A program made the translations under genes and the position numbers. Below the pieces are notes generated by a model, which worked only from the letters and a program-made list of their open reading frames with translations, was not told the DNA's origin and searched no databases. Shown here one piece after another: positions 1-63,029 of a stretch of DNA of 63,029 nucleotides. The stretch's first letter is position 1. The number at the start of each line of letters is the position of its first letter. This DNA comes from an uncultured Dehalococcoidia bacterium (GTDB lineage: Bacteria > Chloroflexota > Dehalococcoidia > Lucifugimonadales > UBA1127), in assembly GCA_913049785.1 (NCBI GenBank), contig CAJWXP010000010.1, positions 1-63,029 on the forward strand, in the 5' to 3' direction.

Positions 1-2056
<2,056 letters not shown>

Positions 2057-2202
2057 GACAGGTGTTCTCCTCGGTGGTAGTGGGTGCTGCCAAAAACTAT
2101 ACCACACAAGGGCGAAGCCCTAGACCTGGGCTCCCTGTGGACGACAATGACCCTCAATACTGCATGCCTCCGGTACAAATGCCATGCTACTATTCTCTGA
2201 GT

Positions 2203-2991
2203 ATGACTTCTTTGAGTTACCCTGTGCGGCCCTTGGTTCTCGCGCTAGTTTCAGCGTTGGCTTTGACGTTCACCCTGTCCGGATGCGGCAGCGACAAGCC
2301 TGAAGTGACCGTGTTCGCAGCCGCCAGCCTCGCCGATGTGCTCCAACCTCTGGGCGAACGCTTCGAAGCCGAGCAGGGCATCGACGTGCGCTTCAGCTTC
2401 GGCGGGTCATGGATGTTGTCCCAACAAATCACTCGGGGCGCACCCGCTGACCTATTCCTGGCAGCCGGACCCGCCCCTATGGATGCCCTGGGCGACGATG
2501 GCTTCCTTGCCTCCGCCTCCAGAAGCGACCTGCTGAGCAACATCCTGGTCATAGTTGGGGTGGAGCCGCGCGACGCAGTGGTATTCACGCCAGCAGACCT
2601 GCTGGGAGGCGATGTCAGCCGCATCGCCCTTGGTGACCCGTCGTTGGCCCCTGCTGGAAGCTACGCTCGTGAAGCGCTCCAAGGTATGGGCCTCTGGGAC
2701 GATATACAGGGCAAGCTTGTATACGGGCTGAACGTACGGACGGCGTTGCAATACGTGACCAGTGGCAACGCCGACATAGCCATCGTGTATGCGACTGACG
2801 CAGCCAGCGACGACGGGCTCCGAACGCTGTGGGCCTTTCCGCCAGAATCCCATTCGCCGATCCGATACCCTGTCGCGATGCTAAGCGAGGCCGACAACCC
2901 AGATGAAGCAGCGGCGTTCCTAGCCTTCCTTCGCTCTGAAGTGGCCAGCGTAATATTCACGGAGTATGGCTTTAAGCCAATAGAGCGTTGA
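2203..2991 (+). CDS. modA: Molybdate ABC transporter substrate-binding lipoprotein ModA
   Basis: This is the extracytoplasmic molybdate (or tungstate) receptor of a ModABC importer. Starting at ATG 2203 gives 262 residues with a lipoprotein signal: a short basic N-terminus, a hydrophobic stretch and the lipobox LSGC at about residues 22-25, followed by GSDKPEVTVFAAASLADVL, the typical ModA opening. FSFGGSWMLSQQI and APADLFLAAG are oxyanion-binding family segments. The frame is open upstream to 2062, but that extension would bury the signal peptide, so the later ATG is preferred. It is followed by modB and modC in canonical order, which supports molybdate over other oxyanions; tungstate cannot be excluded. 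Confidence 0.93.
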   Translation: MTSLSYPVRPLVLALVSALALTFTLSGCGSDKPEVTVFAAASLADVLQPLGERFEAEQGIDVRFSFGGSWMLSQQITRGAPADLFLAAGPAPMDALGDDGFLASASRSDLLSNILVIVGVEPRDAVVFTPADLLGGDVSRIALGDPSLAPAGSYAREALQGMGLWDDIQGKLVYGLNVRTALQYVTSGNADIAIVYATDAASDDGLRTLWAFPPESHSPIRYPVAMLSEADNPDEAAAFLAFLRSEVASVIFTEYGFKPIER

Positions 2992-3087
2992 TTCTAGTTC
3001 CCATGGGTCCAGGGCAAACCCTAGCTGGCCCTGGCTTGGCAGAGTCGACTACAACAGCTACTATCTGCAACATCCCTAGGCGAAAAG

Positions 3088-3765
3088 GTGAATCACGTGC
3101 CGACCTCTGAAGAATTCGATGTCCTGCTGCTGTCGCTGCGAGTGGCGGCGGTAGGCACCGTTATCGGCCTCCCGCTTGGGCTCCTAATCGCCTGGGCTTT
3201 GGCGAAGACATCCATGCCGGGCAAGGTGCTGCTGGACACGTTAGTATCGTTCCCGCTGGTGCTGCCGCCCGTGGTGACCGGATACGCGCTGCTGCTGTTG
3301 CTGGGTCGCAACGGCCCCCTGGGCGGGCTGCAGGACGACCTTGGCATAGAGATACTATTCACCTGGTTTGCTGCAGCCCTTGCTGCGGGCTTGGTCTCCT
3401 TGCCGTTGATGGTGCGCTCTATGGAAGTGGCAATGGGTGCCGTCGACCCACGACTCGAGCTTGCGGCGCGTAGCCTGGGTGCAAGTCGATGGAAAGTGTT
3501 CACCACCATCACAGTACCCCTGGCGTTCCGGGGCATCCTGGCTGGCGTGGTACTGGCCTTCGCGCGGGGTATGGGCGAGTTCGGCGCGACGATCATCGTT
3601 GCAGGCAACATCCCCGGCCATACGCAGACGCTGCCCCTGGCCATCTTCACGAACCTGCAGGTCGGCGATGACGATGCCGCGGTACGATTCATCGTGTTCT
3701 CCCTGGCGGTTGCGCTGGCTGCGTTGCTTGCACACCGATGGATGTTAAAACGGGCGGTGGTCTAA
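3088..3765 (+). CDS. modB: Molybdate ABC transporter permease ModB
   Basis: Membrane permease of the molybdate importer, 225 residues with about five to six hydrophobic segments. The cytoplasmic EAA loop that docks to ModC is clear around residues 125-155 (AARSLGASRWKVFTTITVPL). FPLVLPPVVTGYALLLLLG and GEFGATIIVAGNIPG are ModB hallmarks. GTG at 3088 is used as the start; another GTG lies three codons in, so the exact N-terminus is uncertain. The gene sits about 100 bases after modA and its stop lies just before the modC start, implying one transcript with tight modB-modC coupling. Confidence 0.93.
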   Translation: MNHVPTSEEFDVLLLSLRVAAVGTVIGLPLGLLIAWALAKTSMPGKVLLDTLVSFPLVLPPVVTGYALLLLLGRNGPLGGLQDDLGIEILFTWFAAALAAGLVSLPLMVRSMEVAMGAVDPRLELAARSLGASRWKVFTTITVPLAFRGILAGVVLAFARGMGEFGATIIVAGNIPGHTQTLPLAIFTNLQVGDDDAAVRFIVFSLAVALAALLAHRWMLKRAVV

Positions 3766-3767
3766 CT

Positions 3768-4859
3768 ATGGGTGAAGCGTTCCTCAACCTACAGTTCCGC
3801 AAGAGCTTCCCTGATTTCACGTTGGAGCTTGATGTCTCGCTGTCCGCCGGGATCACCGCCATCTTCGGGCCCTCCGGCAGTGGTAAGACCACCACTCTCA
3901 ACTGCATCGCCGGCATTACCAAGCCTGACTCTGGAAGCGTCGAGCTGTGGGGCAGGCAGTTGTACTCATCGAGCACTCGCTTCAGAGGTATCAACAGGCC
4001 GCCGGAGAAGCGCAGGGTCGGGTACGTGTTCCAGGACGGGTTGCTGTTCCCTCATCTGCGTGTGCGAGAAAACATCCTGTACGGGTATCACCAGACGCCA
4101 AAGAACCGTCGACACCTGCAACCGAACAAACTTGTCGAGATGTTGGAGCTTGAGCCGCTGCTCCAACGCATGCCGTCCACACTGTCCGGCGGCGAACGTC
4201 AGCGAGTGGCTCTGGCACGCGCCATGGCTGCGTCACCGGAAATACTCCTGCTGGACGAACCATTGGCGTCTCTGGATATGCCGTTCAGGGGTAGGATCCT
4301 CCGCCACTTGAAGGCGATCCACCATGAAACCGGGATCCCCATGGTCTACGTTTCGCACACCCTGTCCGAGGTGATGGTTCTGGCACAGCAGGCTCTGGTG
4401 CTTTCCGATGGGAAACAGGTGGCGCTGGATACGCCGAACAAGGTACTCCACCAAACGCCTGTCCTTCCATTGGTCGACCCTGCGCACCTGGAGACGTTGC
4501 TGGAAGGGCGAGTGGTCGCGCACCACCCGACGAGCGGCACTACAGAGGCGGTGTTCGGCGACTTCACATTGTGGCTGCCGACTGTTGATCGCGAAAAGGG
4601 TGACCCGATCACTGTGTCCGTAGCAGCCTCCGATGTGATGGTTGCCGCCGAAGCACCTACGGGCCTGAGCGCCCGCAACGTGCTCAAAGCAACGGTCTCC
4701 GCACTGAACCGAGTCGGCGATACGGTCATGGTCACCGCTGACGCTGGCTCGCCGATATTGGTGGAAGTGACGCCGGAAGCCGTCTCGGCCTTGGGGCTTC
4801 AACCGGGGTCAGAAGTCTACCTGGTGTTGAAAGCCAGCAGCATCGTTGTGTTAGGGTAG
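3768..4859 (+). CDS. modC: Molybdate ABC transporter ATP-binding protein ModC
   Basis: ATPase of the molybdate importer, 363 residues. Walker A GPSGSGKTT lies at residues 34-42, the signature LSGGERQRVALARA near 135, and Walker B with ILLLDEPLASLD near 155, followed by the switch histidine in VSHTLSEV. The C-terminal 70 or so residues form a molybdate-binding TOBE (MOP) domain with NVLKATVSALNRVGDTVMV. ATG 3768 is chosen because it lies directly after the modB stop; an upstream in-frame ATG at 3738 would overlap modB and add residues unlike the family. TOBE-carrying ModC proteins commonly give feedback by bound oxyanion; that is family knowledge, not shown here. Confidence 0.94.
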   Translation: MGEAFLNLQFRKSFPDFTLELDVSLSAGITAIFGPSGSGKTTTLNCIAGITKPDSGSVELWGRQLYSSSTRFRGINRPPEKRRVGYVFQDGLLFPHLRVRENILYGYHQTPKNRRHLQPNKLVEMLELEPLLQRMPSTLSGGERQRVALARAMAASPEILLLDEPLASLDMPFRGRILRHLKAIHHETGIPMVYVSHTLSEVMVLAQQALVLSDGKQVALDTPNKVLHQTPVLPLVDPAHLETLLEGRVVAHHPTSGTTEAVFGDFTLWLPTVDREKGDPITVSVAASDVMVAAEAPTGLSARNVLKATVSALNRVGDTVMVTADAGSPILVEVTPEAVSALGLQPGSEVYLVLKASSIVVLG

Positions 4860-4864
4860 GGCGC

Positions 4865-5374
4865 ATGCGTACACAAGAACGGGAAATATCTACCAGACCT
4901 GCCACAGAAGCAGACATTGAGAAATTGGTTGAAGTCCTCGCCCCTGGCGTCACCCCGGAGCAGGTTCGAGAGAGGTGGAAGGAACACACCGAAGGGACAA
5001 GGCGGCTGCTTCTCGCAGCAATCGACGGTGAACCGGTCGGAACTATCAGCATCGGCGAGACGCGACACTATCGGACCGACTCTCTGCGAGCTCTGAGCCT
5101 GGACGTCGGTCTCGCTCACCGGGAGCAGGGCGTTGGCGCGGCGCTCATTGCATACGCCGAATCGGAAGCAATAAGGCTCAAGTTCAAATCGATACACCAC
5201 GAAGTGGGCACCACCAACGACGACGCTGTCCGGTTGTACGAGTCTCAGGGCTATAAACACATCAACAAGACGGTGCAGAACCAGTGGTGGGTATTCCCGA
5301 CCGACGGCGACCAAAGGATGGAAGAAGAGACCTCTTGGATCATGACGAAGGTGCTTGAATTACCGGACGCCTAA
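4865..5374 (+). CDS. GNAT-family N-acetyltransferase
   Basis: A 169-residue GNAT acetyltransferase that would transfer an acetyl group from acetyl-CoA to an unknown amine. The acetyl-CoA pyrophosphate-binding motif A is visible as LDVGLAHREQGVGAALIAYA (Q/R-x-x-G-x-G/A type), followed by motif B with NDDAVRLYESQGY. The start is six bases after the modC stop, so it may be read from the mod operon, but nothing links it functionally to molybdate. The 3' end overlaps the convergent small membrane protein gene by a few bases. The substrate cannot be predicted. Confidence 0.85.
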   Translation: MRTQEREISTRPATEADIEKLVEVLAPGVTPEQVRERWKEHTEGTRRLLLAAIDGEPVGTISIGETRHYRTDSLRALSLDVGLAHREQGVGAALIAYAESEAIRLKFKSIHHEVGTTNDDAVRLYESQGYKHINKTVQNQWWVFPTDGDQRMEEETSWIMTKVLELPDA

Positions 5375-5568
5375 CCCCCGGTCCTTCTCCCCGCCACGCC
5401 CTCTGTAAACATGTAGAGAGTGAACCCGAACGTCAGCAGAACGACGCCCAATACGCCCATGAAGAATGCTATCTGTGGCGCGTCACCGGAGCGAGCGCCG
5501 ATGGCGATGCTGCTGATCAGCAGCAATGCGCCACTAATGAGAAGCACATATGGAAGCCGCTTGAGCAT
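5371..5568 (-). CDS. Small two-helix membrane protein, unrecognised
   Basis: A 65-residue protein with two predicted transmembrane helices (about residues 7-25 and 33-54) joined by a short polar turn containing GARSGDAP, and a basic C-terminus (RRTGG). It lies 11 bases downstream of the heme-protein gene on the same strand and its stop overlaps the end of the convergent acetyltransferase gene. I do not recognise a family. Co-transcription with the upstream heme protein is likely from spacing alone. Confidence 0.6.
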   Translation of the reverse strand: MLKRLPYVLLISGALLLISSIAIGARSGDAPQIAFFMGVLGVVLLTFGFTLYMFTEGVAGRRTGG

Positions 5569-5579
5569 TTTTGCTCCTG

Positions 5580-6290
5580 TTAGCCGAGACTCGCCAGGAT
5601 GTCGTCCATCTCCCCGGCGATGCAGGTGAAAATAGGCGTGTCGCGCTCCGTGTAGGGCCTCGCCTCCGACTCCCGCAGTTCCATCAACAATTCCAGGAAC
5701 TCATCGATGTTGGACACATCGAACGCCACCACGTGCTCCTGATCGTCGATGCCGAAGGAGTAGCTGGTGTTGTTGCGAACGCCCGGGTACTTGTGCCCCA
5801 CCTCAAAGTGCTCATTCATCATCCGCTGGCGCTCTTCCAACGGGAGCTGGTACCACTCGGCAGTCTTCACAAACGGATACACCACCAGGTAGGGATGGTC
5901 AGGACTCTGGGGGCGGATCACCTTCTGCCTGCCCTCCTGGTCAGCATGCTGATGGTCATCAACGTAGGGAGAGGGTCGGGAGAGTGACAGATATGAGTAA
6001 GCGGTCTTGAGGTACTTGCCCAGGCCAGTAGAGTTCACAGCAGCGGAGAACTCCTGCATCTCCTCCAGCGTCCAACCAAGCAGCCAGAGCAGGAAATCCA
6101 CTTCCGCACGCAGACCCACCAGCGAGTACGGGCGGACTTCTATCCGACCCGAGAACTCGGCGACCACGGCGTCGAACTCTTCTCGATGTGCTCGACGCTC
6201 CTCGTCAGGCAATCGACGCCACAGGGGATCCACCTGGTAGAAGTTGTACTTGACCACCTGTCTGATCGTCTCAGGTTTTGTCTCCGCCAT
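5580..6290 (-). CDS. Chlorite dismutase/HemQ-family heme protein
   Basis: A 236-residue member of the chlorite dismutase superfamily, which includes coproheme decarboxylase HemQ (last step of the Gram-positive-type heme pathway) and true chlorite dismutases. The N-terminal half has VVKYNFYQVDPLWRRLPDEE and the alpha/beta barrel repeat with LVGLRAEVDFLLWLLG. The C-terminal half carries the likely proximal histidine in EHFEVGHKYPGV and the distal-side strand TSYSFGIDDQEHVVAFD. The distal segment shows no obvious chlorite dismutase arginine, so HemQ-like coproheme decarboxylation is the better guess. The neighbouring nitrite/sulfite reductase also uses a modified tetrapyrrole (siroheme). The family is certain, the reaction is inferred. 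Confidence 0.85.
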   Translation of the reverse strand: MAETKPETIRQVVKYNFYQVDPLWRRLPDEERRAHREEFDAVVAEFSGRIEVRPYSLVGLRAEVDFLLWLLGWTLEEMQEFSAAVNSTGLGKYLKTAYSYLSLSRPSPYVDDHQHADQEGRQKVIRPQSPDHPYLVVYPFVKTAEWYQLPLEERQRMMNEHFEVGHKYPGVRNNTSYSFGIDDQEHVVAFDVSNIDEFLELLMELRESEARPYTERDTPIFTCIAGEMDDILASLG

Positions 6291-6414
6291 AGCTGCCTCC
6301 GAACCGTAGATGCTGATGCCGGTCTATTATAGCTGTTCCTGCATTCTCGATGCATGGGCCTCCACCCCCAATCTTGGCTAGCCCGTGCGCCTGCGCTCCA
6401 CGCTTGTGTTAGCC

Positions 6415-6594
6415 TTGACACCGCGATACGGGGCATCTTAGACTTATCCCAATATGTTGACCCAACTAATCAACAATCATTGGTGTTGTACCCCTCAGGG
6501 GTAGCCGCACATATACAAACGACTTGACCCCGCTTGCCACGGCGCAGAGCGGGGTTTTGTTTTTCCCAAACCAGGCGTTTCAGAGGAGGCGACC
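6415..6594 (+). promoter_or_regulatory. Promoter plus structured leader before the nitrite/sulfite reductase
   Basis: A TTGACA box at 6415-6420 is followed after 17 bases by a poor -10 candidate (TTAGAC, 6438-6443). The roughly 140-base leader contains a short perfect hairpin TACCCC-TCA-GGGGTA (6488-6502), then an intrinsic terminator (6527-6564), then the AGGAGG ribosome site just before the ATG. No plus-strand gene ends upstream that would need this terminator, so a transcription-attenuation leader is a reasonable inference. I do not recognise a known riboswitch class. Confidence 0.45.
6527..6564 (+). terminator. Intrinsic terminator inside the reductase leader
   Basis: Stem ACCCCGCT/AGCGGGGT with a 13-base loop, followed by TTTGTTTTT. 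It has a U-tract only on the plus strand and stands 31 bases before the reductase ATG. Confidence 0.75.
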
Positions 6595-8361
6595 ATGACA
6601 ACAGCAAACAGTAGGTTCAAGCCAAATATCGTCATCCCGGTGATTCAGGAAGAGATAGACCACTTTGAAGGCGAAGTTAAGCGCTTCCAATCCGGGGATT
6701 TGGACGCGGCAGAGTTCCGAGCTTTTAGGCTCCGACAGGGCGTCTACGGCCAACGACAGCCAGATAACCAGATGATGCGTGTGAAGATTCCCCTGGGTCG
6801 TATGACTCCGGATCAGCTTGATGTGCTGGGCGCCATCGCACGGGATTACACGCCGTTGAAGCGTGGCCACATCACAACACGTGAGAACGTGCAGTATCAC
6901 TTCATGAACCTGGACGATGCCGCTACTGTGATGCGGACGCTGGGGGAGACCGGCCTGGGCAGCAGAGAAGCCTGCTCCAACGCTGTTCGCAACGTGACCA
7001 GCTGCCCTCTTACCGGCGTCTGCCCTGAAGAGATCTTTGACCCGTCACCCTACGCAGTTGCGTACGTCCGCCAATTCGTGCGGCAAGAATACACTCACAA
7101 CATGCCCAGGAAGTGGAAGGCTGCCTTCAATGGCTGCACCCATGACTGGGTCATGACAGCCATCCATGACATCGGTTTCCACTCCGTCATCCGGGAAGAG
7201 AACGGCGTGGAGCGTAAAGGCTTCCGCATCGTCATCGGTGGCGGCACCAGCATCCAGCCGCTTATCGCTCAGGAGCTGTACGAATTCGTACCGGTAGAGG
7301 ACTTCCTGAAGGTGTCTGAAGCCTGCCTGCGTGTCTTCAACAACGCTGATGAACTCCGGAAGAACAAGATGAAGGCCAGAGTCAAGGTTCTGGTCAACCG
7401 CGTTGGCATAGATGAATTCCGCAACATGGTGGAAAAAGTCATGCGCGAAGAGTTAGCCGACGTGACCTACGACATGGACGCACTGACCGCTGGCGAGTAC
7501 GAAGATCCGACGCCTCCGCCGCCCAAGGCCTATCCAGCTATGCCCACCAACGATAAGGACTTTGACCGCTGGCGCAATAGCAACGTTACCCAGCAGAAGC
7601 AGGACGGCTACAGCGCTGTGTTCATCAAGATTCGGCTTGGCAACGTCACCGACGAGCAGTTCTTCCAGTTGGCGGACATCGCTCGTGAACTGGCTGGTAG
7701 CATCCGTTTGACCCTCCGGCAAGATATGGTCCTTCAGTGGGTTCCCAACGAAGGACTCTTCGCGCTGTACCAGAAGCTCTCAGCAGTCGACATGGTTGAA
7801 GCCGGAGCCAATGAACTGAGTGACGTGGTCTCCTGCCCCGGCACAGAGAGTTGCGCCCTGGGCATCACCTCCTCCCAAGGAATGGCGGGGAACCTCTGGG
7901 ACGCGCTACGCGACTACAAGGCAGATGACAAGCTTGCGAGAGCCATCCGCATCAACGTCTCCGGCTGCCCGGACGGCTGTGGTCACCACCACATGGGCAA
8001 CATCGGTTTCCAGGGCGCAGCCATGAAGAACGGAAGCGCTCAAATACCCGCCTACGAGGTCTACATGGGAGGCAGCCAGATAGCGCCAGTGCGCATCGGG
8101 AAGCGTCTGAAGGTGAAGATCCCCTCCAAGCGCATCGAGGAGGCAGTCCACGTCATCGTCGATGACTACGTGGCGAACCGCAAAGCCGATGAGATCTTCA
8201 ATGACTATGTGGACCGTATCGGCGTAGAGTCTTACGAGGGTCTGCTGGCACCGGTATCCACCGTCCCGCCTCTTGATAAGGACTCCATCCGGTTCTACAT
8301 TGACTGGAACCGGGACGTGCTCTACAAGGTGGAGCGCGGCGAAGGTGAGTGCGCAGCCTAA
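6595..8361 (+). CDS. Ferredoxin-type nitrite/sulfite reductase (siroheme, [4Fe-4S])
   Basis: A 588-residue enzyme of the assimilatory nitrite/sulfite reductase family, carrying out six-electron reduction of nitrite to ammonia or sulfite to sulfide. It has two tandem ferredoxin-like/reductase repeats: one near residues 50-130 (RQPDNQMMRVKIPLGRMTPD) with substrate-side TTRENVQYHF, and one near 340-400. The siroheme/[4Fe-4S] cysteines are CX5C at 414 and 420 and CX3C at 458 and 462 (SGCPDGCGHHHMGN). Start ATG 6595 follows an AGGAGG site. Nitrite versus sulfite cannot be settled by eye; no nitrate reductase or sulfate-activation gene is nearby, although modABC 2 kb upstream would suit molybdenum nitrate reduction elsewhere in the genome. 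Confidence 0.92.
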   Translation: MTTANSRFKPNIVIPVIQEEIDHFEGEVKRFQSGDLDAAEFRAFRLRQGVYGQRQPDNQMMRVKIPLGRMTPDQLDVLGAIARDYTPLKRGHITTRENVQYHFMNLDDAATVMRTLGETGLGSREACSNAVRNVTSCPLTGVCPEEIFDPSPYAVAYVRQFVRQEYTHNMPRKWKAAFNGCTHDWVMTAIHDIGFHSVIREENGVERKGFRIVIGGGTSIQPLIAQELYEFVPVEDFLKVSEACLRVFNNADELRKNKMKARVKVLVNRVGIDEFRNMVEKVMREELADVTYDMDALTAGEYEDPTPPPPKAYPAMPTNDKDFDRWRNSNVTQQKQDGYSAVFIKIRLGNVTDEQFFQLADIARELAGSIRLTLRQDMVLQWVPNEGLFALYQKLSAVDMVEAGANELSDVVSCPGTESCALGITSSQGMAGNLWDALRDYKADDKLARAIRINVSGCPDGCGHHHMGNIGFQGAAMKNGSAQIPAYEVYMGGSQIAPVRIGKRLKVKIPSKRIEEAVHVIVDDYVANRKADEIFNDYVDRIGVESYEGLLAPVSTVPPLDKDSIRFYIDWNRDVLYKVERGEGECAA

Positions 8362-8385
8362 ATCAGCCCGCAACTAGGGGAGAAT

Positions 8386-8424
8386 AAAAGAGCCCCGCCC
8401 TTTTAGAAGGACGGGGCTCTTTTC
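8386..8424 (+). terminator. Intrinsic terminator after the nitrite/sulfite reductase
   Basis: Long stem AAAAGAGCCCCG/CGGGGCTCTTTT located 25 bases past the stop. The flanking A and T runs make it potentially bidirectional. Confidence 0.9.
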
Positions 8425-8639
8425 ACGTACTCGATAGCGCCGGTGTAGGAACGCTTAGCCCCTTAACGCCTATGAGTCCATCAAGTTGACCGCCTCGTTC
8501 GCGTTCGGGTCACCGAGGTCTTCGCCGAACACGCCATACGGGTAGCCCCTTTGTTGGATATGGTATAAGGAATCTGGTTGAGAAAAATAAGCCTAAAGAG
8601 AGGCACGGGTACAGTCGGAGGCTGGAAGGGTGAAGTCTG

Positions 8640-9029
8640 CTAGCTTTTGAAGCGCTTTCGTAGTTTGTCCCACCAGGTAGGCCCGCTGGGGTTCTCGTCG
8701 TACTCCACAAGCTTGCCTCGCCAGTGAGGCTTGGAAGAAGCCTTGTCTGCACGCACAAAGAAGAGTGCGTATCCTGCGATACCCAGGATCAGACCACCCC
8801 AGAGGAAAAGCGTCTGCCAGGTACCGTTGAAAATCATGGCGAATGTCAGGAGCAACAGAACCCCCAGGATGATCACCCTGCCCGGACTGATGGAGTTCTT
8901 CCAGCTTGATGAGGAATCGCTGGCGGGGTTGTTCTGTTCTTTGGGCGTCTTTTCAGACTTGCTAGGCGGAGGAAGGTCCTCCGTCTGTTCCAGGATTTTT
9001 TCGATCTCCTGCTGAAATCGCTCCGGCAT
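8640..9029 (-). CDS. Membrane protein with acidic-helical N-terminus, hypothetical
   Basis: A 129-residue protein: an N-terminal amphipathic segment (PERFQQEIEKILEQ), a proline/serine-rich linker, two transmembrane helices (about residues 50-70 and 75-92), and a basic tail with WWDKLRKRFK. ATG 9029 is chosen because a GGAGG site precedes it; the frame extends upstream to 9095 without a ribosome site. I have the impression that similar PERFQ/IEKIL-type proteins occur in other Chloroflexota, but cannot name a family. No function is offered. Confidence 0.7.
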   Translation of the reverse strand: MPERFQQEIEKILEQTEDLPPPSKSEKTPKEQNNPASDSSSSWKNSISPGRVIILGVLLLLTFAMIFNGTWQTLFLWGGLILGIAGYALFFVRADKASSKPHWRGKLVEYDENPSGPTWWDKLRKRFKS

Positions 9030-9310
9030 CGTCCACCTCCGGACTTCCCGTCTGCTTTGCGTTACTGTCCCCACAGTTGTCACTGTAAACAGCAATAATG
9101 CCGTGACTACAGAAGATCATTGAAGCCTGGGCTCCACTACGGAATAGCTACTGCCCGCCACGGGCACCAACTACTGTTTAAAGAATGCTACTGACTCTAT
9201 GCAGGGGTGTCAAGATTGTGCAGAATCTAACGATTACCGGCGATGCGTTTGTCTAGGGCATGCAGTACCATAATCCTCAGTAGCAGCCTACATCCAAACG
9301 GGGCACAACT

Positions 9311-10729
9311 ATGGAAGCCACAGAGCAGAGTTCGTTCCTCCGACGTGTCTATCCTCTCGATCCTCGAGAGGTGACGGAAGAGGAATTGGCCGTCATTTTC
9401 GCGATGACCTCTCGCAGACCCGAGGCGTTCGATGCCATCAAAGAAATGGTCACCGCAGAGAAGGCCGCCGACTTCCACGAACGTTGGGTTCTGGGCTACG
9501 GCCACGCCTCCGTTGCAGAACACGCAATCATCCATATGGCTGTGGAAAACGTGTCGCGACTGGCCTGCGACACCCTAGAAGACAATCGGCTTGGCTCCTA
9601 CACAGAGAAGTCCTCACGCTACCAACTGTTGGAGCGCAACGCCTTCTACACACCCCAGGAACTTGACGCAGAGCCTGACGCCAAAGCGGTCTACGTTGCT
9701 GCATGCCAGACACTGTTCGATGTGTACCAGCGACTTGTAGACGGGACCATCGCCTACCTGGCCTCCATCCACCCTCAGAAGGAGAACGAGCGTGACGGCG
9801 CGTACAGACTACGCCTGCGACGTGAAGCTACCGACACCTGCCGGTTCGTGCTGCCTGCGTCTGCACTGACAAATGTCGGCGTCACCATGAACACACGAAC
9901 ACTGGAGCATGCGATTCGCAAGTTGCTTTCATCGACCTTGGAGGAAGAGCGGACGTTGGGCGAGGAGTTCAAGGAGCAGGCGAAGTCCATCACACCCACC
10001 CTTGTCCGACACGCAGAGCGCAACGACTACCTGGAACTGAGCAGGTCGGCACTGGAAGAGCAGACGGCCAACCTTCTTCCATTACCGCCTACGTCAGACC
10101 CCGGTCCTCGTTCAGTATCGGCGCAACTGGTGGACTACGACCACGATGCCCAGACTCGGTTGGTGACCTCGCTCCTGTATCGCAACGCCCATGCTTCGTA
10201 CGACGAGGTCTGGAAGCAATCCAAGGCCCTCTCACCGGCGCAGCAGGAAGCGGTCATTACCGCCGCGCTGGAGAACCTTGGCCCTCACGACTCCCCCGTG
10301 CGTGAGTTGGAGCAGATAGAGTACACATTTGAGTACCTGATGGACTACGGCGCATACCGGGAGTTCAAGCGGCACCGGATGCAGTCGTACCTGCCCCAGC
10401 CTCTGACGGTAGTCGAGGGCTACGTTGAGCCACCTCTCATCGTCGATAGTGGCCTGTCGTCGACGTATCGCGAGGCCATGGACGTCTCAGCGGACGCGTA
10501 CACCCGGCTTACAGCGATCTCGCCACGATTGGCCGAGTACGCGGTGACCCACGCCCACCTGCGCCGTGTGGTGACGCGCATGAACCTGCGCGAGTGCTAC
10601 CATTTCTTCAAACTTCGCGTTCAGCCGGAAGCGCACTTCACCATCCGCGACGCTGCTCAACAGGCGATGGATCTGGTCAAGGGCGTCCACCCGCTACTGT
10701 TGAAGTTCATCAACCTTCGCCAGGGCTAG
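9311..10729 (+). CDS. Tandem ThyX-like (flavin-dependent thymidylate synthase fold) protein
   Basis: A 472-residue protein made of two ThyX-like halves; canonical ThyX is about 220-250 residues and makes dTMP from dUMP with FAD and methylene-tetrahydrofolate. The N-terminal half keeps GYGHASVAEHA and YTEKSSRYQ, but the catalytic RHR of the ThyX motif reads EDNR. The C-terminal half has FKRHRMQSYLPQPL, which retains RHR-x-x-S. Ahead of SfsA and in the same direction, it has no folate gene beside it. Whether it is a thymidylate synthase or a derived paralogue cannot be told from sequence alone. Confidence 0.85.
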   Translation: MEATEQSSFLRRVYPLDPREVTEEELAVIFAMTSRRPEAFDAIKEMVTAEKAADFHERWVLGYGHASVAEHAIIHMAVENVSRLACDTLEDNRLGSYTEKSSRYQLLERNAFYTPQELDAEPDAKAVYVAACQTLFDVYQRLVDGTIAYLASIHPQKENERDGAYRLRLRREATDTCRFVLPASALTNVGVTMNTRTLEHAIRKLLSSTLEEERTLGEEFKEQAKSITPTLVRHAERNDYLELSRSALEEQTANLLPLPPTSDPGPRSVSAQLVDYDHDAQTRLVTSLLYRNAHASYDEVWKQSKALSPAQQEAVITAALENLGPHDSPVRELEQIEYTFEYLMDYGAYREFKRHRMQSYLPQPLTVVEGYVEPPLIVDSGLSSTYREAMDVSADAYTRLTAISPRLAEYAVTHAHLRRVVTRMNLRECYHFFKLRVQPEAHFTIRDAAQQAMDLVKGVHPLLLKFINLRQG

Positions 10730-10741
10730 GCTGCAGCTACC

Positions 10742-11524
10742 ATGCGCTTTCCTCCCCTCCACGAAGCCCAGTTCATCACTCGACTGAACCGTTTCGCTGC
10801 AATGGTGCTGTTGGACGGCAAAGAGGTCATGGTGCACGTAGCCAACTCCGGTCGTATGAGTGAATTGCTGCAACCGGGGAACCCCTGTTATCTGACCCAC
10901 TACCCTGGCGACCATCGTAAGACGGCCTATGACCTCACTCTCGTAGCCATCAATAGGAATCCCCAAAACGCCATCGCAGAGGAACGCCCTAGCTACGATA
11001 GCAAGCCTGGGTCGCAACAGGATTCTCCCCTCGTACAGAAGGGTCCGGGGCGCGCCCTGGTTTCTGCCGACTCGCGAGTGCCCAACGCTCTGATCTGGGA
11101 GACGTGGCAAGAGGGTGGGCTTCCGCAGTTCACCGGGTACACCGAAGGCAGACGTGAAGTCACCTTCCACGACAGTCGATTGGACATGATGCTGGATGGC
11201 TCTAACGGCAAGTGCTACATCGAAATGAAGTCGGTCACGCTGGTGGTGGACGGCATCGCACGCTTTCCCGACGCCCCTACAGAGCGAGGTCGCAAGCACG
11301 TTGCTACGCTGAAGAAGGCCGTGGAGGAAGGGCACCGGGCCGCTGCGGTGTTTGTCATTCAGCGCGACGATGCCACAGGCCTCACGCCCTATGACGCCAA
11401 CGACCCTGAGTTCGGTGCCGCGCTGCGGGAGGCGGTGGCCGCCGGGGTGGAAGCCTACGCCTTCACCTGCGCGTTGACCCGTGAAGAGATAACCATTGCC
11501 GGTGAGGTGCCTGTGCTGCTGTAG
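10742..11524 (+). CDS. sfsA: SfsA family DNA/RNA nuclease
   Basis: A 260-residue SfsA protein, a family with an N-terminal OB-like nucleic-acid-binding part and a C-terminal restriction-endonuclease-like domain. Visible family features are the opening FITRLNRFAAMVLLDGKEV, the segment HVANSGRMSELL, and the nuclease core with MLDG and CYIEMKSVTL, where the E-x-K pair lies in the predicted active site, followed by FPDAPTERGRKHV. It starts 12 bases after the ThyX-like gene, probably in one operon. Classical annotation as a sugar-fermentation stimulator is historical. Confidence 0.93.
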   Translation: MRFPPLHEAQFITRLNRFAAMVLLDGKEVMVHVANSGRMSELLQPGNPCYLTHYPGDHRKTAYDLTLVAINRNPQNAIAEERPSYDSKPGSQQDSPLVQKGPGRALVSADSRVPNALIWETWQEGGLPQFTGYTEGRREVTFHDSRLDMMLDGSNGKCYIEMKSVTLVVDGIARFPDAPTERGRKHVATLKKAVEEGHRAAAVFVIQRDDATGLTPYDANDPEFGAALREAVAAGVEAYAFTCALTREEITIAGEVPVLL

Positions 11525-11546
11525 AGCAGTAGGGCATAATGCACCA

Positions 11547-12413
11547 ATGACAGAGCGCAACTCACTGGCACTACCTCCTGATTCTCTGGTCGCCACAAGG
11601 CTGGCTGATTTGGCTCGAACGCAGCGCATGGTGTTCTTCGCCGGGCTGCCGGGCGTTGGCAAGAGCCTCCTGATTCGAGAGTTAGCCCACATCGCCCACG
11701 GACTAGGTAGGCGTGTGCACCTGCTGCAGTGGGACGTGGCTCGCCAACCCTTCGTGACGGATGCAGTCGTGAACAAGTATCCCAGAGTCAATGGAGTCCA
11801 CCACCCCGTCATCCGTAAGGCGATGGGAGTGTGGTCGAGGCACGCAGTTGCTGGTTGGCACGAAGCTAATCCTGGCGACGCCGCCCTGCTCATCGGCGAG
11901 ACGCCCCTCATCGGCAACCGCTTTATCGAGCTTGCAACGCCATCCAACGACGACGCTGAACCATTACTGGTTGCCCAAAACACTACGTTTCTGGTACCTG
12001 TCCCCTCTCGGACAGTTCGTAAGGCCATCGAAAGCGCACGGGCGGTTACTACGGCCAACCCAAAACACGACCGTGAAAGCGGCGATGCTCGACCAAACGT
12101 CATGCATGCTATTTGGGAGGAACTTCTGGAGACAGCGTCCGTCTTGGGCATCGGTACTCCAGGTGACGGCAGCTACAACCCGGAATCGTATGAATCTGTC
12201 TATTCTGCAGTGCTAAAGCACCGTCATGCCGAAGTCCTGCCAATCGATTTCACGCTACCGACCAACAACCGCTCCGTCTACGACTTGGATGTGCCGTACC
12301 AGGATGTCATGCCATCTGAAGGCGAAGGTGAGGCGTTCATTGCCCAAGTGGAGCAGACCTACCCTGACCTGGCAGTACTTGAGAAAGAAGTCGCTCGTTG
12401 GTACGTGGTATGA
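11547..12413 (+). CDS. P-loop ATP/GTP-binding protein, unrecognised
   Basis: A 288-residue soluble protein with a clear Walker A motif at residues 35-42 (GLPGVGKS) after a hydrophobic strand VFFAG, as in kinases and AAA proteins. Other segments such as RVHLLQWDVARQPFV and AALLIGETPLIGNRF could be Walker B-like strands, but I cannot identify a named family. ATG 11547 is preferred over the earlier frame start because it begins 22 bases after sfsA and avoids overlap. The stop overlaps the ATG of the EndoIII-like gene as ATGA, so translation is probably coupled. Confidence 0.7.
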   Translation: MTERNSLALPPDSLVATRLADLARTQRMVFFAGLPGVGKSLLIRELAHIAHGLGRRVHLLQWDVARQPFVTDAVVNKYPRVNGVHHPVIRKAMGVWSRHAVAGWHEANPGDAALLIGETPLIGNRFIELATPSNDDAEPLLVAQNTTFLVPVPSRTVRKAIESARAVTTANPKHDRESGDARPNVMHAIWEELLETASVLGIGTPGDGSYNPESYESVYSAVLKHRHAEVLPIDFTLPTNNRSVYDLDVPYQDVMPSEGEGEAFIAQVEQTYPDLAVLEKEVARWYVV

Positions 12414-13093
12414 GCGCAGTGACCGCCAAAACATTGCTGCCGGATGTCTATGACCGCCTCTTCGCGGCGTACGGCCCCCAACACTGGTGGCCCGGCGCGA
12501 CAAACCCCTTTGAGGTGTGTGTAGGCGCCATCCTCACCCAGTCCACGGCGTGGATCAACGTGGAAAAGGCTATGGCGCAGCTAAAATCTGCCGAAGTCCT
12601 CTCCCTTGAAGACATCCACGCCATCCCAGTGGAGAAGCTGGCGGTGCTGGTGCACTCGTCCGGATACTTCAACGTAAAGGCACGCAAGTTGAAGGCGCTG
12701 GCACAACACGTCTACGACAACCACGACAGCGACCTTGCATCGATGCTGGCACAACCGTGGGAGGAGCTGCGCGCGGAGTTGCTTTCTGTGTACGGCATCG
12801 GCGAGGAGACCGCCGACGACATCGTCCTGTACGCTGCGGACGCGCCCAGCTTTGTGGTGGATGCCTACACCCGTCGCATCGTGAACAGGCTCGGCATCGC
12901 CCCGGCGAAAGACGACTATGAGAGCCATAGAGCACAGTTCATGGGTGCCATTCCCGCTGACGTGCCGCGCTACAACGAGTACCATGCGCTGATAGTAAAG
13001 TTGGGCAAGGATGTCTGCAAGAAGTCATCGCCTTTGTGTCAGGAGTGCCCGCTCCAAGGTGTCTGTATCACGGGAATCGGAGGACCGACGTGA
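12410..13093 (+). CDS. Endonuclease III-like DNA glycosylase (HhH-GPD, [4Fe-4S])
   Basis: A 227-residue HhH-GPD superfamily protein for base-excision repair. It shows the substrate-side GAILTQSTAWINVEKA, the helix-hairpin-helix LLSVYGIGEETADDIVLYA, the catalytic aspartate in FVVDAYTRRIVNRLG, and a C-terminal iron-sulfur loop with CX6CX2CX5C spacing (CKKSSPLC...CPLQGVC). Where E. coli EndoIII has the lyase lysine in the hairpin (GVGRKTA), this protein has glutamate (GIGEETA), so a monofunctional glycosylase of the EndoIII-related group is more likely than a bifunctional lyase. It overlaps the preceding P-loop gene by four bases. Confidence 0.9.
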   Translation: MSAVTAKTLLPDVYDRLFAAYGPQHWWPGATNPFEVCVGAILTQSTAWINVEKAMAQLKSAEVLSLEDIHAIPVEKLAVLVHSSGYFNVKARKLKALAQHVYDNHDSDLASMLAQPWEELRAELLSVYGIGEETADDIVLYAADAPSFVVDAYTRRIVNRLGIAPAKDDYESHRAQFMGAIPADVPRYNEYHALIVKLGKDVCKKSSPLCQECPLQGVCITGIGGPT

Positions 13094-13534
13094 AGCTCAT
13101 TGCGTTACTTGTTGTTGCCGTCTAGGTATTGCGGCCTGCGAAGATGAAGGCTCGATCCGCAACCTCACCAGCTTCCAATCAGTCCCTAATGACGTGCGAC
13201 AGCTGGAGTTCAACGCCGTCCAGTCCTCTGTGGTGTTGGCCATGGTGGACAACGGCGTGAACCCTATCACACCCGTTACTGCACCTACCAACGATATGGG
13301 AGCATTCCCGGACACCACGTGGACGGATGGCACCCGGGTCACTGCACCCGACAAGCCCGGGCTCTTGCTCTACGACCACGACCTGATTAAAACGATGGGG
13401 TAGCCGGGCTCACCTCATACATGTCTGACCAGTTCACCAGATGCAAATACCTGGCATTGTCCAATGGAGACGTGACCTGGGCCGATTTGAATGGCAATCC
13501 CACTAAAGACCCAGCGGCCGCTGATTGCACCTAA
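13090..13534 (+). pseudogene. Broken secreted lipoprotein (two frameshifts)
   Basis: The GTG at 13090 overlaps the EndoIII-like stop and begins a signal peptide (VKLIALLVVAV), but the frame ends at TAG 13123-13125. Shifting frame there gives GIAAC, a perfect lipobox continuing the hydrophobic core, followed by a sensible secreted protein up to TAG 13401 (segments NDVRQLEFNAVQSSVVLAMV, APTNDMGAFPDTTW, LLLYDHDL). A second shift continues it as GLTSYMSDQFTRCKYLAL and ADLNGNPTKD to TAA 13532-13534. This resembles Chloroflexota pseudopilin-like secreted proteins. Two shifts mean a pseudogene or sequencing/assembly error. Confidence 0.7.
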
Positions 13535-13541
13535 CCGGGGT

Positions 13542-13940
13542 TTAGCTACGCCCCTGGGCCAAGCCCATAACGTTTCGGTACGACTTGGCGGCTATCTCAA
13601 AGAGCCAGAAGCTATCGAAGCGGATGTTGGCCAGCTTAACGCGGTCGTCGGGGTGAAGGGCCAGTCTCAACTCGTCCAGCGGCACGCGCTGTTCCAGTCG
13701 CTTGTAATCGAAGAAGAACCTACGGTTGTCGTGGTCCACCTCTTCCACCACACCCACTCCCGGAACTGACTTGGGATACAAGCGGTAGCTGCCTGTGCAG
13801 TAGAGCAGCACGCGGTCGCCCTCAGTCAGTGCAGGAGGCCAGCCGGAGTCCACGCCAAAGTGACCCTCCTCCACCGTCACATGGTCGGGCAGAGTAGGGT
13901 CACCAAAGACAGCTAGATAATAACGAGGCTTACGACCCAA
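13542..13940 (-). CDS. EVE-domain-like (PUA-fold) protein
   Basis: A 132-residue protein matching the EVE/PUA-like layout: an N-terminal strand with PRYYLAVFGDP, a central segment GDRVLLYCTGSYRLYPKSVPGVGVVEEV, and a C-terminal helix. EVE domains bind modified bases in RNA or DNA and often accompany restriction or repair systems. It starts with TTG 16 bases after the end of the readthrough-extended rhodanese gene on the same strand, so the two are probably one transcript. Family identification is by pattern only and moderately confident. Confidence 0.6.
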   Translation of the reverse strand: MGRKPRYYLAVFGDPTLPDHVTVEEGHFGVDSGWPPALTEGDRVLLYCTGSYRLYPKSVPGVGVVEEVDHDNRRFFFDYKRLEQRVPLDELRLALHPDDRVKLANIRFDSFWLFEIAAKSYRNVMGLAQGRS

Positions 13941-13956
13941 ACCAACTCGCCTCGCA

Positions 13957-14790
13957 CTAGGTTACGATGAGCGTATCGTCGAGGTTGGCCCACTCCGCAA
14001 AGGAACCATCGTAGTTCCGGACGCGGTCATAACCCATCAGCTTCAGGGTCAGCAGTCCGTGCGCCGCACGGATACCACCCTGTCAGTAAGTAATGACCTC
14101 TCTATCGGGTGTCACTCCCGCTGCGTCCAGCAAAGCCTTCAACTCCGCGGCGGACTTCCACGTCCGGTTCGGCTCGGCGTTCATGAAGTTGGTCCACTCC
14201 AGGTGTACAGCCCCGGGAATGTGGCCGCTTCGCTTGTTCCCTCGAGTAGTCTCGCCTGTCCATTCACCCTCGGATCGCATGTCCAGGTAGAGCACCTTGG
14301 AGTCCTCTACGTGAGACTTGCCATAGTCCAGGGGGCACAGGAGGTCTTCGTTAGTCGCAGGAACAAATGCTGGTGCGGAGACCTTTGGTATCTCTCGAGA
14401 GACAGGCCTGCCTTCATGGAACCACTTCTCCCAGCCGCCGTTCAGCACCTTGGCGTTGGTATGGCCATAGTAGTTCAGCGCCCACCACATCCGTGAAGCC
14501 GGTACGCCGCCAGCCGTGTCGTAGGTAACCACCGTGGTGTCCGGGCCAACGCCCAAGTCGCCCATCAGCTTTGCGAACTGGTCGGGCGGCATCACATGAA
14601 CCGTGTCATCCGCGTTCTTGATGACCGGATTTACTCGCAGACCGACGGCGTTTTTGATGTGCGCTTTCTGGTAGAGGTCAAACGTGGCGCAATCGATCAC
14701 ACGCACGTTGGGATCGTCCAAATGAGCTTCAAGCCAATCGGCCTCTGCAAGGAGTTCAGGCCGAGCGTATTCAGCGGATGCCTGGGTCAT
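13957..14790 (-). CDS. Selenocysteine-containing thiosulfate sulfurtransferase (rhodanese), predicted
   Basis: A two-domain rhodanese of 277 residues when the in-frame TGA at 14083-14085 (codon 236) is read through. The N-terminal, usually inactive, domain has WLEAHLDDPNVRVIDCATFD; the C-terminal domain has YLDMRSEGEW and GHIPGAVHLEW. The frame reads EVITY-TGA-QGGIRAAHGLL and continues with MGYDRVRNYDGSFAEWANLDD to TAG 13957-13959. The catalytic loop of this family is TYCQ(G/S)GxRAAH, so the TGA sits exactly on the active-site cysteine that carries the persulfide. A nested hairpin begins immediately after the TGA. The start is ATG 14790 behind GGAGG. Sec insertion is inferred; a nonsense mutation is the alternative. 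Confidence 0.8.
14044..14082 (-). promoter_or_regulatory. Bacterial SECIS-like hairpin of the rhodanese gene
   Basis: Directly 3' of the UGA the RNA forms a lower stem CAGGGU (14082-14077) with ACCCUG (14049-14044) and an upper stem UCCGUGC (14072-14066) with GCACGGA (14062-14056), leaving an apical loop GGC (14065-14063). The loop starts 17 nt after the UGA and begins with G. This agrees with the bacterial SECIS pattern as I remember it: a hairpin just after the UGA, a loop about 16-37 nt away and a G in the first two loop positions. Confidence 0.75.
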
Positions 14791-14901
14791 AGTCGCCTCC
14801 TGGGTGGAATGGGCACAAGTATACTCCACGTCTCAACCATTAATGCGCTATCATGGGATGCAGAAAATACCGAGACTCACCAAATTATTCAGGAGGGCAG
14901 A

Positions 14902-15561
14902 TTGCTCTACGACTTTCACACCCACACGTTCCTCAGCGATGGCGTCCTATCTCCCGTTGAACTCATCCGCAGGGCGGTAGCAAACGGCTACACGGCCATT
15001 GCAGTGACAGACCATGCAGGGCTGGGTGATCAGGAGCGGGTGCTGGACATCCTGGTCAAGGAATGTGAGATGGCTACAGCAGAGATGGGGATCATGGCGT
15101 TTCCCGGCGTCGAGTTGACCCACGTGCCACCAAAGCGCATTGCCGAGGCCGCACGCAAAGCCAAATCCCTTGGCGCGAAGATCGTCCTTGTGCACGGTGA
15201 GACCATCAAGGAGCCGGTAGCAGAGGGGACGAACCAGGCGGCGTTGGAGTCACCGGACGTGGATATCCTTGTACACCCGGGGATGTTGACTGAGGCTGAG
15301 GCAGAGATGGCGAAGAAAGCTGGGATATACCTGGAGCTGACGGCTCGTGCTGGCCATAGCCTGACAAACGGTCATGTCGCCCGGACAGCTATGTCTGTCG
15401 GCGCCAGTTTAGTGGTCGATTCAGACGGCCATGGCCCGGGAGACCTGCTTACTGAAGAGCTGGCCCAGCAGGTAGCGATAGGAGCTGGCCTCCCCCATGA
15501 TGCGATAGACGCGGTGCTCCATACCAACCCGCAGGCGATAATCGCCAACATGGTGGGCTAG
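14902..15561 (+). CDS. PHP-domain metal-dependent phosphoesterase
   Basis: A 219-residue PHP (polymerase and histidinol phosphatase) protein. The N-terminal metal motif is DFHTHTFLSDG, followed by AVTDHAG, GVELTHV, a conserved histidine in VLVHGETIKEP and in VDILVHPGM, and VVDSDGHGPGD near the end, the usual set of PHP metal ligands. The start is TTG 14902 placed 5 bases after AGGAGGG; the long upstream frame extension runs antisense through the rhodanese gene and has no family similarity. It is divergent from the rhodanese gene. The substrate is unknown; nothing shows a role in histidine synthesis. Confidence 0.88.
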   Translation: MLYDFHTHTFLSDGVLSPVELIRRAVANGYTAIAVTDHAGLGDQERVLDILVKECEMATAEMGIMAFPGVELTHVPPKRIAEAARKAKSLGAKIVLVHGETIKEPVAEGTNQAALESPDVDILVHPGMLTEAEAEMAKKAGIYLELTARAGHSLTNGHVARTAMSVGASLVVDSDGHGPGDLLTEELAQQVAIGAGLPHDAIDAVLHTNPQAIIANMVG

Positions 15562-15577
15562 TACGAAGAAACTATGA

Positions 15578-15605
15578 AACGGCCCCCTTCTCAGGGGGCC
15601 GTTTT
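15578..15605. terminator. Bidirectional terminator between PHP and DUF5679 genes
   Basis: Stem AACGGCCCCC/GGGGGCCGTT with loop TTCTCA and A/T runs on both sides. It serves the PHP gene from the left and the leftward DUF5679 gene from the right. Confidence 0.85.
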
Positions 15606-15606
15606 G

Positions 15607-15747
15607 TTAAGCCTTGCCGATGCGGAAAATCTTAGTGCCGCACGTTGGGCATACGCCATGGTTGGCCGGCCTGCCGTTCTTCAGCGTGACAGCCTGGGCG
15701 TCCTTGATCTCTCTCTTGGTCCTGCACTTAAAGCAATAACCTTCCAT
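15607..15747 (-). CDS. DUF5679 small zinc-ribbon protein
   Basis: A 46-residue protein with two paired-cysteine knuckles, YCFKCRTKRE near the start and VCPTCGTKIFRIGKA at the end, separated by KDAQAVTLKNGRPA. This is the DUF5679 pattern, a tiny zinc-ribbon family common in Chloroflexota and other bacteria. The start ATG at 15747 is preceded by GGAGG (about 11 bases upstream). It lies alone between a bidirectional terminator and a promoter-bearing gap. The function is unknown; a nucleic-acid or protein-binding zinc ribbon is a guess. Confidence 0.85.
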   Translation of the reverse strand: MEGYCFKCRTKREIKDAQAVTLKNGRPANHGVCPTCGTKIFRIGKA

Positions 15748-15918
15748 GTGAACAACCTCCATTTCAGATACGACTACATTCATCATTAGCTACGAAGTTC
15801 AGCTTTGTCAATAGGTAACTGGCGTTTCTGGCCAAAGCTGAGCCTTTCGTTTCGCTAGATTGCGCTAATATTGAATTCCAAACGACATCCATATATCGAA
15901 TTCCATTTGTCTTACAGA

Positions 15919-15946
15919 TTGACATTTTGCGTTATGTCTGTATACT
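15919..15946 (+). promoter_or_regulatory. Sigma-70-type promoter
   Basis: TTGACA (15919-15924), a 16-base spacer and TATACT (15941-15946), in an AT-rich gap. It lies about 90 bases upstream of the 16034 gene and is the best promoter match in the window. Confidence 0.65.
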
Positions 15947-16033
15947 AGCTTTCGTTCGGCCTATGAGGTCGTAATTGCCGCCCACGGGGTTCTCCGTGAA
16001 GCGCCGAAGTTTCAAGTAGATAGGGAGGTTACT

Positions 16034-16534
16034 ATGTTTCAGCCTCGTCCAGAGCCCACGTTCTCCCGCGCCCGTTCAACACCCTCTGCTTCGTCAGTGA
16101 TGGCCAGGCACCTCTCAGATCAGATCCATGAGCCCTTGGACTTTGATGATCATATTCCGGAGCCCGTCATGCCCCCGCCTGAACCACGCTACCGTCCACA
16201 GCCATCGCAGGCCCGACGTACAAACATGGACTGGGCTAGCTGGGCCGCACGCTCGCAACAGGCACAAGAGCGTCTGGCATTAGGCTTTGAGCGGTTGATC
16301 TGGGGTGGTATCGGTGCCCTGGCAGGCGCCGCCGTGGGTGGAATACCCGCTATCATCGATAGCATTCGCCCCGGTTACCCCTTCGTCTTCTCCCAGTCGT
16401 TAGGCTCAACAGTTGGAGCGATAGGCGGTATCTTGCTGTTGAGTTGGTTCCGATCCCGCGCAAGGGTTGAACGCCGTAGGCCAGAATCGCAGGAAAACTG
16501 GACGCCCAGGAACCAGGAAGCATCCTGGAACTAG
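16034..16534 (+). CDS. Membrane protein with proline-rich cytoplasmic N-terminus, hypothetical
   Basis: A 166-residue protein with a long proline/arginine-rich N-terminal region (about residues 1-85), then a hydrophobic helix containing GGIGALAGAAVGGIPAI and a second one with VGAIGGILLLSWF, and a strongly basic, charged C-terminus. A GGGAGG site precedes the ATG and a good promoter lies upstream. No family is recognised. It is followed immediately by a hairpin terminator shared with the convergent DUF3090 gene. Confidence 0.7.
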   Translation: MFQPRPEPTFSRARSTPSASSVMARHLSDQIHEPLDFDDHIPEPVMPPPEPRYRPQPSQARRTNMDWASWAARSQQAQERLALGFERLIWGGIGALAGAAVGGIPAIIDSIRPGYPFVFSQSLGSTVGAIGGILLLSWFRSRARVERRRPESQENWTPRNQEASWN

Positions 16535-16544
16535 GTGTCACTCA

Positions 16545-17069
16545 CTAAAGACCTGGTAGGTCGTCTACCAGGTCTTTGTGGTAGCCGTTGGTCTTGACGC
16601 ACTGATGACCTTCCGGCCCCATTGGCACGCCACAGAGCGGGCACCTGGGACGTCCGGCAGCGCACACGTTCAATGCTTCCTCGGCCAGAGCCTTGAGCTG
16701 GCCAAGATCGATCAGCGTTCCGATGGTCGGGATTCGAGAATCGCTCTCTTCCTGGTCATTGGCTTGTAGCTGGAGGATGGGCCCGCGAGACTCGTCATTG
16801 ATCATGAGTTGCCCCACCTGGAACTCAAAGGACTGATCGCCCGTGCGCTGCGTCATGGCTGAAGGGGTATCAGACCCACTCAGGTCAGCAGTAGAGAGCA
16901 ACCGTTGGATCGCAGTAGCCAACTGGAAGAGTTGCTCTTTCTCCAGCCACAGACACGCGCTCCCATGCTCAGCTTCCACCAAGAGTCTGAACCTGCGGTT
17001 CCCAGGCTCCCCCACGGCGTCTGCATTGACCTTGAAAGCACGTCCTAGCTGGTTCTTTGGGTCAGGCAC
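16545..17069 (-). CDS. DUF3090 family protein
   Basis: A 174-residue protein matching DUF3090: an N-terminal part with AFKVNADAVGEPGNRRFRLL, a middle helix beginning CLWLEKEQLFQLATAIQRLL, a strand near GTLIDLGQLKALAEEAL, and a C-terminal zinc-ribbon RCPLCGVPMGPEGHQCVKTNG. The start GTG 17069 is chosen because a strong AGGGGGGAG ribosome site lies just upstream and it fits family length; the frame continues upstream to 17207 but would run over the divergent MEMO-like gene. Known members lie in Actinobacteria and Chloroflexota and have no established role. Confidence 0.8.
   Translation of the reverse strand: MPDPKNQLGRAFKVNADAVGEPGNRRFRLLVEAEHGSACLWLEKEQLFQLATAIQRLLSTADLSGSDTPSAMTQRTGDQSFEFQVGQLMINDESRGPILQLQANDQEESDSRIPTIGTLIDLGQLKALAEEALNVCAAGRPRCPLCGVPMGPEGHQCVKTNGYHKDLVDDLPGL
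16547..16577. terminator. Hairpin between convergent genes
   Basis: Perfect 13-bp stem AAAGACCTGGTAG/CTACCAGGTCTTT with loop GTCGT. It overlaps the last codons of the leftward DUF3090 gene and can terminate the rightward membrane-protein gene. Confidence 0.65.
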
Positions 17070-17183
17070 ACTCCCCCCTAAATGTCGCTGATTGCGGTGC
17101 ATGATAGCATAGCCGTGCGCTTGCATGGGACACGCTACCGGCCTAAGATGCCAGCCATAAACCACAAGACGGTAGGGTACTTC

Positions 17184-18464
17184 ATGGTCGATGACCCGCT
17201 CCATCACCCCAAGTTACGTCCCCTGGACATCCGAAGGGTAGACCAGGGAGGGCAGCAACTCCTATCGCTCAACGACCCACTTCGATTGACCGACCAGGCG
17301 ATGCTGATCAACCACCGACAGGCATCGGTTCTAGCCCTCTGCGATGGCACACGCGACCTCCCAACATTGATCGCTGACCTGTCCGCACGGAACGGCATTC
17401 ACGTGCTTCTCCCGGAGATGGAGGATTTGGTCGATACCCTGGACGAGAACCTGCTCCTGGAAGGTCCCCGCTTTCAAGAGGCCTGTCAGCGCGCTCTTGT
17501 TGCCTATCGACAAGCCCCGTACCGAAAGCCAGCGATGGCGGACGCGGTCTACCCTGCAGACGCTGCTGACCTGCACCGTGCTCTGGACGAGTTCTGCGCT
17601 CAGGCCCCTCCCCCAGACATATCGACGACATCGGTATCCCGACCGGGAGAAATCGTCGGGTTGCTGACGCCCCACATCGATTACGCCCGGGGACATGAGG
17701 TGTACGCCGGGGTCTGGCAGCAAGCCATCCCATCGCTTAGCGACTACGACCTGATAGTGGTCCTAGGAACGGACCATGCGGGCGGGCCAGGCAAGCTCAC
17801 CCTGACGCGTCAGCACTACGCTACTCCCTGGGGGACGCTGCCCACAGATCTAGAGGTGGTTGAAGCGCTCATCCGCGGTCAGGGTGCAGAGGCTGCGCTG
17901 GCAGAAGAGCTGCACCACGTCCGGGAACACTCCATTGAACTGGCGTTGGTCTGGCTTCACTATGCGATGCAACGGGGAGCTGATTCGCCGCTTTCAGAAA
18001 GCGCGTTACCGCCGGTGGTGCCGATCTTGTGTGGCCACATGGGTCATTTCATCCGAGGCGAGGGAACTCCGGAAACCGACCGCTCTTTCGGCATGCTGCT
18101 GGACACCCTGCGCTTCACCATGGAGAGTAGGCGCACCCTTGTGGTGGCTTCAGGCGATCTGGCCCATGTTGGCCCGGCATTCGGTGACGCTGCTCCTCTT
18201 GGTGCACAGCAGCGTGCACAGTTGAAGTCGGACGATGATGCGTCGCTGGAAGCCATCCGCTTTGGTGATGCGCCTGCGTTCTTCCAGGGGCTGAAGGAGG
18301 ATGAAGACCGTAGGCGCGTCTGTGGCATTACTCCCATCTACCTGGCGATGCAGCTGCTTGGCAACAACGTGTCCGGAACCGTAACGGACTACGCCCAATG
18401 CCCTGCCGATATAGACGGTGGCTCTCTGGTTTCAATAGCTGGAGCGGTCTGGCGTAAGAACTGA
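17184..18464 (+). CDS. MEMO/AmmeMemoRadiSam system protein B-like
   Basis: A 426-residue protein whose C-terminal two-thirds is a MEMO domain, a fold related to class III extradiol dioxygenases. Visible motifs are IVGLLTPHIDYARGHEVYAG (metal histidine), VVLGTDHAG, HHVREHSIELALVWLHYAM, VVPILCGHMG and VVASGDLAHVGPAFGD. The N-terminal third (residues 1-120) is a separate region containing NHRQASVLALCDGTRDLPTL, seen in other bacterial MEMO-like proteins. In the AmmeMemoRadiSam set, MEMO accompanies a radical SAM protein and AMMECR1; neither is present here. The start ATG 17184 is chosen from the family-like opening and a GGTAGGG site; in-frame ATGs at 17082 and 17148 are possible. Confidence 0.85.
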   Translation: MVDDPLHHPKLRPLDIRRVDQGGQQLLSLNDPLRLTDQAMLINHRQASVLALCDGTRDLPTLIADLSARNGIHVLLPEMEDLVDTLDENLLLEGPRFQEACQRALVAYRQAPYRKPAMADAVYPADAADLHRALDEFCAQAPPPDISTTSVSRPGEIVGLLTPHIDYARGHEVYAGVWQQAIPSLSDYDLIVVLGTDHAGGPGKLTLTRQHYATPWGTLPTDLEVVEALIRGQGAEAALAEELHHVREHSIELALVWLHYAMQRGADSPLSESALPPVVPILCGHMGHFIRGEGTPETDRSFGMLLDTLRFTMESRRTLVVASGDLAHVGPAFGDAAPLGAQQRAQLKSDDDASLEAIRFGDAPAFFQGLKEDEDRRRVCGITPIYLAMQLLGNNVSGTVTDYAQCPADIDGGSLVSIAGAVWRKN

Positions 18465-18875
18465 TTCAAGCGACGTTACAGGGCCGCCCACCACATCAAC
18501 AATCGATTCCTAGCTGAAGCACAAAAATTCGTGCCGCCTCACAGCTTGCCTCAAAATCATCGATTTCCTTCACGTTGAACATGACTCCGCAATCATCCAT
18601 GATACTTGATACGAAATTCGTAAAACATAAGAGTTTGTGAAGCTGTGCACATACGAATTTTGTTGACAATGTCCGCTCTTGGATGGTACGTTGGACTGTG
18701 GAGTTTGTCTTGATGACAAGGCATAGTTTTGTGTCCGGAGATACTAAGTCTGAACAACACTTGCTAAGGGTGATTCAGGAACACTCTCAGCATTGATACA
18801 CGACACTCACATCGCACTAATATTACGAAAAACATCGCCCATTTAGCGAGATTTGACGTTCAACGGGAGGTTCAA
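18465..18875. other. Intergenic region upstream of korAB
   Basis: About 410 bases, AT-rich, without a supportable gene on either strand. A TTGACA at 18663-18668 with TACGTT 18 bases later is a weak promoter candidate for korAB. The ribosome site GGGAGG stands just before the TTG start at 18876. No terminator-like hairpin was found after the MEMO-like gene. Confidence 0.5.
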
Positions 18876-20591
18876 TTGAAGCGGGAAGATTTCATCATCC
18901 GATTCGCGGGCGAGGGCGGCCAAGGCATGGTTACCTCCGCAGATGGGTTAGCACAAGCAGCCTCCATGGCTGGCTTTCATGTTCAGACCTTCTCCACATT
19001 CCCCTCACAGATCCTAGGCGGTCCCACATGGACCCAGACCCGCATCTCTACCTCTCCTGTCAGAAGCTCAGGTGACGCCATAGACGTTCTGGTCTGTTTC
19101 AACCGAGAGGCCTATGACAACCACAAGAGTGAAGTCAGGGACGATGGTGTCATCATCTACAACACCGGAGATTTTGAGCTTGATTCAGACGGCAAGAGTT
19201 TCGGCCTGCCCTTTGAAGAGCTGGCAAAGTCTACTGGGAATGCCAGAGCAGAGAACATGGTTGTCATCGGGGCATTCGCGCAACTGGTGAACATGCCTCA
19301 GGAGTACCTGGACGAATTCGTCACCAAGCGGTTCACCCGAGGTCGGACAGGTGACGATGAGATCATCCGCTCCAACATTGAAGCCATGAACCTGGGCCGT
19401 GCGGAGGCTAAGTCCAGCGGATTCAGCTTGGCAGAGATGGCCGATCCGGTGAAGCCTGAATACGAACAGATCCTTATCAAGGGCAATGAAGCTGTTTCCG
19501 CCGGTGCAATGGCAGCGGGCATCAACTTCTTTGTCGGCTACCCCATCTCCCCCGCAACGCCCATCCTCATTGCAATGGAACGCAACTTGGTCGGAAAGAA
19601 CCAGTTCGCCTACCAGGCCAGTTCCGAGATTGAAGCGATCAACGCCATCATCGGCGGAAGCTATACCGGCAAGAAGGCCATGACGGCCACGTCCGGCCCA
19701 GGCCTCTCCCTCATGAGCGAGGCCATTGGAATGGCCTGGATGACAGAGATTCCCTTCGTTATAGTGAACGTCCAGCGTGGCGGCCCGGCAACGGGTTTAC
19801 CCACCAAGACAGAGCAGTCCGACTTCCAGCTTGCGCTCCACCCGGCTCACGGCGACTCAGCGCTCCCGGTCATCGCCGCTGGCACTGTCGAAGAGTGCTT
19901 CTACGCTACCGTCGCAGCGTTCAACTGGGCAGAGCGTTACCAAGGCCCCGTCATCCTGCTGAGCGAGATGATGTTGGCCGAGCGAGCGCAGAACATCCCT
20001 CGTCCGGACCTGAGCAAGCTCAAAGTCGAGAATAGGGACGTCTACAGCGGATCGGAAGGGTATCTCCGTTACGAGGCCAAGGAGATTTCCGCCATGCCAC
20101 TGCCGGGCTCCCCGGGTTCCTACATCGCCAACGCCAGTGAGCATGACCCCTACGGTGACACCACTCACCTTCCGGAGCGCCACATCCACATGATGGAGCG
20201 CCGGTTCTCCAAGCTGAAGCTGCTGGAAGATGGCGAGTACGAAAGCCAGAATACCGAAGCATCCATTGCGATTATGCCCTGGGGGGGTTCTAAGGGCCCG
20301 TCTGAAGAGGCCTACGAACTCCTGCTTGAGCATGGGCAACAGATGGCCTGGTACTACACGATGTTCCTTCACCCCCTGCCAGCCAAGATTTTGGAGGAAC
20401 TCCTGCAGAAAGATCTAGTGATCGTTCCTGAACTCAACTTTCAGGGTCAGTTTTCCAGCTACCTACGCTCCCTGGGCATCAAAGCAGAATCTATCACGCA
20501 ATACACCGGACTTCCTTTCAGTGTCGGCGACCTGACACAACGGATTGAAGAGCGCTTGGGCGCAGGAACCAAAGGAATGGTGAACGTATGA
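18876..20591 (+). CDS. korA: 2-oxoacid:ferredoxin oxidoreductase, fused gamma-alpha subunit
   Basis: A 571-residue fused subunit of a 2-oxoacid:acceptor oxidoreductase (2-oxoglutarate type most likely), which oxidatively decarboxylates 2-oxoacids to acyl-CoA with ferredoxin as electron acceptor. The gamma domain occupies about residues 1-190 (FAGEGGQGMVTSADGLAQAA, TFSTFPSQILGGPTW); the alpha domain follows with GNEAVSAGAMAAGINFFVGY, YPISPATP and GPGLSLMSEAIG. TTG 18876 is the start, with GGGAGG upstream. The ATG of the beta gene overlaps the stop. Substrate choice (2-oxoglutarate, pyruvate or branched) is inferred from the gamma-alpha fusion and not proven. Confidence 0.9.
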   Translation: MKREDFIIRFAGEGGQGMVTSADGLAQAASMAGFHVQTFSTFPSQILGGPTWTQTRISTSPVRSSGDAIDVLVCFNREAYDNHKSEVRDDGVIIYNTGDFELDSDGKSFGLPFEELAKSTGNARAENMVVIGAFAQLVNMPQEYLDEFVTKRFTRGRTGDDEIIRSNIEAMNLGRAEAKSSGFSLAEMADPVKPEYEQILIKGNEAVSAGAMAAGINFFVGYPISPATPILIAMERNLVGKNQFAYQASSEIEAINAIIGGSYTGKKAMTATSGPGLSLMSEAIGMAWMTEIPFVIVNVQRGGPATGLPTKTEQSDFQLALHPAHGDSALPVIAAGTVEECFYATVAAFNWAERYQGPVILLSEMMLAERAQNIPRPDLSKLKVENRDVYSGSEGYLRYEAKEISAMPLPGSPGSYIANASEHDPYGDTTHLPERHIHMMERRFSKLKLLEDGEYESQNTEASIAIMPWGGSKGPSEEAYELLLEHGQQMAWYYTMFLHPLPAKILEELLQKDLVIVPELNFQGQFSSYLRSLGIKAESITQYTGLPFSVGDLTQRIEERLGAGTKGMVNV

Positions 20592-21454
20592 GTAAGAAGA
20601 ATCCAGAGTACGATTTCAAGTGGTGCCCCGGCTGCGGGGACTTCGGGGTCCGCCGCGCCATTGAAATGGCCATGCAGCAGTGGATGGTCAAGACGGAGAT
20701 TCCCGTAGAGCAGAACGTGGTCGTCGCGGGCATTGGCTGCTCCGGCAACACCGTGCATCTGCTTGAAGGCCAGCAGCCCTACGGCTTCCACGGCATCCAC
20801 GGCCGTTCCCTGCCGCTGGCAATGGGCGTCAAGATGGGCAACCCGGACTTGAATGTGCTTGTGGTTGCTGGAGACGGCGACTTCCTCAGCATCGGCGGAG
20901 AGCACATCGCACCTCAGGCGGCTCGGAACCTCGACGTCTGTGTAGTTATCATGGACAATGGCGTATATGGCCTCACCAAGGGGCAGAGTTCTCCTACCAC
21001 TGAATTGGGCACAATCACATCATCGACTCCCTTCGGGAAGATAGAGACCCCTGTTCACCCGCTCAACCTGTTCATGACCCTTGGAGTGTCGTTCGTCGCT
21101 TCCAGTTTCTCCTCCAAAGTGAAGGAAATGGCTGACCTGATACTGCAAGGCATGGAGCATCCCGGCTTTGCCATTGTCCACGTCAATTCACCATGCACCA
21201 CATACAACGACACCTATAGCATACTCAAGGGCGATCCAAAGAATAATATCGCCCCGTTGGTGTATGACATTCCTGCAGAACACGATTCTGCCGACCGCGA
21301 TGCAGCCTTCGCGTTGGTACAGGCAGATGGCATCCCGCTGGGGTTGGTCTACAAGGACCCCGATTCAAGTTCATTTGAGCAACGGCTTGCCGGTACGATG
21401 ACGAACGTCAAGGCCCGGACCACAGACGATATATTCAACGCCCTCGTCATCTAG
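20588..21454 (+). CDS. korB: 2-oxoacid:ferredoxin oxidoreductase beta subunit
   Basis: The 288-residue thiamine diphosphate-binding beta subunit partner of the preceding gene. It starts with the [4Fe-4S] cysteine pair in FKWCPGCGDFGVRRA, a further cysteine in VAGIGCSGN, the diphosphate/Mg motif AGDGDFLSIGGEHIAPQAARN and MDNGVYGLTKGQ, ending with the pterin-like C-terminal helix. The start overlaps korA by ATGA, indicating translational coupling. A strong terminator follows 27 bases after the stop. Both subunits together make a complete enzyme; a separate ferredoxin is not in the window. Confidence 0.92.
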   Translation: MSKKNPEYDFKWCPGCGDFGVRRAIEMAMQQWMVKTEIPVEQNVVVAGIGCSGNTVHLLEGQQPYGFHGIHGRSLPLAMGVKMGNPDLNVLVVAGDGDFLSIGGEHIAPQAARNLDVCVVIMDNGVYGLTKGQSSPTTELGTITSSTPFGKIETPVHPLNLFMTLGVSFVASSFSSKVKEMADLILQGMEHPGFAIVHVNSPCTTYNDTYSILKGDPKNNIAPLVYDIPAEHDSADRDAAFALVQADGIPLGLVYKDPDSSSFEQRLAGTMTNVKARTTDDIFNALVI

Positions 21455-21480
21455 CTCCAACCACTATCGAAAGATAAAAT

Positions 21481-21508
21481 GAACGCCCCGAATGGGGCGT
21501 TCATTTTT
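21481..21508 (+). terminator. Intrinsic terminator after korAB
   Basis: Stem GAACGCCCC/GGGGCGTTC with loop GAAT, followed by ATTTTTT. Confidence 0.9.
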
Positions 21509-21591
21509 TGTCATGGGACCCGAGCTGTTATTAGCTCTGCGTTGTCACGTAACCCTGGAGGTACTTGCGTAGGATAAGTGAGTAGGAGTCT

Positions 21592-21861
21592 ATGTTTAAA
21601 CTTCGTTTTTGGCCATTCAAGTCTGACGATTGCGTGGATTGCCTTGATGTTAAGAAAATGGCCTCATCGTACATCGAACAAGACGGGGACATCTCTCAAG
21701 AGATGATCGACGAGCTTACGCTGCACATGGACGACTGCCAGCCCTGCGGCGCTTTTGTCCAGTCCCTTCGCGCGGCAATCGAAGGGCTCAAAGACCTGCC
21801 CAAGGAGAAAGCTCCTGAAAGGCTGAAAGAAGAACTCAGGAAACTCGTGAACTCCGAGTAG
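21592..21861 (+). CDS. Soluble zinc-finger (anti-sigma HC2-like) protein
   Basis: An 89-residue protein with the zinc-binding anti-sigma pattern H-x3-C-x2-C (LHMDDCQPCGAF, about residues 44-53), preceded by a second pair of cysteines (DDCVDCLDVK) near residue 13 and followed by a charged helix (LKDLPKEKAPERLKEELRKL). The zf-HC2 domain of ZAS anti-sigma factors usually precedes a transmembrane helix, which is absent here, and no sigma factor gene adjoins it. It lies between two terminators, so it is its own transcript. Anti-sigma activity is only a suggestion. Confidence 0.65.
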   Translation: MFKLRFWPFKSDDCVDCLDVKKMASSYIEQDGDISQEMIDELTLHMDDCQPCGAFVQSLRAAIEGLKDLPKEKAPERLKEELRKLVNSE

Positions 21862-21886
21862 ACCACCTCCACCTTTGATAACGTAG

Positions 21887-21919
21887 AAAGGGTTTCCCAA
21901 TTGGGAAACCCTTTCTTTT
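21887..21919 (+). terminator. Terminator after the zinc-finger gene
   Basis: Perfect stem GAAAGGGTTTCCC/GGGAAACCCTTTC with loop AATT, then TTTTT on the plus strand. Confidence 0.88.
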
Positions 21920-21936
21920 TCACTTCAATGATTCGT

Positions 21937-22398
21937 CTACGCTTCCGATGCGTATTTGGAAGGGCATTTCACAATGATCTGATCCGCGAGGAAGATGCCG
22001 TCAGTGCTGTATCTACCCTCTGCGATAATCTCAGAATGGTCGTTAAAGAAGAGGTCAGGGACAACGCCATCAAAGCTGGCGTTCATGGTGAATTTGCCAC
22101 CCTCATCTGCGAGGGAGAAGCTTGCGAGAGTTCCCTGAGGGTCGCGTAAAAAGCTGCCGGGTACCAATTTGCCTGATACTCGGTTCTGCTCTCCGTAGGC
22201 GGCGCTTCCTCTGTCCTGAAGCTCATCTACCGTGAGGTAGTAGACCGTTGAGCCCTGGAACGCCAGGAAAGCGAAGTACGCCATTGCTGCGAAGAACAAC
22301 ACTCCACCGAAAATGAGCCGTCCACGGCCCCGAAACAGGGAAGGGTTTTCCTCGAGTATGTCGTCGTCGTCGAAGGCAGCGTTGTCTGAAGATTCCAT
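21937..22398 (-). CDS. CcmE-like heme chaperone, cysteine variant
   Basis: A 153-residue protein with an acidic N-terminal tail, one transmembrane helix (about residues 30-50) and a periplasmic OB-fold domain typical of the cytochrome c maturation heme chaperone CcmE: TVDELQDRG, NRVSGKLVPGSF and FNDHSEIIAEGRYSTDGIF. The C-terminal heme-binding histidine motif (H-x3-Y) of the common form is replaced by KCPSKY, that is C-x3-Y, as reported for cysteine-type CcmE in sulfate reducers and archaea. Start ATG 22398 has an AGGTGG site. No other ccm gene is adjacent, so the assignment rests on the domain alone. Confidence 0.75.
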   Translation of the reverse strand: MESSDNAAFDDDDILEENPSLFRGRGRLIFGGVLFFAAMAYFAFLAFQGSTVYYLTVDELQDRGSAAYGEQNRVSGKLVPGSFLRDPQGTLASFSLADEGGKFTMNASFDGVVPDLFFNDHSEIIAEGRYSTDGIFLADQIIVKCPSKYASEA

Positions 22399-22509
22399 TA
22401 TTCCACCTAGGGAAAGTATATCCGGTAGCTGACAGAGTCGCAATGAGTTGAGTCTACTGTGCCGCCTTCTATCGCTCTATACGCGATAGACACAAAATGG
22501 TTCTAGCCG

Positions 22510-23076
22510 CTACACCGCATCGAAGGGAACACCCCATAATGCGTACCACTGATCCAGCTTCTTTTCCATGGGAAGTAACTTACTGATCCTGCCAGAGAGG
22601 TCTATCTCTGTTTTGTTGTCCCTATGCTGGCCGTCCGGGCCCGGGACAAAGGGGTAGAACGTGCCGCGTTTGTAGGTGTATATCCACTCCACGGACTTTC
22701 CCTCATAGGTGAAGGGGAAGACAGCGGCCAGCAACTGGTCTCGGCATCCGTGTTCGTTGAAGCTCTGTCCAACGGCATAGACCGCCATTGCCAGGTCTTC
22801 AAACTGATCGTCCGCCATGATAATCCACCGGTAGCCATAATCGTCCGTGACGATGTTGTACTTGGTGCCGGTCATCTTCTCCCCAGCGGCCAGAAGCTGT
22901 CGCATCTCGTGCTCCAGATTAGAGAAGAACTCGCTGTTGTCCGGCTTGAAGGTGAGACCAACCTTGCCCGTGGTGAACATCTGGTGAGTGGAGGAGAGGG
23001 TTTGTTCCGCCACAGCGATGGCCAGAATAGCATCGTCAGACTTAGCGGCGCCCTTGCCTTTGCGGAAGAGAGCCAC
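22510..23076 (-). CDS. PspA-associated protein PspAB-like
   Basis: A 188-residue protein of the PspAB type, usually encoded beside HtpX or PspA in Actinobacteria, Chloroflexota and Archaea. Characteristic segments are DAILAIAVAEQTLSS, VGLTFKPDNSEFF, TDDYGYRWIIMADDQFEDL and FPFTYEGKSVEWIYTYKRGT. GTG 23076 overlaps the htpX stop by one base, implying translational coupling and a shared membrane-stress role. The molecular function of PspAB is not established. Confidence 0.82.
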   Translation of the reverse strand: MALFRKGKGAAKSDDAILAIAVAEQTLSSTHQMFTTGKVGLTFKPDNSEFFSNLEHEMRQLLAAGEKMTGTKYNIVTDDYGYRWIIMADDQFEDLAMAVYAVGQSFNEHGCRDQLLAAVFPFTYEGKSVEWIYTYKRGTFYPFVPGPDGQHRDNKTEIDLSGRISKLLPMEKKLDQWYALWGVPFDAV

Positions 23077-23999
23077 TAGCGACCTCGCTCCATCTGGGTC
23101 TCGATTTCACGCAATTTCGCAATACGCTTCTCCATTGGAGGGTGGGACGCGAAGAGGCCCGCAAATTTCTCTCCCTTTAACGCCGAGACGATGAAGAAGG
23201 CGTTGGCCGTCTCCACCTTACGGAGGTCATCAGTGGGTATTTTTGCAATAATGCCGGATATCTTCTCAAGGGCTGATGCCAGCTTGGATGGAGCCCCGGT
23301 GAGCATTGCTGCTCCACGGTCTGCGGCGAACTCCCGGTATCGTGACAACGCCAGGATGAGCAGCGTTGCCAGGAAGTAGACCAGGATGGACACGAAGTAC
23401 GCCATCATCAAGGCGCCGGCAGCGCTGTTCCCGTGGCTTCTGTGCCTGCCCATACCACCAAAGAGGGTCATCCACATCAGCATGTTCATCAGCATGGCCG
23501 CCACGGTGGCGAAGAAGCTTGCCAGCATCATTGCGCGGACATCGCCGTTCTTGATGTGGCTCAGCTCGTGGGCGATAACGCCCTCAAGCTCGTCATCGTC
23601 CAACCGACGGACTAGTCCGTCTGTGACACAGACCATGGCGTTCTTCTGGTTCCTTCCGGAAGCGAAGGCGTTGGGAACATCGGTCATGGCAAGGCCCACT
23701 TTTGGCTTGGGCATATCTGCGATTGCAACCAGCTTATCAACGATGGCGTGGAGTTTGGGTTGCTCCTCCGCAGTCACTATTTTGGCACGCATTGACCGGA
23801 GGACCATTTTTTCAGACCCGAACCACTGGAACAGGAACAATGCCCCGGCAATGATCGTGACAAGGACTATCGGCACACCCAGAGCCATCATCACGGTCAC
23901 AAAGAACAGATACAGCGCTGCCAGCATGAACATCACCAGGTACATCCGTATGGTGAGCGATGTGTCTTTGCCGTAGGTCCATCGTGGATTCATACTCAT
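23076..23999 (-). CDS. htpX: Zinc metalloprotease HtpX
   Basis: A 307-residue M48-family membrane protease that degrades damaged membrane proteins. It has two N-terminal transmembrane helices (about residues 18-58), the zinc motif HELSH in GVIAHELSHIKNGD, further membrane helices around 165-220, and the third ligand helix with REFAADRGAAMLTG. The initial ATG is backed by a GGGAGA site at fitting distance. It leads a two-gene operon with the PspAB-like gene, a conserved pairing. Stress control is family knowledge; no operator is visible. Confidence 0.93.
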   Translation of the reverse strand: MSMNPRWTYGKDTSLTIRMYLVMFMLAALYLFFVTVMMALGVPIVLVTIIAGALFLFQWFGSEKMVLRSMRAKIVTAEEQPKLHAIVDKLVAIADMPKPKVGLAMTDVPNAFASGRNQKNAMVCVTDGLVRRLDDDELEGVIAHELSHIKNGDVRAMMLASFFATVAAMLMNMLMWMTLFGGMGRHRSHGNSAAGALMMAYFVSILVYFLATLLILALSRYREFAADRGAAMLTGAPSKLASALEKISGIIAKIPTDDLRKVETANAFFIVSALKGEKFAGLFASHPPMEKRIAKLREIETQMERGR

Positions 24000-24092
24000 T
24001 CTTGTCTCCCGTCCCCTATCCCGCCTCAGGGGTACAGTGATTATACTTCAACGCCTGTAGGGCGGTTTCAAATCCATATGGTGGTAAGCAGG

Positions 24093-24536
24093 CTATGTCC
24101 CCTGTGGGAGTTGTATCGTCGCGCCGAGCTGTTGGAGCAGGCCAAGGTCGTCGTCGCTGACCATGCTGCTGGCAATCTTGCCGCCCCTGATGACCAGTAT
24201 CGCGATGATGTCGCACTCGAAGGAGTTCCCGGTGGGCGGTATCCCCATGAACTCTCGTGTACCTTTGTGGGTGCCGGTCGCCCTCATCCGGTTCACCACC
24301 GTATCTCCCTCGGCTATCTGATCGATGATGGTGAAGGTAGCGTCAGGGAAGGCCTCCTTGAAGCGCGTGATAACCCCTTTTTGCACGTCAGGCGTGATGG
24401 GCGCACCGTAGATCTGCCTGCCACCCATCCTGACGTAGCCGGGGGCCAGCAACTCGTCTATCAAATCCAGGTTCGTCTCGTTCCAGACCTCCAGGAAGTA
24501 GCGACGTGCTACAGCTTTGTTCTCTTCGATGCTCAT
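24093..24536 (-). CDS. SnoaL-like ester-cyclase/NTF2-fold protein
   Basis: A 147-residue NTF2-fold protein of the SnoaL-like ester cyclase type. It shows ENKAVARRYFLEVWNETNLD, FKEAFPDATFTIIDQIAEGD, TVVNRMRATGTHKGTREFMG and a final LLQQLGATIQLP, the standard succession of this family. ATG 24536 is chosen as the family-like start (MSIEEN); the frame extends upstream only by running antisense through the EamA gene. It is one of three SnoaL-type genes in the window. The substrate is unknown. Confidence 0.85.
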   Translation of the reverse strand: MSIEENKAVARRYFLEVWNETNLDLIDELLAPGYVRMGGRQIYGAPITPDVQKGVITRFKEAFPDATFTIIDQIAEGDTVVNRMRATGTHKGTREFMGIPPTGNSFECDIIAILVIRGGKIASSMVSDDDLGLLQQLGATIQLPQGT

Positions 24537-24544
24537 ACCTACTC

Positions 24545-25000
24545 CTATGCGTTGCGACCAAGACTGATGATGATGACGCCCACAACCACCAGGAGCGCTC
24601 CCCCCAGGATGCGGGGTGTCAGCCGCTCCATGTTCCGAATGAATATCTGCCCGAACAGGATTGCCGTCAATGGGTTCACGGCGATCATGGGCGCTACAAC
24701 GACCACGGGCGCTTTGGACATGGCCAGGAACATCAGGGCGATGCCACCCCCTGCCGCCAACCCGGACAACCCTGCCCAAACAAACGAGCGACGAGAGGCC
24801 TTGCGGTCACGGGTCATGTCCTTCGCCGAGATGGCCCCCAATACCAGCATCCCGAAGATCATGCCGATGCTGGAGCCCACCAACGCTGGCACGTCCTCCA
24901 CCACCTGCTTGGCGAGCACAAGGCTGGCGCCGTACGAGACGGATGCCCCGGTGGCCAGGAGGTAGCCGATGATGTTCGAGCGACCTGTCTCGGTTGTCAT
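24545..25000 (-). CDS. Single-domain EamA transporter subunit (second of pair)
   Basis: A 151-residue membrane protein with one EamA (DMT) repeat of about five transmembrane helices, starting NIIGYLLATGASVSYGASL and ending with the repeat hallmark PRILGGALLVVVGVIIISLG. Conventional EamA transporters carry two repeats in one chain of about 300 residues (compare the 328-residue example at 41840-42826). Here the two repeats are two genes overlapping by four bases, so they probably make a heterodimer. The substrate is unknown. Confidence 0.85.
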   Translation of the reverse strand: MTTETGRSNIIGYLLATGASVSYGASLVLAKQVVEDVPALVGSSIGMIFGMLVLGAISAKDMTRDRKASRRSFVWAGLSGLAAGGGIALMFLAMSKAPVVVVAPMIAVNPLTAILFGQIFIRNMERLTPRILGGALLVVVGVIIISLGRNA

Positions 25001-25422
25001 CGGCGCTCCGTCACGATCATCAACACGCCAGCCATTACGACCAGCGTCCCCAGGATTATGAAGGCGTTTACGCTCTCGTCCAAGAAGATAACCGCCAATA
25101 TAAGCGCAAATATCGGCGACGAGGCAACGATGGGTATCGCCCTGTTCAAGCCTATGCGGCTGATACTCGAGTAGTTCAAGAAGCGCCCGGTGAGGAAGTT
25201 AGCCATCCCGTAAAAGAAGATGGTAAGCATGACGCCACCGGTGATACCAGTCACATCGTCCCAGTGCAGTATCAGGGCCAGTGGGAAGAGTAGGAGCAAC
25301 CCGATGAAAAGGGAGAACACCGAGACCGTGGTAGGACGCATACCCTGTAGGGCTAAGCGGACCCAGACGTTTCCCATTCCCCAGATAAGCGCCGCTGCCA
25401 GCGCAAGGAGGATTCCCGTCAT
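24997..25422 (-). CDS. Single-domain EamA transporter subunit (first of pair)
   Basis: A 141-residue membrane protein with one EamA repeat: LLALAALIWGMGNVWVRLAL at the N-terminus and FIILGTLVVMAGVLMIV at the end. Its stop overlaps the next EamA gene by ATGA, and its own ATG overlaps the purQ stop, so purQ, this gene and the following one are in one tightly coupled leftward operon. The pair probably assembles into the equivalent of one ten-helix drug/metabolite transporter. A nucleobase-related substrate because of purQ would be speculation. Confidence 0.85.
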   Translation of the reverse strand: MTGILLALAAALIWGMGNVWVRLALQGMRPTTVSVFSLFIGLLLLFPLALILHWDDVTGITGGVMLTIFFYGMANFLTGRFLNYSSISRIGLNRAIPIVASSPIFALILAVIFLDESVNAFIILGTLVVMAGVLMIVTERR

Positions 25423-26123
25423 CCGGTAGCGCCGGTGAGCCGTGTGCCAAGGATGGACTGGAACAGCTTTAGGCCGTCATCACCGCCAAGGAGGGATGTG
25501 CAGGCCCGTTCCGGGTGGGGCATCATGCCCATCACATTGCCCTTCTTATTGATGATCCCTGCAATGTTGTTGAAAGAGCCGTTGGGGTTGGACTCCTGGG
25601 TGGGGACGCCATCAGCATCGCAGTAGCGGAAGACCACTTGGTTGTTCAGTTCCAAATCGACCAGATCCACCGGCGATGCGTAGTAGCGGCCTTCGCCGTG
25701 AGATACGGGGATGTACAGGGGTTGGCCCTGCTCGCAAGCCGAAGTGAACGCAGTATCCGTGTTCTCCACCCGCAGGTAGTTCCACTGGCACCGGAACTCC
25801 AGGTGGTCATTGCGGAGGAGCGCTCCCGGCAGCAGCCCGGACTCACACAGTATCTGGAAGCCGTTGCAGCTCCCGAACACCAGCCCGCCCGCCTCGGCGT
25901 AGGTCACCACGGACTCCATGACCGGTGATAGGCTGGCGATGGCACCAGTACGCAGATAATCGCCATAGGCAAACCCGCCAGGGAGCACAATACAATCGAA
26001 CCGACTCAGGTCGCGGTTTTTGTGCCAGACGTACTCCACGTCCTGTTCCAGCACATCGCCCAGTGCGATACCGAAGTCACGGTCGCTCCAGGTGCCAGGG
26101 AATACCACTACGCCAAATCGCAT
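25419..26123 (-). CDS. purQ: Phosphoribosylformylglycinamidine synthase subunit PurQ
   Basis: A 234-residue class I glutamine amidotransferase subunit of FGAM synthase, purine biosynthesis step 4. The nucleophile elbow is FGSCNGFQILCESGLLPGAL, the N-terminal strand FGVVVFPGTWSDRD and the His-Glu pair of the triad GMMPHPERA. Usual partners PurS and PurL are not adjacent; instead two EamA genes follow with four-base overlap. An intrinsic terminator just upstream separates it from the YqeY/S21 unit, so it has its own promoter. Confidence 0.94.
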   Translation of the reverse strand: MRFGVVVFPGTWSDRDFGIALGDVLEQDVEYVWHKNRDLSRFDCIVLPGGFAYGDYLRTGAIASLSPVMESVVTYAEAGGLVFGSCNGFQILCESGLLPGALLRNDHLEFRCQWNYLRVENTDTAFTSACEQGQPLYIPVSHGEGRYYASPVDLVDLELNNQVVFRYCDADGVPTQESNPNGSFNNIAGIINKKGNVMGMMPHPERACTSLLGGDDGLKLFQSILGTRLTGATG

Positions 26124-26137
26124 ACATTCCTCTTGAA

Positions 26138-26171
26138 TAAAAAACCCCCAACCATCGTATCGGCTGGGGTT
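26138..26171 (-). terminator. Leftward terminator after the rpsU-yqeY unit
   Basis: On the minus strand the stem ACCCCAGCC/GGTTGGGGGT (with one G-U or bulge) is followed by a run of T (plus-strand AAAAAA at 26139-26144). Confidence 0.7.
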
Positions 26172-26198
26172 GCGTTGTTCAGATATCCACCCTCGCGA

Positions 26199-26645
26199 TT
26201 AAGCTCCAAGAAGCTCCGTCACCGTCGAGTTCACTAGGGTCCCGTCTGCCTGCCCTTTGAGCTGCTGCATCAACGGGCCCATGACCTTGCCCTTATCGCC
26301 GGGGCCTGTCGCCCCAACTTTGGCGATGATCTCCCGGGCTGCAGCCTCAACTTCATCTTTGCCCATCTGGGTGGGGAGATACGATTCAATGATGGCCAGC
26401 TCCGCGGTCTCCTGGGCTTCAGCTTCAGCGCGACCTACAGCGTGAAAGGCCTCAATGCTGTCTTTGCGTTGCTTGGCTTGCTGCTGGAGGGCGACTATCT
26501 CTTCCGCATCGTCCAGGGTCTTGCCCTTGGCCTTCTCTGCGTAAGCAATAGCGTTCAGAGCCATTCTGACGGTGTCTCTTCGGAGTATGTCTCCGGAGCG
26601 CATCGCCGACTTCATGTCCTCTGTCAGCTGCTCCCTAAGGCTCAT
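26199..26645 (-). CDS. yqeY: GatB/YqeY domain protein
   Basis: A 148-residue stand-alone YqeY protein, related to the tail domain of the GatB subunit of aspartyl/glutamyl-tRNA amidotransferase. Family features are LREQLTEDMKSAMRSGD, RRDTVRMALNAIAYAEKAKG, ESYLPTQMGKDEVEAAAREI and GDKGKVMGPLMQQLKGQADG. It follows rpsU by 12 bases in a widely conserved rpsU-yqeY pair. The cellular role remains uncertain; tRNA binding is inferred from GatB. Confidence 0.92.
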   Translation of the reverse strand: MSLREQLTEDMKSAMRSGDILRRDTVRMALNAIAYAEKAKGKTLDDAEEIVALQQQAKQRKDSIEAFHAVGRAEAEAQETAELAIIESYLPTQMGKDEVEAAAREIIAKVGATGPGDKGKVMGPLMQQLKGQADGTLVNSTVTELLGA

Positions 26646-26657
26646 ACGTTTAGCCGA

Positions 26658-26840
26658 CTACGAGTTCTTGCGACTCTTGCGGCGTTTGGCGGCTTCTTTC
26701 TTCTTGCGCGTCACACTGGGCGGCTCGAAGTGGGCCCGGCGTCGTGCCTCCGAAAGGATACCGTCCTGCTGCACGCGCTTGTTAAAGCGGCGGAGCATGC
26801 TCTCGAAGGTCTCGCCTTCCATCTGGTGTACTTCAGACAA
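26658..26840 (-). CDS. rpsU: Small ribosomal subunit protein bS21
   Basis: A 60-residue S21 protein: EGETFESMLRRFNKRVQQDG near the start is the diagnostic segment, and the C-terminus is extremely basic (RKKKEAAKRRKSRK). It is followed by yqeY. Length and composition are typical for bS21. The arrangement rpsU-yqeY is common in bacteria. Confidence 0.95.
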   Translation of the reverse strand: MSEVHQMEGETFESMLRRFNKRVQQDGILSEARRRAHFEPPSVTRKKKEAAKRRKSRKNS

Positions 26841-26956
26841 TCCATTACCTCACAGGCATAGCTTGGAAATCACCCCAAATTATAGGAGTTCTCCCTATGG
26901 AGTGTCAAGGTGCGCGCCTTGGCAGTCAAAGGGGCAGAGCCTATAGTATTCAGTAT

Positions 26957-28846
26957 ATGGAACGCACAACCGACATAGAGCCCGCTGTTGGCGATCAGCT
27001 TGAGCTGACCCTGGATGGCATGGTGTCCTCCGGAGAGTGCGCCGCAAGCTGGAACGGGGAGCCCGCCACCGTCTTTGGCGGCATACCAGGCGAACGAGTG
27101 GTGGCCGAGTTGGTTCGTCGACAGCGCGACCACATTGCGGCGAGGGTCGTCGAGGTGCTGGACGCATCGCCCCACAGGATCACGCCGAAATGTAAGTACT
27201 TCTGGCCCTGTACCGGGTGCCAGTGGCAGCACGTCTCGTACGAGCACCAACTCGAACTCAAGCGCGATTGGATCGCAGCCAGGTTGGCTGAGAAGCCTGA
27301 GCTTGCCGGGCTTACCGTGCTCTCACCTGTGCCAAGCGAGAACACTACTGGCTACCGCAACCACGCCCGGTTCACCATTGGCCCCGGCGGAACGCTGGGC
27401 TACGTGAACCACACTACTCGCAGGTTCCTACGAGTGGACCGGTGTGACCTCATGCATCCAGCCATCAACGATGCCCTCGCCAAGTTACAGGAGCACGCCG
27501 CCGAGACCACCCAACTCTCCATCAGATACGGCGTGAACACCGGAGATTACCTTATCCAGCCGAAAATGGTCGGCTGGGACATCGGCCTGGAGAGCGGCCA
27601 GAAGCACTACCAGGAATCCATGCTGGGGCACACGTTCCGCGTGGCATCGCCGTCCTTCTTTCAGGTCAACACACCCACCGCTGAAGGCATGGTCAAGCTG
27701 GTTGGGGAGCAACTCAGACTCACGCCTGACGATGTGCTGGTGGACGCCTACGCAGGGGTCGGTGTGTTCGCCGTATTGCTGGCAGACCGATGCAAACAGG
27801 TGTTGGCCATCGAAGAGTCGTCCGCTGCGGTCAAGGACGCTCGAGTCAACGCCGAGGGCATCCCCAACATCGAGTTCCGCCTGGGCAAGACAGAGGACGT
27901 GATGGGCACCCTGGACATCGTGCCTGACGCGGTCATCCTAGACCCCTCACGGCAGGGGTGCGACCGGCGTGCGCTGGATGCTGTCATCAAGCTAGCACCC
28001 AAACGGATCGCCTATATCTCTTGCGAGCCGGAAGCCCTAGCCCGTGATTTGGCCATCCTGGTGGAAGGACCGTTCCAGGTAGACATGGTCCAGCCCGTGG
28101 ACCTGTTTCCGAACACCCACCACACGGAATGCATCGCCATATTGTCGCTGAGAGGGGACTCCGTTGGGGCAGAAGACGAGAAGACCCTGGTGAAACAAAA
28201 TCTAATCCTTGCTTCTGAATCGCCACGTCGCCGCGACCTACTGAAGGAGTTGGGCGTCGATTACCAGGTGGAGGTCTCCGGCGTTGATGAGACGCCAGAA
28301 AACCCCTACATAAGCCCTGAAGCGCTGGCGGAAGCGCTGGCCATGAAGAAGGCTCAAGCAGTTGCGGCGAGCCGGGACAGTGGCATCGTCCTTGGCGCTG
28401 ACACAGTGGTCACGCTCGAAGGTCGCATCTACGGCAAGCCCGTCGATAACCAGGAAGCGGTATCGATGCTGGGTGAACTTCGCGATAAAACGCATACGGT
28501 GGTCACCGCTGTAGCTGTGGTGAATATCGATGCTGGAACCAGCACCGTCACCCACGAAGCGACGCAAGTCACGATGCGCGATTACTCCGACGATGAGGTA
28601 GCCGCATTTGTGGCTACTGGCAACCCGATGGACAAAGCGGGATCGTACGCTCTGCAAGACCCGGGATTCCACCCTGCGGTAGAAGTCAGTGGTTGTTATA
28701 CAAGCGCGATAGGCCTGCCGTTATGTCGAGTCGCTGAGCTTCTTGCAGCTAACGACATCACCGTTACACCCTCGGCCGACCGGGGGACTCCTGAGCGCTG
28801 CCTACACTGCACGGCCATCAGGGACAATGTGGGGCGCCAACAATGA
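26957..28846 (+). CDS. Fusion of RlmD/TrmA-type RNA m5U methyltransferase with Maf nucleotide pyrophosphatase
   Basis: A 629-residue two-enzyme fusion. Residues about 1-410 are an RlmD/RumA-like 23S rRNA 5-methyluridine methyltransferase: N-terminal TRAM-like part, iron-sulfur cysteines CX5CX2C in CKYFWPCTGC plus CDLMH, SAM motif VDAYAGVGVFAVLLA, and the catalytic cysteine in YISCEPEALARDL. Residues about 414-629 are a Maf domain, a house-cleaning nucleoside triphosphate pyrophosphatase: LILASESPRRRDLLKELG, VLGADTVV, YGKPVDN and MDKAGSYALQDPG. ATG 26957 is chosen over an extension to 26897. The 3' end overlaps the tatA start, ATGA. The activity of each half is inferred from retained motifs. 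Confidence 0.9.
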   Translation: MERTTDIEPAVGDQLELTLDGMVSSGECAASWNGEPATVFGGIPGERVVAELVRRQRDHIAARVVEVLDASPHRITPKCKYFWPCTGCQWQHVSYEHQLELKRDWIAARLAEKPELAGLTVLSPVPSENTTGYRNHARFTIGPGGTLGYVNHTTRRFLRVDRCDLMHPAINDALAKLQEHAAETTQLSIRYGVNTGDYLIQPKMVGWDIGLESGQKHYQESMLGHTFRVASPSFFQVNTPTAEGMVKLVGEQLRLTPDDVLVDAYAGVGVFAVLLADRCKQVLAIEESSAAVKDARVNAEGIPNIEFRLGKTEDVMGTLDIVPDAVILDPSRQGCDRRALDAVIKLAPKRIAYISCEPEALARDLAILVEGPFQVDMVQPVDLFPNTHHTECIAILSLRGDSVGAEDEKTLVKQNLILASESPRRRDLLKELGVDYQVEVSGVDETPENPYISPEALAEALAMKKAQAVAASRDSGIVLGADTVVTLEGRIYGKPVDNQEAVSMLGELRDKTHTVVTAVAVVNIDAGTSTVTHEATQVTMRDYSDDEVAAFVATGNPMDKAGSYALQDPGFHPAVEVSGCYTSAIGLPLCRVAELLAANDITVTPSADRGTPERCLHCTAIRDNVGRQQ

Positions 28847-29148
28847 ACATCATGGGCGTTGGCCCGATCGAACTGGTTGTGGTGCTGGTCATCGCCTATC
28901 TGGTGCTTGGCCCTGAACGGATGACATCGACGGTGCGATCACTGGCCAAAGTCGTTCGCGACCTGAAAGAGCAGACTGCCGGGCTACCGAAAACGCTCGA
29001 CGAGTTATTGGAGCCCACCACAGACGACGACAAAGCAGAAGAGCCGAAGGCTCCCGGTGTAGCACGTCCCAGACGTACCCGGGCTTCACAAACCGCAGAA
29101 GATGAGGACGAAGAAACTACACCCAAAGACCCCAAGGCTGAGGAGTAG
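28843..29148 (+). CDS. Sec-independent translocase subunit TatA/TatB
   Basis: A 101-residue TatA/B-family protein: one N-terminal transmembrane helix with the family start GVGPIELVVVLVIAYLVLGP, an amphipathic helix (MTSTVRSLAKVVRDLKEQ), and a long acidic, disordered tail. The glutamate in PIELVVV favours TatB-like annotation, but one-component TatA/B proteins occur in Chloroflexota. It is followed two bases later by tatC, which confirms the assignment. It overlaps the preceding fusion gene by four bases. Confidence 0.88.
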   Translation: MNIMGVGPIELVVVLVIAYLVLGPERMTSTVRSLAKVVRDLKEQTAGLPKTLDELLEPTTDDDKAEEPKAPGVARPRRTRASQTAEDEDEETTPKDPKAEE

Positions 29149-29150
29149 TC

Positions 29151-29906
29151 GTGGCAGACGCGTCGCGCCCACTACGTAAACACTTAGAAGAGCTGCGCTG
29201 GCGGCTCATGATCGTCGTCATCGCCGTGGTGATCGGCGCAGGTGTCAGCGTCGTCTACTTCAAGCCAATCGTGGAGATACTCATCCGTCCCGCTGAAGGG
29301 TATCTTTCGGCAACCGGTGGCCCCATCTATACAGAGGTCACAGAGCTCTTGGGCGTCACGGTCAAAGTCGCCATGCTGGGAGGGCTCGTCCTCTCTCTAC
29401 CGATCCTGACGTATCAGATCGTGGCGTTCGTCGCACCGGGTCTCACTCGCAAAGAAAAGGGCTATCTCATCTTCATGGTGCCGGGGGCGTTGGCCTGCTT
29501 CGCCATAGGAGCGGCCTTTGCGTACTTTGTGTTGCTCCCACCCATGCTCAAGTTCCTGCTCACGTATGCCAACGATGTTGCCGTTCCGATGATCCGAATC
29601 AGCACCTACATCAACCTTGTGGTGATGCTCATCTTCTGGATGGGCCTGATCTTTGAGACGCCGCTCATCATGTTCACAGCAGCCAAGGCTGGCGTCCTCA
29701 GCGCTGACACGATGGCGAAAGGGCGAAGGATAATCGTCGTTGTCGCATTCATGCTGGGCGCTGTCATCACGCCTACCTTCGACCCAGTGAACCAGACGAT
29801 GGTTGCGATACCCTTCCTGGTCCTATACGAGATCGGTCTGAGGCTTGCCCGGTTCGCTCGACCGCGAGAGGAGCCGGAAGAGGCTACGGACGGCGCGTCC
29901 TCTTAG
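29151..29906 (+). CDS. tatC: Twin-arginine translocase subunit TatC
   Basis: A 251-residue TatC, the receptor for twin-arginine signal peptides. GTG 29151 starts two bases after the TatA/B stop. The signature near the N-terminus is RKHLEELRWRLMI, followed by six hydrophobic segments; the conserved FVAPGLTRKEKGYL and the second-loop sequence FWMGLIFETPLIMF are typical. The C-terminal tail is charged (RPREEPEEATD). The pair TatA/B-TatC would form a minimal Tat translocase. Confidence 0.94.
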   Translation: MADASRPLRKHLEELRWRLMIVVIAVVIGAGVSVVYFKPIVEILIRPAEGYLSATGGPIYTEVTELLGVTVKVAMLGGLVLSLPILTYQIVAFVAPGLTRKEKGYLIFMVPGALACFAIGAAFAYFVLLPPMLKFLLTYANDVAVPMIRISTYINLVVMLIFWMGLIFETPLIMFTAAKAGVLSADTMAKGRRIIVVVAFMLGAVITPTFDPVNQTMVAIPFLVLYEIGLRLARFARPREEPEEATDGASS

Positions 29907-29977
29907 AACGCTGCATCGGGCAACCGTATCCGAGCATCGAAGAATAGTCCGGAATACTGATACCTGTGGGGGGAATC

Positions 29978-31360
29978 ATGGGTGAATACGACGTTGTGGT
30001 CATTGGCGCAGGCCCGGGTGGTTACGTTGCCGCTATACGTGCCGCACAGCTTGGCATGAAAACAGCGGTGGTGGAGCGCGACGAGCTTGGCGGCACGTGT
30101 TTGAACTGGGGCTGCATCCCAAGCAAAGCGCTGCTACGAAACGCTGAGGTGGTGAACCTCTTCAAGCGCGCCGAATTTTGGGGCGTGGAAATAGGCGATG
30201 TCAACGCAGACTTCGGCGTCGCGGTAGACCGCAGTCGACAGGTCGTAAAGCGCATGACCCTAGGTGTCGGCTACTTGCTCAAGAAGAACAACATCGACCT
30301 CGTAAAGGGTCAGGCTGTGCTCCAAAGCCCCACGGAGATTGCTGTAGAGGGCGTTGAGGAAAATCTGACCGCCAAGACCATCATTATCGCCACGGGAGCT
30401 CGACCGCGAAGCATCCCCACGCTTCCAATAGACGGCACTCTGGTGATGACCAGTCGAGAGGCGCTGGAAGCGAAGGACATGCCCAAATCTGCCATCTTTG
30501 TCGGCGGCGGCCCCATCGGCTGCGAGCTTGCCTACGTCTACAACGCTTATGGCGTGGACGTGACCATCGTGGAAGTACTGCCGCATCTGCTGCCCAACGA
30601 CGATGAAGAAATAGGGGCGGAGGTGGAGCGTTCCTTCGACAAGCAGGGTATGAAGACCATGACCGGCGCGATGCTCACAGCGATGAGCCAGAAAGGCGAT
30701 CGAGCGGTGGTCACTATCAAGACAGAGGCCGGAGAGCAGCAACTCACCACAGACCGCATCATCGTGGCCATCGGCGTTCAAGGCAACACAGAGGGGTTGG
30801 GTCTGGAAGAGTTGGGAGTTGCTACGGAGCGCGGCTTCCTGACCATCAACGAACGAATGCAGACCAGCGTGCCCAGCATCTACGCAGTGGGAGACATCAC
30901 CGGCAAGCTGCTGCTAGCACACGTCGCGTCGGCGCAGGGCATCGATGTGGTGGAGCGGCTGGCAGGCCTTACGCCGCCGGAACTCGACTACTCACTCATG
31001 CCCAAGGCTGTCTACTGCCAGCCTCAAGTCGCCAGCTTCGGCATCACGGAGAAGGAAGCAAAGGCATCGGGAATCGAGGTCAAGGTCGGGAAGTTCCCGT
31101 TCCGCGCCAACGGCAAGGCCCTGGGCATGGGCGACTATGATGGGTTCGCCAAAATCGTCATGGAAGTGGGCACTGAGAAGATCCTGGGCGCTCAGATGGT
31201 GGGCCCGGAGGTCACTGACCTGCTTGGGGAACTCTCCATGAACCGGATGCTGGAAGGCACTGTCCGGGAGCTTGGAATGATGGTGCACGCACATCCCAGT
31301 CTCTCAGAGGTGGTCAAAGAGGCAGCCCTCGCTTGTGTCGATGAAGCTATACACATGTAG
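29978..31360 (+). CDS. lpdA: Dihydrolipoamide dehydrogenase (E3)
   Basis: A 460-residue flavoprotein disulfide reductase that reoxidises dihydrolipoamide of 2-oxoacid dehydrogenase or glycine cleavage complexes. The FAD-binding GAGPGGYVAAIRAAQLG is near residue 10; the redox disulfide is in GGTCLNWGCIPSKALL near 40-50; NAD-binding is near 180 with GGGPIGCELAYVYNAYG; the dimer-interface histidine is in MVHAHPSLSEVVKEA. ATG 29978 follows GGGGGGA. It is followed 58 bases later by the lipoyl acyltransferase gene. Confidence 0.95.
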   Translation: MGEYDVVVIGAGPGGYVAAIRAAQLGMKTAVVERDELGGTCLNWGCIPSKALLRNAEVVNLFKRAEFWGVEIGDVNADFGVAVDRSRQVVKRMTLGVGYLLKKNNIDLVKGQAVLQSPTEIAVEGVEENLTAKTIIIATGARPRSIPTLPIDGTLVMTSREALEAKDMPKSAIFVGGGPIGCELAYVYNAYGVDVTIVEVLPHLLPNDDEEIGAEVERSFDKQGMKTMTGAMLTAMSQKGDRAVVTIKTEAGEQQLTTDRIIVAIGVQGNTEGLGLEELGVATERGFLTINERMQTSVPSIYAVGDITGKLLLAHVASAQGIDVVERLAGLTPPELDYSLMPKAVYCQPQVASFGITEKEAKASGIEVKVGKFPFRANGKALGMGDYDGFAKIVMEVGTEKILGAQMVGPEVTDLLGELSMNRMLEGTVRELGMMVHAHPSLSEVVKEAALACVDEAIHM

Positions 31361-31418
31361 CTGGTCAGGGTAGAATCTTGCTCCAGACACACATAGTTGC
31401 AACTCCAAGGAGGAAGTC

Positions 31419-32639
31419 GTGGCCATCACCGTCCTCATGCCCCGTATGGGCTACGACATGCAGGAAGCCCGCGTCGTCCAGTGGCTCAAGGCCGAGGGCG
31501 ATCAGGTCAGTCTTGGCGACGAGATCGCTGAGATTGAGACCGACAAAGCAATCATCCCCATGCCCTCCGTAGGCTCCGGCACCCTACTCAAGATCGTTGT
31601 CCCGGAAGGCGATACCGTGCCTGTGGGTCAGCTCATCGCCGTACTTGGCAAGCCAGGAGAGGACATCTCAGCAAGTCTTGCCCAGGCCGCACCACCCCCC
31701 ACACCTGCCGCTCAGTCAGCCACTCCGGCTTCAGACGCAAAACCAACACAGGCTGCGACTGCAGCTGCATCCGGTGAGGTTCGAGCGTCTCCTCTGGCGA
31801 AGAAGTTGGCTGCGCAAAAGGGTGTGGACATCTCGACGGTCACCGGCACCGGACCCGGAGGGCGCATTACGGAGGGTGATGTGACTGCATACGCAGATAG
31901 CGGCGCTGGAGCTACCAGTGCGGCACCTGCCAAACCAGGTACGGAGTCCGTGCCACTCAGCAGGATGCGACAGGCCATCGCCAAACTCACGTCCCGCAGC
32001 AAAGGAGAGATACCGCATTACTACATGTCCGTGGATGTCTCCATGGATGCCGCGTCAGCCCTGCGGGCCGAGGTCAACCCGAAGCTGCAACCTCAAGGCG
32101 TCCGACTCAGCATCCATGACATGGTCGTCAGGGCCTGCACACTGGGGCTTGGTAAATATCCCACCTTGAACGCCAGCTTCACCGGCGATGCGTTGGAATA
32201 CCACTCGTTCGTCAACATCGGCGTGGTGATAGACATGGAGGGTCAGGGCATCATCGTACCGGCCATCATGGGCTGCCAAGACAAGACAATCCTAGAGCTT
32301 TCTTTAGCAGGCAGAGACCTGGCCAGTCGAGCCAAGGAAAACAACCTGAAAGCAGAAGAACTGACCAGCTCCACATTCAGCATCAGCAACCTTGGAAGCT
32401 TAGGCGTGACCAGCTTTGCCGCCGTCATCCATCCACCCAACGCCGCAGTGCTAGCTGTCGGCACGATACGTCAGGAGCCGGTGGTACGAGACGATGAAAT
32501 CGTAGTCGGACGGGTCATGAACATCACCCTTTCCACCGACCATCGTGTTGAGGACGGTGTCATCGCGGCTAAGTTCCTGGCAGAGCTCAAACGACTCCTA
32601 GAACGCCCTGCTGAACTGCTTCCTGAAGAATACCGCTAG
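31419..32639 (+). CDS. 2-oxoacid dehydrogenase lipoyl acyltransferase (E2)
   Basis: A 406-residue E2 component. The order is an N-terminal lipoyl domain with the modified lysine in IETDKAIIPMPS (about residues 38-50), a proline/alanine linker, an E3/E1-binding domain (ASPLAKKLAAQKGVDISTVT, GRITEGDVTAYA), and a catalytic domain with TLSTDHRVEDGVIAAKFLAE containing the active-site histidine. GTG 31419 with AAGGAGG is the start. It is paired with lpdA, but no E1 gene lies beside them. It could belong to pyruvate, branched-chain or acetoin dehydrogenase; sequence alone does not decide. Confidence 0.93.
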   Translation: MAITVLMPRMGYDMQEARVVQWLKAEGDQVSLGDEIAEIETDKAIIPMPSVGSGTLLKIVVPEGDTVPVGQLIAVLGKPGEDISASLAQAAPPPTPAAQSATPASDAKPTQAATAAASGEVRASPLAKKLAAQKGVDISTVTGTGPGGRITEGDVTAYADSGAGATSAAPAKPGTESVPLSRMRQAIAKLTSRSKGEIPHYYMSVDVSMDAASALRAEVNPKLQPQGVRLSIHDMVVRACTLGLGKYPTLNASFTGDALEYHSFVNIGVVIDMEGQGIIVPAIMGCQDKTILELSLAGRDLASRAKENNLKAEELTSSTFSISNLGSLGVTSFAAVIHPPNAAVLAVGTIRQEPVVRDDEIVVGRVMNITLSTDHRVEDGVIAAKFLAELKRLLERPAELLPEEYR

Positions 32640-32750
32640 CTCTGGGCTAAAGCCTGCAAGCTGCCACTTTCCTTGTTGCGTGTAGCCGTGCCATGTATGA
32701 TGGTTGCCAGGGAATCTAGCTGACTCCAGAAAATAGCTAAGGAGGCGTCG

Positions 32751-33821
32751 GTGCGACCTAAGGCCGGACCCGCCTTTCTCATCATCGCCATCGTGGTCGC
32801 TCTCGTTGCGACTCTCAGTTCTGGGGCCCAGGCCCAGACGGTGTCCCCCACCATCTACTCCGGCTCCGTGACCATCGGTGGTAACCCCGCCCCGGACGGC
32901 CTCACGCTGGTTGCGCGCATCAACGATTACGAGTCTGAGGGCGTAGTCACCAAGAATGGTTGGTACAGCTTCCTCATCGTCTCTCCACCCACCATCGATT
33001 ATTTCATCGAGACGATCACGTTCCACATCCCTGAACTGGACATCCAGGCAGCCGAGACCGATGTCTTCCGAGGTAGCACTGCTCAGTTCGAAAAAGCGCT
33101 TACCTTTCCGGCAGTGGAGGGCCTGGCTCCCGGACCGACACCGACACCCGGGCCCGCGATAGCTACCACTACCCCTACGCCATTGCCAACACAACCGGTA
33201 GCTCAACCACCAACGCCACCCGTGGTGTACTTCGGCAACGTGACGGTCAACGGCCAACCGGCGCCTGACGGGCTTGTAATCGTCGCACGGATAGAGGACT
33301 ACGAGTCCCAGCCCGTAACCACCCGCGACGGAGCATACGCCAGCCTATCGGTGAGCCCACTGTCATCGAGTTACCTGTTCAAAGACACCACGTTCCACAT
33401 CCCTGCCTTCGGCGTCCAAGCATTTGAAACTGTCCTGTTCCTGGGCGGCCCTGCAGAACGCCCTCTTGACCTGACGTTCCCGGTGTTGCCTGAGCCCACG
33501 CCAACACCAGAACCTACAGCAACGCCAACACCAGAACCTACAGCAACGCCAACCCCTGTGCCCACAGCTACACCGACGCCTGCGCCGACGCCTACGGTCA
33601 CTCCCACCAGTGTGCGACCGACGCCAACCATTGTGACACGCCCGCCGACACCGGACATCAACGGCGATGGCTCCGTCACGGCGAGAGACCTTGCCTTGTT
33701 GAGCGCTGCCTATCGCTCTAGTAGGGGTGATAGGAACTACGACCGCAGAGCAGACCTGAACAGCGACGGACAGGTGGACTACCGCGACCTCGCAATGTTG
33801 GGAGCACAGTATGAGGGGTAG
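32751..33821 (+). CDS. Secreted two-repeat protein with C-terminal type I dockerin domain
   Basis: A 356-residue exported protein. A signal peptide (FLIIAIVVALVATLSSGAQA) leads into two similar beta-type repeats, about residues 35-115 and 160-240, each with (N/Q)PAPDGL-x-x-VARI-x-DYES and TTFHIP-like ends. Two threonine/proline linkers follow repeat 1 and repeat 2. The last 55 residues are a complete dockerin: DINGDGSVTARDLALL and DLNSDGQVDYRDLAML are two calcium loops of the DxNxDGxVxxxDL type. GTG 32751 is the start. No catalytic domain is recognised. The gene overlaps the next one, a cohesin-like lipoprotein, by 11 bases. Confidence 0.85.
   Translation: MRPKAGPAFLIIAIVVALVATLSSGAQAQTVSPTIYSGSVTIGGNPAPDGLTLVARINDYESEGVVTKNGWYSFLIVSPPTIDYFIETITFHIPELDIQAAETDVFRGSTAQFEKALTFPAVEGLAPGPTPTPGPAIATTTPTPLPTQPVAQPPTPPVVYFGNVTVNGQPAPDGLVIVARIEDYESQPVTTRDGAYASLSVSPLSSSYLFKDTTFHIPAFGVQAFETVLFLGGPAERPLDLTFPVLPEPTPTPEPTATPTPEPTATPTPVPTATPTPAPTPTVTPTSVRPTPTIVTRPPTPDINGDGSVTARDLALLSAAYRSSRGDRNYDRRADLNSDGQVDYRDLAMLGAQYEG
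33501..33548 (+). repeat. Two perfect 24-nt repeats in the PT-rich linker
   Basis: The 24-base unit at 33501-33524 is repeated exactly at 33525-33548 and encodes PTPEPTAT twice. Similar degenerate copies flank it. This is slippage-prone low-complexity coding sequence. Confidence 0.9.
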
Positions 33822-34386
33822 TTGTCGTATGTGGATGTTGCCCCTCGTGGTAGTGGTCGTTGCGATTGTCGCGGCATGCGGTAGCGACGATGAGACGTCG
33901 GTCACGCCACAACCCACATCGACGTTTTTGACGCCTATTCCCACGGCCGCCATCGTATCGACTACCCCGCCAGTCTCGTCACAACCGAACGTTTTTCTGT
34001 GGCCACTGGAGATCAGGACTGGCAGCAACGGTATGGCCACGTTTACCGTCTGGGTGAACACAGGACTCTTTGGGATCAGCGGTGGTGAAGTGACACTGCG
34101 TTACAGCGATTCAGGTTGCTCAGTCCAGGCCTTCGCCTCCGGGACGCTGCTGGGAGAAGACCCGTTGGTAGGCCACGGAACCATCGACAACGATGCTGGC
34201 GTAGCTGTGCTGGCTCTGGCGAGAGTAGGCCCAACGCAGGCCCCCAGCGCCTCCGGCAGTTTCGCCACAGTGACATTGGGCTGTCCGTCAAACACTGCTG
34301 TCGACATCCCTTCGCTGGGATTAAGCGCTCTCATGGCAGATCACGAGTTTGAGCAGGTGCCTCTCGTTGGAGGTTCCGCAGGATAG
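33811..34386 (+). CDS. Lipoprotein with cohesin-like domain
   Basis: A 191-residue lipoprotein: hydrophobic segment MLPLVVVVVAIVAACG with lipobox VAAC, a threonine/proline-rich linker to about residue 65, and a single beta domain. The domain order resembles a cohesin: an opening strand MATFTVWVNTGLFGISGGEV, then TLRYSDSGC, GTLLGEDPLVGHGTID, GVAVLALARVG and a closing SGSFATVTLGC. Its ATG lies inside the dockerin gene end (11-base overlap), so the two are co-translated. A cohesin here would bind the dockerin of its neighbour and hold it on the cell surface. Cohesin identity is by pattern, not by search. Confidence 0.65.
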   Translation: MRGSCRMWMLPLVVVVVAIVAACGSDDETSVTPQPTSTFLTPIPTAAIVSTTPPVSSQPNVFLWPLEIRTGSNGMATFTVWVNTGLFGISGGEVTLRYSDSGCSVQAFASGTLLGEDPLVGHGTIDNDAGVAVLALARVGPTQAPSASGSFATVTLGCPSNTAVDIPSLGLSALMADHEFEQVPLVGGSAG

Positions 34387-34498
34387 CAAGCTCCCCAACG
34401 ACGTCCCGCTCATTGCCTAATTCAATAGATTTCCTTTACTGTATTGTGCGCTAGCAAATTCATAGCAAAAGCGGCAATTCCGCCTTCGGAGGTGTTTC

Positions 34499-36139
34499 AT
34501 GGCCGATATGACCGGCGGCAAAGCAGTCATCGAATCGTTGATGGCTCAGGGGGTAGACACCGCGTTCGGTGTGATCTCCATCCACATGATGGCCGTCTAT
34601 GACGCGCTCTACGATGTTCAGGACAGGTTCCGTTTCATCAGCGCTCGACATGAGCAGGCAGCGGTCTATGAGGCCGACGGCTACGCGAGGGCGACAGGAA
34701 AGCCCGGCATCTGCTTCACCAGCACCGGCCCGGGCGCGGCCAACACCCTTGGCGCGATGGGCGAAGCGTGGTCAGCGTCGTCGCCAGTGCTTCAGGTGAC
34801 CAGCAACATCGCCCTTGACATGATCAACCAGGGCAAAGGCGTCCTGCACGAGCCCTTCAACCAGCAGCAGATGTTTGAGTCCGTCACCCGGTGGACGGCC
34901 CAACCACACACGCACCAGGAGATATCCCAGACCATGCTGGACGCATTCACTCGCTTCAAGACGGAGCGACCGGGCCCCATTGAGATCGAGGTGCCCACGG
35001 ATATCCTTCACTCCTCTGCCGATGTGGAGGTGCTTGGATCACGATCGCATCCCCGCATGGCCGGCGACCCGGGTAAGGTAGAGCAGGCTGCGGAACTGCT
35101 GGCCGCCGGGAAGCGTGTGGCCATCTGGGTTGGCGGGGGCGTAATCTCCTCCTCTGCGATGGCGGAGTTGAAGACAGTGGCGGAGCAACTGAGCGCTGTT
35201 GTGGTCACTACGTACGGAGGCAAGGGCGCGTTCCCTGCAGACCATACCCTCTTCGCCGGTGTCACCTGGGGTGGGCGCGCACCCTACGGACTGAACCCCA
35301 TCCATGCGTACCTCCCCACCTGCGATGCCGTCCTGATGGTAGGGAGCAGGATGCCCCACCACATGACCAAACAAGTAGGCCTAGAGCTGCCTGAGAACCT
35401 TGCCCAAATAGATCTGGACGCTGAAGAGCTTGGCAAGAACTACCCTGCCAAAGTCGGCATCCACGGCGACGCCAAGGCGGTGCTGGAACAGCTGAAAGAA
35501 GCGCTGGCGGCAAAGAACGTGGATAGAGGCGACGCACAGGCGCAGGAGGCGGCAGGCCTTCGACAGCAGGTGCAAGACACCTTCGCTGCAAACGAGCCTG
35601 GCCACCAGCGTGCGCTGGAGGCTCTGCGACGTGCTATCCCTCGCGAGGCCATTGTCGTCTGCGACGCTACCCTTGCGGCGTACTCGGCGGTCCAGGCGTT
35701 CCCGGTCTACGAGCCGCGCACCTACATCGGCCCCCACGGCTGGGCAGACATCGGGTTCGGGTTCCCGGCGGCGCTGGGCGCTGCGGTTGGTCGACCCGAC
35801 GTGCCGGTGGTGCTGATGAGCGGCGATGGCGGCTTCCAGTTGAACCTGCAGGAGCTTGGCACCGCTGCCCAGTACAACATCCCCATTGTGGCCATCATCT
35901 GGAACAACAACGCCTGGGGTGTGTTGAAGGGCACGCAGAAGACGGCGTTCGATAACCGACTCATCGCCTCAGATCTGGTGAACCCCGACTTCGTGCGACT
36001 CACAGAGTCCTACGGCCTCAGGGCGACGAGGGTCGCAACGCTAGCGGAGTTTGAGAAGACCGTTGCCGCCGCTGTGACCAAGAAGGAGTTCCACCTCATA
36101 GAGGTCTCACTCCCCAACGAACTGGCAGGTTTCCAGTAA
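34499..36139 (+). CDS. Thiamine diphosphate-dependent enzyme, acetolactate synthase-like
   Basis: A 546-residue three-domain ThDP enzyme. The N-terminal pyrimidine domain includes SARHEQAAVYEADGYARATG with the catalytic glutamate, the central domain has ADHTLFAGVTWGG, and the C-terminal diphosphate domain has MSGDGGFQLNLQELGTAAQY with NNNAWG. The family holds acetolactate synthase, benzoylformate decarboxylase, oxalyl-CoA decarboxylase and others; no regulatory subunit gene adjoins, so a catabolic carboligase or decarboxylase is at least as likely as valine/isoleucine synthesis. A GGAGG site precedes ATG 34499. Confidence 0.88.
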   Translation: MADMTGGKAVIESLMAQGVDTAFGVISIHMMAVYDALYDVQDRFRFISARHEQAAVYEADGYARATGKPGICFTSTGPGAANTLGAMGEAWSASSPVLQVTSNIALDMINQGKGVLHEPFNQQQMFESVTRWTAQPHTHQEISQTMLDAFTRFKTERPGPIEIEVPTDILHSSADVEVLGSRSHPRMAGDPGKVEQAAELLAAGKRVAIWVGGGVISSSAMAELKTVAEQLSAVVVTTYGGKGAFPADHTLFAGVTWGGRAPYGLNPIHAYLPTCDAVLMVGSRMPHHMTKQVGLELPENLAQIDLDAEELGKNYPAKVGIHGDAKAVLEQLKEALAAKNVDRGDAQAQEAAGLRQQVQDTFAANEPGHQRALEALRRAIPREAIVVCDATLAAYSAVQAFPVYEPRTYIGPHGWADIGFGFPAALGAAVGRPDVPVVLMSGDGGFQLNLQELGTAAQYNIPIVAIIWNNNAWGVLKGTQKTAFDNRLIASDLVNPDFVRLTESYGLRATRVATLAEFEKTVAAAVTKKEFHLIEVSLPNELAGFQ

Positions 36140-36177
36140 GCAGTGCAAGTCCTGCACCCACGTATTGGGCATAAAAA

Positions 36178-36213
36178 GGAGGGACGGATTTGAAATCCGC
36201 CCCTCCTGCTTTT
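36178..36213. terminator. Terminator between the ThDP enzyme and fabI
   Basis: Stem AGGAGGGACGGATTT/AATCCGCCCCTCCT with loop GAA and one mismatch, followed by GCTTTT on the plus strand and AAAAA on the other side. It lies between convergent genes. Confidence 0.85.
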
Positions 36214-36245
36214 GACTCGTAATGGCTATGTGTTATCGGAAGCAG

Positions 36246-37019
36246 CTAAATCCCCATGATGCTATAGCCGACATCCACCGGGATAATGGCGCCGGTGACG
36301 CCCGAGGAAAGCTCACTGGCCAGGTACAGAGCCGTGCCGCCCACGTCCTCATGGGTGATGTTACGGGCCATCGGCGCACGCTCCTGGTGGATGCGCTTCA
36401 TATCCCGATACCCGGTGATGACCCGGGACGACAGCGTGTCCAGAGGGCCCGCGGATATCGCATTCACCCTGATGTTGCTTGGCCCGAACTCCGCCGCAAG
36501 CTGCTTGACGCTGTTCTCCAGCGCCGCCTTGGCCACACCCATAACGTTATAGCCGGGAAACACCTTCTCCCCCGCCAGGAAGGTCATTGCGATGACCGTG
36601 CCACCATCCGTCATCAGCGGCGCTGCATAACGCACGATCGGGAGCAGCGAGAACGCACTGACATCCAACGCTACCCGGAAACCCTCACGCTCCGTCTTAG
36701 AGAAGTCACCGCCAAGATCGTCGCGCTGAGCGAATGCGATGCTGTGCACCACTGTTGAAAGCGTGCCCATGGTCTCGCCGACCTTCTTGTAGAGAGCCTC
36801 AACTTCGCCATCATTGGAGACGTCGCACTGGAACAGCGGCGCATCGCCGATCTCTTTGGCCAGCCCCTCTACCGACTCCTTGAGTCGGTCCGTCTGGTAC
36901 GTGAGGGCCACTTTCGCCCCAGCGCTGTACAGGGCCTGAGCAATCGCCCACGCAATGCTCCGGTGGTTGGCGACGCCAAAGATGAGGGCAATTTTCCCGG
37001 TCAGATCGACGGTGTACAT
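36246..37019 (-). CDS. fabI: Enoyl-[acyl-carrier-protein] reductase (NADH) FabI
   Basis: A 257-residue SDR-type enoyl-ACP reductase completing fatty acid elongation. It has the FabI cofactor motif IFGVANHRSIAWAIA, the segment VVHSIAFAQRDDLGG, and the catalytic pair Y-x6-K in GYNVMGVAKAALE, followed by RVNAISAGPLDTLSS. Length is normal for FabI. The gene is alone on the minus strand, with 64 bases to the next leftward gene upstream. It would be the target for diazaborine/triclosan-type inhibitors by family knowledge. Confidence 0.94.
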   Translation of the reverse strand: MYTVDLTGKIALIFGVANHRSIAWAIAQALYSAGAKVALTYQTDRLKESVEGLAKEIGDAPLFQCDVSNDGEVEALYKKVGETMGTLSTVVHSIAFAQRDDLGGDFSKTEREGFRVALDVSAFSLLPIVRYAAPLMTDGGTVIAMTFLAGEKVFPGYNVMGVAKAALENSVKQLAAEFGPSNIRVNAISAGPLDTLSSRVITGYRDMKRIHQERAPMARNITHEDVGGTALYLASELSSGVTGAIIPVDVGYSIMGI

Positions 37020-37083
37020 TCAGCCTCCAAATACGGAAAGTCTGGCGCGAATCATAGCACATCAATGGTGGAGAAAACCTTGC

Positions 37084-37671
37084 TTAAACACCCACAACAA
37101 TCACGTCCGCATAGTCTATTGGTTTGATGTTATCGTTGTACCACACCTCGGCCTCCGCCCATCGCTTCACCCACACCGGGTTGTCGGAACGCTCGCCTAG
37201 TCGATTGAGCCTGGTCTCCTGTGGCGTATCGACGTAGACTTTGACGTCGTAAGCCTTCCGGAGCTCCGGTCGCATGGCATACACACCCTCGACGATGAGG
37301 ACACCCCGCGGTTCGATGGTCACCCAGGTGTCGGGCTTTTGCGCCACCCAGTCGTAGACCTGGTAGTAGCCGTTGTCACCGTCCTTGAGCGGTTCCAGCA
37401 CCAACTCAAAGAGTCGAAGCCAATCAACGTACTCATCGCATGCGTCTTCAGGGTCCATGCCGCCCGGCGGGTCCACACCCTCTTCGCTGTAGAAGTCGTC
37501 GACGTGCACCACAGTTACCGCCAGGCTCGAGGCCTCAAGCTCTTCGGCCAGGGTGGTCTTGCCTGAGCCGCTGGGGCCATCGATGGCGACGAATGTCATA
37601 CCACCCTGCCCGCTCGTCACGTGCTTTTGGATCAGCTCCACCAGTTCATCAACTGTTACCTGCTCTGCCAT
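37084..37671 (-). CDS. Uridine kinase-like P-loop kinase
   Basis: A 195-residue P-loop kinase of the uridine kinase/phosphoribulokinase type. Walker A is IDGPSGSGKTTLAEELE, near residue 30; HVDDFYSEEGVDPPGGMDPE follows, and the later LIVEGVYAMRPELRKAYD contains the Walker B-like and lid region. Homologues are often annotated as uridine kinase, yet the substrate site differs from true Udk, so the substrate stays open. It precedes fabI on the same strand but with different promoter spacing. Confidence 0.85.
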   Translation of the reverse strand: MAEQVTVDELVELIQKHVTSGQGGMTFVAIDGPSGSGKTTLAEELEASSLAVTVVHVDDFYSEEGVDPPGGMDPEDACDEYVDWLRLFELVLEPLKDGDNGYYQVYDWVAQKPDTWVTIEPRGVLIVEGVYAMRPELRKAYDVKVYVDTPQETRLNRLGERSDNPVWVKRWAEAEVWYNDNIKPIDYADVIVVGV

Positions 37672-37765
37672 AGCTGTACCTAATCATGTATCAAAATGAT
37701 GAACCTATTGAAATATTCTAGGCGCTGCCTTATCCGTCAAGGAATATGGGTGATGTGCTATTCCA

Positions 37766-38698
37766 TCACCACCAGGCGACATCGTCAGGAGCACCTTCGG
37801 GCCGTTGCTGATGTGACATCCAGGGGAAGGCATTCACGTACTTCCAACCCTGGTCGGCAAATATCATCACCACGTTCCCGCCGTCCATGCCCTCCGCCAC
37901 ACGAAGCGCCGCGTGAAGCACGGCCCCGGACGAGATGCCGGCGAAGATGCCCTCCAGCTCAACGAGTCGCCTGACCGCATCGAACGCCGATGGGCTATCG
38001 ACAATGAAGCGCCGGTTCAGCAGCGTCATGTCCAGCAACGGCGGTATGTAGCCCTCTTCCAGACTGCGCAGACCCTGGAGTCGCTCACCGAACTTGGGCT
38101 CAACGCCCACGATGATGGTGTCGGGGTTCTTCTCTTTCAAGCGTCTGCCAACGCCGGTTACCGTCCCGCCGGTGCCGATGCCCGCAACGAAGGCGTCCAC
38201 CTGGGGCAACGCCGCCAGGATCTCCGGGCCTGTGGTCTCGTAATGCGCCTTCACGTTGGCAGGGCTGGTGAACTGCTGGGCGAACCACCACCCGTTCTCA
38301 TCGGCCAGTCGCTGCGCCTCTTCTATGGGACCGAGCATCCCTGACCGGGGCTCCATCCACGTGATCTCAACGCCAAAGAGCGTCATCAGGTCTGCAATGC
38401 CTGGCGCTATCTGTGGCGGTACCACCGCCCGCATCTGATAGCCGCGCTGCTTCGCTGCAGCCGCAAGGGCCATGGCCATGTTGCCGGTGCTGGCCTCGAT
38501 GATCGTCTGGCCGGGCGTCAACGCACCGCTCTCTTCGCCACTCTGGATGATGGATGCCGCCACCCTGTCCTTGATGCTGCCGCTGGGGTTGTTCCCCTCC
38601 AGCTTGGCAAAGAGTCGCACGCCCTTCTTGGGGCTGGAATGCGATAGCTCCACCAACGGCGTATTACCCACCGCAGAAAAGAAGTCCAAGTGCTCCAT
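37766..38698 (-). CDS. cysK: PLP-dependent cysteine synthase family protein
   Basis: A 310-residue fold-type II PLP enzyme making cysteine from O-acetylserine (or O-phosphoserine) and sulfide. The PLP lysine is in NNPSGSIKDRVAASII near residue 45, the substrate loop in IEASTGNMAMALAAAAKQRG (asparagine motif STGN), and the phosphate-binding glycine loop in VAGIGTGGTVTGVGRRLKEK. The CysK/CysM distinction cannot be made with confidence. Sulfide for it could come from the siroheme reductase if that is a sulfite reductase. Confidence 0.9.
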   Translation of the reverse strand: MEHLDFFSAVGNTPLVELSHSSPKKGVRLFAKLEGNNPSGSIKDRVAASIIQSGEESGALTPGQTIIEASTGNMAMALAAAAKQRGYQMRAVVPPQIAPGIADLMTLFGVEITWMEPRSGMLGPIEEAQRLADENGWWFAQQFTSPANVKAHYETTGPEILAALPQVDAFVAGIGTGGTVTGVGRRLKEKNPDTIIVGVEPKFGERLQGLRSLEEGYIPPLLDMTLLNRRFIVDSPSAFDAVRRLVELEGIFAGISSGAVLHAALRVAEGMDGGNVVMIFADQGWKYVNAFPWMSHQQRPEGAPDDVAWW

Positions 38699-38849
38699 AC
38701 GTGCCTCGAAACAGAGTGGGAAACCAGCGATTCAGACGCGTTCATCTTAGCAGGAACGACTTGGCGACACCATAAAGGTCCACGTGCTAGAGTACCAGGG
38801 TTGAACCCTGCACCCACACCACGAACCGTTGTTAGAGCTAAGGAGTGAC

Positions 38850-39164
38850 ATGACAAATCGACCAGGAACGGGCCCGTACAACGAGCTCATGCCTCGACTG
38901 GGTGAGTTGACTCGGGAGCTGGTGTACGATGACATCTGGGAGCGACCTGGCCTCTCCAAACGTGACCGCAGCCTCATCACCATCGCAATGCTGACGGCAA
39001 TGTACCGCACGAACCAGATCCGCAGCCATATGCGTCGAGCCCTGGACAACAGCGTCACCAAAGACGAGATCGGCGAGGTATTGATGCATATGGCTTTCTA
39101 CACAGGCTGGCCTTGCGCCGTCAACGCTTTCGAGGTGGCCAAAGAGGTCTTCGACCAGGGTTAG
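38850..39164 (+). CDS. Carboxymuconolactone decarboxylase family protein, copy 1
   Basis: A 104-residue CMD-family protein with the GPYNELMPRLGELTREL opening, RPGLSKRDRSLITIAMLTAM and the terminal helix pair EIGEVLMHMAFYTGWPCAVN. No AhpD-type CxxC is present, so peroxidase activity is unlikely; small CMD proteins often accompany aromatic or lactone catabolism. The start ATG 38850 is favoured over a codon at 38829 because its neighbour copy starts at the equivalent position. It is paralogous to the next gene. Confidence 0.9.
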   Translation: MTNRPGTGPYNELMPRLGELTRELVYDDIWERPGLSKRDRSLITIAMLTAMYRTNQIRSHMRRALDNSVTKDEIGEVLMHMAFYTGWPCAVNAFEVAKEVFDQG

Positions 39165-39248
39165 CCCTGGACCCGAGTTTCCGGGATTGTCCCCAGCAAA
39201 CTGATAGCGTAGTTCCGAGGTGGCGAATCAAAGATAGTAAGGAGCATT

Positions 39249-39563
39249 ATGGCATCACAACACGGAGTAGGACCCTACAACGAGATCATGCCGCGGTTCG
39301 GCGAGATTACCCGGGACATCCTCTTTGACGAGGTCTGGGAGCGACCCGGCCTCTCCAAGCGTGACCGCAGCCTCATCACCATCGCGGCCCTGGCGGCGTT
39401 GTACCGCACCAACCAGCTTGAGATGAACACTCGGCGGGCGTTGGAACACGGGGTGACTAAGGACGAGATCGGCGAGGTGTTCATGCACATGGCCTTCTAT
39501 GCAGGCTGGCCAACCGCCGTCAACGCCTTTGAGGTGGCCAAAAAGGTCTTTGACGAGGGTTAA
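39249..39563 (+). CDS. Carboxymuconolactone decarboxylase family protein, copy 2
   Basis: A 104-residue tandem paralogue of the preceding gene, mostly identical in sequence (GPYNEIMPRFGEITRDI, RPGLSKRDRSLITIAALAAL, EIGEVFMHMAFYAGWPTAVN). The intergenic space is 84 bases and carries its own ribosome site (AAGGAG at 39239-39244). A recent duplication is the simple explanation. The cysteine in copy 1 (WPCAVN) is threonine here (WPTAVN), a hint of divergence. The family's function in this organism is unknown. Confidence 0.9.
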   Translation: MASQHGVGPYNEIMPRFGEITRDILFDEVWERPGLSKRDRSLITIAALAALYRTNQLEMNTRRALEHGVTKDEIGEVFMHMAFYAGWPTAVNAFEVAKKVFDEG

Positions 39564-39719
39564 CCAGGGCGCACCCTGGACCCGAATTCCCTACCGGTCG
39601 ACAAGTATCTACACCAGAGAAAATATAGGTGCAGACTCGACCTGCCTTGTGCCTTGACATCACGGCGATTCCGGAATAATTTAAGCTGAGTTGGTTGGAA
39701 AACGGGGGAGGAGGCGAGT

Positions 39720-40088
39720 ATGGCTATTTCTCTAAACCACACCATTGTTCCTGCTTATGACAAGGAAGCTTCAGCCAAACACATCGCGCACATCTTGGGT
39801 CTCAAGCGCATGGATTCGATGGGGCATTTCGCTCCTGTCCGGGTGGACGACAAGTTCACTTTAGACTTCGATAACCGTGATAACTTCGAGTCCCACCACT
39901 ACGCCTTTCAGGTGAGCGACGACGAGTTCGACGATATCTTTGGCCGCATAGAAGAAGAAAAAGTTGTCTATGGGAGTCTGCCCAATTCCCAGGAAGATAT
40001 GCAGATTAACAACCGGAGAGGCGGTCGCGGCCTCTATTTCAAGGATGCCAATGGCCATAGCTGGGAGATTCTGACCCATCCATCATAG
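39720..40088 (+). CDS. VOC (glyoxalase/dioxygenase superfamily) protein
   Basis: A 122-residue single VOC module pair with metal-ligand-type residues in NHTIVPAYDKEASAKHIAHI, SHHYAFQVSD and LYFKDANGHSWEILTHPS. It might be a small glyoxalase I-like or ring-cleaving enzyme, or a resistance protein, which share this fold. A GGAGG site precedes ATG 39720. Its downstream neighbour is a short membrane protein. The substrate is unknown. Confidence 0.85.
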   Translation: MAISLNHTIVPAYDKEASAKHIAHILGLKRMDSMGHFAPVRVDDKFTLDFDNRDNFESHHYAFQVSDDEFDDIFGRIEEEKVVYGSLPNSQEDMQINNRRGGRGLYFKDANGHSWEILTHPS

Positions 40089-40157
40089 CCAGACAAGCTC
40101 CCTGACCCGCTGTTGACAGCGATGGTACTCAAGAATACGTTGTAATTAGTCGTATTA

Positions 40158-40388
40158 ATGAGGGACGTCGTGGAACAGACCTCGGACTCGTTGGAACAAC
40201 GGCCCAAACTGACGTGGGGCATCATGGCCTTCGCTACAATAATATTCGTGCCGTTTGTGGCTGCGATCATCATCTACATTGGCGCGTTCGTCGTCTCCGG
40301 CGATGTCTACGCAGCAGAGGATGCAGGCCAGGATGGCGACGTTGCAGGCTGGAAGCACAACCTGGTTGGTATTTGCCCACTCCACTAG
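40158..40388 (+). CDS. Small membrane protein, hypothetical
   Basis: A 76-residue protein with one transmembrane helix (IMAFATIIFVPFVAAIIIYIGAF, written here only in part: AFATIIFVPFVAAIIIYI) near residues 22-44, then a short extracytoplasmic tail of DVYAAEDAGQDGDV type. GTG 40170 is an alternative start with a GAGGGA ribosome site. It is followed by a strong terminator at 40418-40447. No family is recognised; its reality rests on the TM segment, codon pattern and terminator position. Confidence 0.55.
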   Translation: MRDVVEQTSDSLEQRPKLTWGIMAFATIIFVPFVAAIIIYIGAFVVSGDVYAAEDAGQDGDVAGWKHNLVGICPLH

Positions 40389-40417
40389 CCCCCAGGCTCA
40401 CAGCCAAATGCTATCAA

Positions 40418-40450
40418 AAAGCACCCGTCGGTTGACGGGTGCTTTTTCTT
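40418..40450. terminator. Bidirectional terminator between convergent genes
   Basis: Stem AAAGCACCCGTC/GACGGGTGCTTT with loop GGTT; T-runs on both strands. It serves the small membrane protein (right) and the MFS transporter (left). Confidence 0.9.
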
Positions 40451-40476
40451 GTTTGGAGTTTTGAGACTGTGTCCCT

Positions 40477-41796
40477 CTAGTCCTTGGCTGCACGTGGCGA
40501 GCGGAGGAAGAACATCAGCGCGCCCGCTGCAAATGCCGAGATGGCGAAGCTGTTGAACGCGATGGTGTAGCTTGCCGTCCGGTCAAACACAAACCCTGCG
40601 AAGACCGGCCCCAGCACCAGTCCGAACATCTGCACGAAGTCCATGCTGCCGGAAATCGTTCCGAAGGCTCGCCTGCCGAAGTATGCACCACGGGTAGCAT
40701 TCATCGTCGTAGCGCCGCCGCCCCAACCAATGGAGTACACCACAATATACAGGAGCAGCATCCCCATCCCTTCAGTAACATGGCTCAGGATGAACGCGCC
40801 CAGCCCCACCAGCATCATGCTGAAGGCCATAACATAGCGTGGAGGGAACCGGTCAGCCATCGAGCCGAACCCGAGACGGCCTATAACGCTGGTGGCCGTC
40901 ACTGCGGCCAGGATGATTGAAGCGGTCTCCAGACTCCTTCCCGTGTCCACCAGGTACGGAACCTGGTGCAACGATATGGCACCTACGGCGAACTGTCGCA
41001 GACCAAAGGCGATCGCCAGGAGCCAGAAGACCGGCATCTTGAGGGCGTCACGCAAGGTGAAATTAGCTTCGCCATCAACCGTGGTCTCAGCTTCCACGAT
41101 TGAAGGTGTCGCAAGCTCTGTTGCTTCTACCGGCGCATCCTCTACGATCTGAGGCTTTGGAACCGGCTTTTCACCGTCCGGCAGAAGTCCGTACTCCTCA
41201 GGTCGTCTGCGCATCACTCTCGCAATGGGAAGGCCCAGAGACCAGACCGTTATCCCAGCAATGACCATCGTGGTGCGCCAACCGTAGCTGGAAATCATCC
41301 AGCCAATAAGAGGAAGGAAAAGCCCTGCAAACCCACTGCCGGTCATCGCGATGCCAAGAGCTGTCCCACGCTTTTTGATGAACCAGTTGGCAGGGGCCAC
41401 CAGCGCTGGTACCCGGATACCGATGGACATGCCCACGGAGATGACCGCCAAAAACACTATGTAGAACATGACCAGGGAATCGACCATGCTCATCAGTACA
41501 TAGCCGATGCCCATCATGATGACCCCGATGGTCATCATCCGGCGAGGGCCGTAGCGGTCTACCAGATACCCGCCGACAGGCCCAAGCATGCCCCCCTCCA
41601 GTTGGGAGAGGGAAATGGCACCGGAGAGGGCCGCACGGTTCGTGGAGAATTCGCCTTGAAGTTCCAGGAAGAAAAGGCTGAATCCCTGCCAGTAAAACAC
41701 GCTGGCTATCGCCGTGGCACCCATGGATGCCAGAACGATCCACCAGCCATAGAAGATGCCGGTAGGCTCGTCCTGTATTATCTTTTCAGCGCTCAT
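40477..41796 (-). CDS. MFS transporter, monocarboxylate/oxalate-formate-like
   Basis: A 439-residue major facilitator with twelve hydrophobic segments. GIFYGWWIVLASMGATA is the typical opening of the monocarboxylate/oxalate:formate branch; GGYLVDRYGPRRMM is the conserved cytoplasmic loop 2-3 motif. The long central loop is acidic (ATPSIVEAETTVDGEAN). ATG 41796 is used; the frame upstream to 41889 enters the EamA gene end without a ribosome site. The substrate, probably a small carboxylate, is inferred from family only. The same branch occurs again at 54224-55543. Confidence 0.88.
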   Translation of the reverse strand: MSAEKIIQDEPTGIFYGWWIVLASMGATAIASVFYWQGFSLFFLELQGEFSTNRAALSGAISLSQLEGGMLGPVGGYLVDRYGPRRMMTIGVIMMGIGYVLMSMVDSLVMFYIVFLAVISVGMSIGIRVPALVAPANWFIKKRGTALGIAMTGSGFAGLFLPLIGWMISSYGWRTTMVIAGITVWSLGLPIARVMRRRPEEYGLLPDGEKPVPKPQIVEDAPVEATELATPSIVEAETTVDGEANFTLRDALKMPVFWLLAIAFGLRQFAVGAISLHQVPYLVDTGRSLETASIILAAVTATSVIGRLGFGSMADRFPPRYVMAFSMMLVGLGAFILSHVTEGMGMLLLYIVVYSIGWGGGATTMNATRGAYFGRRAFGTISGSMDFVQMFGLVLGPVFAGFVFDRTASYTIAFNSFAISAFAAGALMFFLRSPRAAKD

Positions 41797-41839
41797 CAGA
41801 CTCCAAATACAAGTGAGACTGCCCGGCCCTCTATCCTGG

Positions 41840-42826
41840 CTACTCGATCCCCAGGGCCATAAGGACTGCACCCATCGCCGAAACGGCAATGGCTATGAGG
41901 ATTCGAGGGCTGAAACTCTCCAACTCCCTGTTGAAGATGAAGTTGAGAATAGGATTGAACACGGCCCCAAGCCGTGCCAGCGGCGCAATCAGCGTCACCG
42001 GTGCCACGGACAACGCCGCAAACCTGAACATTTGCGCCAGAAATATGGCGACCGTCGTCAACAGGAACATCGGGACAGCAGCGGTGTTCACCGAGCGAAG
42101 TTCCCCGATCTTCCCCGGCAAGGCCAGAGAAAGTACCAGGACCGCCGCCGCCGCCGCATACGCAATCAGGCCTCCTAGTATGCCCACACCCGTGTCATCC
42201 AGCGCGGCTCGGATCATGATCGGGCTGCTTCCGTACGCTATGGCGGAGAGAAGCGCAAACGTATACCCCTCTTTATACCGGGGGAAAGGTCTTACTGCCA
42301 CGGCAGAGGCAACAGCCACGTCACCAGGTCCGTCGGGCGTTTCTTTGGTAGAATAGGCAGGGGTATCTGCAGGCGCTGTTGGTGCACTTCCCTTTCGCTT
42401 GAAAAGGCCTTCCATCCCAACGAGCGGGCCGAAGATGAGCAAGACGATTCCTGCTGCAGTGATAAGGCTCAGACGTTCGTCCAACACGATCATCGCCACC
42501 AGAATGCTGTAGAAGATATTGGTCATCTGAATCGGCTGCGTACGGTTCACACCGATCGCATTGACCGCTCGAAAGTTGCAGTAACGGCCCATGAGGAAGT
42601 GGATGAGGCCAGCAACTACCAGAAGGAAGACCGCTTCCCCGGATAGCACAGAGAAATCCGTAAGCTGTCCTGCAACCGCCGCAGCAATGACGAAGAGGGG
42701 AACGCCAAGGATCACCGTCACGTAGAGGCCAAAAGACGGAGAACTGACCATCACCGCGCGGCGCATCGCCACGTTGCTGAAGGCGAAGGAGATTGCGGAC
42801 AATACTGCTAAGACGGCGCCAAGCAT
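41840..42826 (-). CDS. EamA-family (DMT) transporter, two-repeat
   Basis: A 328-residue inner-membrane transporter with two EamA repeats of five helices each. Repeat 1 begins VLAVLSAISFAFSNVAMRRA, repeat 2 FALLSAIAYGSSPIMIRAAL; the second half ends with the family motif PRILIAIAVSAMGAVLMALG. A central hydrophilic linker (about residues 145-180) contains APTAPADTP. The gene precedes the MFS gene on the same strand, 43 bases apart, and may be co-transcribed. The substrate is unknown. Confidence 0.88.
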   Translation of the reverse strand: MLGAVLAVLSAISFAFSNVAMRRAVMVSSPSFGLYVTVILGVPLFVIAAAVAGQLTDFSVLSGEAVFLLVVAGLIHFLMGRYCNFRAVNAIGVNRTQPIQMTNIFYSILVAMIVLDERLSLITAAGIVLLIFGPLVGMEGLFKRKGSAPTAPADTPAYSTKETPDGPGDVAVASAVAVRPFPRYKEGYTFALLSAIAYGSSPIMIRAALDDTGVGILGGLIAYAAAAAVLVLSLALPGKIGELRSVNTAAVPMFLLTTVAIFLAQMFRFAALSVAPVTLIAPLARLGAVFNPILNFIFNRELESFSPRILIAIAVSAMGAVLMALGIE

Positions 42827-42990
42827 GAGCCATCCTTCATTAAAGCGGGATTTGCCCCGGCTAGGCCCCTACATGGACACAGCGAATGCGCACCGCTATT
42901 GAGGGCTGGCTAGGAACTGCTCTATTATAGGCACAGATTCAGTGACATGGGGGCATTGGTGGCCCTACGTGCCGATAGACAGGAGCGAAT

Positions 42991-43509
42991 ATGGCAGACA
43001 CAAATCAGGGGCATCAGACGCCCACACGGTACTTCACCGCCGAGGGAGTCGGCGAGACTCTGGACAAACACATGAAGAAAGTCACGGTGAAGGGCAGGGA
43101 GTTCCTGTGCGATGAGAGCGTCGCCTTCGGTGGCGAAGACTCCGCGCCAGGGTCTATGGACTACTTTATTGCGGCGATACTCTTTTGAAAGATGTCCCAA
43201 ATCGGCAGGTTTGCCGATATGTTCAAGGTAGAGCTCACCAAGGTCCGTTCCCACATCATCGCCCACGAGATGGCCGAGGGATCAGCTATCGAAGAATCGA
43301 TATACGGCAAATGCACCGGCATTGAGACGACCTATGAGATTGAGTCGCCTTCCGACCCTGCCCTTGTGGCAAAGGTGATTCGGAACGCACGCAAAGCATG
43401 CATGATCGGCAACACCGTCAGCGTGGGCGTACCCATCGAGGATTCATTCACCTTGAACGGTGCATCCTTTGACACAGAATTGTATCCAAAGACTGAGGCC
43501 CCAGCGTAG
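42991..43509 (+). CDS. Selenocysteine-containing OsmC-like protein, predicted
   Basis: One continuous 172-residue OsmC-like protein if the TGA at 43186-43188 (codon 66) is read through; otherwise it would be two meaningless fragments in the same frame. The N-terminal part reads FLCDESVAFGGEDSAPGSMD, matching the GGxDxAPxP region of OsmC, and the TGA follows YFIAAILF exactly where OsmC proteins carry the peroxidatic cysteine (LLAALGSC-type). The second cysteine sits at residue 137 (RKACMIGNTVS). A perfect 6-bp hairpin follows the TGA. ATG 42991 has an AGGAG site. OsmC-like proteins detoxify organic hydroperoxides or act on thiol compounds. Sec is inferred. Confidence 0.82.
43189..43218 (+). 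promoter_or_regulatory. Bacterial SECIS-like hairpin of the OsmC-like gene
   Basis: Starting directly after the UGA, 12 unpaired bases lead to the stem AUCGGC (43201-43206) / GCCGAU (43213-43218) with loop AGGUUU (43207-43212). The loop lies 18 nt after the UGA and has G as its second base. This again agrees with the remembered bacterial SECIS pattern, and the distance nearly equals that in the rhodanese gene. Confidence 0.72.
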
Positions 43510-43535
43510 GCGTTAGCCGAACAATAGGAGTCAAC

Positions 43536-44831
43536 GTGGCAAAGACCAAGGCAAAAACGCCGATCCCCCCGCTGATCAAGCGGAACACCATGTATCTGGC
43601 ATCCTCCCAGGCCTTCACCGGCGCAGGCGGGCAAATGGTACCTACGCTGGCGCCCCTGTTGGTCACACAAATGATCGGTTCAGCTGCCCTGGCAGGCATC
43701 GGCACTAGCATCACCGGGCTCAGTCGATTGATCATCGCCTACCCCATCGGCAGGCTCACGGACACGTATGGCAGGAAATCAGGCGTCATCCTTGGGCTCC
43801 TACTGGTGGGGCTCGGGGCGTCTATCACCGGTATTGCAGCTATGCTTGAGTACTTCCCAGTCTTCCTTTTGGGCATCCTGGTCATGGGGCTGGGCACCGG
43901 CGCGGTGCAACAACTCCGGGTGGCAGCAACGGATATGTTCCCGCCAAACCGACGAGCTGAAGGTCTTGGCTATGTCCTGACCGGTTCCCTGGTGGGGGCC
44001 ATGATCGGGCCGGTGCTCATCAGAACCGCTGAAGCAATCTCCGATACGGTGGATATAGAGCCAATCGCCCTGGCATGGTTCTTCGTGCCGTTCGCCGTTG
44101 TCATCAGCCTGGCGATGGTGATGCGCGTCCGACCGGATCCTAAGGAGATCGCCGCAAACCTGGTCGATTACTATCCTGACTACACGCCGCCGGAAATACC
44201 GCAAATGCCGGCGGGAAAGGTGGGCATCCTCTACTTCCTCAACCACTATCCAAAGCTGACCGCCTTCGTCTCCATGTTCTGCGTGCAGGGCAACATGAAC
44301 ATGATGATGACGATGACCGCTCTGGCGCTACGTCGTCACGACTTTTCTCTGTCAGCCATTTCGCTATCGGTAGCCATCCACGTCATGGGCATGTTCGGCC
44401 TCTCGCTCCCTTTAGGGAGGCTTGCGGACAGGGTCGGTCGACGGAACGTGATGCTGCTTGGCCTAGTGCTGGCGTCCGCCGGGTCATGGTTTGTAGTGGC
44501 GACGCCTTCGTACACAGTCATAACCACAGGGACGTTCCTAGTCGGACTTGGCTGGTCATGCGTCAACATTGCCGCAACTGCACTCTACGCCGACACTACG
44601 AGCCCATCTGAGCGAGGCCGGGTAATAGGCGCGAACGATACGTTTACCGCTGCAGCCGCCATCAGCATGCCCCTTGTGGGCGGCGTGGTAGTGGAATACA
44701 TGGGGATGTCGGTCTTGGGCATCTTCGGCATGGCGCTGATGGTCCCGGCGCTGCTGTTCTTGCTCAAGCTTCGTGAACCCAGCCCCGGCGTGTATGAAGA
44801 CCCAAGCGAGGTTGAAATCGCGTCCGTCTGA
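43536..44831 (+). CDS. Major facilitator superfamily transporter
   Basis: A 431-residue MFS protein with twelve hydrophobic segments. Loop 2-3 carries IGRLTDTYGRKSGVILGLLL, the repeated loop in the second half LGRLADRVGRRNVMLLGLVL, and VPTLAPLLVTQMIGSAALAG starts the family fold. GTG 43536, 26 bases after the OsmC-like gene and preceded by AATAGGAG, suggests a two-gene transcript. The cargo is unknown; multidrug or sugar-type MFS is possible. A strong terminator follows. Confidence 0.88.
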   Translation: MAKTKAKTPIPPLIKRNTMYLASSQAFTGAGGQMVPTLAPLLVTQMIGSAALAGIGTSITGLSRLIIAYPIGRLTDTYGRKSGVILGLLLVGLGASITGIAAMLEYFPVFLLGILVMGLGTGAVQQLRVAATDMFPPNRRAEGLGYVLTGSLVGAMIGPVLIRTAEAISDTVDIEPIALAWFFVPFAVVISLAMVMRVRPDPKEIAANLVDYYPDYTPPEIPQMPAGKVGILYFLNHYPKLTAFVSMFCVQGNMNMMMTMTALALRRHDFSLSAISLSVAIHVMGMFGLSLPLGRLADRVGRRNVMLLGLVLASAGSWFVVATPSYTVITTGTFLVGLGWSCVNIAATALYADTTSPSERGRVIGANDTFTAAAAISMPLVGGVVVEYMGMSVLGIFGMALMVPALLFLLKLREPSPGVYEDPSEVEIASV

Positions 44832-44901
44832 CCCAGGGCTGTGCCCAGGATCCATGTGCCGGAGACTGACCTGCGGGTCAGAACGACCTGAGACAAAAAA
44901 G

Positions 44902-44926
44902 AAAAGGCCCCTTAGCGGGGCCTTTT
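44902..44926. terminator. Bidirectional terminator between convergent genes
   Basis: Stem AAAAGGCCCC/GGGGCCTTTT with loop TTAGC. It lies between the MFS gene and the BNR-repeat gene; the minus strand has a T-run from the AAAAAA at 44895-44900. Confidence 0.88.
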
Positions 44927-44947
44927 CCATTTCTACTTATGTGATGA

Positions 44948-46021
44948 CTAGGCTGTGGTCAGTGCCCGGTAGTGTCCACCCTTGGAGATGGGCGTCAGCC
45001 CCTCCATGATGCAGCTCCAGGTCTCTCCGCCGTCCTGGCTTGAGAACACCTCTCCGGACGTGGTGCCGAAGAAGATGGAGAAGGAATCGCCGTAATCCTC
45101 CAAACACATGGCCTCGATGCTGCCCTGCAAATCGTCCGGCAGTCCGCTCTTCACCTGGTTCCATGACTTCCCGGCATCGTTGCTCCTGGATATCTTGGCC
45201 CCTGCGTAGTGGCTCTCCCGCCAGGTACCGGGGTTGTCGTGAGCAGCGCCGATGAACATCAGGTCTGGCTGTCGCGGATGGAGCACCAATGTGTCCGGAT
45301 ACCCGCCGATGTTGTCAGACCTATCGGTACGGTGGTCCCACGTCACGCCGCCATCGGTGCTCACGTACACGCCGTCGCCACCCGTCATGAAGATGCGCTT
45401 GGAGTCCTCTGGGTGCACCAGGATTCGGTGGACATCATCGTGGAACCCTTCAAGATCCTTGAACGTGTGCCCCCCATCGGTGCTTTTCAGTAGGCCCCCC
45501 TGTTCAACACTTACCAGCAAGATGTCAGGGTTAGCCGGGTCAAAAGTGATGTTCTTGGTGTGGGCCACGTGAGGCGGCGCAGGGAACGACCAGTTGGGAA
45601 TGCTCTCCACGTCCCGAATACCTGGCAACTCAGTCCAGTTCCCACCGAAGTCGTCGCTATAGAAGAGATGGGCAGGCTCCGTACCTGCATACAGGCGAAC
45701 ACCGCCGTCGCGCTCCACCCAGGCCATGCTGAACACATCGTCCTGGGTCAGGCCGGTGTCTCGACGCTCCCACGTCCTGCAGCCGTCTGCGCTGGCGTGG
45801 ATGGAACCGTGGAAGGCCCCTGCGAAGACTAGATCTGTCTTGGGTGGCATGATGATGGAGCTGATGTGCTGGTCAGGCAACGTCCGTAGGGCCAGCTTCC
45901 ATGCTCCCGCTGCGTCCTGTTGTAGGATAGCTACACCCTCTTTGGTGCCTACCAGGATTTCTTTCGAGCGTTCTGACGAGGCGTATTGGGTAGCGCCTCC
46001 ATGTGATAGTGCGATTGCCAT
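44948..46021 (-). CDS. BNR/Asp-box repeat beta-propeller (sialidase-like fold) protein
   Basis: A 357-residue protein with six Asp-box repeats, SADGCRTWE, SDDFGGNWTE, STDGGHTFKD, STDGGVTWDH, SNDAGKSWNQ and SQDGGETWSC, spaced through a predicted six- or seven-bladed propeller. Such proteins are annotated WD40/YVTN/BNR-like or exo-alpha-sialidase-like; real sialidase residues (RIP arginine) are not evident. No signal peptide is visible, so a cytoplasmic or sugar/ligand-binding role is possible. Start ATG 46021 has a GGGAGGAG ribosome site. Alone on its strand. Confidence 0.85.
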   Translation of the reverse strand: MAIALSHGGATQYASSERSKEILVGTKEGVAILQQDAAGAWKLALRTLPDQHISSIIMPPKTDLVFAGAFHGSIHASADGCRTWERRDTGLTQDDVFSMAWVERDGGVRLYAGTEPAHLFYSDDFGGNWTELPGIRDVESIPNWSFPAPPHVAHTKNITFDPANPDILLVSVEQGGLLKSTDGGHTFKDLEGFHDDVHRILVHPEDSKRIFMTGGDGVYVSTDGGVTWDHRTDRSDNIGGYPDTLVLHPRQPDLMFIGAAHDNPGTWRESHYAGAKISRSNDAGKSWNQVKSGLPDDLQGSIEAMCLEDYGDSFSIFFGTTSGEVFSSQDGGETWSCIMEGLTPISKGGHYRALTTA

Positions 46022-46194
46022 GATTCTCCTCCCCTATACCTTGCTTCAACCCATAAATCTTGTGACGCACCAAGCCTATTTTCGCAGGACATTTGTGTCA
46101 AGTATTAGGAGGTGGTCACTGCATTGAAAGGCTTGCGGCTGCATCATATATCTACGCACAATGTGTAGCGAATAAAACACCAAGAGGAGAAGCT

Positions 46195-46544
46195 ATGATC
46201 ACTAATACAGCGCAGACAGAGGCCGTACTGGGCCACCACATGGAGGCCTTTGCGGCCACAGACTTGGACGCTATCATGTCCGATTTTACAGAGGATTCCG
46301 TCCTAATCACGGCCGATCAGACACTGAAAGGTCTGGCAGAGATCCGAACCTTCTTCGCCGCAATGTTCCCCGGAGTAACCCCCGAGTTCCTGGCTGCATT
46401 CAACATGGTAAAGCAGGAGATTTCCGGCGATGTCGCCTACATCAATTGGATGTGACCGGCGTCTTCGCACTGGGAACGGATATCCTGGTGGTCAAGGATG
46501 GCAAGATCGCCGTGCAGACCTTTGTGGCCCACCCCGCTGTCTAA
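46195..46544 (+). pseudogene. SnoaL-like protein, frameshifted
   Basis: ATG 46195 starts a SnoaL/NTF2-fold protein (EAVLGHHMEAFAATDLDAIM, DFTEDSVLITADQTLKGLAE) that ends at TGA 46453-46455 right after YINWM. The expected last strands continue in another frame (VTGVFALGTDILVVKDGKIA, QTFVAHPAV) to TAA 46542-46544. A one- or two-base indel near 46450 joins them. This TGA is not at a cysteine and has no hairpin, so readthrough is rejected. It is either a decayed gene or a sequence error. A terminator follows. Confidence 0.75.
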
Positions 46545-46574
46545 CAAACCAACCAGGTCAGACAAGCCAATGTA

Positions 46575-46603
46575 AAACAGGGCCCTTTTTTAGGGCCCTG
46601 TTT
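46575..46603. terminator. Hairpin between convergent genes
   Basis: Stem AAACAGGGCCC/GGGCCCTGTTT with loop TTTTTTA. The U-tract after it is weak (TTTCT), but the stem is perfect. Confidence 0.7.
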
Positions 46604-46625
46604 CTATCTCCGTAGAATGTATCTG

Positions 46626-46919
46626 CTACGGCACCATTCCCAGTCGTTGCATGAGGCCACCAAATTCGGACGCGTCCGCTACTGGCCACACTTCTGGATA
46701 ACTTCTGGTAGCAAGCCAGGTTGCGTGGAGGGCCTCGAACATCCCGTCCTCATTGGGTACGTCAACAATGATGGTCACTCCTCGGCGGGTCATGGCGAAG
46801 TACATACCAATGGGGTTCAGCTTCTGCCACTCTCCAATCCACGCCTGTATGTCTTCTGGGTTTTCCTCAAATTCAGCGCCGATATCTGGATCAAGTTCAA
46901 CCTGCACGATATATTTCAT
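46626..46919 (-). CDS. Small YciI/DUF3303-like ferredoxin-fold protein
   Basis: A 97-residue protein with an alpha/beta ferredoxin-like pattern: KYIVQVELDPDIGAEFEENP, a helix (IQAWIGEWQKL), two strands GMYFAMTRRGVTIIVDVP, helix MFEALHATWLA and a final strand VWPVADA. Such proteins are related to muconolactone isomerase-like, YciI or DUF3303 families; I cannot narrow it further. ATG 46919 (MKYIVQV) is chosen because strands start there; a codon at 46934 is also possible. Confidence 0.65.
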   Translation of the reverse strand: MKYIVQVELDPDIGAEFEENPEDIQAWIGEWQKLNPIGMYFAMTRRGVTIIVDVPNEDGMFEALHATWLATRSYPEVWPVADASEFGGLMQRLGMVP

Positions 46920-47081
46920 TACCTTCTCCTCCAACTCATGTTGCCAGGAGTGTAGTAACCGGATTTAGGGCTGTCAAACAAACCCAGCATCGAAAATTCC
47001 GAGTTAGCGGGCGAATGGCCCTTGTCGAGAATCATGCCGTTGTGTAGAGTGCTCCAAAACGCTTGTACATGGAGGATCGCA

Positions 47082-47270
47082 ATGGCAGCATTTGAAGCAG
47101 GTCAGAAAGTCCGTATCAAAGAGGCAGTTGGGGAGCTACCCGACAGTTGGACCGGTCGAGAGGCCGTAGTAGTAGAGCCCGCTCCCCGGGATCAGGGTCT
47201 TCTTGTACAATTTGCAGACGAGCCCAACCGCACATACGCTGTGCCAGAAGCCTCGCTGGAAAAGGCTTAA
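47082..47270 (+). CDS. Small beta-barrel protein, hypothetical
   Basis: A 62-residue protein with SH3/Tudor-like composition (FEAGQKVRIKEAVGELP, REAVVVEPAP, LLVQFADEPNRTYAV). The start ATG 47082 has GGAGG upstream (aggatcgca type). It is followed 15 bases later by another small gene with the same style of opening (QRVKV), and the two may be paralogous partners. No family is recognised with confidence. Confidence 0.65.
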   Translation: MAAFEAGQKVRIKEAVGELPDSWTGREAVVVEPAPRDQGLLVQFADEPNRTYAVPEASLEKA

Positions 47271-47284
47271 ACAGGAGGTTGTTG

Positions 47285-47503
47285 ATGACGATATTCTCAG
47301 AGAACCAGCGGGTCAAAGTGAACCGAGAGGCTGCAGACCCTGTACCTGCTTCGATCTTGTTCGATCGCACTGGATACATCTTCCAAGTGGTCACGATGTT
47401 TGACAACACCAGAGGCGAGGGACAACCACAGCAGTACATGGTGTGGTTTGATGGTGACTCCCAGCCCAAGTCCTGTTGGGAGAACCAACTTCTGGCCACA
47501 TAG
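47285..47503 (+). CDS. Small beta-barrel protein, hypothetical (partner of preceding)
   Basis: A 72-residue protein: FSENQRVKVNREAADPVPA, a middle strand SILFDRTGYIFQVVTMF, and YMVWFDGDSQPKSCWENQLL at the end. Like the preceding gene it begins with a charged K-V-x-strand and ends with a tryptophan/acidic loop, as in nitrile-hydratase-beta or SH3-like folds. AGGAGG ten bases before ATG 47285 supports translation. A strong terminator follows. Function unknown. Confidence 0.65.
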   Translation: MTIFSENQRVKVNREAADPVPASILFDRTGYIFQVVTMFDNTRGEGQPQQYMVWFDGDSQPKSCWENQLLAT

Positions 47504-47526
47504 TGCCTCACAAAGAACGCAAAAAC

Positions 47527-47562
47527 TGAAACCCCGGGCGGTAACACATACCCGGGGTTTCA
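47527..47562 (+). terminator. Terminator-like hairpin after the two small genes
   Basis: Perfect stem TGAAACCCCGGG/CCCGGGGTTTCA with a 12-base loop at 47539-47550. There is no strong U-tract, so termination may be inefficient or Rho-aided. Confidence 0.7.
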
Positions 47563-47602
47563 GACATGCAAGACCGTAGACCTGGAGAGCCTACCCCCTA
47601 GC

Positions 47603-48208
47603 CTAAGGTGGTGAAAGGATGGATATGCCGTCCTTCCCAATACCCTTTGATCGCATGATGTCCAGGGCTGTCCGGAAATCTCCCCGCACCATGTTCAATG
47701 TACTTTCCGGCAACGTGTCCGTGACACTCAACAGGATAGCTACCGCTTGCGACTCCTCAAGAACGCCTTCGATGGCGCCTAGAGGCTCCTCAACAGTAGC
47801 TAACCTCTCCGAGGTTACTTTCTCTGCCACCTGCGCAGGAAGCTGTGCCTTAATCGCCTCAGCGTCGAAGTCGTAGGCGATCTTTGCACCCACCAGGACA
47901 ACCACTGCAGCAATCGCCACACCGAACGTTGCACCAAGGGCGATGCCGCCAAGTTTATCCACCATGCCGGACATCCCTAAAGTCAGCACCTTGGGTATGG
48001 ACTTGGTGATCTTTGCGACGAGGCGGGCGATCATGAGCGATGCCACTATCAGTGTGGTGTAAGAAACGATTGTGAAGATGGTGTTATCGGAAACAGACGC
48101 GTCAAACATCGCGCGGGCTTCTTCGGTGACCTGCTCTGCAACGGACAACGCAAGGAATACGCCAACCACTGCCAGCGTTGCGCTGATCAACCGCGTTTCT
48201 GGGAGCAC
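47603..48208 (-). CDS. CvpA-like membrane protein, N-terminus probably truncated
   Basis: A 201-residue protein with several hydrophobic helices (ISATLAVVGVFLALSVAEQV, FTIVSYTTLIVASLMIARLV, GATFGVAIAAVVVLVGAKIA) and a soluble C-terminal tail, resembling the CvpA/colicin V production family. Most CvpA proteins have an extra N-terminal helix; here the frame starts at GTG 48208 with no ribosome site and its upstream sequence is occupied by a lipoprotein gene of opposite direction. So the first helix appears to be missing. Its function in biofilm or secretion is only family annotation. Confidence 0.55.
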   Translation of the reverse strand: MLPETRLISATLAVVGVFLALSVAEQVTEEARAMFDASVSDNTIFTIVSYTTLIVASLMIARLVAKITKSIPKVLTLGMSGMVDKLGGIALGATFGVAIAAVVVLVGAKIAYDFDAEAIKAQLPAQVAEKVTSERLATVEEPLGAIEGVLEESQAVAILLSVTDTLPESTLNMVRGDFRTALDIMRSKGIGKDGISILSPP

Positions 48209-49017
48209 TTCTGGTCTTTGTCGTAGTTCTGGCCGCGTGCGCAGAGGATACAGGCCTAACGCATGACCTAACGCTTACCTGGAACGGGCTGGATGAGTTT
48301 GGCGGTTCAGAGTTGTACATGGTGTTGGAGCAGAACCCGCCAAGGCCATTGTTTGACAACCCTGATCCAGGCAGCACAACCATAGATGCTGACGGTAGCG
48401 CGACCATCGTGGTGGAGGTCCTTTCTAAAAGGGACTATGCCCTCTTCTACTATGTGGACCACAGCGAGAACGGCACCTGTGATCAAGATGAGCCCGTTGA
48501 TCTTAAGCGCAGTAGGTTCATCCCGGATGCAGTAGAAGAATTGGTGATCGGTTATACATCCAACTAGGAAACACCCCCAGACGTCTGTGAGCACTTTGAC
48601 ATCCCGGAGCCCGTCTCCGCGCCTGATATTGGCAGCAGCAGTTCCGACGTTCCCCTAACATTGAGTTGGACAGGGTTGGAAGAGTTTGGGGATGTCATGA
48701 TCAATGCCCGGTTAATTGCTGAGGACGGCCACAAGATCGGCCCATACCAGACGCATTATGAGCGCGTTCGCGGCCGTGCAGAAGTCCTACAGGAATTTGT
48801 AACCGATTTCAAATGGACCATCCTGGTCTGGATGGACGTGGACGGCACATTCTCTTGCAATGACGACTCTACAGACATCGTACGAGAGTATGACATCCCT
48901 CTGGGAGCCAGGGAATTCATTATGGAGTACGACTCGTCGCTTGATACCCGTGGCGATAGCATATGTGCCCGCATGTTTGGCGACTCTAACTACGATCCTC
49001 CAATAAAGTCCCAGTAA
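48187..49017 (+). pseudogene. Two-domain lipoprotein with amber codon and lost start
   Basis: A frame running TAFLGALLVFVVVLAAC (hydrophobic lipobox segment) into two similar domains, the first with LTLTWNGLDEFGGSELYMVL and the second with LTLSWTGLEEFGDVMINARL. No ATG, GTG or TTG precedes the signal segment: a TGA lies directly upstream, at 48184. An in-frame TAG at 48565-48567 separates the domains (VIGYTSN, stop, ETPPDVC). CAG to TAG is the simplest explanation for the amber. The two defects, with the truncated neighbour, suggest decay or a rearrangement or sequence error near 48185-48210. Confidence 0.6.
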
Positions 49018-49038
49018 CCACGCAGCTTAGCAAAGAAG

Positions 49039-49065
49039 AAAGGGCACTCCATTGGGGTGCCCTTT
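49039..49065. terminator. Terminator overlapping the end of the aldo/keto reductase gene
   Basis: Stem AAAGGGCAC/GTGCCCTTT with loop TCCATTGGG. It is the end of the lipoprotein region and adjoins the leftward reductase stop. Confidence 0.8.
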
Positions 49066-50052
49066 CTATTGGTCATCCGCGCAGGTTTTGTCCCTATTGA
49101 CCAACCACTTGGCAACCTCGAAGGGTCGTGGGACGTGTAGCGCGGGCTTATAGGTTGAAGCAACCTCGTCCAGAGCCGTCACCTCCGATTCACTTAGTTG
49201 GATGTCGGCGGCCGCTGCGTTCTGCCTGACCTGCTCCGGCGACTTTGCACCCGGTATGGCCATGACGTTGGGATGCGCAATCACCCATGCCAGCGCTATC
49301 TGGCTGACCATCGCGGTGTGATTCTTTGCGATGCTCTCCATGACATCGAGCACGCGTCGTACGTTCTCATAGTTGCGTCCGCTGAAGGCCGGTAGCTGTA
49401 GGCGGGACCCCGTGGGATGCTGCTCCGTGTTGTACTTGCCACTGAGGAGGCCCATAGCCATTGGGCTGTAAGCGATCATCACGTGGCCATCGTCCAGCAT
49501 GGGCCTGAGCGCGGTGAAGGCTCTGGGCCGCAGCAGGCTGTAGTCAACCTGGTTCGTAATGACAGGCGCGCCAAGCGCCCTCTCGGCTCGCTGCCAACGA
49601 GCAAGCGAGAAGTTGCTCACACCCACATGGCTGATCTTCGTCTCGCTTTGGAGCGTTCTCATGCCTGCCATAGTTCGTGAAAGCGGTATGACGATGTTAG
49701 GAAAGTGGACCTGATAGAGGTGCATGGACGTGCGCTGAAGTCGTTGGAGTGAGTTATCAGCCGCACGCCGGATGCCTGAAGCGGTCAAGTGCCACGGCGA
49801 GGCTTTAGAAGCGATGAGGAAATGCTCATCGTCAGGGGGGATGTGGTAGCCGAGCTGCCGCTCCGATTCGCCCTGGCCGTATATCTCGGCGGTATCTATC
49901 AGGTTGATTCCAGCATCTCTGGCAGCTTCCAGGAGGGCCGACACGTTGTCTGGGCCGAACTCGGTGCCCCAACCCCAGTAGCGTGTGCCTATCTGCCATG
50001 CGCCAAGGCCTATGACGGAAGCTTCTCTACTACCAAGCGTGATGTATCGCAT
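49066..50052 (-). CDS. Aldo/keto reductase
   Basis: A 328-residue NADPH-dependent AKR of the AKR11/13-like (tyrosine-auxotrophy or general stress) group. The tetrad is visible: aspartate and tyrosine in NLIDTAEIYGQGESERQLG, lysine in FLIASKASPWHL, histidine in LYQVHFPN. Other family sequences are GVSNFSLARWQRAERALG and MSQIALAW-like MVSQIALAWVIAHPNVMAIP. It starts at ATG 50052. Alone; leftward, next to an ABC-F gene. Confidence 0.92.
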   Translation of the reverse strand: MRYITLGSREASVIGLGAWQIGTRYWGWGTEFGPDNVSALLEAARDAGINLIDTAEIYGQGESERQLGYHIPPDDEHFLIASKASPWHLTASGIRRAADNSLQRLQRTSMHLYQVHFPNIVIPLSRTMAGMRTLQSETKISHVGVSNFSLARWQRAERALGAPVITNQVDYSLLRPRAFTALRPMLDDGHVMIAYSPMAMGLLSGKYNTEQHPTGSRLQLPAFSGRNYENVRRVLDVMESIAKNHTAMVSQIALAWVIAHPNVMAIPGAKSPEQVRQNAAAADIQLSESEVTALDEVASTYKPALHVPRPFEVAKWLVNRDKTCADDQ

Positions 50053-50075
50053 AGTCGCCTATTGTAGACCTAAGC

Positions 50076-52049
50076 CTAGTCGACGTTGAGTTCCGCTAGC
50101 TGACCGTCTACTGTCTCCGCCTCAAGCGACAGGCTCTCCCACTCCGCCATGAGTGTCTGCTCTTCGTTCTTGAGTTGCTGGTATTGCTCGCCTGACGCAG
50201 CCAGCTGATCGCTGTCCTTGAACTTGTCAGGGTTGGCGAATTTCTTCTCCAGCTTAGCGATCTTTGTACTATAGGTCTCCAGCGATGTGTTGATCTCATC
50301 CACCCGAGTGGCCAATCGTTTAGATTCCCGGGTCAGGTCCCGGCGCAACTCCTCAACATCGCTGCGCTTTTGCCCGGGTCGCCCGAGGCTAGAGCCGTTG
50401 TTGGAGCCATTCCCTCTCGGTGCTACAACGGCAGGGGCAGGTGTGGTTCCTGCCTGTTTCCTGTACAGGTAGCTATCGTAGTCGCCCGGGAAGAACACCG
50501 GACGACCATTCTCCACCTCGATGATCTTGGTAGCCACCTGCCGAATGAGCGCCCGGTCATGGGTGATGAAACATATCGTGCCCGGGTACTCGCTCAGGGC
50601 GTCTCCCAGGGTCTCCCGGGACGCGATGTCCAGGTGGTTGGTGGGCTCATCCATCAGGAGCAGGTTGCTTCGCTGCATCAGTAGCTTCGCCAGCGCTATT
50701 CGCGCCTTCTCACCGCCAGACAACACCGATATGGGCTTGCGCACATCGTCGCCGCTGAACAGGAAGCCACCAAGGATGTGCCGAAGTCGCTGCTCGGACT
50801 CGCCTGGAGCCGCCTGATGCAACTCATCCAGCAGTGTGTTGGCCGGGTTGAGGAGTTCCAATACATGCTGAGCGTAGTAACCGGTCGTCACATTTGATCC
50901 AAGTTTTCGGTCGCCTTCTTCAAAGGCAAGCACTCCGGCCAGGATCTTCAACAACGTGGTCTTACCAGCGCCGTTCGGCCCAACCAGTGCTACCCTATCG
51001 CCACGTTCCAGATCAAGATTCAGGTTAGTGTAAACAACGTTATCGCCATAGGATTTCCCTACGTTCCGAAGGGATATTGTCTCAACACCGCTCCGTGACG
51101 GCGCAGGGAAGGCGTAGTGGACGCGCTTGGTTGCCCGTGGAAGCTGGATGCGCTTCACCTTGGCAAGCTGCTTCAAGCGACTCTGCACCTGAGTGGCCTT
51201 GGTGGCCTTGGAACGGAACCGCTCCACGAAGCGCATCTGTCGGTCGTACTCGCGGTCCTGCCTGGCTGCTGTGGCTTGTTTGATAGCAAGGTCACGCTCT
51301 CGAGCTTCCAGGTAGTCGTCGTAGTCGCCCCTCATGATGACAGCCTCGCCGGGCTCAAGGGCAAGAATGGATGTTGCTACCGTGTTCAGGAAAGCACGGT
51401 CGTGAGAGGTGACTAGGACAGCACCACGGAAGTTCGTCAGGTACTTCTCAAACCACACGTTCGCATCAAGGTCCAGGTGGTTCGTCGGCTCGTCCAGGAG
51501 CAACACGTCCGGGGCTCTTAGAAGCAGCTTTGCTAGCGACGCTCGCATGAGCCAACCGCCACTGAACTCATTCAACATCCGGGTAAAATCGGTCTCCTTG
51601 AAGCCCAACCCTGAGAGGATAGCCTCAGCCTCGTGCTCCCGGTAGACGCCCCCTGCGTTCTCCAGGGACGTTTCCAGGTTTCCGAGTTCATCCAGCAGTT
51701 CATTCTGGATGGTTTCATCCGCCTCTTCAACAAGGGCTTCATACGCAGCAGCGATGCGGGCCCTGAGAGTTGTCACATCGGCAGGTTCTTCAAGCACCTC
51801 ATCCAGCAACGTTATCTCAGAGCCCGTAGGCAGCTCCTGGGTCAGATACCCTATAGAGACATCACGCTTTCTGGAAACGCTTCCAACGTCCGGGGCGGTC
51901 TCACCAGCCAGGATGTCCAGGAATGTGGTCTTGCCGGAGCCGTTGGGACCGATCAACGCAATACGCTGCCCGTCCACGATGTTGATGGTGAGGTTCTCGA
52001 AAAGTGTTTTATCACCGTAGGCCTTACCCACATTGACAGCACTAAGCAT
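50076..52049 (-). CDS. ABC-F family ATPase (ribosome-associated), Uup/YdiF-like
   Basis: A 657-residue protein with two ABC nucleotide-binding domains and no membrane segment. Walker A motifs are [14 protein letters not shown] (near residue 35) and [14 protein letters not shown] (near 355); signatures [15 protein letters not shown] and [15 protein letters not shown]. The interdomain linker is the charged ABC-F (PtIM) type. The C-terminal 100 residues form a coiled coil ([32 protein letters not shown]). ABC-F proteins act on the ribosome E site, rescuing translation or giving antibiotic protection. The specific subtype is uncertain. Confidence 0.92.
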
Positions 52050-52131
52050 GTTGACCCTTTGTTTTGTTTCTATCCAGTCATTTGGATGATGAGGACGCGC
52101 TTAGACATGATTACTACCAGTACAGAGAATG

Positions 52132-52542
52132 TTATCCCCGAAGTTGGCGTACCAGGTCTAGCTGATCCATCTCTTGTGATAACTCGACGATTTTGCCATC
52201 CGCTATTCGGAATGAGTCCGAACCAGTCACCATAATCAGCTTATTGCTTGGAGGAATACCCAGCAAAGGGCCTTGGTGCGTGCCGGTCATCGACCATCGA
52301 ATGATTACTTCGTCTCCTAATGCAATCGTTTCCAGATGCGTTATCTCCCGGTCGGGAAACGCACTGCTTATAGCTGATGCTATCTGTTTGACATTCTCGG
52401 GCCTGGATTGGTTCGTTCCTTGACCCATACCGCCGTGCCATCGGAAATCGCTGCTTAACAACTCGTCTGCAACAGAGAAGTTGCTGTGTTGAAATATCTC
52501 CCAGTGGAAACGGTTGGCCAAGTCTACATTTTCATCAGACAA
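52132..52542 (-). CDS. SnoaL-like ester-cyclase/NTF2-fold protein
   Basis: A 136-residue NTF2-fold protein, third of its kind in the window: SDENVDLANRFHWEIFQHSN, DFRWHGGMGQGTNQSR, AISSAFPDREITHLETIALG, DEVIIRWSMTGTHQGPLLGI and the end FRIADGKIVELSQEMDQLDL. The start is TTG 52542 with AGGTG upstream. It is divergent from the next gene, separated by about 200 bases of AT-rich intergenic DNA. The substrate is unknown. Confidence 0.82.
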   Translation of the reverse strand: MSDENVDLANRFHWEIFQHSNFSVADELLSSDFRWHGGMGQGTNQSRPENVKQIASAISSAFPDREITHLETIALGDEVIIRWSMTGTHQGPLLGIPPSNKLIMVTGSDSFRIADGKIVELSQEMDQLDLVRQLRG

Positions 52543-52749
52543 GGAATATCACCTGCTTCTACCAAGCGCGTTATGACGCGTTCAATCACGAGAGCGCTGC
52601 GATTCCGAAAGAGGGAGCCCGATACATCGAAATTCGTATTTACACTCCTAAGTCTATCACGCCGCATCGAATCGACACCGGGAGCCCTTTCTAGCCAAGA
52701 GGAGGGAAACTCTATAGAATCCTAGGACAATCAAACGAGGGGTGTTCTC

Positions 52750-54117
52750 ATGATCGATCTTTTGTCCATTGCCAAAACAGAGGCCGCCGGCGGTGATCTG
52801 TTCGGCGAGCTGGCCGCTCTCTATGAGTCGACCGATGTCAAGCCCGATGGGTATCCCGATGCAGTGGTTTGGAAGGGTGGTAACCACGATGGAGTGGTGA
52901 AGCCGGTAGCCCATTCTTTGACCGATGCCTATGCCCTTCTGGGCACCGTTGCTGCTGCGGACATCCTGGGCCTGCCCTTCTACGGCGTGCCCATGTGGTC
53001 ACAGTATCGCCAGGATACCAAGCTGGAGTCGCTGAGCTGGTTCGGCAACATGCCCTGCACATCGATCAAGTGGTCGACGGCAGGCGATGCTTACGTCAAC
53101 GACGAAAACGGCAACAAGGTGGTTGTGCTGGGCAAGTCCGGCAACGCACCACTCCGCACCCAGGCAGGCGTGTACTGCAATGTGCGCCCCTACGGGCCGA
53201 TCACGGTAGTCAGAGCGATGCCCTGCCTACCCTACTCCCAGAACAAGGGGAAGTTTGAAGTCGATGCAACGGGCAACGTCCACTCAGAGATGAACACCCC
53301 CGGTATCCAGATGGCCTACGCGAACCGCCTCTTCCTGAAGATGGTCCATGAGACCGGGCGCTTGGGCCGCGTGGCGATGAAGCCCACTCAGGCCATGGAA
53401 GACGGCATCAACGCTGGCCTGCACTCTTGGCTATTGCAGGGCACCAAGTTCAAAGTCGGTCGCAAGTATGCAGTGGACCCGTATGAAGAGCACAAAGAGA
53501 GCATAGACCGCATAGCCAGCCTCCTTCCCGCCGATTTCCGGGACGGTATGGAGAACTGGGGCGGGCAGATCGAGCAGCACATCGCTGACACAAACTATGG
53601 CCTGCTAATCTGGGACCTGATCGAGCAGCGAGACACTATCGTACTGGCAACGGACCTGGACGGTGACCGCCTGACCGACCTCCTCGCCGACATCTCTGAC
53701 CCTCTTCGCGCTTACGGCGGCAAGGTAGCTAAACACCTCGGCAAGGACATCAAGACATCAGACGTGTGGAAGGAGATGGGCTACACCACCGGCAACGGCC
53801 GCGATATGACATCAGTGATGTACCGCATGGAAGGCCCGCCCATCCACGAGCAGACCCTTGGCTCCGCAGACGCCATGCTCCTTCGTTTGCTTAACGGCGA
53901 CGAGTGGGTTGGCGGAACCAAGCAGCCCTACGACCCACGCATCCACTTCGTCCTGATCCGTGACGCGTATCTGGACGCCAACCCGGACAACAACGAGCTT
54001 CGGGGCTGGCTGGATCACGCGCTGTCCTCCTTTGACGCAGTGTACGAAGGGGAGCGACCAGGGTTCCTGCAGGGATATGAAGCGCTCAAGAACTCAATCA
54101 AGCCCTGGGGCGCATAA
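52750..54117 (+). CDS. Conserved-looking soluble protein, unrecognised
   Basis: A 455-residue soluble protein with no signal peptide or membrane segment. Distinct segments are PDAVVWKGGNHDGVVKPVAH, AADILGLPFYGVPMWSQYRQ, GVYCNVRPYGPITVVRAMPC, IVLATDLDGDRLTDLLADIS and PYDPRIHFVLIRDAYLDANP. I considered fructose-bisphosphate aldolase/phosphatase but its metal motifs are absent. The sequence has many invariant-looking aromatic/glycine motifs, as in an enzyme or carbohydrate-related protein, and normal codon use. A clean intrinsic terminator follows 30 bases after the stop, so it is probably monocistronic. Confidence 0.75.
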   Translation: MIDLLSIAKTEAAGGDLFGELAALYESTDVKPDGYPDAVVWKGGNHDGVVKPVAHSLTDAYALLGTVAAADILGLPFYGVPMWSQYRQDTKLESLSWFGNMPCTSIKWSTAGDAYVNDENGNKVVVLGKSGNAPLRTQAGVYCNVRPYGPITVVRAMPCLPYSQNKGKFEVDATGNVHSEMNTPGIQMAYANRLFLKMVHETGRLGRVAMKPTQAMEDGINAGLHSWLLQGTKFKVGRKYAVDPYEEHKESIDRIASLLPADFRDGMENWGGQIEQHIADTNYGLLIWDLIEQRDTIVLATDLDGDRLTDLLADISDPLRAYGGKVAKHLGKDIKTSDVWKEMGYTTGNGRDMTSVMYRMEGPPIHEQTLGSADAMLLRLLNGDEWVGGTKQPYDPRIHFVLIRDAYLDANPDNNELRGWLDHALSSFDAVYEGERPGFLQGYEALKNSIKPWGA

Positions 54118-54146
54118 GACCCAACAAGCTTATGGCTAGGACGAAG

Positions 54147-54179
54147 AAAGAGGCACCCGAATCCGGGTGTCTCTTTTTT
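54147..54179 (+). terminator. Intrinsic terminator after the unrecognised gene
   Basis: Stem AAAGAGGCACCCG/CGGGTGTCTCTTT (one G-U) with loop AATC, followed by TTTTTT. Confidence 0.9.
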
Positions 54180-54223
54180 GTCCTAGCCATTGTGCCGAGG
54201 GGAGGTTGGAGTATCATCACGCC

Positions 54224-55543
54224 ATGGACCTCCTCAACAATCTTGCACTTCACCACAAGTACCCCATCTTCCACGGTTGGTGGATCGTACTGGTCGTGTT
54301 CCTCGGGGGTGTCGTTGGGTTCGGAATCGGAAGTATCGGGTTAGGGGTCTTCATCCCATTCATGTCTGAAGACCTGGGGTGGTCCCGTACAGCCATGAGC
54401 GGGGTATTCACCATCAGGGCCATCATGATGGGCGTTACCGGACCAATCGTGGGATTTGCGGTCGATAAAAAGTGGGGGCCCCGAGTATTGTTTGTCGCCG
54501 GGGGTGTTATCTCAGGAGCAAGTCTGCTCATCCTCTCCCAATCGAACCACATCTGGCAGTTTTATCTGTCCTTCGGCGTGTTGTGGAGCCTTGGGCAAGC
54601 ATCATTTTCCGGGCAGGTCTTATCCGGTGCACTAGTTTCAAAATGGTTTGTCCGTCAACGAGGTCGAGCCTTTGGCTTCTACACGATGGGCATCCCTGCC
54701 GGAGGAGCAATCTTTGTTCCACTGATCGCGGTGTTGATCTCATCGCTGGGTTGGCGGGGAGCCTGGGTCAGCTTGGCCATATTGACCTGGGTCTTGATCA
54801 TTCCGCTTTCACTCTTCATTGTGCGAAGGCAACCGGAAGACATGGGGTTGCTTCCGGATGGCGCTCGGACGCCAGACGACGGTCTAGCTCATGCAACGTC
54901 AACCACCTCACCGGCAGCCTTTTCCAAAGGCTCAGACGAGATTGGCTGGACAGTGACCCAGGCCCTACACACACCTACAGCGTGGCTCCTAGTGATTGGG
55001 TTTGTCCTCAGCAACATGGCTGGTGGGGCGTTCATGGTCCACCAGGTTGCCGCTATCTCCGACAAAGGCTTCAGTGTTGAGTTGGCTAGCGGAGTAATGG
55101 CGGTCCTGTTCTTTTTCTCGTTCATCATCAAACCCATAGTCGGATTTATGACGGAGAGACTTTCGGTCCGTTATGTAGCGTGCTTTTTCATTGCACTGGC
55201 TGGGACTTCACTGCTTGTATTGGCGGCTGCGAGTAGCTTGTCCGGGTTAATGCTTTTCGCGGTGTTGTATGGGTGTGGCGTTGGAGCTACGACAGTGCTC
55301 CAATCGATCATTTGGGCAGACTACTATGGCCGGCAGTTTCAGGGTGCAATCCGTGGCACCCTCTCCCCCGTGTTCGCCATGAGCCAGGCGTTCAGCCCCT
55401 TATTCGCTGGATGGATGTACGACACCACAGGGAGTTACGACAGGGCCTTCATTGTGGTAGGAATCGCCGCATTCTGTGCCAGCGGATTGATCCTATTAGC
55501 TCGGCAGCCAGTACTTAAACCGACAACTGAAAGGCTTACCTAA
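54224..55543 (+). CDS. MFS transporter, monocarboxylate/oxalate-formate-like
   Basis: A 439-residue MFS transporter with twelve hydrophobic segments and the same opening as the 40477 gene (YPIFHGWWIVLVVFLGGVVG). Conserved loop 2-3 is GPIVGFAVDKKWGPRVLFVA. The start ATG 54224 avoids a signal-less upstream extension to 54167 that crosses the terminator. The two carriers may be paralogues with different cargo. The gene is followed after about 110 bases by the convergent end of the leftward catabolic cluster. Confidence 0.87.
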   Translation: MDLLNNLALHHKYPIFHGWWIVLVVFLGGVVGFGIGSIGLGVFIPFMSEDLGWSRTAMSGVFTIRAIMMGVTGPIVGFAVDKKWGPRVLFVAGGVISGASLLILSQSNHIWQFYLSFGVLWSLGQASFSGQVLSGALVSKWFVRQRGRAFGFYTMGIPAGGAIFVPLIAVLISSLGWRGAWVSLAILTWVLIIPLSLFIVRRQPEDMGLLPDGARTPDDGLAHATSTTSPAAFSKGSDEIGWTVTQALHTPTAWLLVIGFVLSNMAGGAFMVHQVAAISDKGFSVELASGVMAVLFFFSFIIKPIVGFMTERLSVRYVACFFIALAGTSLLVLAAASSLSGLMLFAVLYGCGVGATTVLQSIIWADYYGRQFQGAIRGTLSPVFAMSQAFSPLFAGWMYDTTGSYDRAFIVVGIAAFCASGLILLARQPVLKPTTERLT

Positions 55544-55656
55544 ACCACCTCACCTGTGGCACACAAACCAACATGTGATTTGTAGCGTGCAGGTTGAACA
55601 TATCTAATTATGAAATACCTGTGGTGCCGAGGGAGGGTGTCGAACTTGGCCTGTCC

Positions 55657-56802
55657 CTAATGTGCGTTACCCTGGGGCTCAAGTCCCAGGTAGAACTGCC
55701 CAGCGGTCTCGTAGTGTTCAAACCGCCCTTGCAACTGTTGAGTGATGGCATGAGCATCCTGGAATTTCCTCTGAATCGGGTGATTCTCGAAGATTGAAGT
55801 CGCGCCGCAAACTGAATATGCGATGTCCACTACCTCGGCGGCTTTTCTGATGGCCCAAGTACTCGCGAGCCTAAGACCCATACGATCCGCCATACGCAGT
55901 TCGTCATGCTCACAGGCGTGCTCCCACAGTGTTCTCGCCTTCTCCTTGAGATATGCGTCGCTAGATCCCCATAACGCTTCCGCGTTTCCGATGTCTCGCT
56001 GCGTCTGCACCTGATCACGGAGCAGCGCTTGCTCTTGGGGACTCTTAGCCAGCGATGTTTTGATAGCCTCGTCCAGAGCCGTACGCGCCACTCCGAGCGC
56101 CACCGAAGCAAACCCAGCACCGAAAAGCAGCCTCCGGTTAATCAGGTATAGGGGGCCCTTTTCTCTACGGACGGCCCGCGCTTCAACCCAAGTGCGATGG
56201 GCTGGAACGAAAAGGGCGTTCGCTTCAAAACTAAAGCTGCCGGTTCCCCGGAGGCCGCCGACTTGCCACGAGTCGATCCACTCAACGTCTGCATGGGGCA
56301 TGATCAGGCTCAGCGTCTGATCATCATACCTACCAATCGCCACCACCCATGTGGAGTGACGCGAGCCGCTGCTAAAATTCCAACGCCCTGTGATCGAATA
56401 GCCCCCCTTGACCGGCTCTATCGACGCGTGTTGCGGTGGGCCGTTGCTGAGAATGGTATCGGCATCAGCCCATATCTCCTTCGCCAACGACTCTGACATG
56501 AGCGACGCCATGGTCCCCAGAACGTTGTTCTGGTTAAAGCACCAGCCCATACTGGCGTCCGCTGAGGATAGAGCCTGAGTGATGGCCAAATAATCAAGTA
56601 AGCCAATCTCTTCTCCGCCAACGGAACGGGGCACCAGTAAACGGAATAATCCCTGGGACACCATAGAGTCGATCAACCCACGAGGGATCTGACGATCTTC
56701 GTTGATGCTGTCGGAAGCGTCGGCAACGCGGGCGACGAGATCGGCCACATCGTCAACCGTAATAGTACGTTGTTGGGATCGCGTGCTCTTCTTCGGCATC
56801 AT
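55657..56802 (-). CDS. Acyl-CoA dehydrogenase-fold flavin monooxygenase-like protein
   Basis: A 381-residue protein of the acyl-CoA dehydrogenase superfamily, closer to HsaA/HpaB-like flavin-dependent monooxygenases than to true dehydrogenases. It shows IPRGLIDSMVSQGLFRLLVP, RSVGGEEIGLLDYLAITQAL, SSADASMGWCFNQNNVLGTM, GRWNFSSGSRHSTWVVAIGR and WQVGGLRGTGSFSF; the C-terminal helical domain has the family VVDIAYSVCGATSIFENHPI and IQRKFQDAHAI. ATG 56802 (MMPKK) is used. It is the last gene of a leftward run with kynureninase. The substrate is unknown. Confidence 0.85.
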   Translation of the reverse strand: MMPKKSTRSQQRTITVDDVADLVARVADASDSINEDRQIPRGLIDSMVSQGLFRLLVPRSVGGEEIGLLDYLAITQALSSADASMGWCFNQNNVLGTMASLMSESLAKEIWADADTILSNGPPQHASIEPVKGGYSITGRWNFSSGSRHSTWVVAIGRYDDQTLSLIMPHADVEWIDSWQVGGLRGTGSFSFEANALFVPAHRTWVEARAVRREKGPLYLINRRLLFGAGFASVALGVARTALDEAIKTSLAKSPQEQALLRDQVQTQRDIGNAEALWGSSDAYLKEKARTLWEHACEHDELRMADRMGLRLASTWAIRKAAEVVDIAYSVCGATSIFENHPIQRKFQDAHAITQQLQGRFEHYETAGQFYLGLEPQGNAH

Positions 56803-56904
56803 AGCAACCTCTTCAATTACCTCGAACGAGAGTGTACCCGTCGCGAACGATCCTGGTCCGCACGGCCCGTATAACGATGTCCTGACCAAAGCCTCAGGAA
56901 GATG

Positions 56905-58155
56905 CTATGTCACATCGGAAACGCTGTTGAACCGGTCAGCTTTCCAGGTGTCGTTGTCCATGATGGACTTGAGCTTCATGACGGCATCCCAGAGGTCTGT
57001 GTAGCGCGTGTACAGCGGAGTCAACCCGAATCGCATGCTATCTGGAGCCCTGAAATCACCGATGACCCGGGCTTCTATGAGCGCCTGCATTATGGCGTAC
57101 CCGTTTTCCGAACACAGCGATACCTGGCTACCTCGCTCCGCAGGGTCCACGGGCGTACCAAGCGTAAAGCCGTAATCGGGGAGCTGCTCCTCAGCGAGGC
57201 GTATGAACATGTCTCCCAACGCCGATGACTTTCGTCGGATAGCGTCCATGTCCGCGCGGAGCAGCATATCGATCCCGACCTCCACGGCGGCAAGCGAGAT
57301 CACTGGCTGCGTTCCTGAAAGGTACTGCCAGATATCTTTTCTTGGTCGATAATCCCGCTCAAAGGCAAAGGGCTGTTCATGGCTCCACCACCCTGTTAAG
57401 GGCTGTGTTGCTTTCCCCTGGTGTCGTTTGGCCACGAAGAGATAGGCAGGCGCGCCCGGACCTCCATTAAGGAACTTGTAGGTGCAGCCGATAGCAAAAT
57501 CAACATCGCACTGATTCAACGCAACGGGAAAGATTCCGGCGGAGTGGCAGAGGTCCCACACAACAAGGGCTCCAACATCGTGCGCCTTTTTGGTAATCGC
57601 CTTCATATCAAGGAGGTGGCCCATTTTGTAGTGGACTTGCGTCAACGAGACCAGTGCCACATCTTCCGTGATGGCGTCAAGGATCTCGTCCTTCTCAACA
57701 AATCGTATCTCATGGCCCTGTGCCAACTGATCGATCAACCCCTGGGTGATGTAGGAGTCCGTTGGAAAGCCGCTTCCCTCCATCAGGACCACCTTGCGGC
57801 CTTGTCGCATCTTTAATGCAACGCTGTGGAGCTTATAAATGTTGAGCCCGGTCCCATCCACGCAAACGACTTCGCCATCATCCCCACCGATGAGCTTGGC
57901 AATCTTGTTACCAATCTTTTCTGGAAGAGACCACCACCCTGCAGAATTCCAACTGGTGATGAGCTTTTCACCCCATTCCTCTACAACAACCTCATTGATT
58001 CGATCGAGGGTCGCCTTGGGTAGGGCGCCAAGCGAGTTTCCATCGAAGTAGAGGATGTCATCCGGGATGCTGAACTCATCGCGGAACTGCTTTAAGGGGT
58101 CTTGCCTGTCCAGTTCTTCCAGTTCTTCACGTGTAATCTTCAAACGTTCGTCCAA
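56905..58155 (-). CDS. kynU: Kynureninase
   Basis: A 416-residue PLP enzyme cleaving kynurenine (or 3-hydroxykynurenine) to anthranilate (or 3-hydroxyanthranilate) and alanine. Diagnostic stretches are LYFDGNSLGALPKATLDRIN, the substrate-site GWWSLPEKIG, and the PLP-lysine (residue 227) in IGCTYKFLNGGPGAPAYLF; WDLCHSAGIFPVAL contains the aspartate for the pyridine nitrogen. The start is TTG 58155: an in-frame TGA sits two codons upstream. It lies between the flavoprotein and the VOC-cupin gene on the same strand, pointing to aromatic amine or tryptophan breakdown. Confidence 0.94.
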   Translation of the reverse strand: MDERLKITREELEELDRQDPLKQFRDEFSIPDDILYFDGNSLGALPKATLDRINEVVVEEWGEKLITSWNSAGWWSLPEKIGNKIAKLIGGDDGEVVCVDGTGLNIYKLHSVALKMRQGRKVVLMEGSGFPTDSYITQGLIDQLAQGHEIRFVEKDEILDAITEDVALVSLTQVHYKMGHLLDMKAITKKAHDVGALVVWDLCHSAGIFPVALNQCDVDFAIGCTYKFLNGGPGAPAYLFVAKRHQGKATQPLTGWWSHEQPFAFERDYRPRKDIWQYLSGTQPVISLAAVEVGIDMLLRADMDAIRRKSSALGDMFIRLAEEQLPDYGFTLGTPVDPAERGSQVSLCSENGYAIMQALIEARVIGDFRAPDSMRFGLTPLYTRYTDLWDAVMKLKSIMDNDTWKADRFNSVSDVT

Positions 58156-58205
58156 TGCTCACCGGATATTCAATGAACCCGTAGCGTATTCTCAATTTCG
58201 ACTCT

Positions 58206-59336
58206 TTACCCTGAAGCTGCTGCCTGCTCGATTGTTGTGAAGGCCCCGGGCAACGTGACCTCTAAAAAGGAGACATCGCTTGAGCAGTTCGTCAGTGCGA
58301 ACCGAGTGTCCCTTGGAATGACGATGGAGTCACCAGGTTCCAGGTCTTGTGTGCTCCCGTCAATGGAAACCGATAATTCCCCTTCCAAAACAAATACGAA
58401 TAAAAACTCTTCTTCATGGGTGACCACAGGTGTTTGAGTACCGCCTGCTGATCGAACAACGCGCGCGCCTGCTACCCCCGTTGTTGCATCGGTTATCCCA
58501 ATGTCCCGGGTCTCAAATCCCTCGTGTCGCCAGGGGGCCCAAGCGCCTTTTTCGCTGTCGTGATAGAGAAAAAGCTGTCCTCCAAATACCTTCTCCGGAG
58601 TGTTGTTTCCCGTTGGCAAGGTCATCACAAGGTCCCCGTGGGTCTCATGTTCCGCCGGGCATCCCACTTCAATGACTTCTAGACCGTCAGAGGATTCCAG
58701 CACTCTATGCCGTATTTCTGGTGGTTGCAAGAAGCAGTCCCCGGCCTTCATAAGGATAGGCTCACCCTGATCCTCATACGCCACTTTCACCCATCCTTTA
58801 TAACAAAAGATCATTTGAAAGCGGACTTTGTGGTAGTGGACGTAGTCAGCAACTGGTCCCCCTTGGGGTATTTTTATGTGCGAGGCGATGAACCGGCCTC
58901 CCTGCCTATTGGGAATAAGGTCCCGATAGAGCATCCCTGCCCGACCGGTCTTCCAAGAAGCATCTCCGCTTATTTTGCTAATGACTAGAGATTGATCTTC
59001 TGGAGGAATGGAGATTGGTGGGTTTGCCTCTTTGATCAGGATTGTTGTGCCGTTCGGTGCTTTTACTTCCTCACCATCATCGAAGGCGATTTTTGTGAGA
59101 TCGCAGTTCAATCGAAGTGTGTGAGTAGATGGCTCCGCTCCCAGCTCGAGTCTGATTCGAATGCCATGGCCGGTCAGTACCCCGACGGACGGGTTGTCAG
59201 CCGGAAAGATCGCCGCGACAGAGAATCCCAGTTTCTTGGTGAAGAACGAGATGTTCTCAGTGATGTCACGACAGGGGATAACGATCTCTGCTGTTTGAAT
59301 CGTTGCCTGTATTTCGCCAATAGCAATTTCGTCCAT
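58206..59336 (-). CDS. VOC-cupin-cupin fusion protein
   Basis: A 376-residue fusion. Residues 1-110 form a VOC half (IVIPCRDITENISFFTKKLG, GVLTGHGIRIRLELGA). Residues about 130-245 are a first cupin (GRFIASHIKIPQGGPVADYV, HYHKVRFQMIFCYKGWVKVA) and 270-376 a second (VVTHEEEFLFVFVLEGELSV, LEPGDSIVIPRDTRFALTNC); the first keeps an H-x-H motif and later HR. VOC plus bicupin suggests a ring-cleaving or aromatic-converting enzyme, or a sensor. Gene order beside kynureninase supports catabolism of aromatic intermediates, but no such activity is proven. Confidence 0.8.
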   Translation of the reverse strand: MDEIAIGEIQATIQTAEIVIPCRDITENISFFTKKLGFSVAAIFPADNPSVGVLTGHGIRIRLELGAEPSTHTLRLNCDLTKIAFDDGEEVKAPNGTTILIKEANPPISIPPEDQSLVISKISGDASWKTGRAGMLYRDLIPNRQGGRFIASHIKIPQGGPVADYVHYHKVRFQMIFCYKGWVKVAYEDQGEPILMKAGDCFLQPPEIRHRVLESSDGLEVIEVGCPAEHETHGDLVMTLPTGNNTPEKVFGGQLFLYHDSEKGAWAPWRHEGFETRDIGITDATTGVAGARVVRSAGGTQTPVVTHEEEFLFVFVLEGELSVSIDGSTQDLEPGDSIVIPRDTRFALTNCSSDVSFLEVTLPGAFTTIEQAAASG

Positions 59337-59538
59337 GAATCCATCTCTTTTAAAAATTCGCTGGGTCTGCAGATGATAAACCTACCGTCAATCCAAGGGT
59401 GGTCATGCCGAGTTGTCTAACCCAAACCGTGACCATTCCCCGTCTGCACCCAAAAAGAAAAGGCCAAATGTATATATAGATATAGCTTTCCTGGCTGGTT
59501 TCATGGTCCGCTGGTGGGCCTATGGGGGGTTGGTGGAC

Positions 59539-60357
59539 TCAGGCTACATCGTGGTCTGGGTGGTTTAACCTTCCATGCTGCCAATACCCCTGGGCATGAA
59601 TCCTCGTTTCATCAAGAAACCGATCTTCGATGAAAAATCTTTTAGCCGAAAGTACCACAGATGATTCGCAACCAATCCAAACATGTCCATTACCTTCGGG
59701 TAGGCGAATATTACGAAGGGCAGACAAGAGCATTTGGCCGGGCACCGCTTGGTTGAGACCACGATGGAGCCAAAACACTTGCACTAGGGGCAGGCTCGGT
59801 AATTCTTGTTCTTCTGCATTATCAAGCACTTCTAAATAAACCTGAGCGGGTATTGAAGCAGGAAGGGCCTCAATGATTGTTGCTATCGCTGGGAGCGCGG
59901 TCTCATCCCCTGCCAGTATGTACCAGTCAGCATCATAATCCAGGAAGTACGTTCCTTGAGGTCGACCACTAATTACTGCTTGATCCCCAGGTTTAACATT
60001 CGCGGCCCATTGGGAGGCTAGACCTTCTCCATGAAGGACGAAGTCAATCTCTAACTCTGCTGTTTCTGGGTTCCAAGTTCGTGTTGTGAAGGTACGGCTC
60101 GGCGGACGTTCGAGATCCTCGGGAAACGAATATCCTTCAGGGGTGAGAACCGGGAGGGTTAACTTTCCCGATGCTTGATCAGGAAAGAACACCCGGAGGT
60201 GTTCGGCGGGTCCCTTTGTTTCAAACCCTTTGAGGCCCTCGCCTCCGAATTTTACCCTAACAGTACGTGGGGAGAGTTGCCTAACACCTACAATGTTGAC
60301 GAGACGCGGTGGTGAGCGTCGCCTAGGTGTTCTCGGTGTTTCGTTCGAAGAATTCAT
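59539..60357 (-). CDS. Siderophore-interacting protein, FAD-dependent ferric reductase
   Basis: A 272-residue SIP-family flavoprotein. The FAD-binding R-x-(F/Y)-T-x-R motif is in SRTFTTRTWNPETAELEIDF, and DYDADWYILAGDETALPAIA is the NAD(P)H-side strand. The C-terminal GYWQHGRLNHPDHD is the family signature. Such enzymes reduce ferric siderophores in the cytoplasm. ATG 60357 follows a run of AT. No siderophore receptor or ABC gene adjoins it, so a general flavin reductase role is also possible. Confidence 0.9.
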   Translation of the reverse strand: MNSSNETPRTPRRRSPPRLVNIVGVRQLSPRTVRVKFGGEGLKGFETKGPAEHLRVFFPDQASGKLTLPVLTPEGYSFPEDLERPPSRTFTTRTWNPETAELEIDFVLHGEGLASQWAANVKPGDQAVISGRPQGTYFLDYDADWYILAGDETALPAIATIIEALPASIPAQVYLEVLDNAEEQELPSLPLVQVFWLHRGLNQAVPGQMLLSALRNIRLPEGNGHVWIGCESSVVLSAKRFFIEDRFLDETRIHAQGYWQHGRLNHPDHDVA

Positions 60358-60470
60358 AATTAGTTCCTAATCGATCCTCATTAGCATTTATTAACCAGCT
60401 TATCCATTATAGAACGCTTTTAGAATGGTGGAAGTAATAGAGAAATTCAATACGAGGCGGTCCTAGTTTA

Positions 60471-60683
60471 CTAGCAACGACCTTCTACAGGATTGCCTTC
60501 TGGGGTGTCACCAGTGTCTTCTAACAAATCTTGGCAGCGCTCAATGAAAGCCTCGAGTTCGCCGTCGGCTCGATAGTCGTAGAGCACTTCAGTGAACGCC
60601 TCCACTACGATGTCAGCGTCGCCGATAGACTGCGTGACAAGTCGACCATCAATGGCTCGCGCCACCGCGAAGGCATCAGCCAT
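60471..60683 (-). CDS. Hypothetical small acidic protein
   Basis: A 70-residue acidic helical protein (DAFAVARAIDGRLVTQSIGD, IVVEAFTEVLYDYRADGELE, IERCQDLLEDTGDTPEGN) with two cysteines. It lies 11 bases downstream of the cyclophilin gene on the same strand, so it is probably in its transcript. No family is recognised. Its reality rests on spacing and codon structure. Confidence 0.55.
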   Translation of the reverse strand: MADAFAVARAIDGRLVTQSIGDADIVVEAFTEVLYDYRADGELEAFIERCQDLLEDTGDTPEGNPVEGRC

Positions 60684-60694
60684 AACAGCCCAAA

Positions 60695-61240
60695 TTATTC
60701 CGATTCTTGAATCTCTATTGTGAACAATCTGTCACCCGGTTGTTCCGGTGGTGGCCAATCCCAATCTGGATCTCTTGGCGTTAAGTTCAAGACTACATCT
60801 AAACCTTCGATTACTCTGCCGAAAGCAGCATTCCGGTCGTCGAGATGTGGTGTTGGGATGTGTTGGATAATAAACTGGCTACCATTGGCATTTGGGCCTC
60901 GGTTAGCCATTGTGATAACCCCAGGGGAATCGTGCCGAATATTGACGTTAAATTCATCTGCGAATCTATACCCGGGGTCGCCATAACCGTCCCCTCTTGG
61001 GTCTCCACCCTGGCTAAAAGCACCGGCAACCACCTTATGAAAGGTGGTGTTATCGTAATATCCATCTCGAGCCAAAAAAACGAAATTATTGACTACACTA
61101 GGAACCTCTTTAGTGGCGAGCTCAACGACGAAATCACCCTTCTCCGTTTTGAATTTTGCTAGGTATTGATGATCCAGATTGATAATCATCGGTGGTTGGG
61201 TAGAGTATTTTTTGGGCTGAGGTTCTTGCTCGCCGACCAT
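60695..61240 (-). CDS. Cyclophilin-type peptidyl-prolyl isomerase
   Basis: A 181-residue cyclophilin with a short polar N-terminal extension. Core elements are FKTEKGDFVVELATKEVPSV, NNFVFLARDGYYDNTTFHKV, AFSQGGDPRGDGYGDPGYRF, MANRGPNANGSQFIIQHIPT and FGRVIEGLDVVLNLTPRDPD; the FHKV...GDP and NGSQF segments line the active site. The catalytic arginine of classical cyclophilin (FHRVI) is lysine here, so activity may be reduced. ATG 61240 is preferred to 61276 because of AGGAACC upstream. No signal peptide is visible. Confidence 0.9.
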   Translation of the reverse strand: MVGEQEPQPKKYSTQPPMIINLDHQYLAKFKTEKGDFVVELATKEVPSVVNNFVFLARDGYYDNTTFHKVVAGAFSQGGDPRGDGYGDPGYRFADEFNVNIRHDSPGVITMANRGPNANGSQFIIQHIPTPHLDDRNAAFGRVIEGLDVVLNLTPRDPDWDWPPPEQPGDRLFTIEIQESE

Positions 61241-61294
61241 GAGAGGTTCCTTTCTAACCGATTGTTGAACGCCCATTCTCCAGTTGCGTTGAAA

Positions 61295-63029
61295 TTAGAC
61301 GTTGAGAATGGAAGCTATTGAGGTAATAAAGTCTTCATCACTCAGCAAAATTGACCAACTGATTTCATCATGAGGCTTTTCCCCAAATCCAGCCTTCATG
61401 TAGTACATATCGTCGGGGGTACTGCGAAACACAATGTGGCCCACGCGAAAAGCATGTTTCTCTTCAGTATCCAAATAGGTTTGAGCGGCTTCATCATTCT
61501 TGAACTTATGTACGAGGAAGGAATCTCCGTTCACTCTGGCAAACACAGCATTCAATCCACCAACACGTAGGTGGCTCCGTGGTGTTTCAACTAACCATCG
61601 ACCAGTGCGGATTCCTTCAATAACAAAATCAACTCCTATCTGCACATCATAGGAACGCTCTTCCAGTCCTTGGAGCAGGTCGATAAGCCCGGTCCCTTCC
61701 TTTTTCAGCTCAGGAAAATTAGTCGAAAATAATGAGATAAAGCTACGACCAACAAAGTCATTTGGATCCAATAACAATGACCACGGTATCCGTTCATCTG
61801 GGAGCAGTCGGCTGTGAATAGAGTCGATGTAGTGTAAGTGATCATCCGGATCTGATTCCAAAACTACTTTACCGCCGCGAATGGAGTGGGGCTTACCGAA
61901 GGCGTAATCTTCGGCTGTGGACCGGCTATGGAATTCGACGATCCTAAATCGATCATGATTAATGCGAATGAAGAGGCCAGCCATAGCCTCATTGGGAAGC
62001 TCAAGATTCAATAGCTCGGCATCAGCAACGACGTTGTAATTGCTCTCTCTCAGAACGTTCAAAACATTCTTAAATGCACCCTCATCGACTTTAGGTTGAG
62101 CGGTGCTCTGGTAAATATCATTGTCACGGTGGGCCCAAGCCCATCCATGGAATCGGAGGAAGGTATAACTGACATGTTCAAGTTGCTGGCCAGCCAACGG
62201 TCCGGTCAAACATTTACCTTCAACATTCCAGGTGGATTTTGTTTCTGAATCGCGAAAAGTATTCCCATCATTCTGAAATGTCAGTTCTTTTCCGTCAGAC
62301 ATGGCGTAGTAGGCGCCTGTCCAGAAACTTAACGCATTTGGTCCTGTCCAGACGACGATACGTTGTCCACCGAGAATGTCATGGACAACCCCTCCTTCTT
62401 TCCTAATCTCCTCCACCGGATAAAGTCTGGTTGCTGCACCATGGGTTGCCGATAGGATCATGGCATTTTCAGGCAAACGTATATCAGGTGCGTCCCCAAG
62501 GGTACGAACAAAAGCTGGGCTTATCCCGGGCCGGCCATACCATTCTTCGTCGCCATGTCCGTGGCGTTGATCGATATGGTTGGGATCGGTAGGCTGAGTC
62601 ATAACCAAAGTATCGGGATGAAGGTCCAACCATTCTCCATAGGTGGTGTGGTAGGTGGGAATTCGCTCCAAGATCTCACCTTTCATCGGTCCATTAACAG
62701 CGATCCCTTCAGCAATGAGCCAGGAAGATCTCGTTTGAGCATCTGATGCAATGAGAGAACAATTGTGAATACCACCACCGAACATGTAGAGCGGTTTACC
62801 TTGCACTGACGCCATCCAGGCGTCGCCATTCTGGCAGCGCTCTCAGCTGAAAACGACGAATGGCTCGTCTTCTATATGATCATGAATCGTATGGTAATAA
62901 TCGATAATCCATAGAGCATAAACTTTATTTATACCCTTATAAGCGATACCTATTACGTAATCATCATCACGCATGAAATTCGCTTCTGCTGCAGGAACAT
63001 ATTCCGGTTTTGCAATGAGGGGGATTCGG
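61295..63029 (-). CDS. Selenocysteine-containing DUF3179 protein, predicted (5' end beyond window)
   Basis: A DUF3179 protein whose frame runs from the right edge through an in-frame TGA (62843-62845) and on to the stop at 61295; an ORF from ATG 62815 alone would miss the N-terminal 70 or so residues. Upstream of the TGA the frame reads IPLIAKPEYVPAAEANFM, DDDYVIGIAYKGINKVYALW and EDEPFVVFS; the TGA is followed by ERCQNGDAWMASVQGKPLYM. DUF3179 has VVVTYCPLC(N/G)-x-x-x-AF here, so the TGA replaces the first cysteine of CxxC, giving U-x-x-C. Later parts are YGEWLDLHPDTLVM and a duplicated C-terminal domain (SDPDDHLHYI and STPDDMYYM units). It is AT-richer than most of the window. Confidence 0.8.
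62803..62842 (-). promoter_or_regulatory. Bacterial SECIS-like hairpin of the DUF3179 gene
   Basis: Downstream of the UGA: lower stem GCGCU (62840-62836) with AGUGC (62807-62803), upper stem GACGCC (62824-62819) with GGCGUC (62813-62808), loop UGGAU (62818-62814). The loop starts 24 nt after the UGA and has G as its second base. A side hairpin GCC-AGAAU-GGC (62835-62825) could compete. The pattern agrees with remembered bacterial SECIS limits. Confidence 0.68.

Follow-up and report, generated by a model that had tools for sequence, protein, structure and literature searches.

A DUF3179 selenoprotein with a SUERC motif from an uncultured Dehalococcoidia bacterium, a probable cytosolic thiol/selenol oxidoreductase

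At one end of the window, i.e. the whole stretch of 63,029 nucleotides analyzed here, a reading frame for a DUF3179 protein is interrupted by a TGA codon at the site of the first cysteine of a CxxC-type motif. The question raised by this locus is whether the codon is read as selenocysteine (Sec) and, if so, what the resulting protein might do. The window is an entire contig (C10) of an assembly of 2.15 Mb in 77 contigs.

An in-frame TGA in a DUF3179 gene

The coding frame lies on the minus strand (61295..63028), comprises 577 residues plus the stop codon and is 5'-incomplete at the contig end; its missing N-terminus was not found on the other contigs of the genome. From 63028 to 61295 the frame has a single interruption, the TGA at 62845-62843, read here as Sec (U62) in the first position of a UxxC motif, the second cysteine of which, C65 (62834..62836, minus strand), is invariant in our alignment A2. 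The motif is situated in the first DUF3179 repeat and reads UERC, or S-U-E-R-C with the preceding residue; its columns are invariant in A2, and many relatives have Y-C-P-L-C at the same site. When the TGA is read through, the protein matches Pfam PF11376 (DUF3179) with 124 bits (cut-off 27, profile positions 4-276 of 292), while the open reading frame from ATG 62815 alone gives 74.6 bits, and the 61 codons 5' of the TGA contribute about 50 bits to the match. An earlier note on this DNA had proposed that the frame runs upstream through the TGA, that the extended protein thereby gains a DUF3179 N-terminus and that the motif is S-U-E-R-C; all three proposals are borne out, and the N-terminal residues it quoted are present.

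The same genome carries a paralogue on contig C3 (L005, protein P0002) which is 76% identical over the shared residues and has TGA at the same site. Differences between the two copies fall predominantly on third codon positions, both upstream of the TGA (39 of 54, p=6e-9) and downstream of it (p=2e-25), which indicates that both sides are under purifying selection for protein. Together with the bits gained upstream, this third-position bias places the extension of the frame beyond chance. It could still be argued that the UGA is a true stop, the gene being in decay or translated from ATG 62815 only, as the downstream frame matches DUF3179 by itself and possesses an ATG. The purifying selection seen to either side of the codon speaks against this, as do several lines of evidence given below. 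Conventional gene calling would begin at ATG 62815 and drop the active site, and ordinary gene calling strips the active site from such proteins in general.

Other DUF3179 sequences of the genome seem less intact. A third gene (L003, contig C13) has an in-frame TGA in its motif (WUPIC) and its later part seems frame-shifted. Two more genes, on contigs C9 (L001/L004) and C16 (L002), also look frame-shifted, with stretches of the DUF3179 domain in different frames, owing to decay or assembly errors.

Sec machinery and the hairpin 3' of the UGA

Absence of the Sec pathway had been named as a finding that would speak against Sec. The genome, however, has a complete set, with SelA (550 bits), SelB (341 bits), SelD (379 bits) and tRNA-Sec (72.3 bits) all over their curated cut-offs, and the SelD gene itself contains one in-frame TGA. 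This machinery is a further argument against a true stop. It is also difficult to reconcile with the UGA encoding another residue genome-wide, be it Cys or, as in translation table 4, Trp. Such a code would leave the frame open, but TGA terminates ordinary genes of the window, among them the gene at 60357..59539.

A SECIS-like structure (62803..62840, minus strand) follows directly 3' of the UGA and carries G in its apical loop. It consists of an inner hairpin, GACGCC-UGGAU-GGCGUC (62824-62808), and an outer helix pairing 62840-62836 with 62807-62803. The inner hairpin, which the earlier note had described with a G at loop position 2, is present; it begins 18 nt past the TGA, its loop starts at +25, and G stands second and third in the loop. 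Counted from the TGA, a stretch of 52 nt has a folding energy of -20.6 kcal/mol, with a z of -2.84 relative to dinucleotide-shuffled sequences, and one C-G pair of the window hairpin is U-A in the paralogue, a compensatory double change in which both substitutions are synonymous. No relevant Rfam model matched the window hairpin.

A comparison of the element in homologues, which the earlier note had called for, shows that hairpins follow TGA sites and not Cys sites. Measured against synonymous recodings of the encoded peptide, the 42 nt 3' of the site gave a mean z of -1.52 for 26 TGA sites versus 0.02 for 23 Cys sites (Mann-Whitney p=3.4e-6). These hairpins also covary. The group with uPLC or uTLC motifs (12 sequences) has a stem of seven pairs from 13 nt past the UGA, with 95% of cells paired and 12 double changes, and this covariation was matched by 0 of 500 shuffles and by no slid register. 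In the uIKC group the stem is strong and nearly invariant, and for that reason adds little covariation. Linkage of a hairpin to the UGA across the family is again not what would be expected of a true stop.

Sec/Cys exchange and the SUERC/SCERC branch

To count codons at the motif site we used 57 distinct DUF3179 domains, whose alignment favored no particular residue there. TGA was found in 31 of them, TGC in 20, TGT in five and AGC in one, and elsewhere only six in-frame TGAs occurred in about 20,400 aligned codons. Lack of TGA/Cys variation at the first position had been given beforehand as a reason to abandon the Sec reading; instead, the variation is widespread (TGA 31, Cys 25 of 57). In the domain tree Sec and Cys have replaced each other at least seven times, and so many switches among the sampled relatives point to a catalytic role of the first motif residue. 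Sec at the first UxxC position of the window protein is therefore, as far as sequence comparison can tell, well supported. That 31 of the 57 domains have UGA precisely where the motif cysteine stands, and that L061 (see below) has Cys there, makes a true stop highly improbable. Genome-wide recoding can practically be dismissed, as TGA in DUF3179 domains hardly occurs outside the motif position and is aligned there with Cys rather than Trp.

DUF3179 is present in 35 of 60 related genomes, and 29 of these 35 carry at least one copy with in-frame TGA. Because tRNA-Sec occurs in nearly all relatives (50 of 60), finding it together with TGA-type DUF3179 is uninformative. Three genomes (G007, G047 and G050) have TGA-type DUF3179 without a tRNA-Sec match at E 1e-8, possibly because of incomplete assemblies with missing contigs, or of divergent tRNA-Sec. 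The single AGC belongs to L079 (genome G046), in which serine replaces both motif cysteines (SPIS), which suggests that the redox site has been lost in this member.

According to the earlier note, Sec had not been described in DUF3179. This is contradicted by published tables of prokaryotic selenoproteins, which list a DUF3179 domain-containing protein with UxxC/T (PMC9312934, PMC13188914), the entry in the former citing a 2007 study of an Olavius algarvensis symbiont (Zhang and Gladyshev, in PMC9312934), and by the NCBI product name "DUF3179 domain-containing (seleno)protein", which occurs in plasmid records. What is unusual here is not Sec in DUF3179 but the branch to which the window protein belongs. 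It shares with the listed selenoprotein the Pfam domain (PF11376) and Sec as the first residue of UxxC, but has SUERC instead of the (Y/W)U(P/T)LC common in this survey, a two-module extension, a His-rich insert and, in complete members, no export signal. The listed selenoprotein enters this comparison through its entry in the reviews.

The window protein (P0001) begins with DUF3179 repeat 1 (residues 19-143; 62600..62974, minus strand), which bears the UxxC motif. Repeat 2 (residues 184-308; 62105..62479, minus strand) is without CxxC; it was delimited in A2 and by its self-match to repeat 1 (E 3e-6). Between the repeats sits the His-rich insert DPNHIDQRHGHGDEEWYGRPG (62525..62587, minus strand; A2), a possible metal site. 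Its pattern, DPxHxDxRHGHGxEE, is common to all three branch members (P0001, P0002 and L061), whereas P0003 and P0004 lack it, a restriction to the branch that holds among the sequences aligned in A2. The C-terminal extension (residues 316-577, about 260 residues; 61298..62083, minus strand) consists of two related modules (E 3e-11 between module 1 and module 2), is shared with L061 and matched no Pfam family. NCBIfam gave no match for the window protein, the PDB sequence search returned nothing useful, and the structure predicted from a two-sequence input was unusable for assigning a fold, such as that of thioredoxin (pLDDT 40.5, pTM 0.29).

L061, from the Actinobacteria MAG AC_52 (VAYG01000050.1), is the sole full-length relative that turned up when the genome collection was scanned. 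Like the window protein it has the C-terminal extension and the His-rich insert, and its N-terminus is not hydrophobic; it differs in having SCERC, with Cys (TGC) for Sec, in lacking the hairpin (z +2.1) and in being 36-37% identical. An acyl-carrier-protein-like reading frame, recognized by eye, and not a cyclophilin gene, lies downstream of it (6700-6979). In the domain tree, a quick tree with SH-aLRT support only, the C10 and C3 copies and L061 are joined with full support, beside the uIKC group. The members of this sister group (support 95), which carry uIKCSSG and come from the same class (L025, L026, L027, L035, L054 and L056-L059), have UxxC and are about 30-35% identical to the window protein; P0003 and P0004 of this group have hydrophobic, lipobox-like N-termini and neither the C-terminal extension nor the His-rich insert.

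The branch as found consists of the two copies in the window genome and one actinobacterial MAG. A search of 393 genomes of the class at E 1e-35 brought up no other protein spanning the C-terminal extension; the scan for full-length relatives used short conserved peptides, which could miss more distant members. Viral contigs scanned by protein contained neither the branch nor canonical DUF3179, a DNA-pattern scan of viral contigs found a single Cys-type DUF3179, and phage records gave no match.

Neither complete branch member, the paralogue or L061, has a hydrophobic N-terminal signal or a lipobox. Their best 15-residue hydrophobicity means are 0.54 and 0.19, respectively, versus 2.2-2.7 in four other DUF3179 proteins. 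The window copy, truncated at its N-terminus, is by extension from these two probably cytosolic as well. One could go further and regard the SUERC/SCERC branch as a distinct cytosolic, Sec- and metal-dependent type of enzyme, derived from exported DUF3179 by loss of the signal, gain of the His-rich site and fusion to the two-module C-terminal domain, although we hold this to be doubtful.

Proposed function and neighboring genes

We consider it fairly probable that the window gene encodes a DUF3179 selenoprotein acting as a cytosolic thiol/selenol oxidoreductase via a selenenylsulfide. SelB, bound to the hairpin past the UGA at 62845-62843, would insert Sec at the first UxxC position, a step for which the comparison of homologues argues. 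The U62-C65 pair would then cycle between selenol/thiol and selenenylsulfide, while repeat 2 and the C-terminal modules may have a structural role or bind substrate, and a metal might sit at the His-rich insert. The oxidoreductase role is suggested by the UxxC motif together with the repeated Sec/Cys exchange, and a redox role of the window protein is, judged from its sequence and those of its relatives, a reasonable inference. A divergent branch is in this way added to a selenoprotein family of no known function.

It is also conceivable, if unlikely, that the protein is a selenoprotein in which UxxC serves to bind or pass on a metal or metalloid, aided by the HGHGxEE insert of this branch, and no thiol redox chemistry is involved. 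The insert pattern is common to the three branch members and absent from the aligned uIKC relatives, and among the proteins listed with UxxC or UxxU are some that handle metals, including a ZntA-type ATPase and a putative mercuric reductase (PMC9312934). P0003 and P0004, however, retain UxxC without the insert, and the neighboring gene encodes a cyclophilin, with no metal-resistance gene noted adjoining. The neighbor, a cyclophilin-type peptidyl-prolyl isomerase (60695..61276, minus strand; Pfam PF00160), lies 18 nt downstream of the DUF3179 gene, and a cyclophilin gene is also found 3' of the paralogue on C3 (128 and 129 bits for the two cyclophilins). A cyclophilin at both loci would be in keeping with a function in folding or repairing proteins. 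As one block has likely been copied to give the two loci, this is weak evidence.

Two other genes of the window contain an in-frame TGA. A rhodanese/sulfurtransferase of SseA type (13957-14829, minus strand) has TGA 14085-14083 at the catalytic Cys (VITYUQGGIRAAH) and matches Pfam Rhodanese with 136.6 bits when the TGA is read; a rhodanese-type selenoprotein appears in a published list (PMC9312934). The same list includes Sec in OsmC, and an OsmC-like protein of the window (42979-43509, plus strand; TGA 43186-43188, AAILFUKMSQIGRF) matches Pfam OsmC with 52 bits when its TGA is read.
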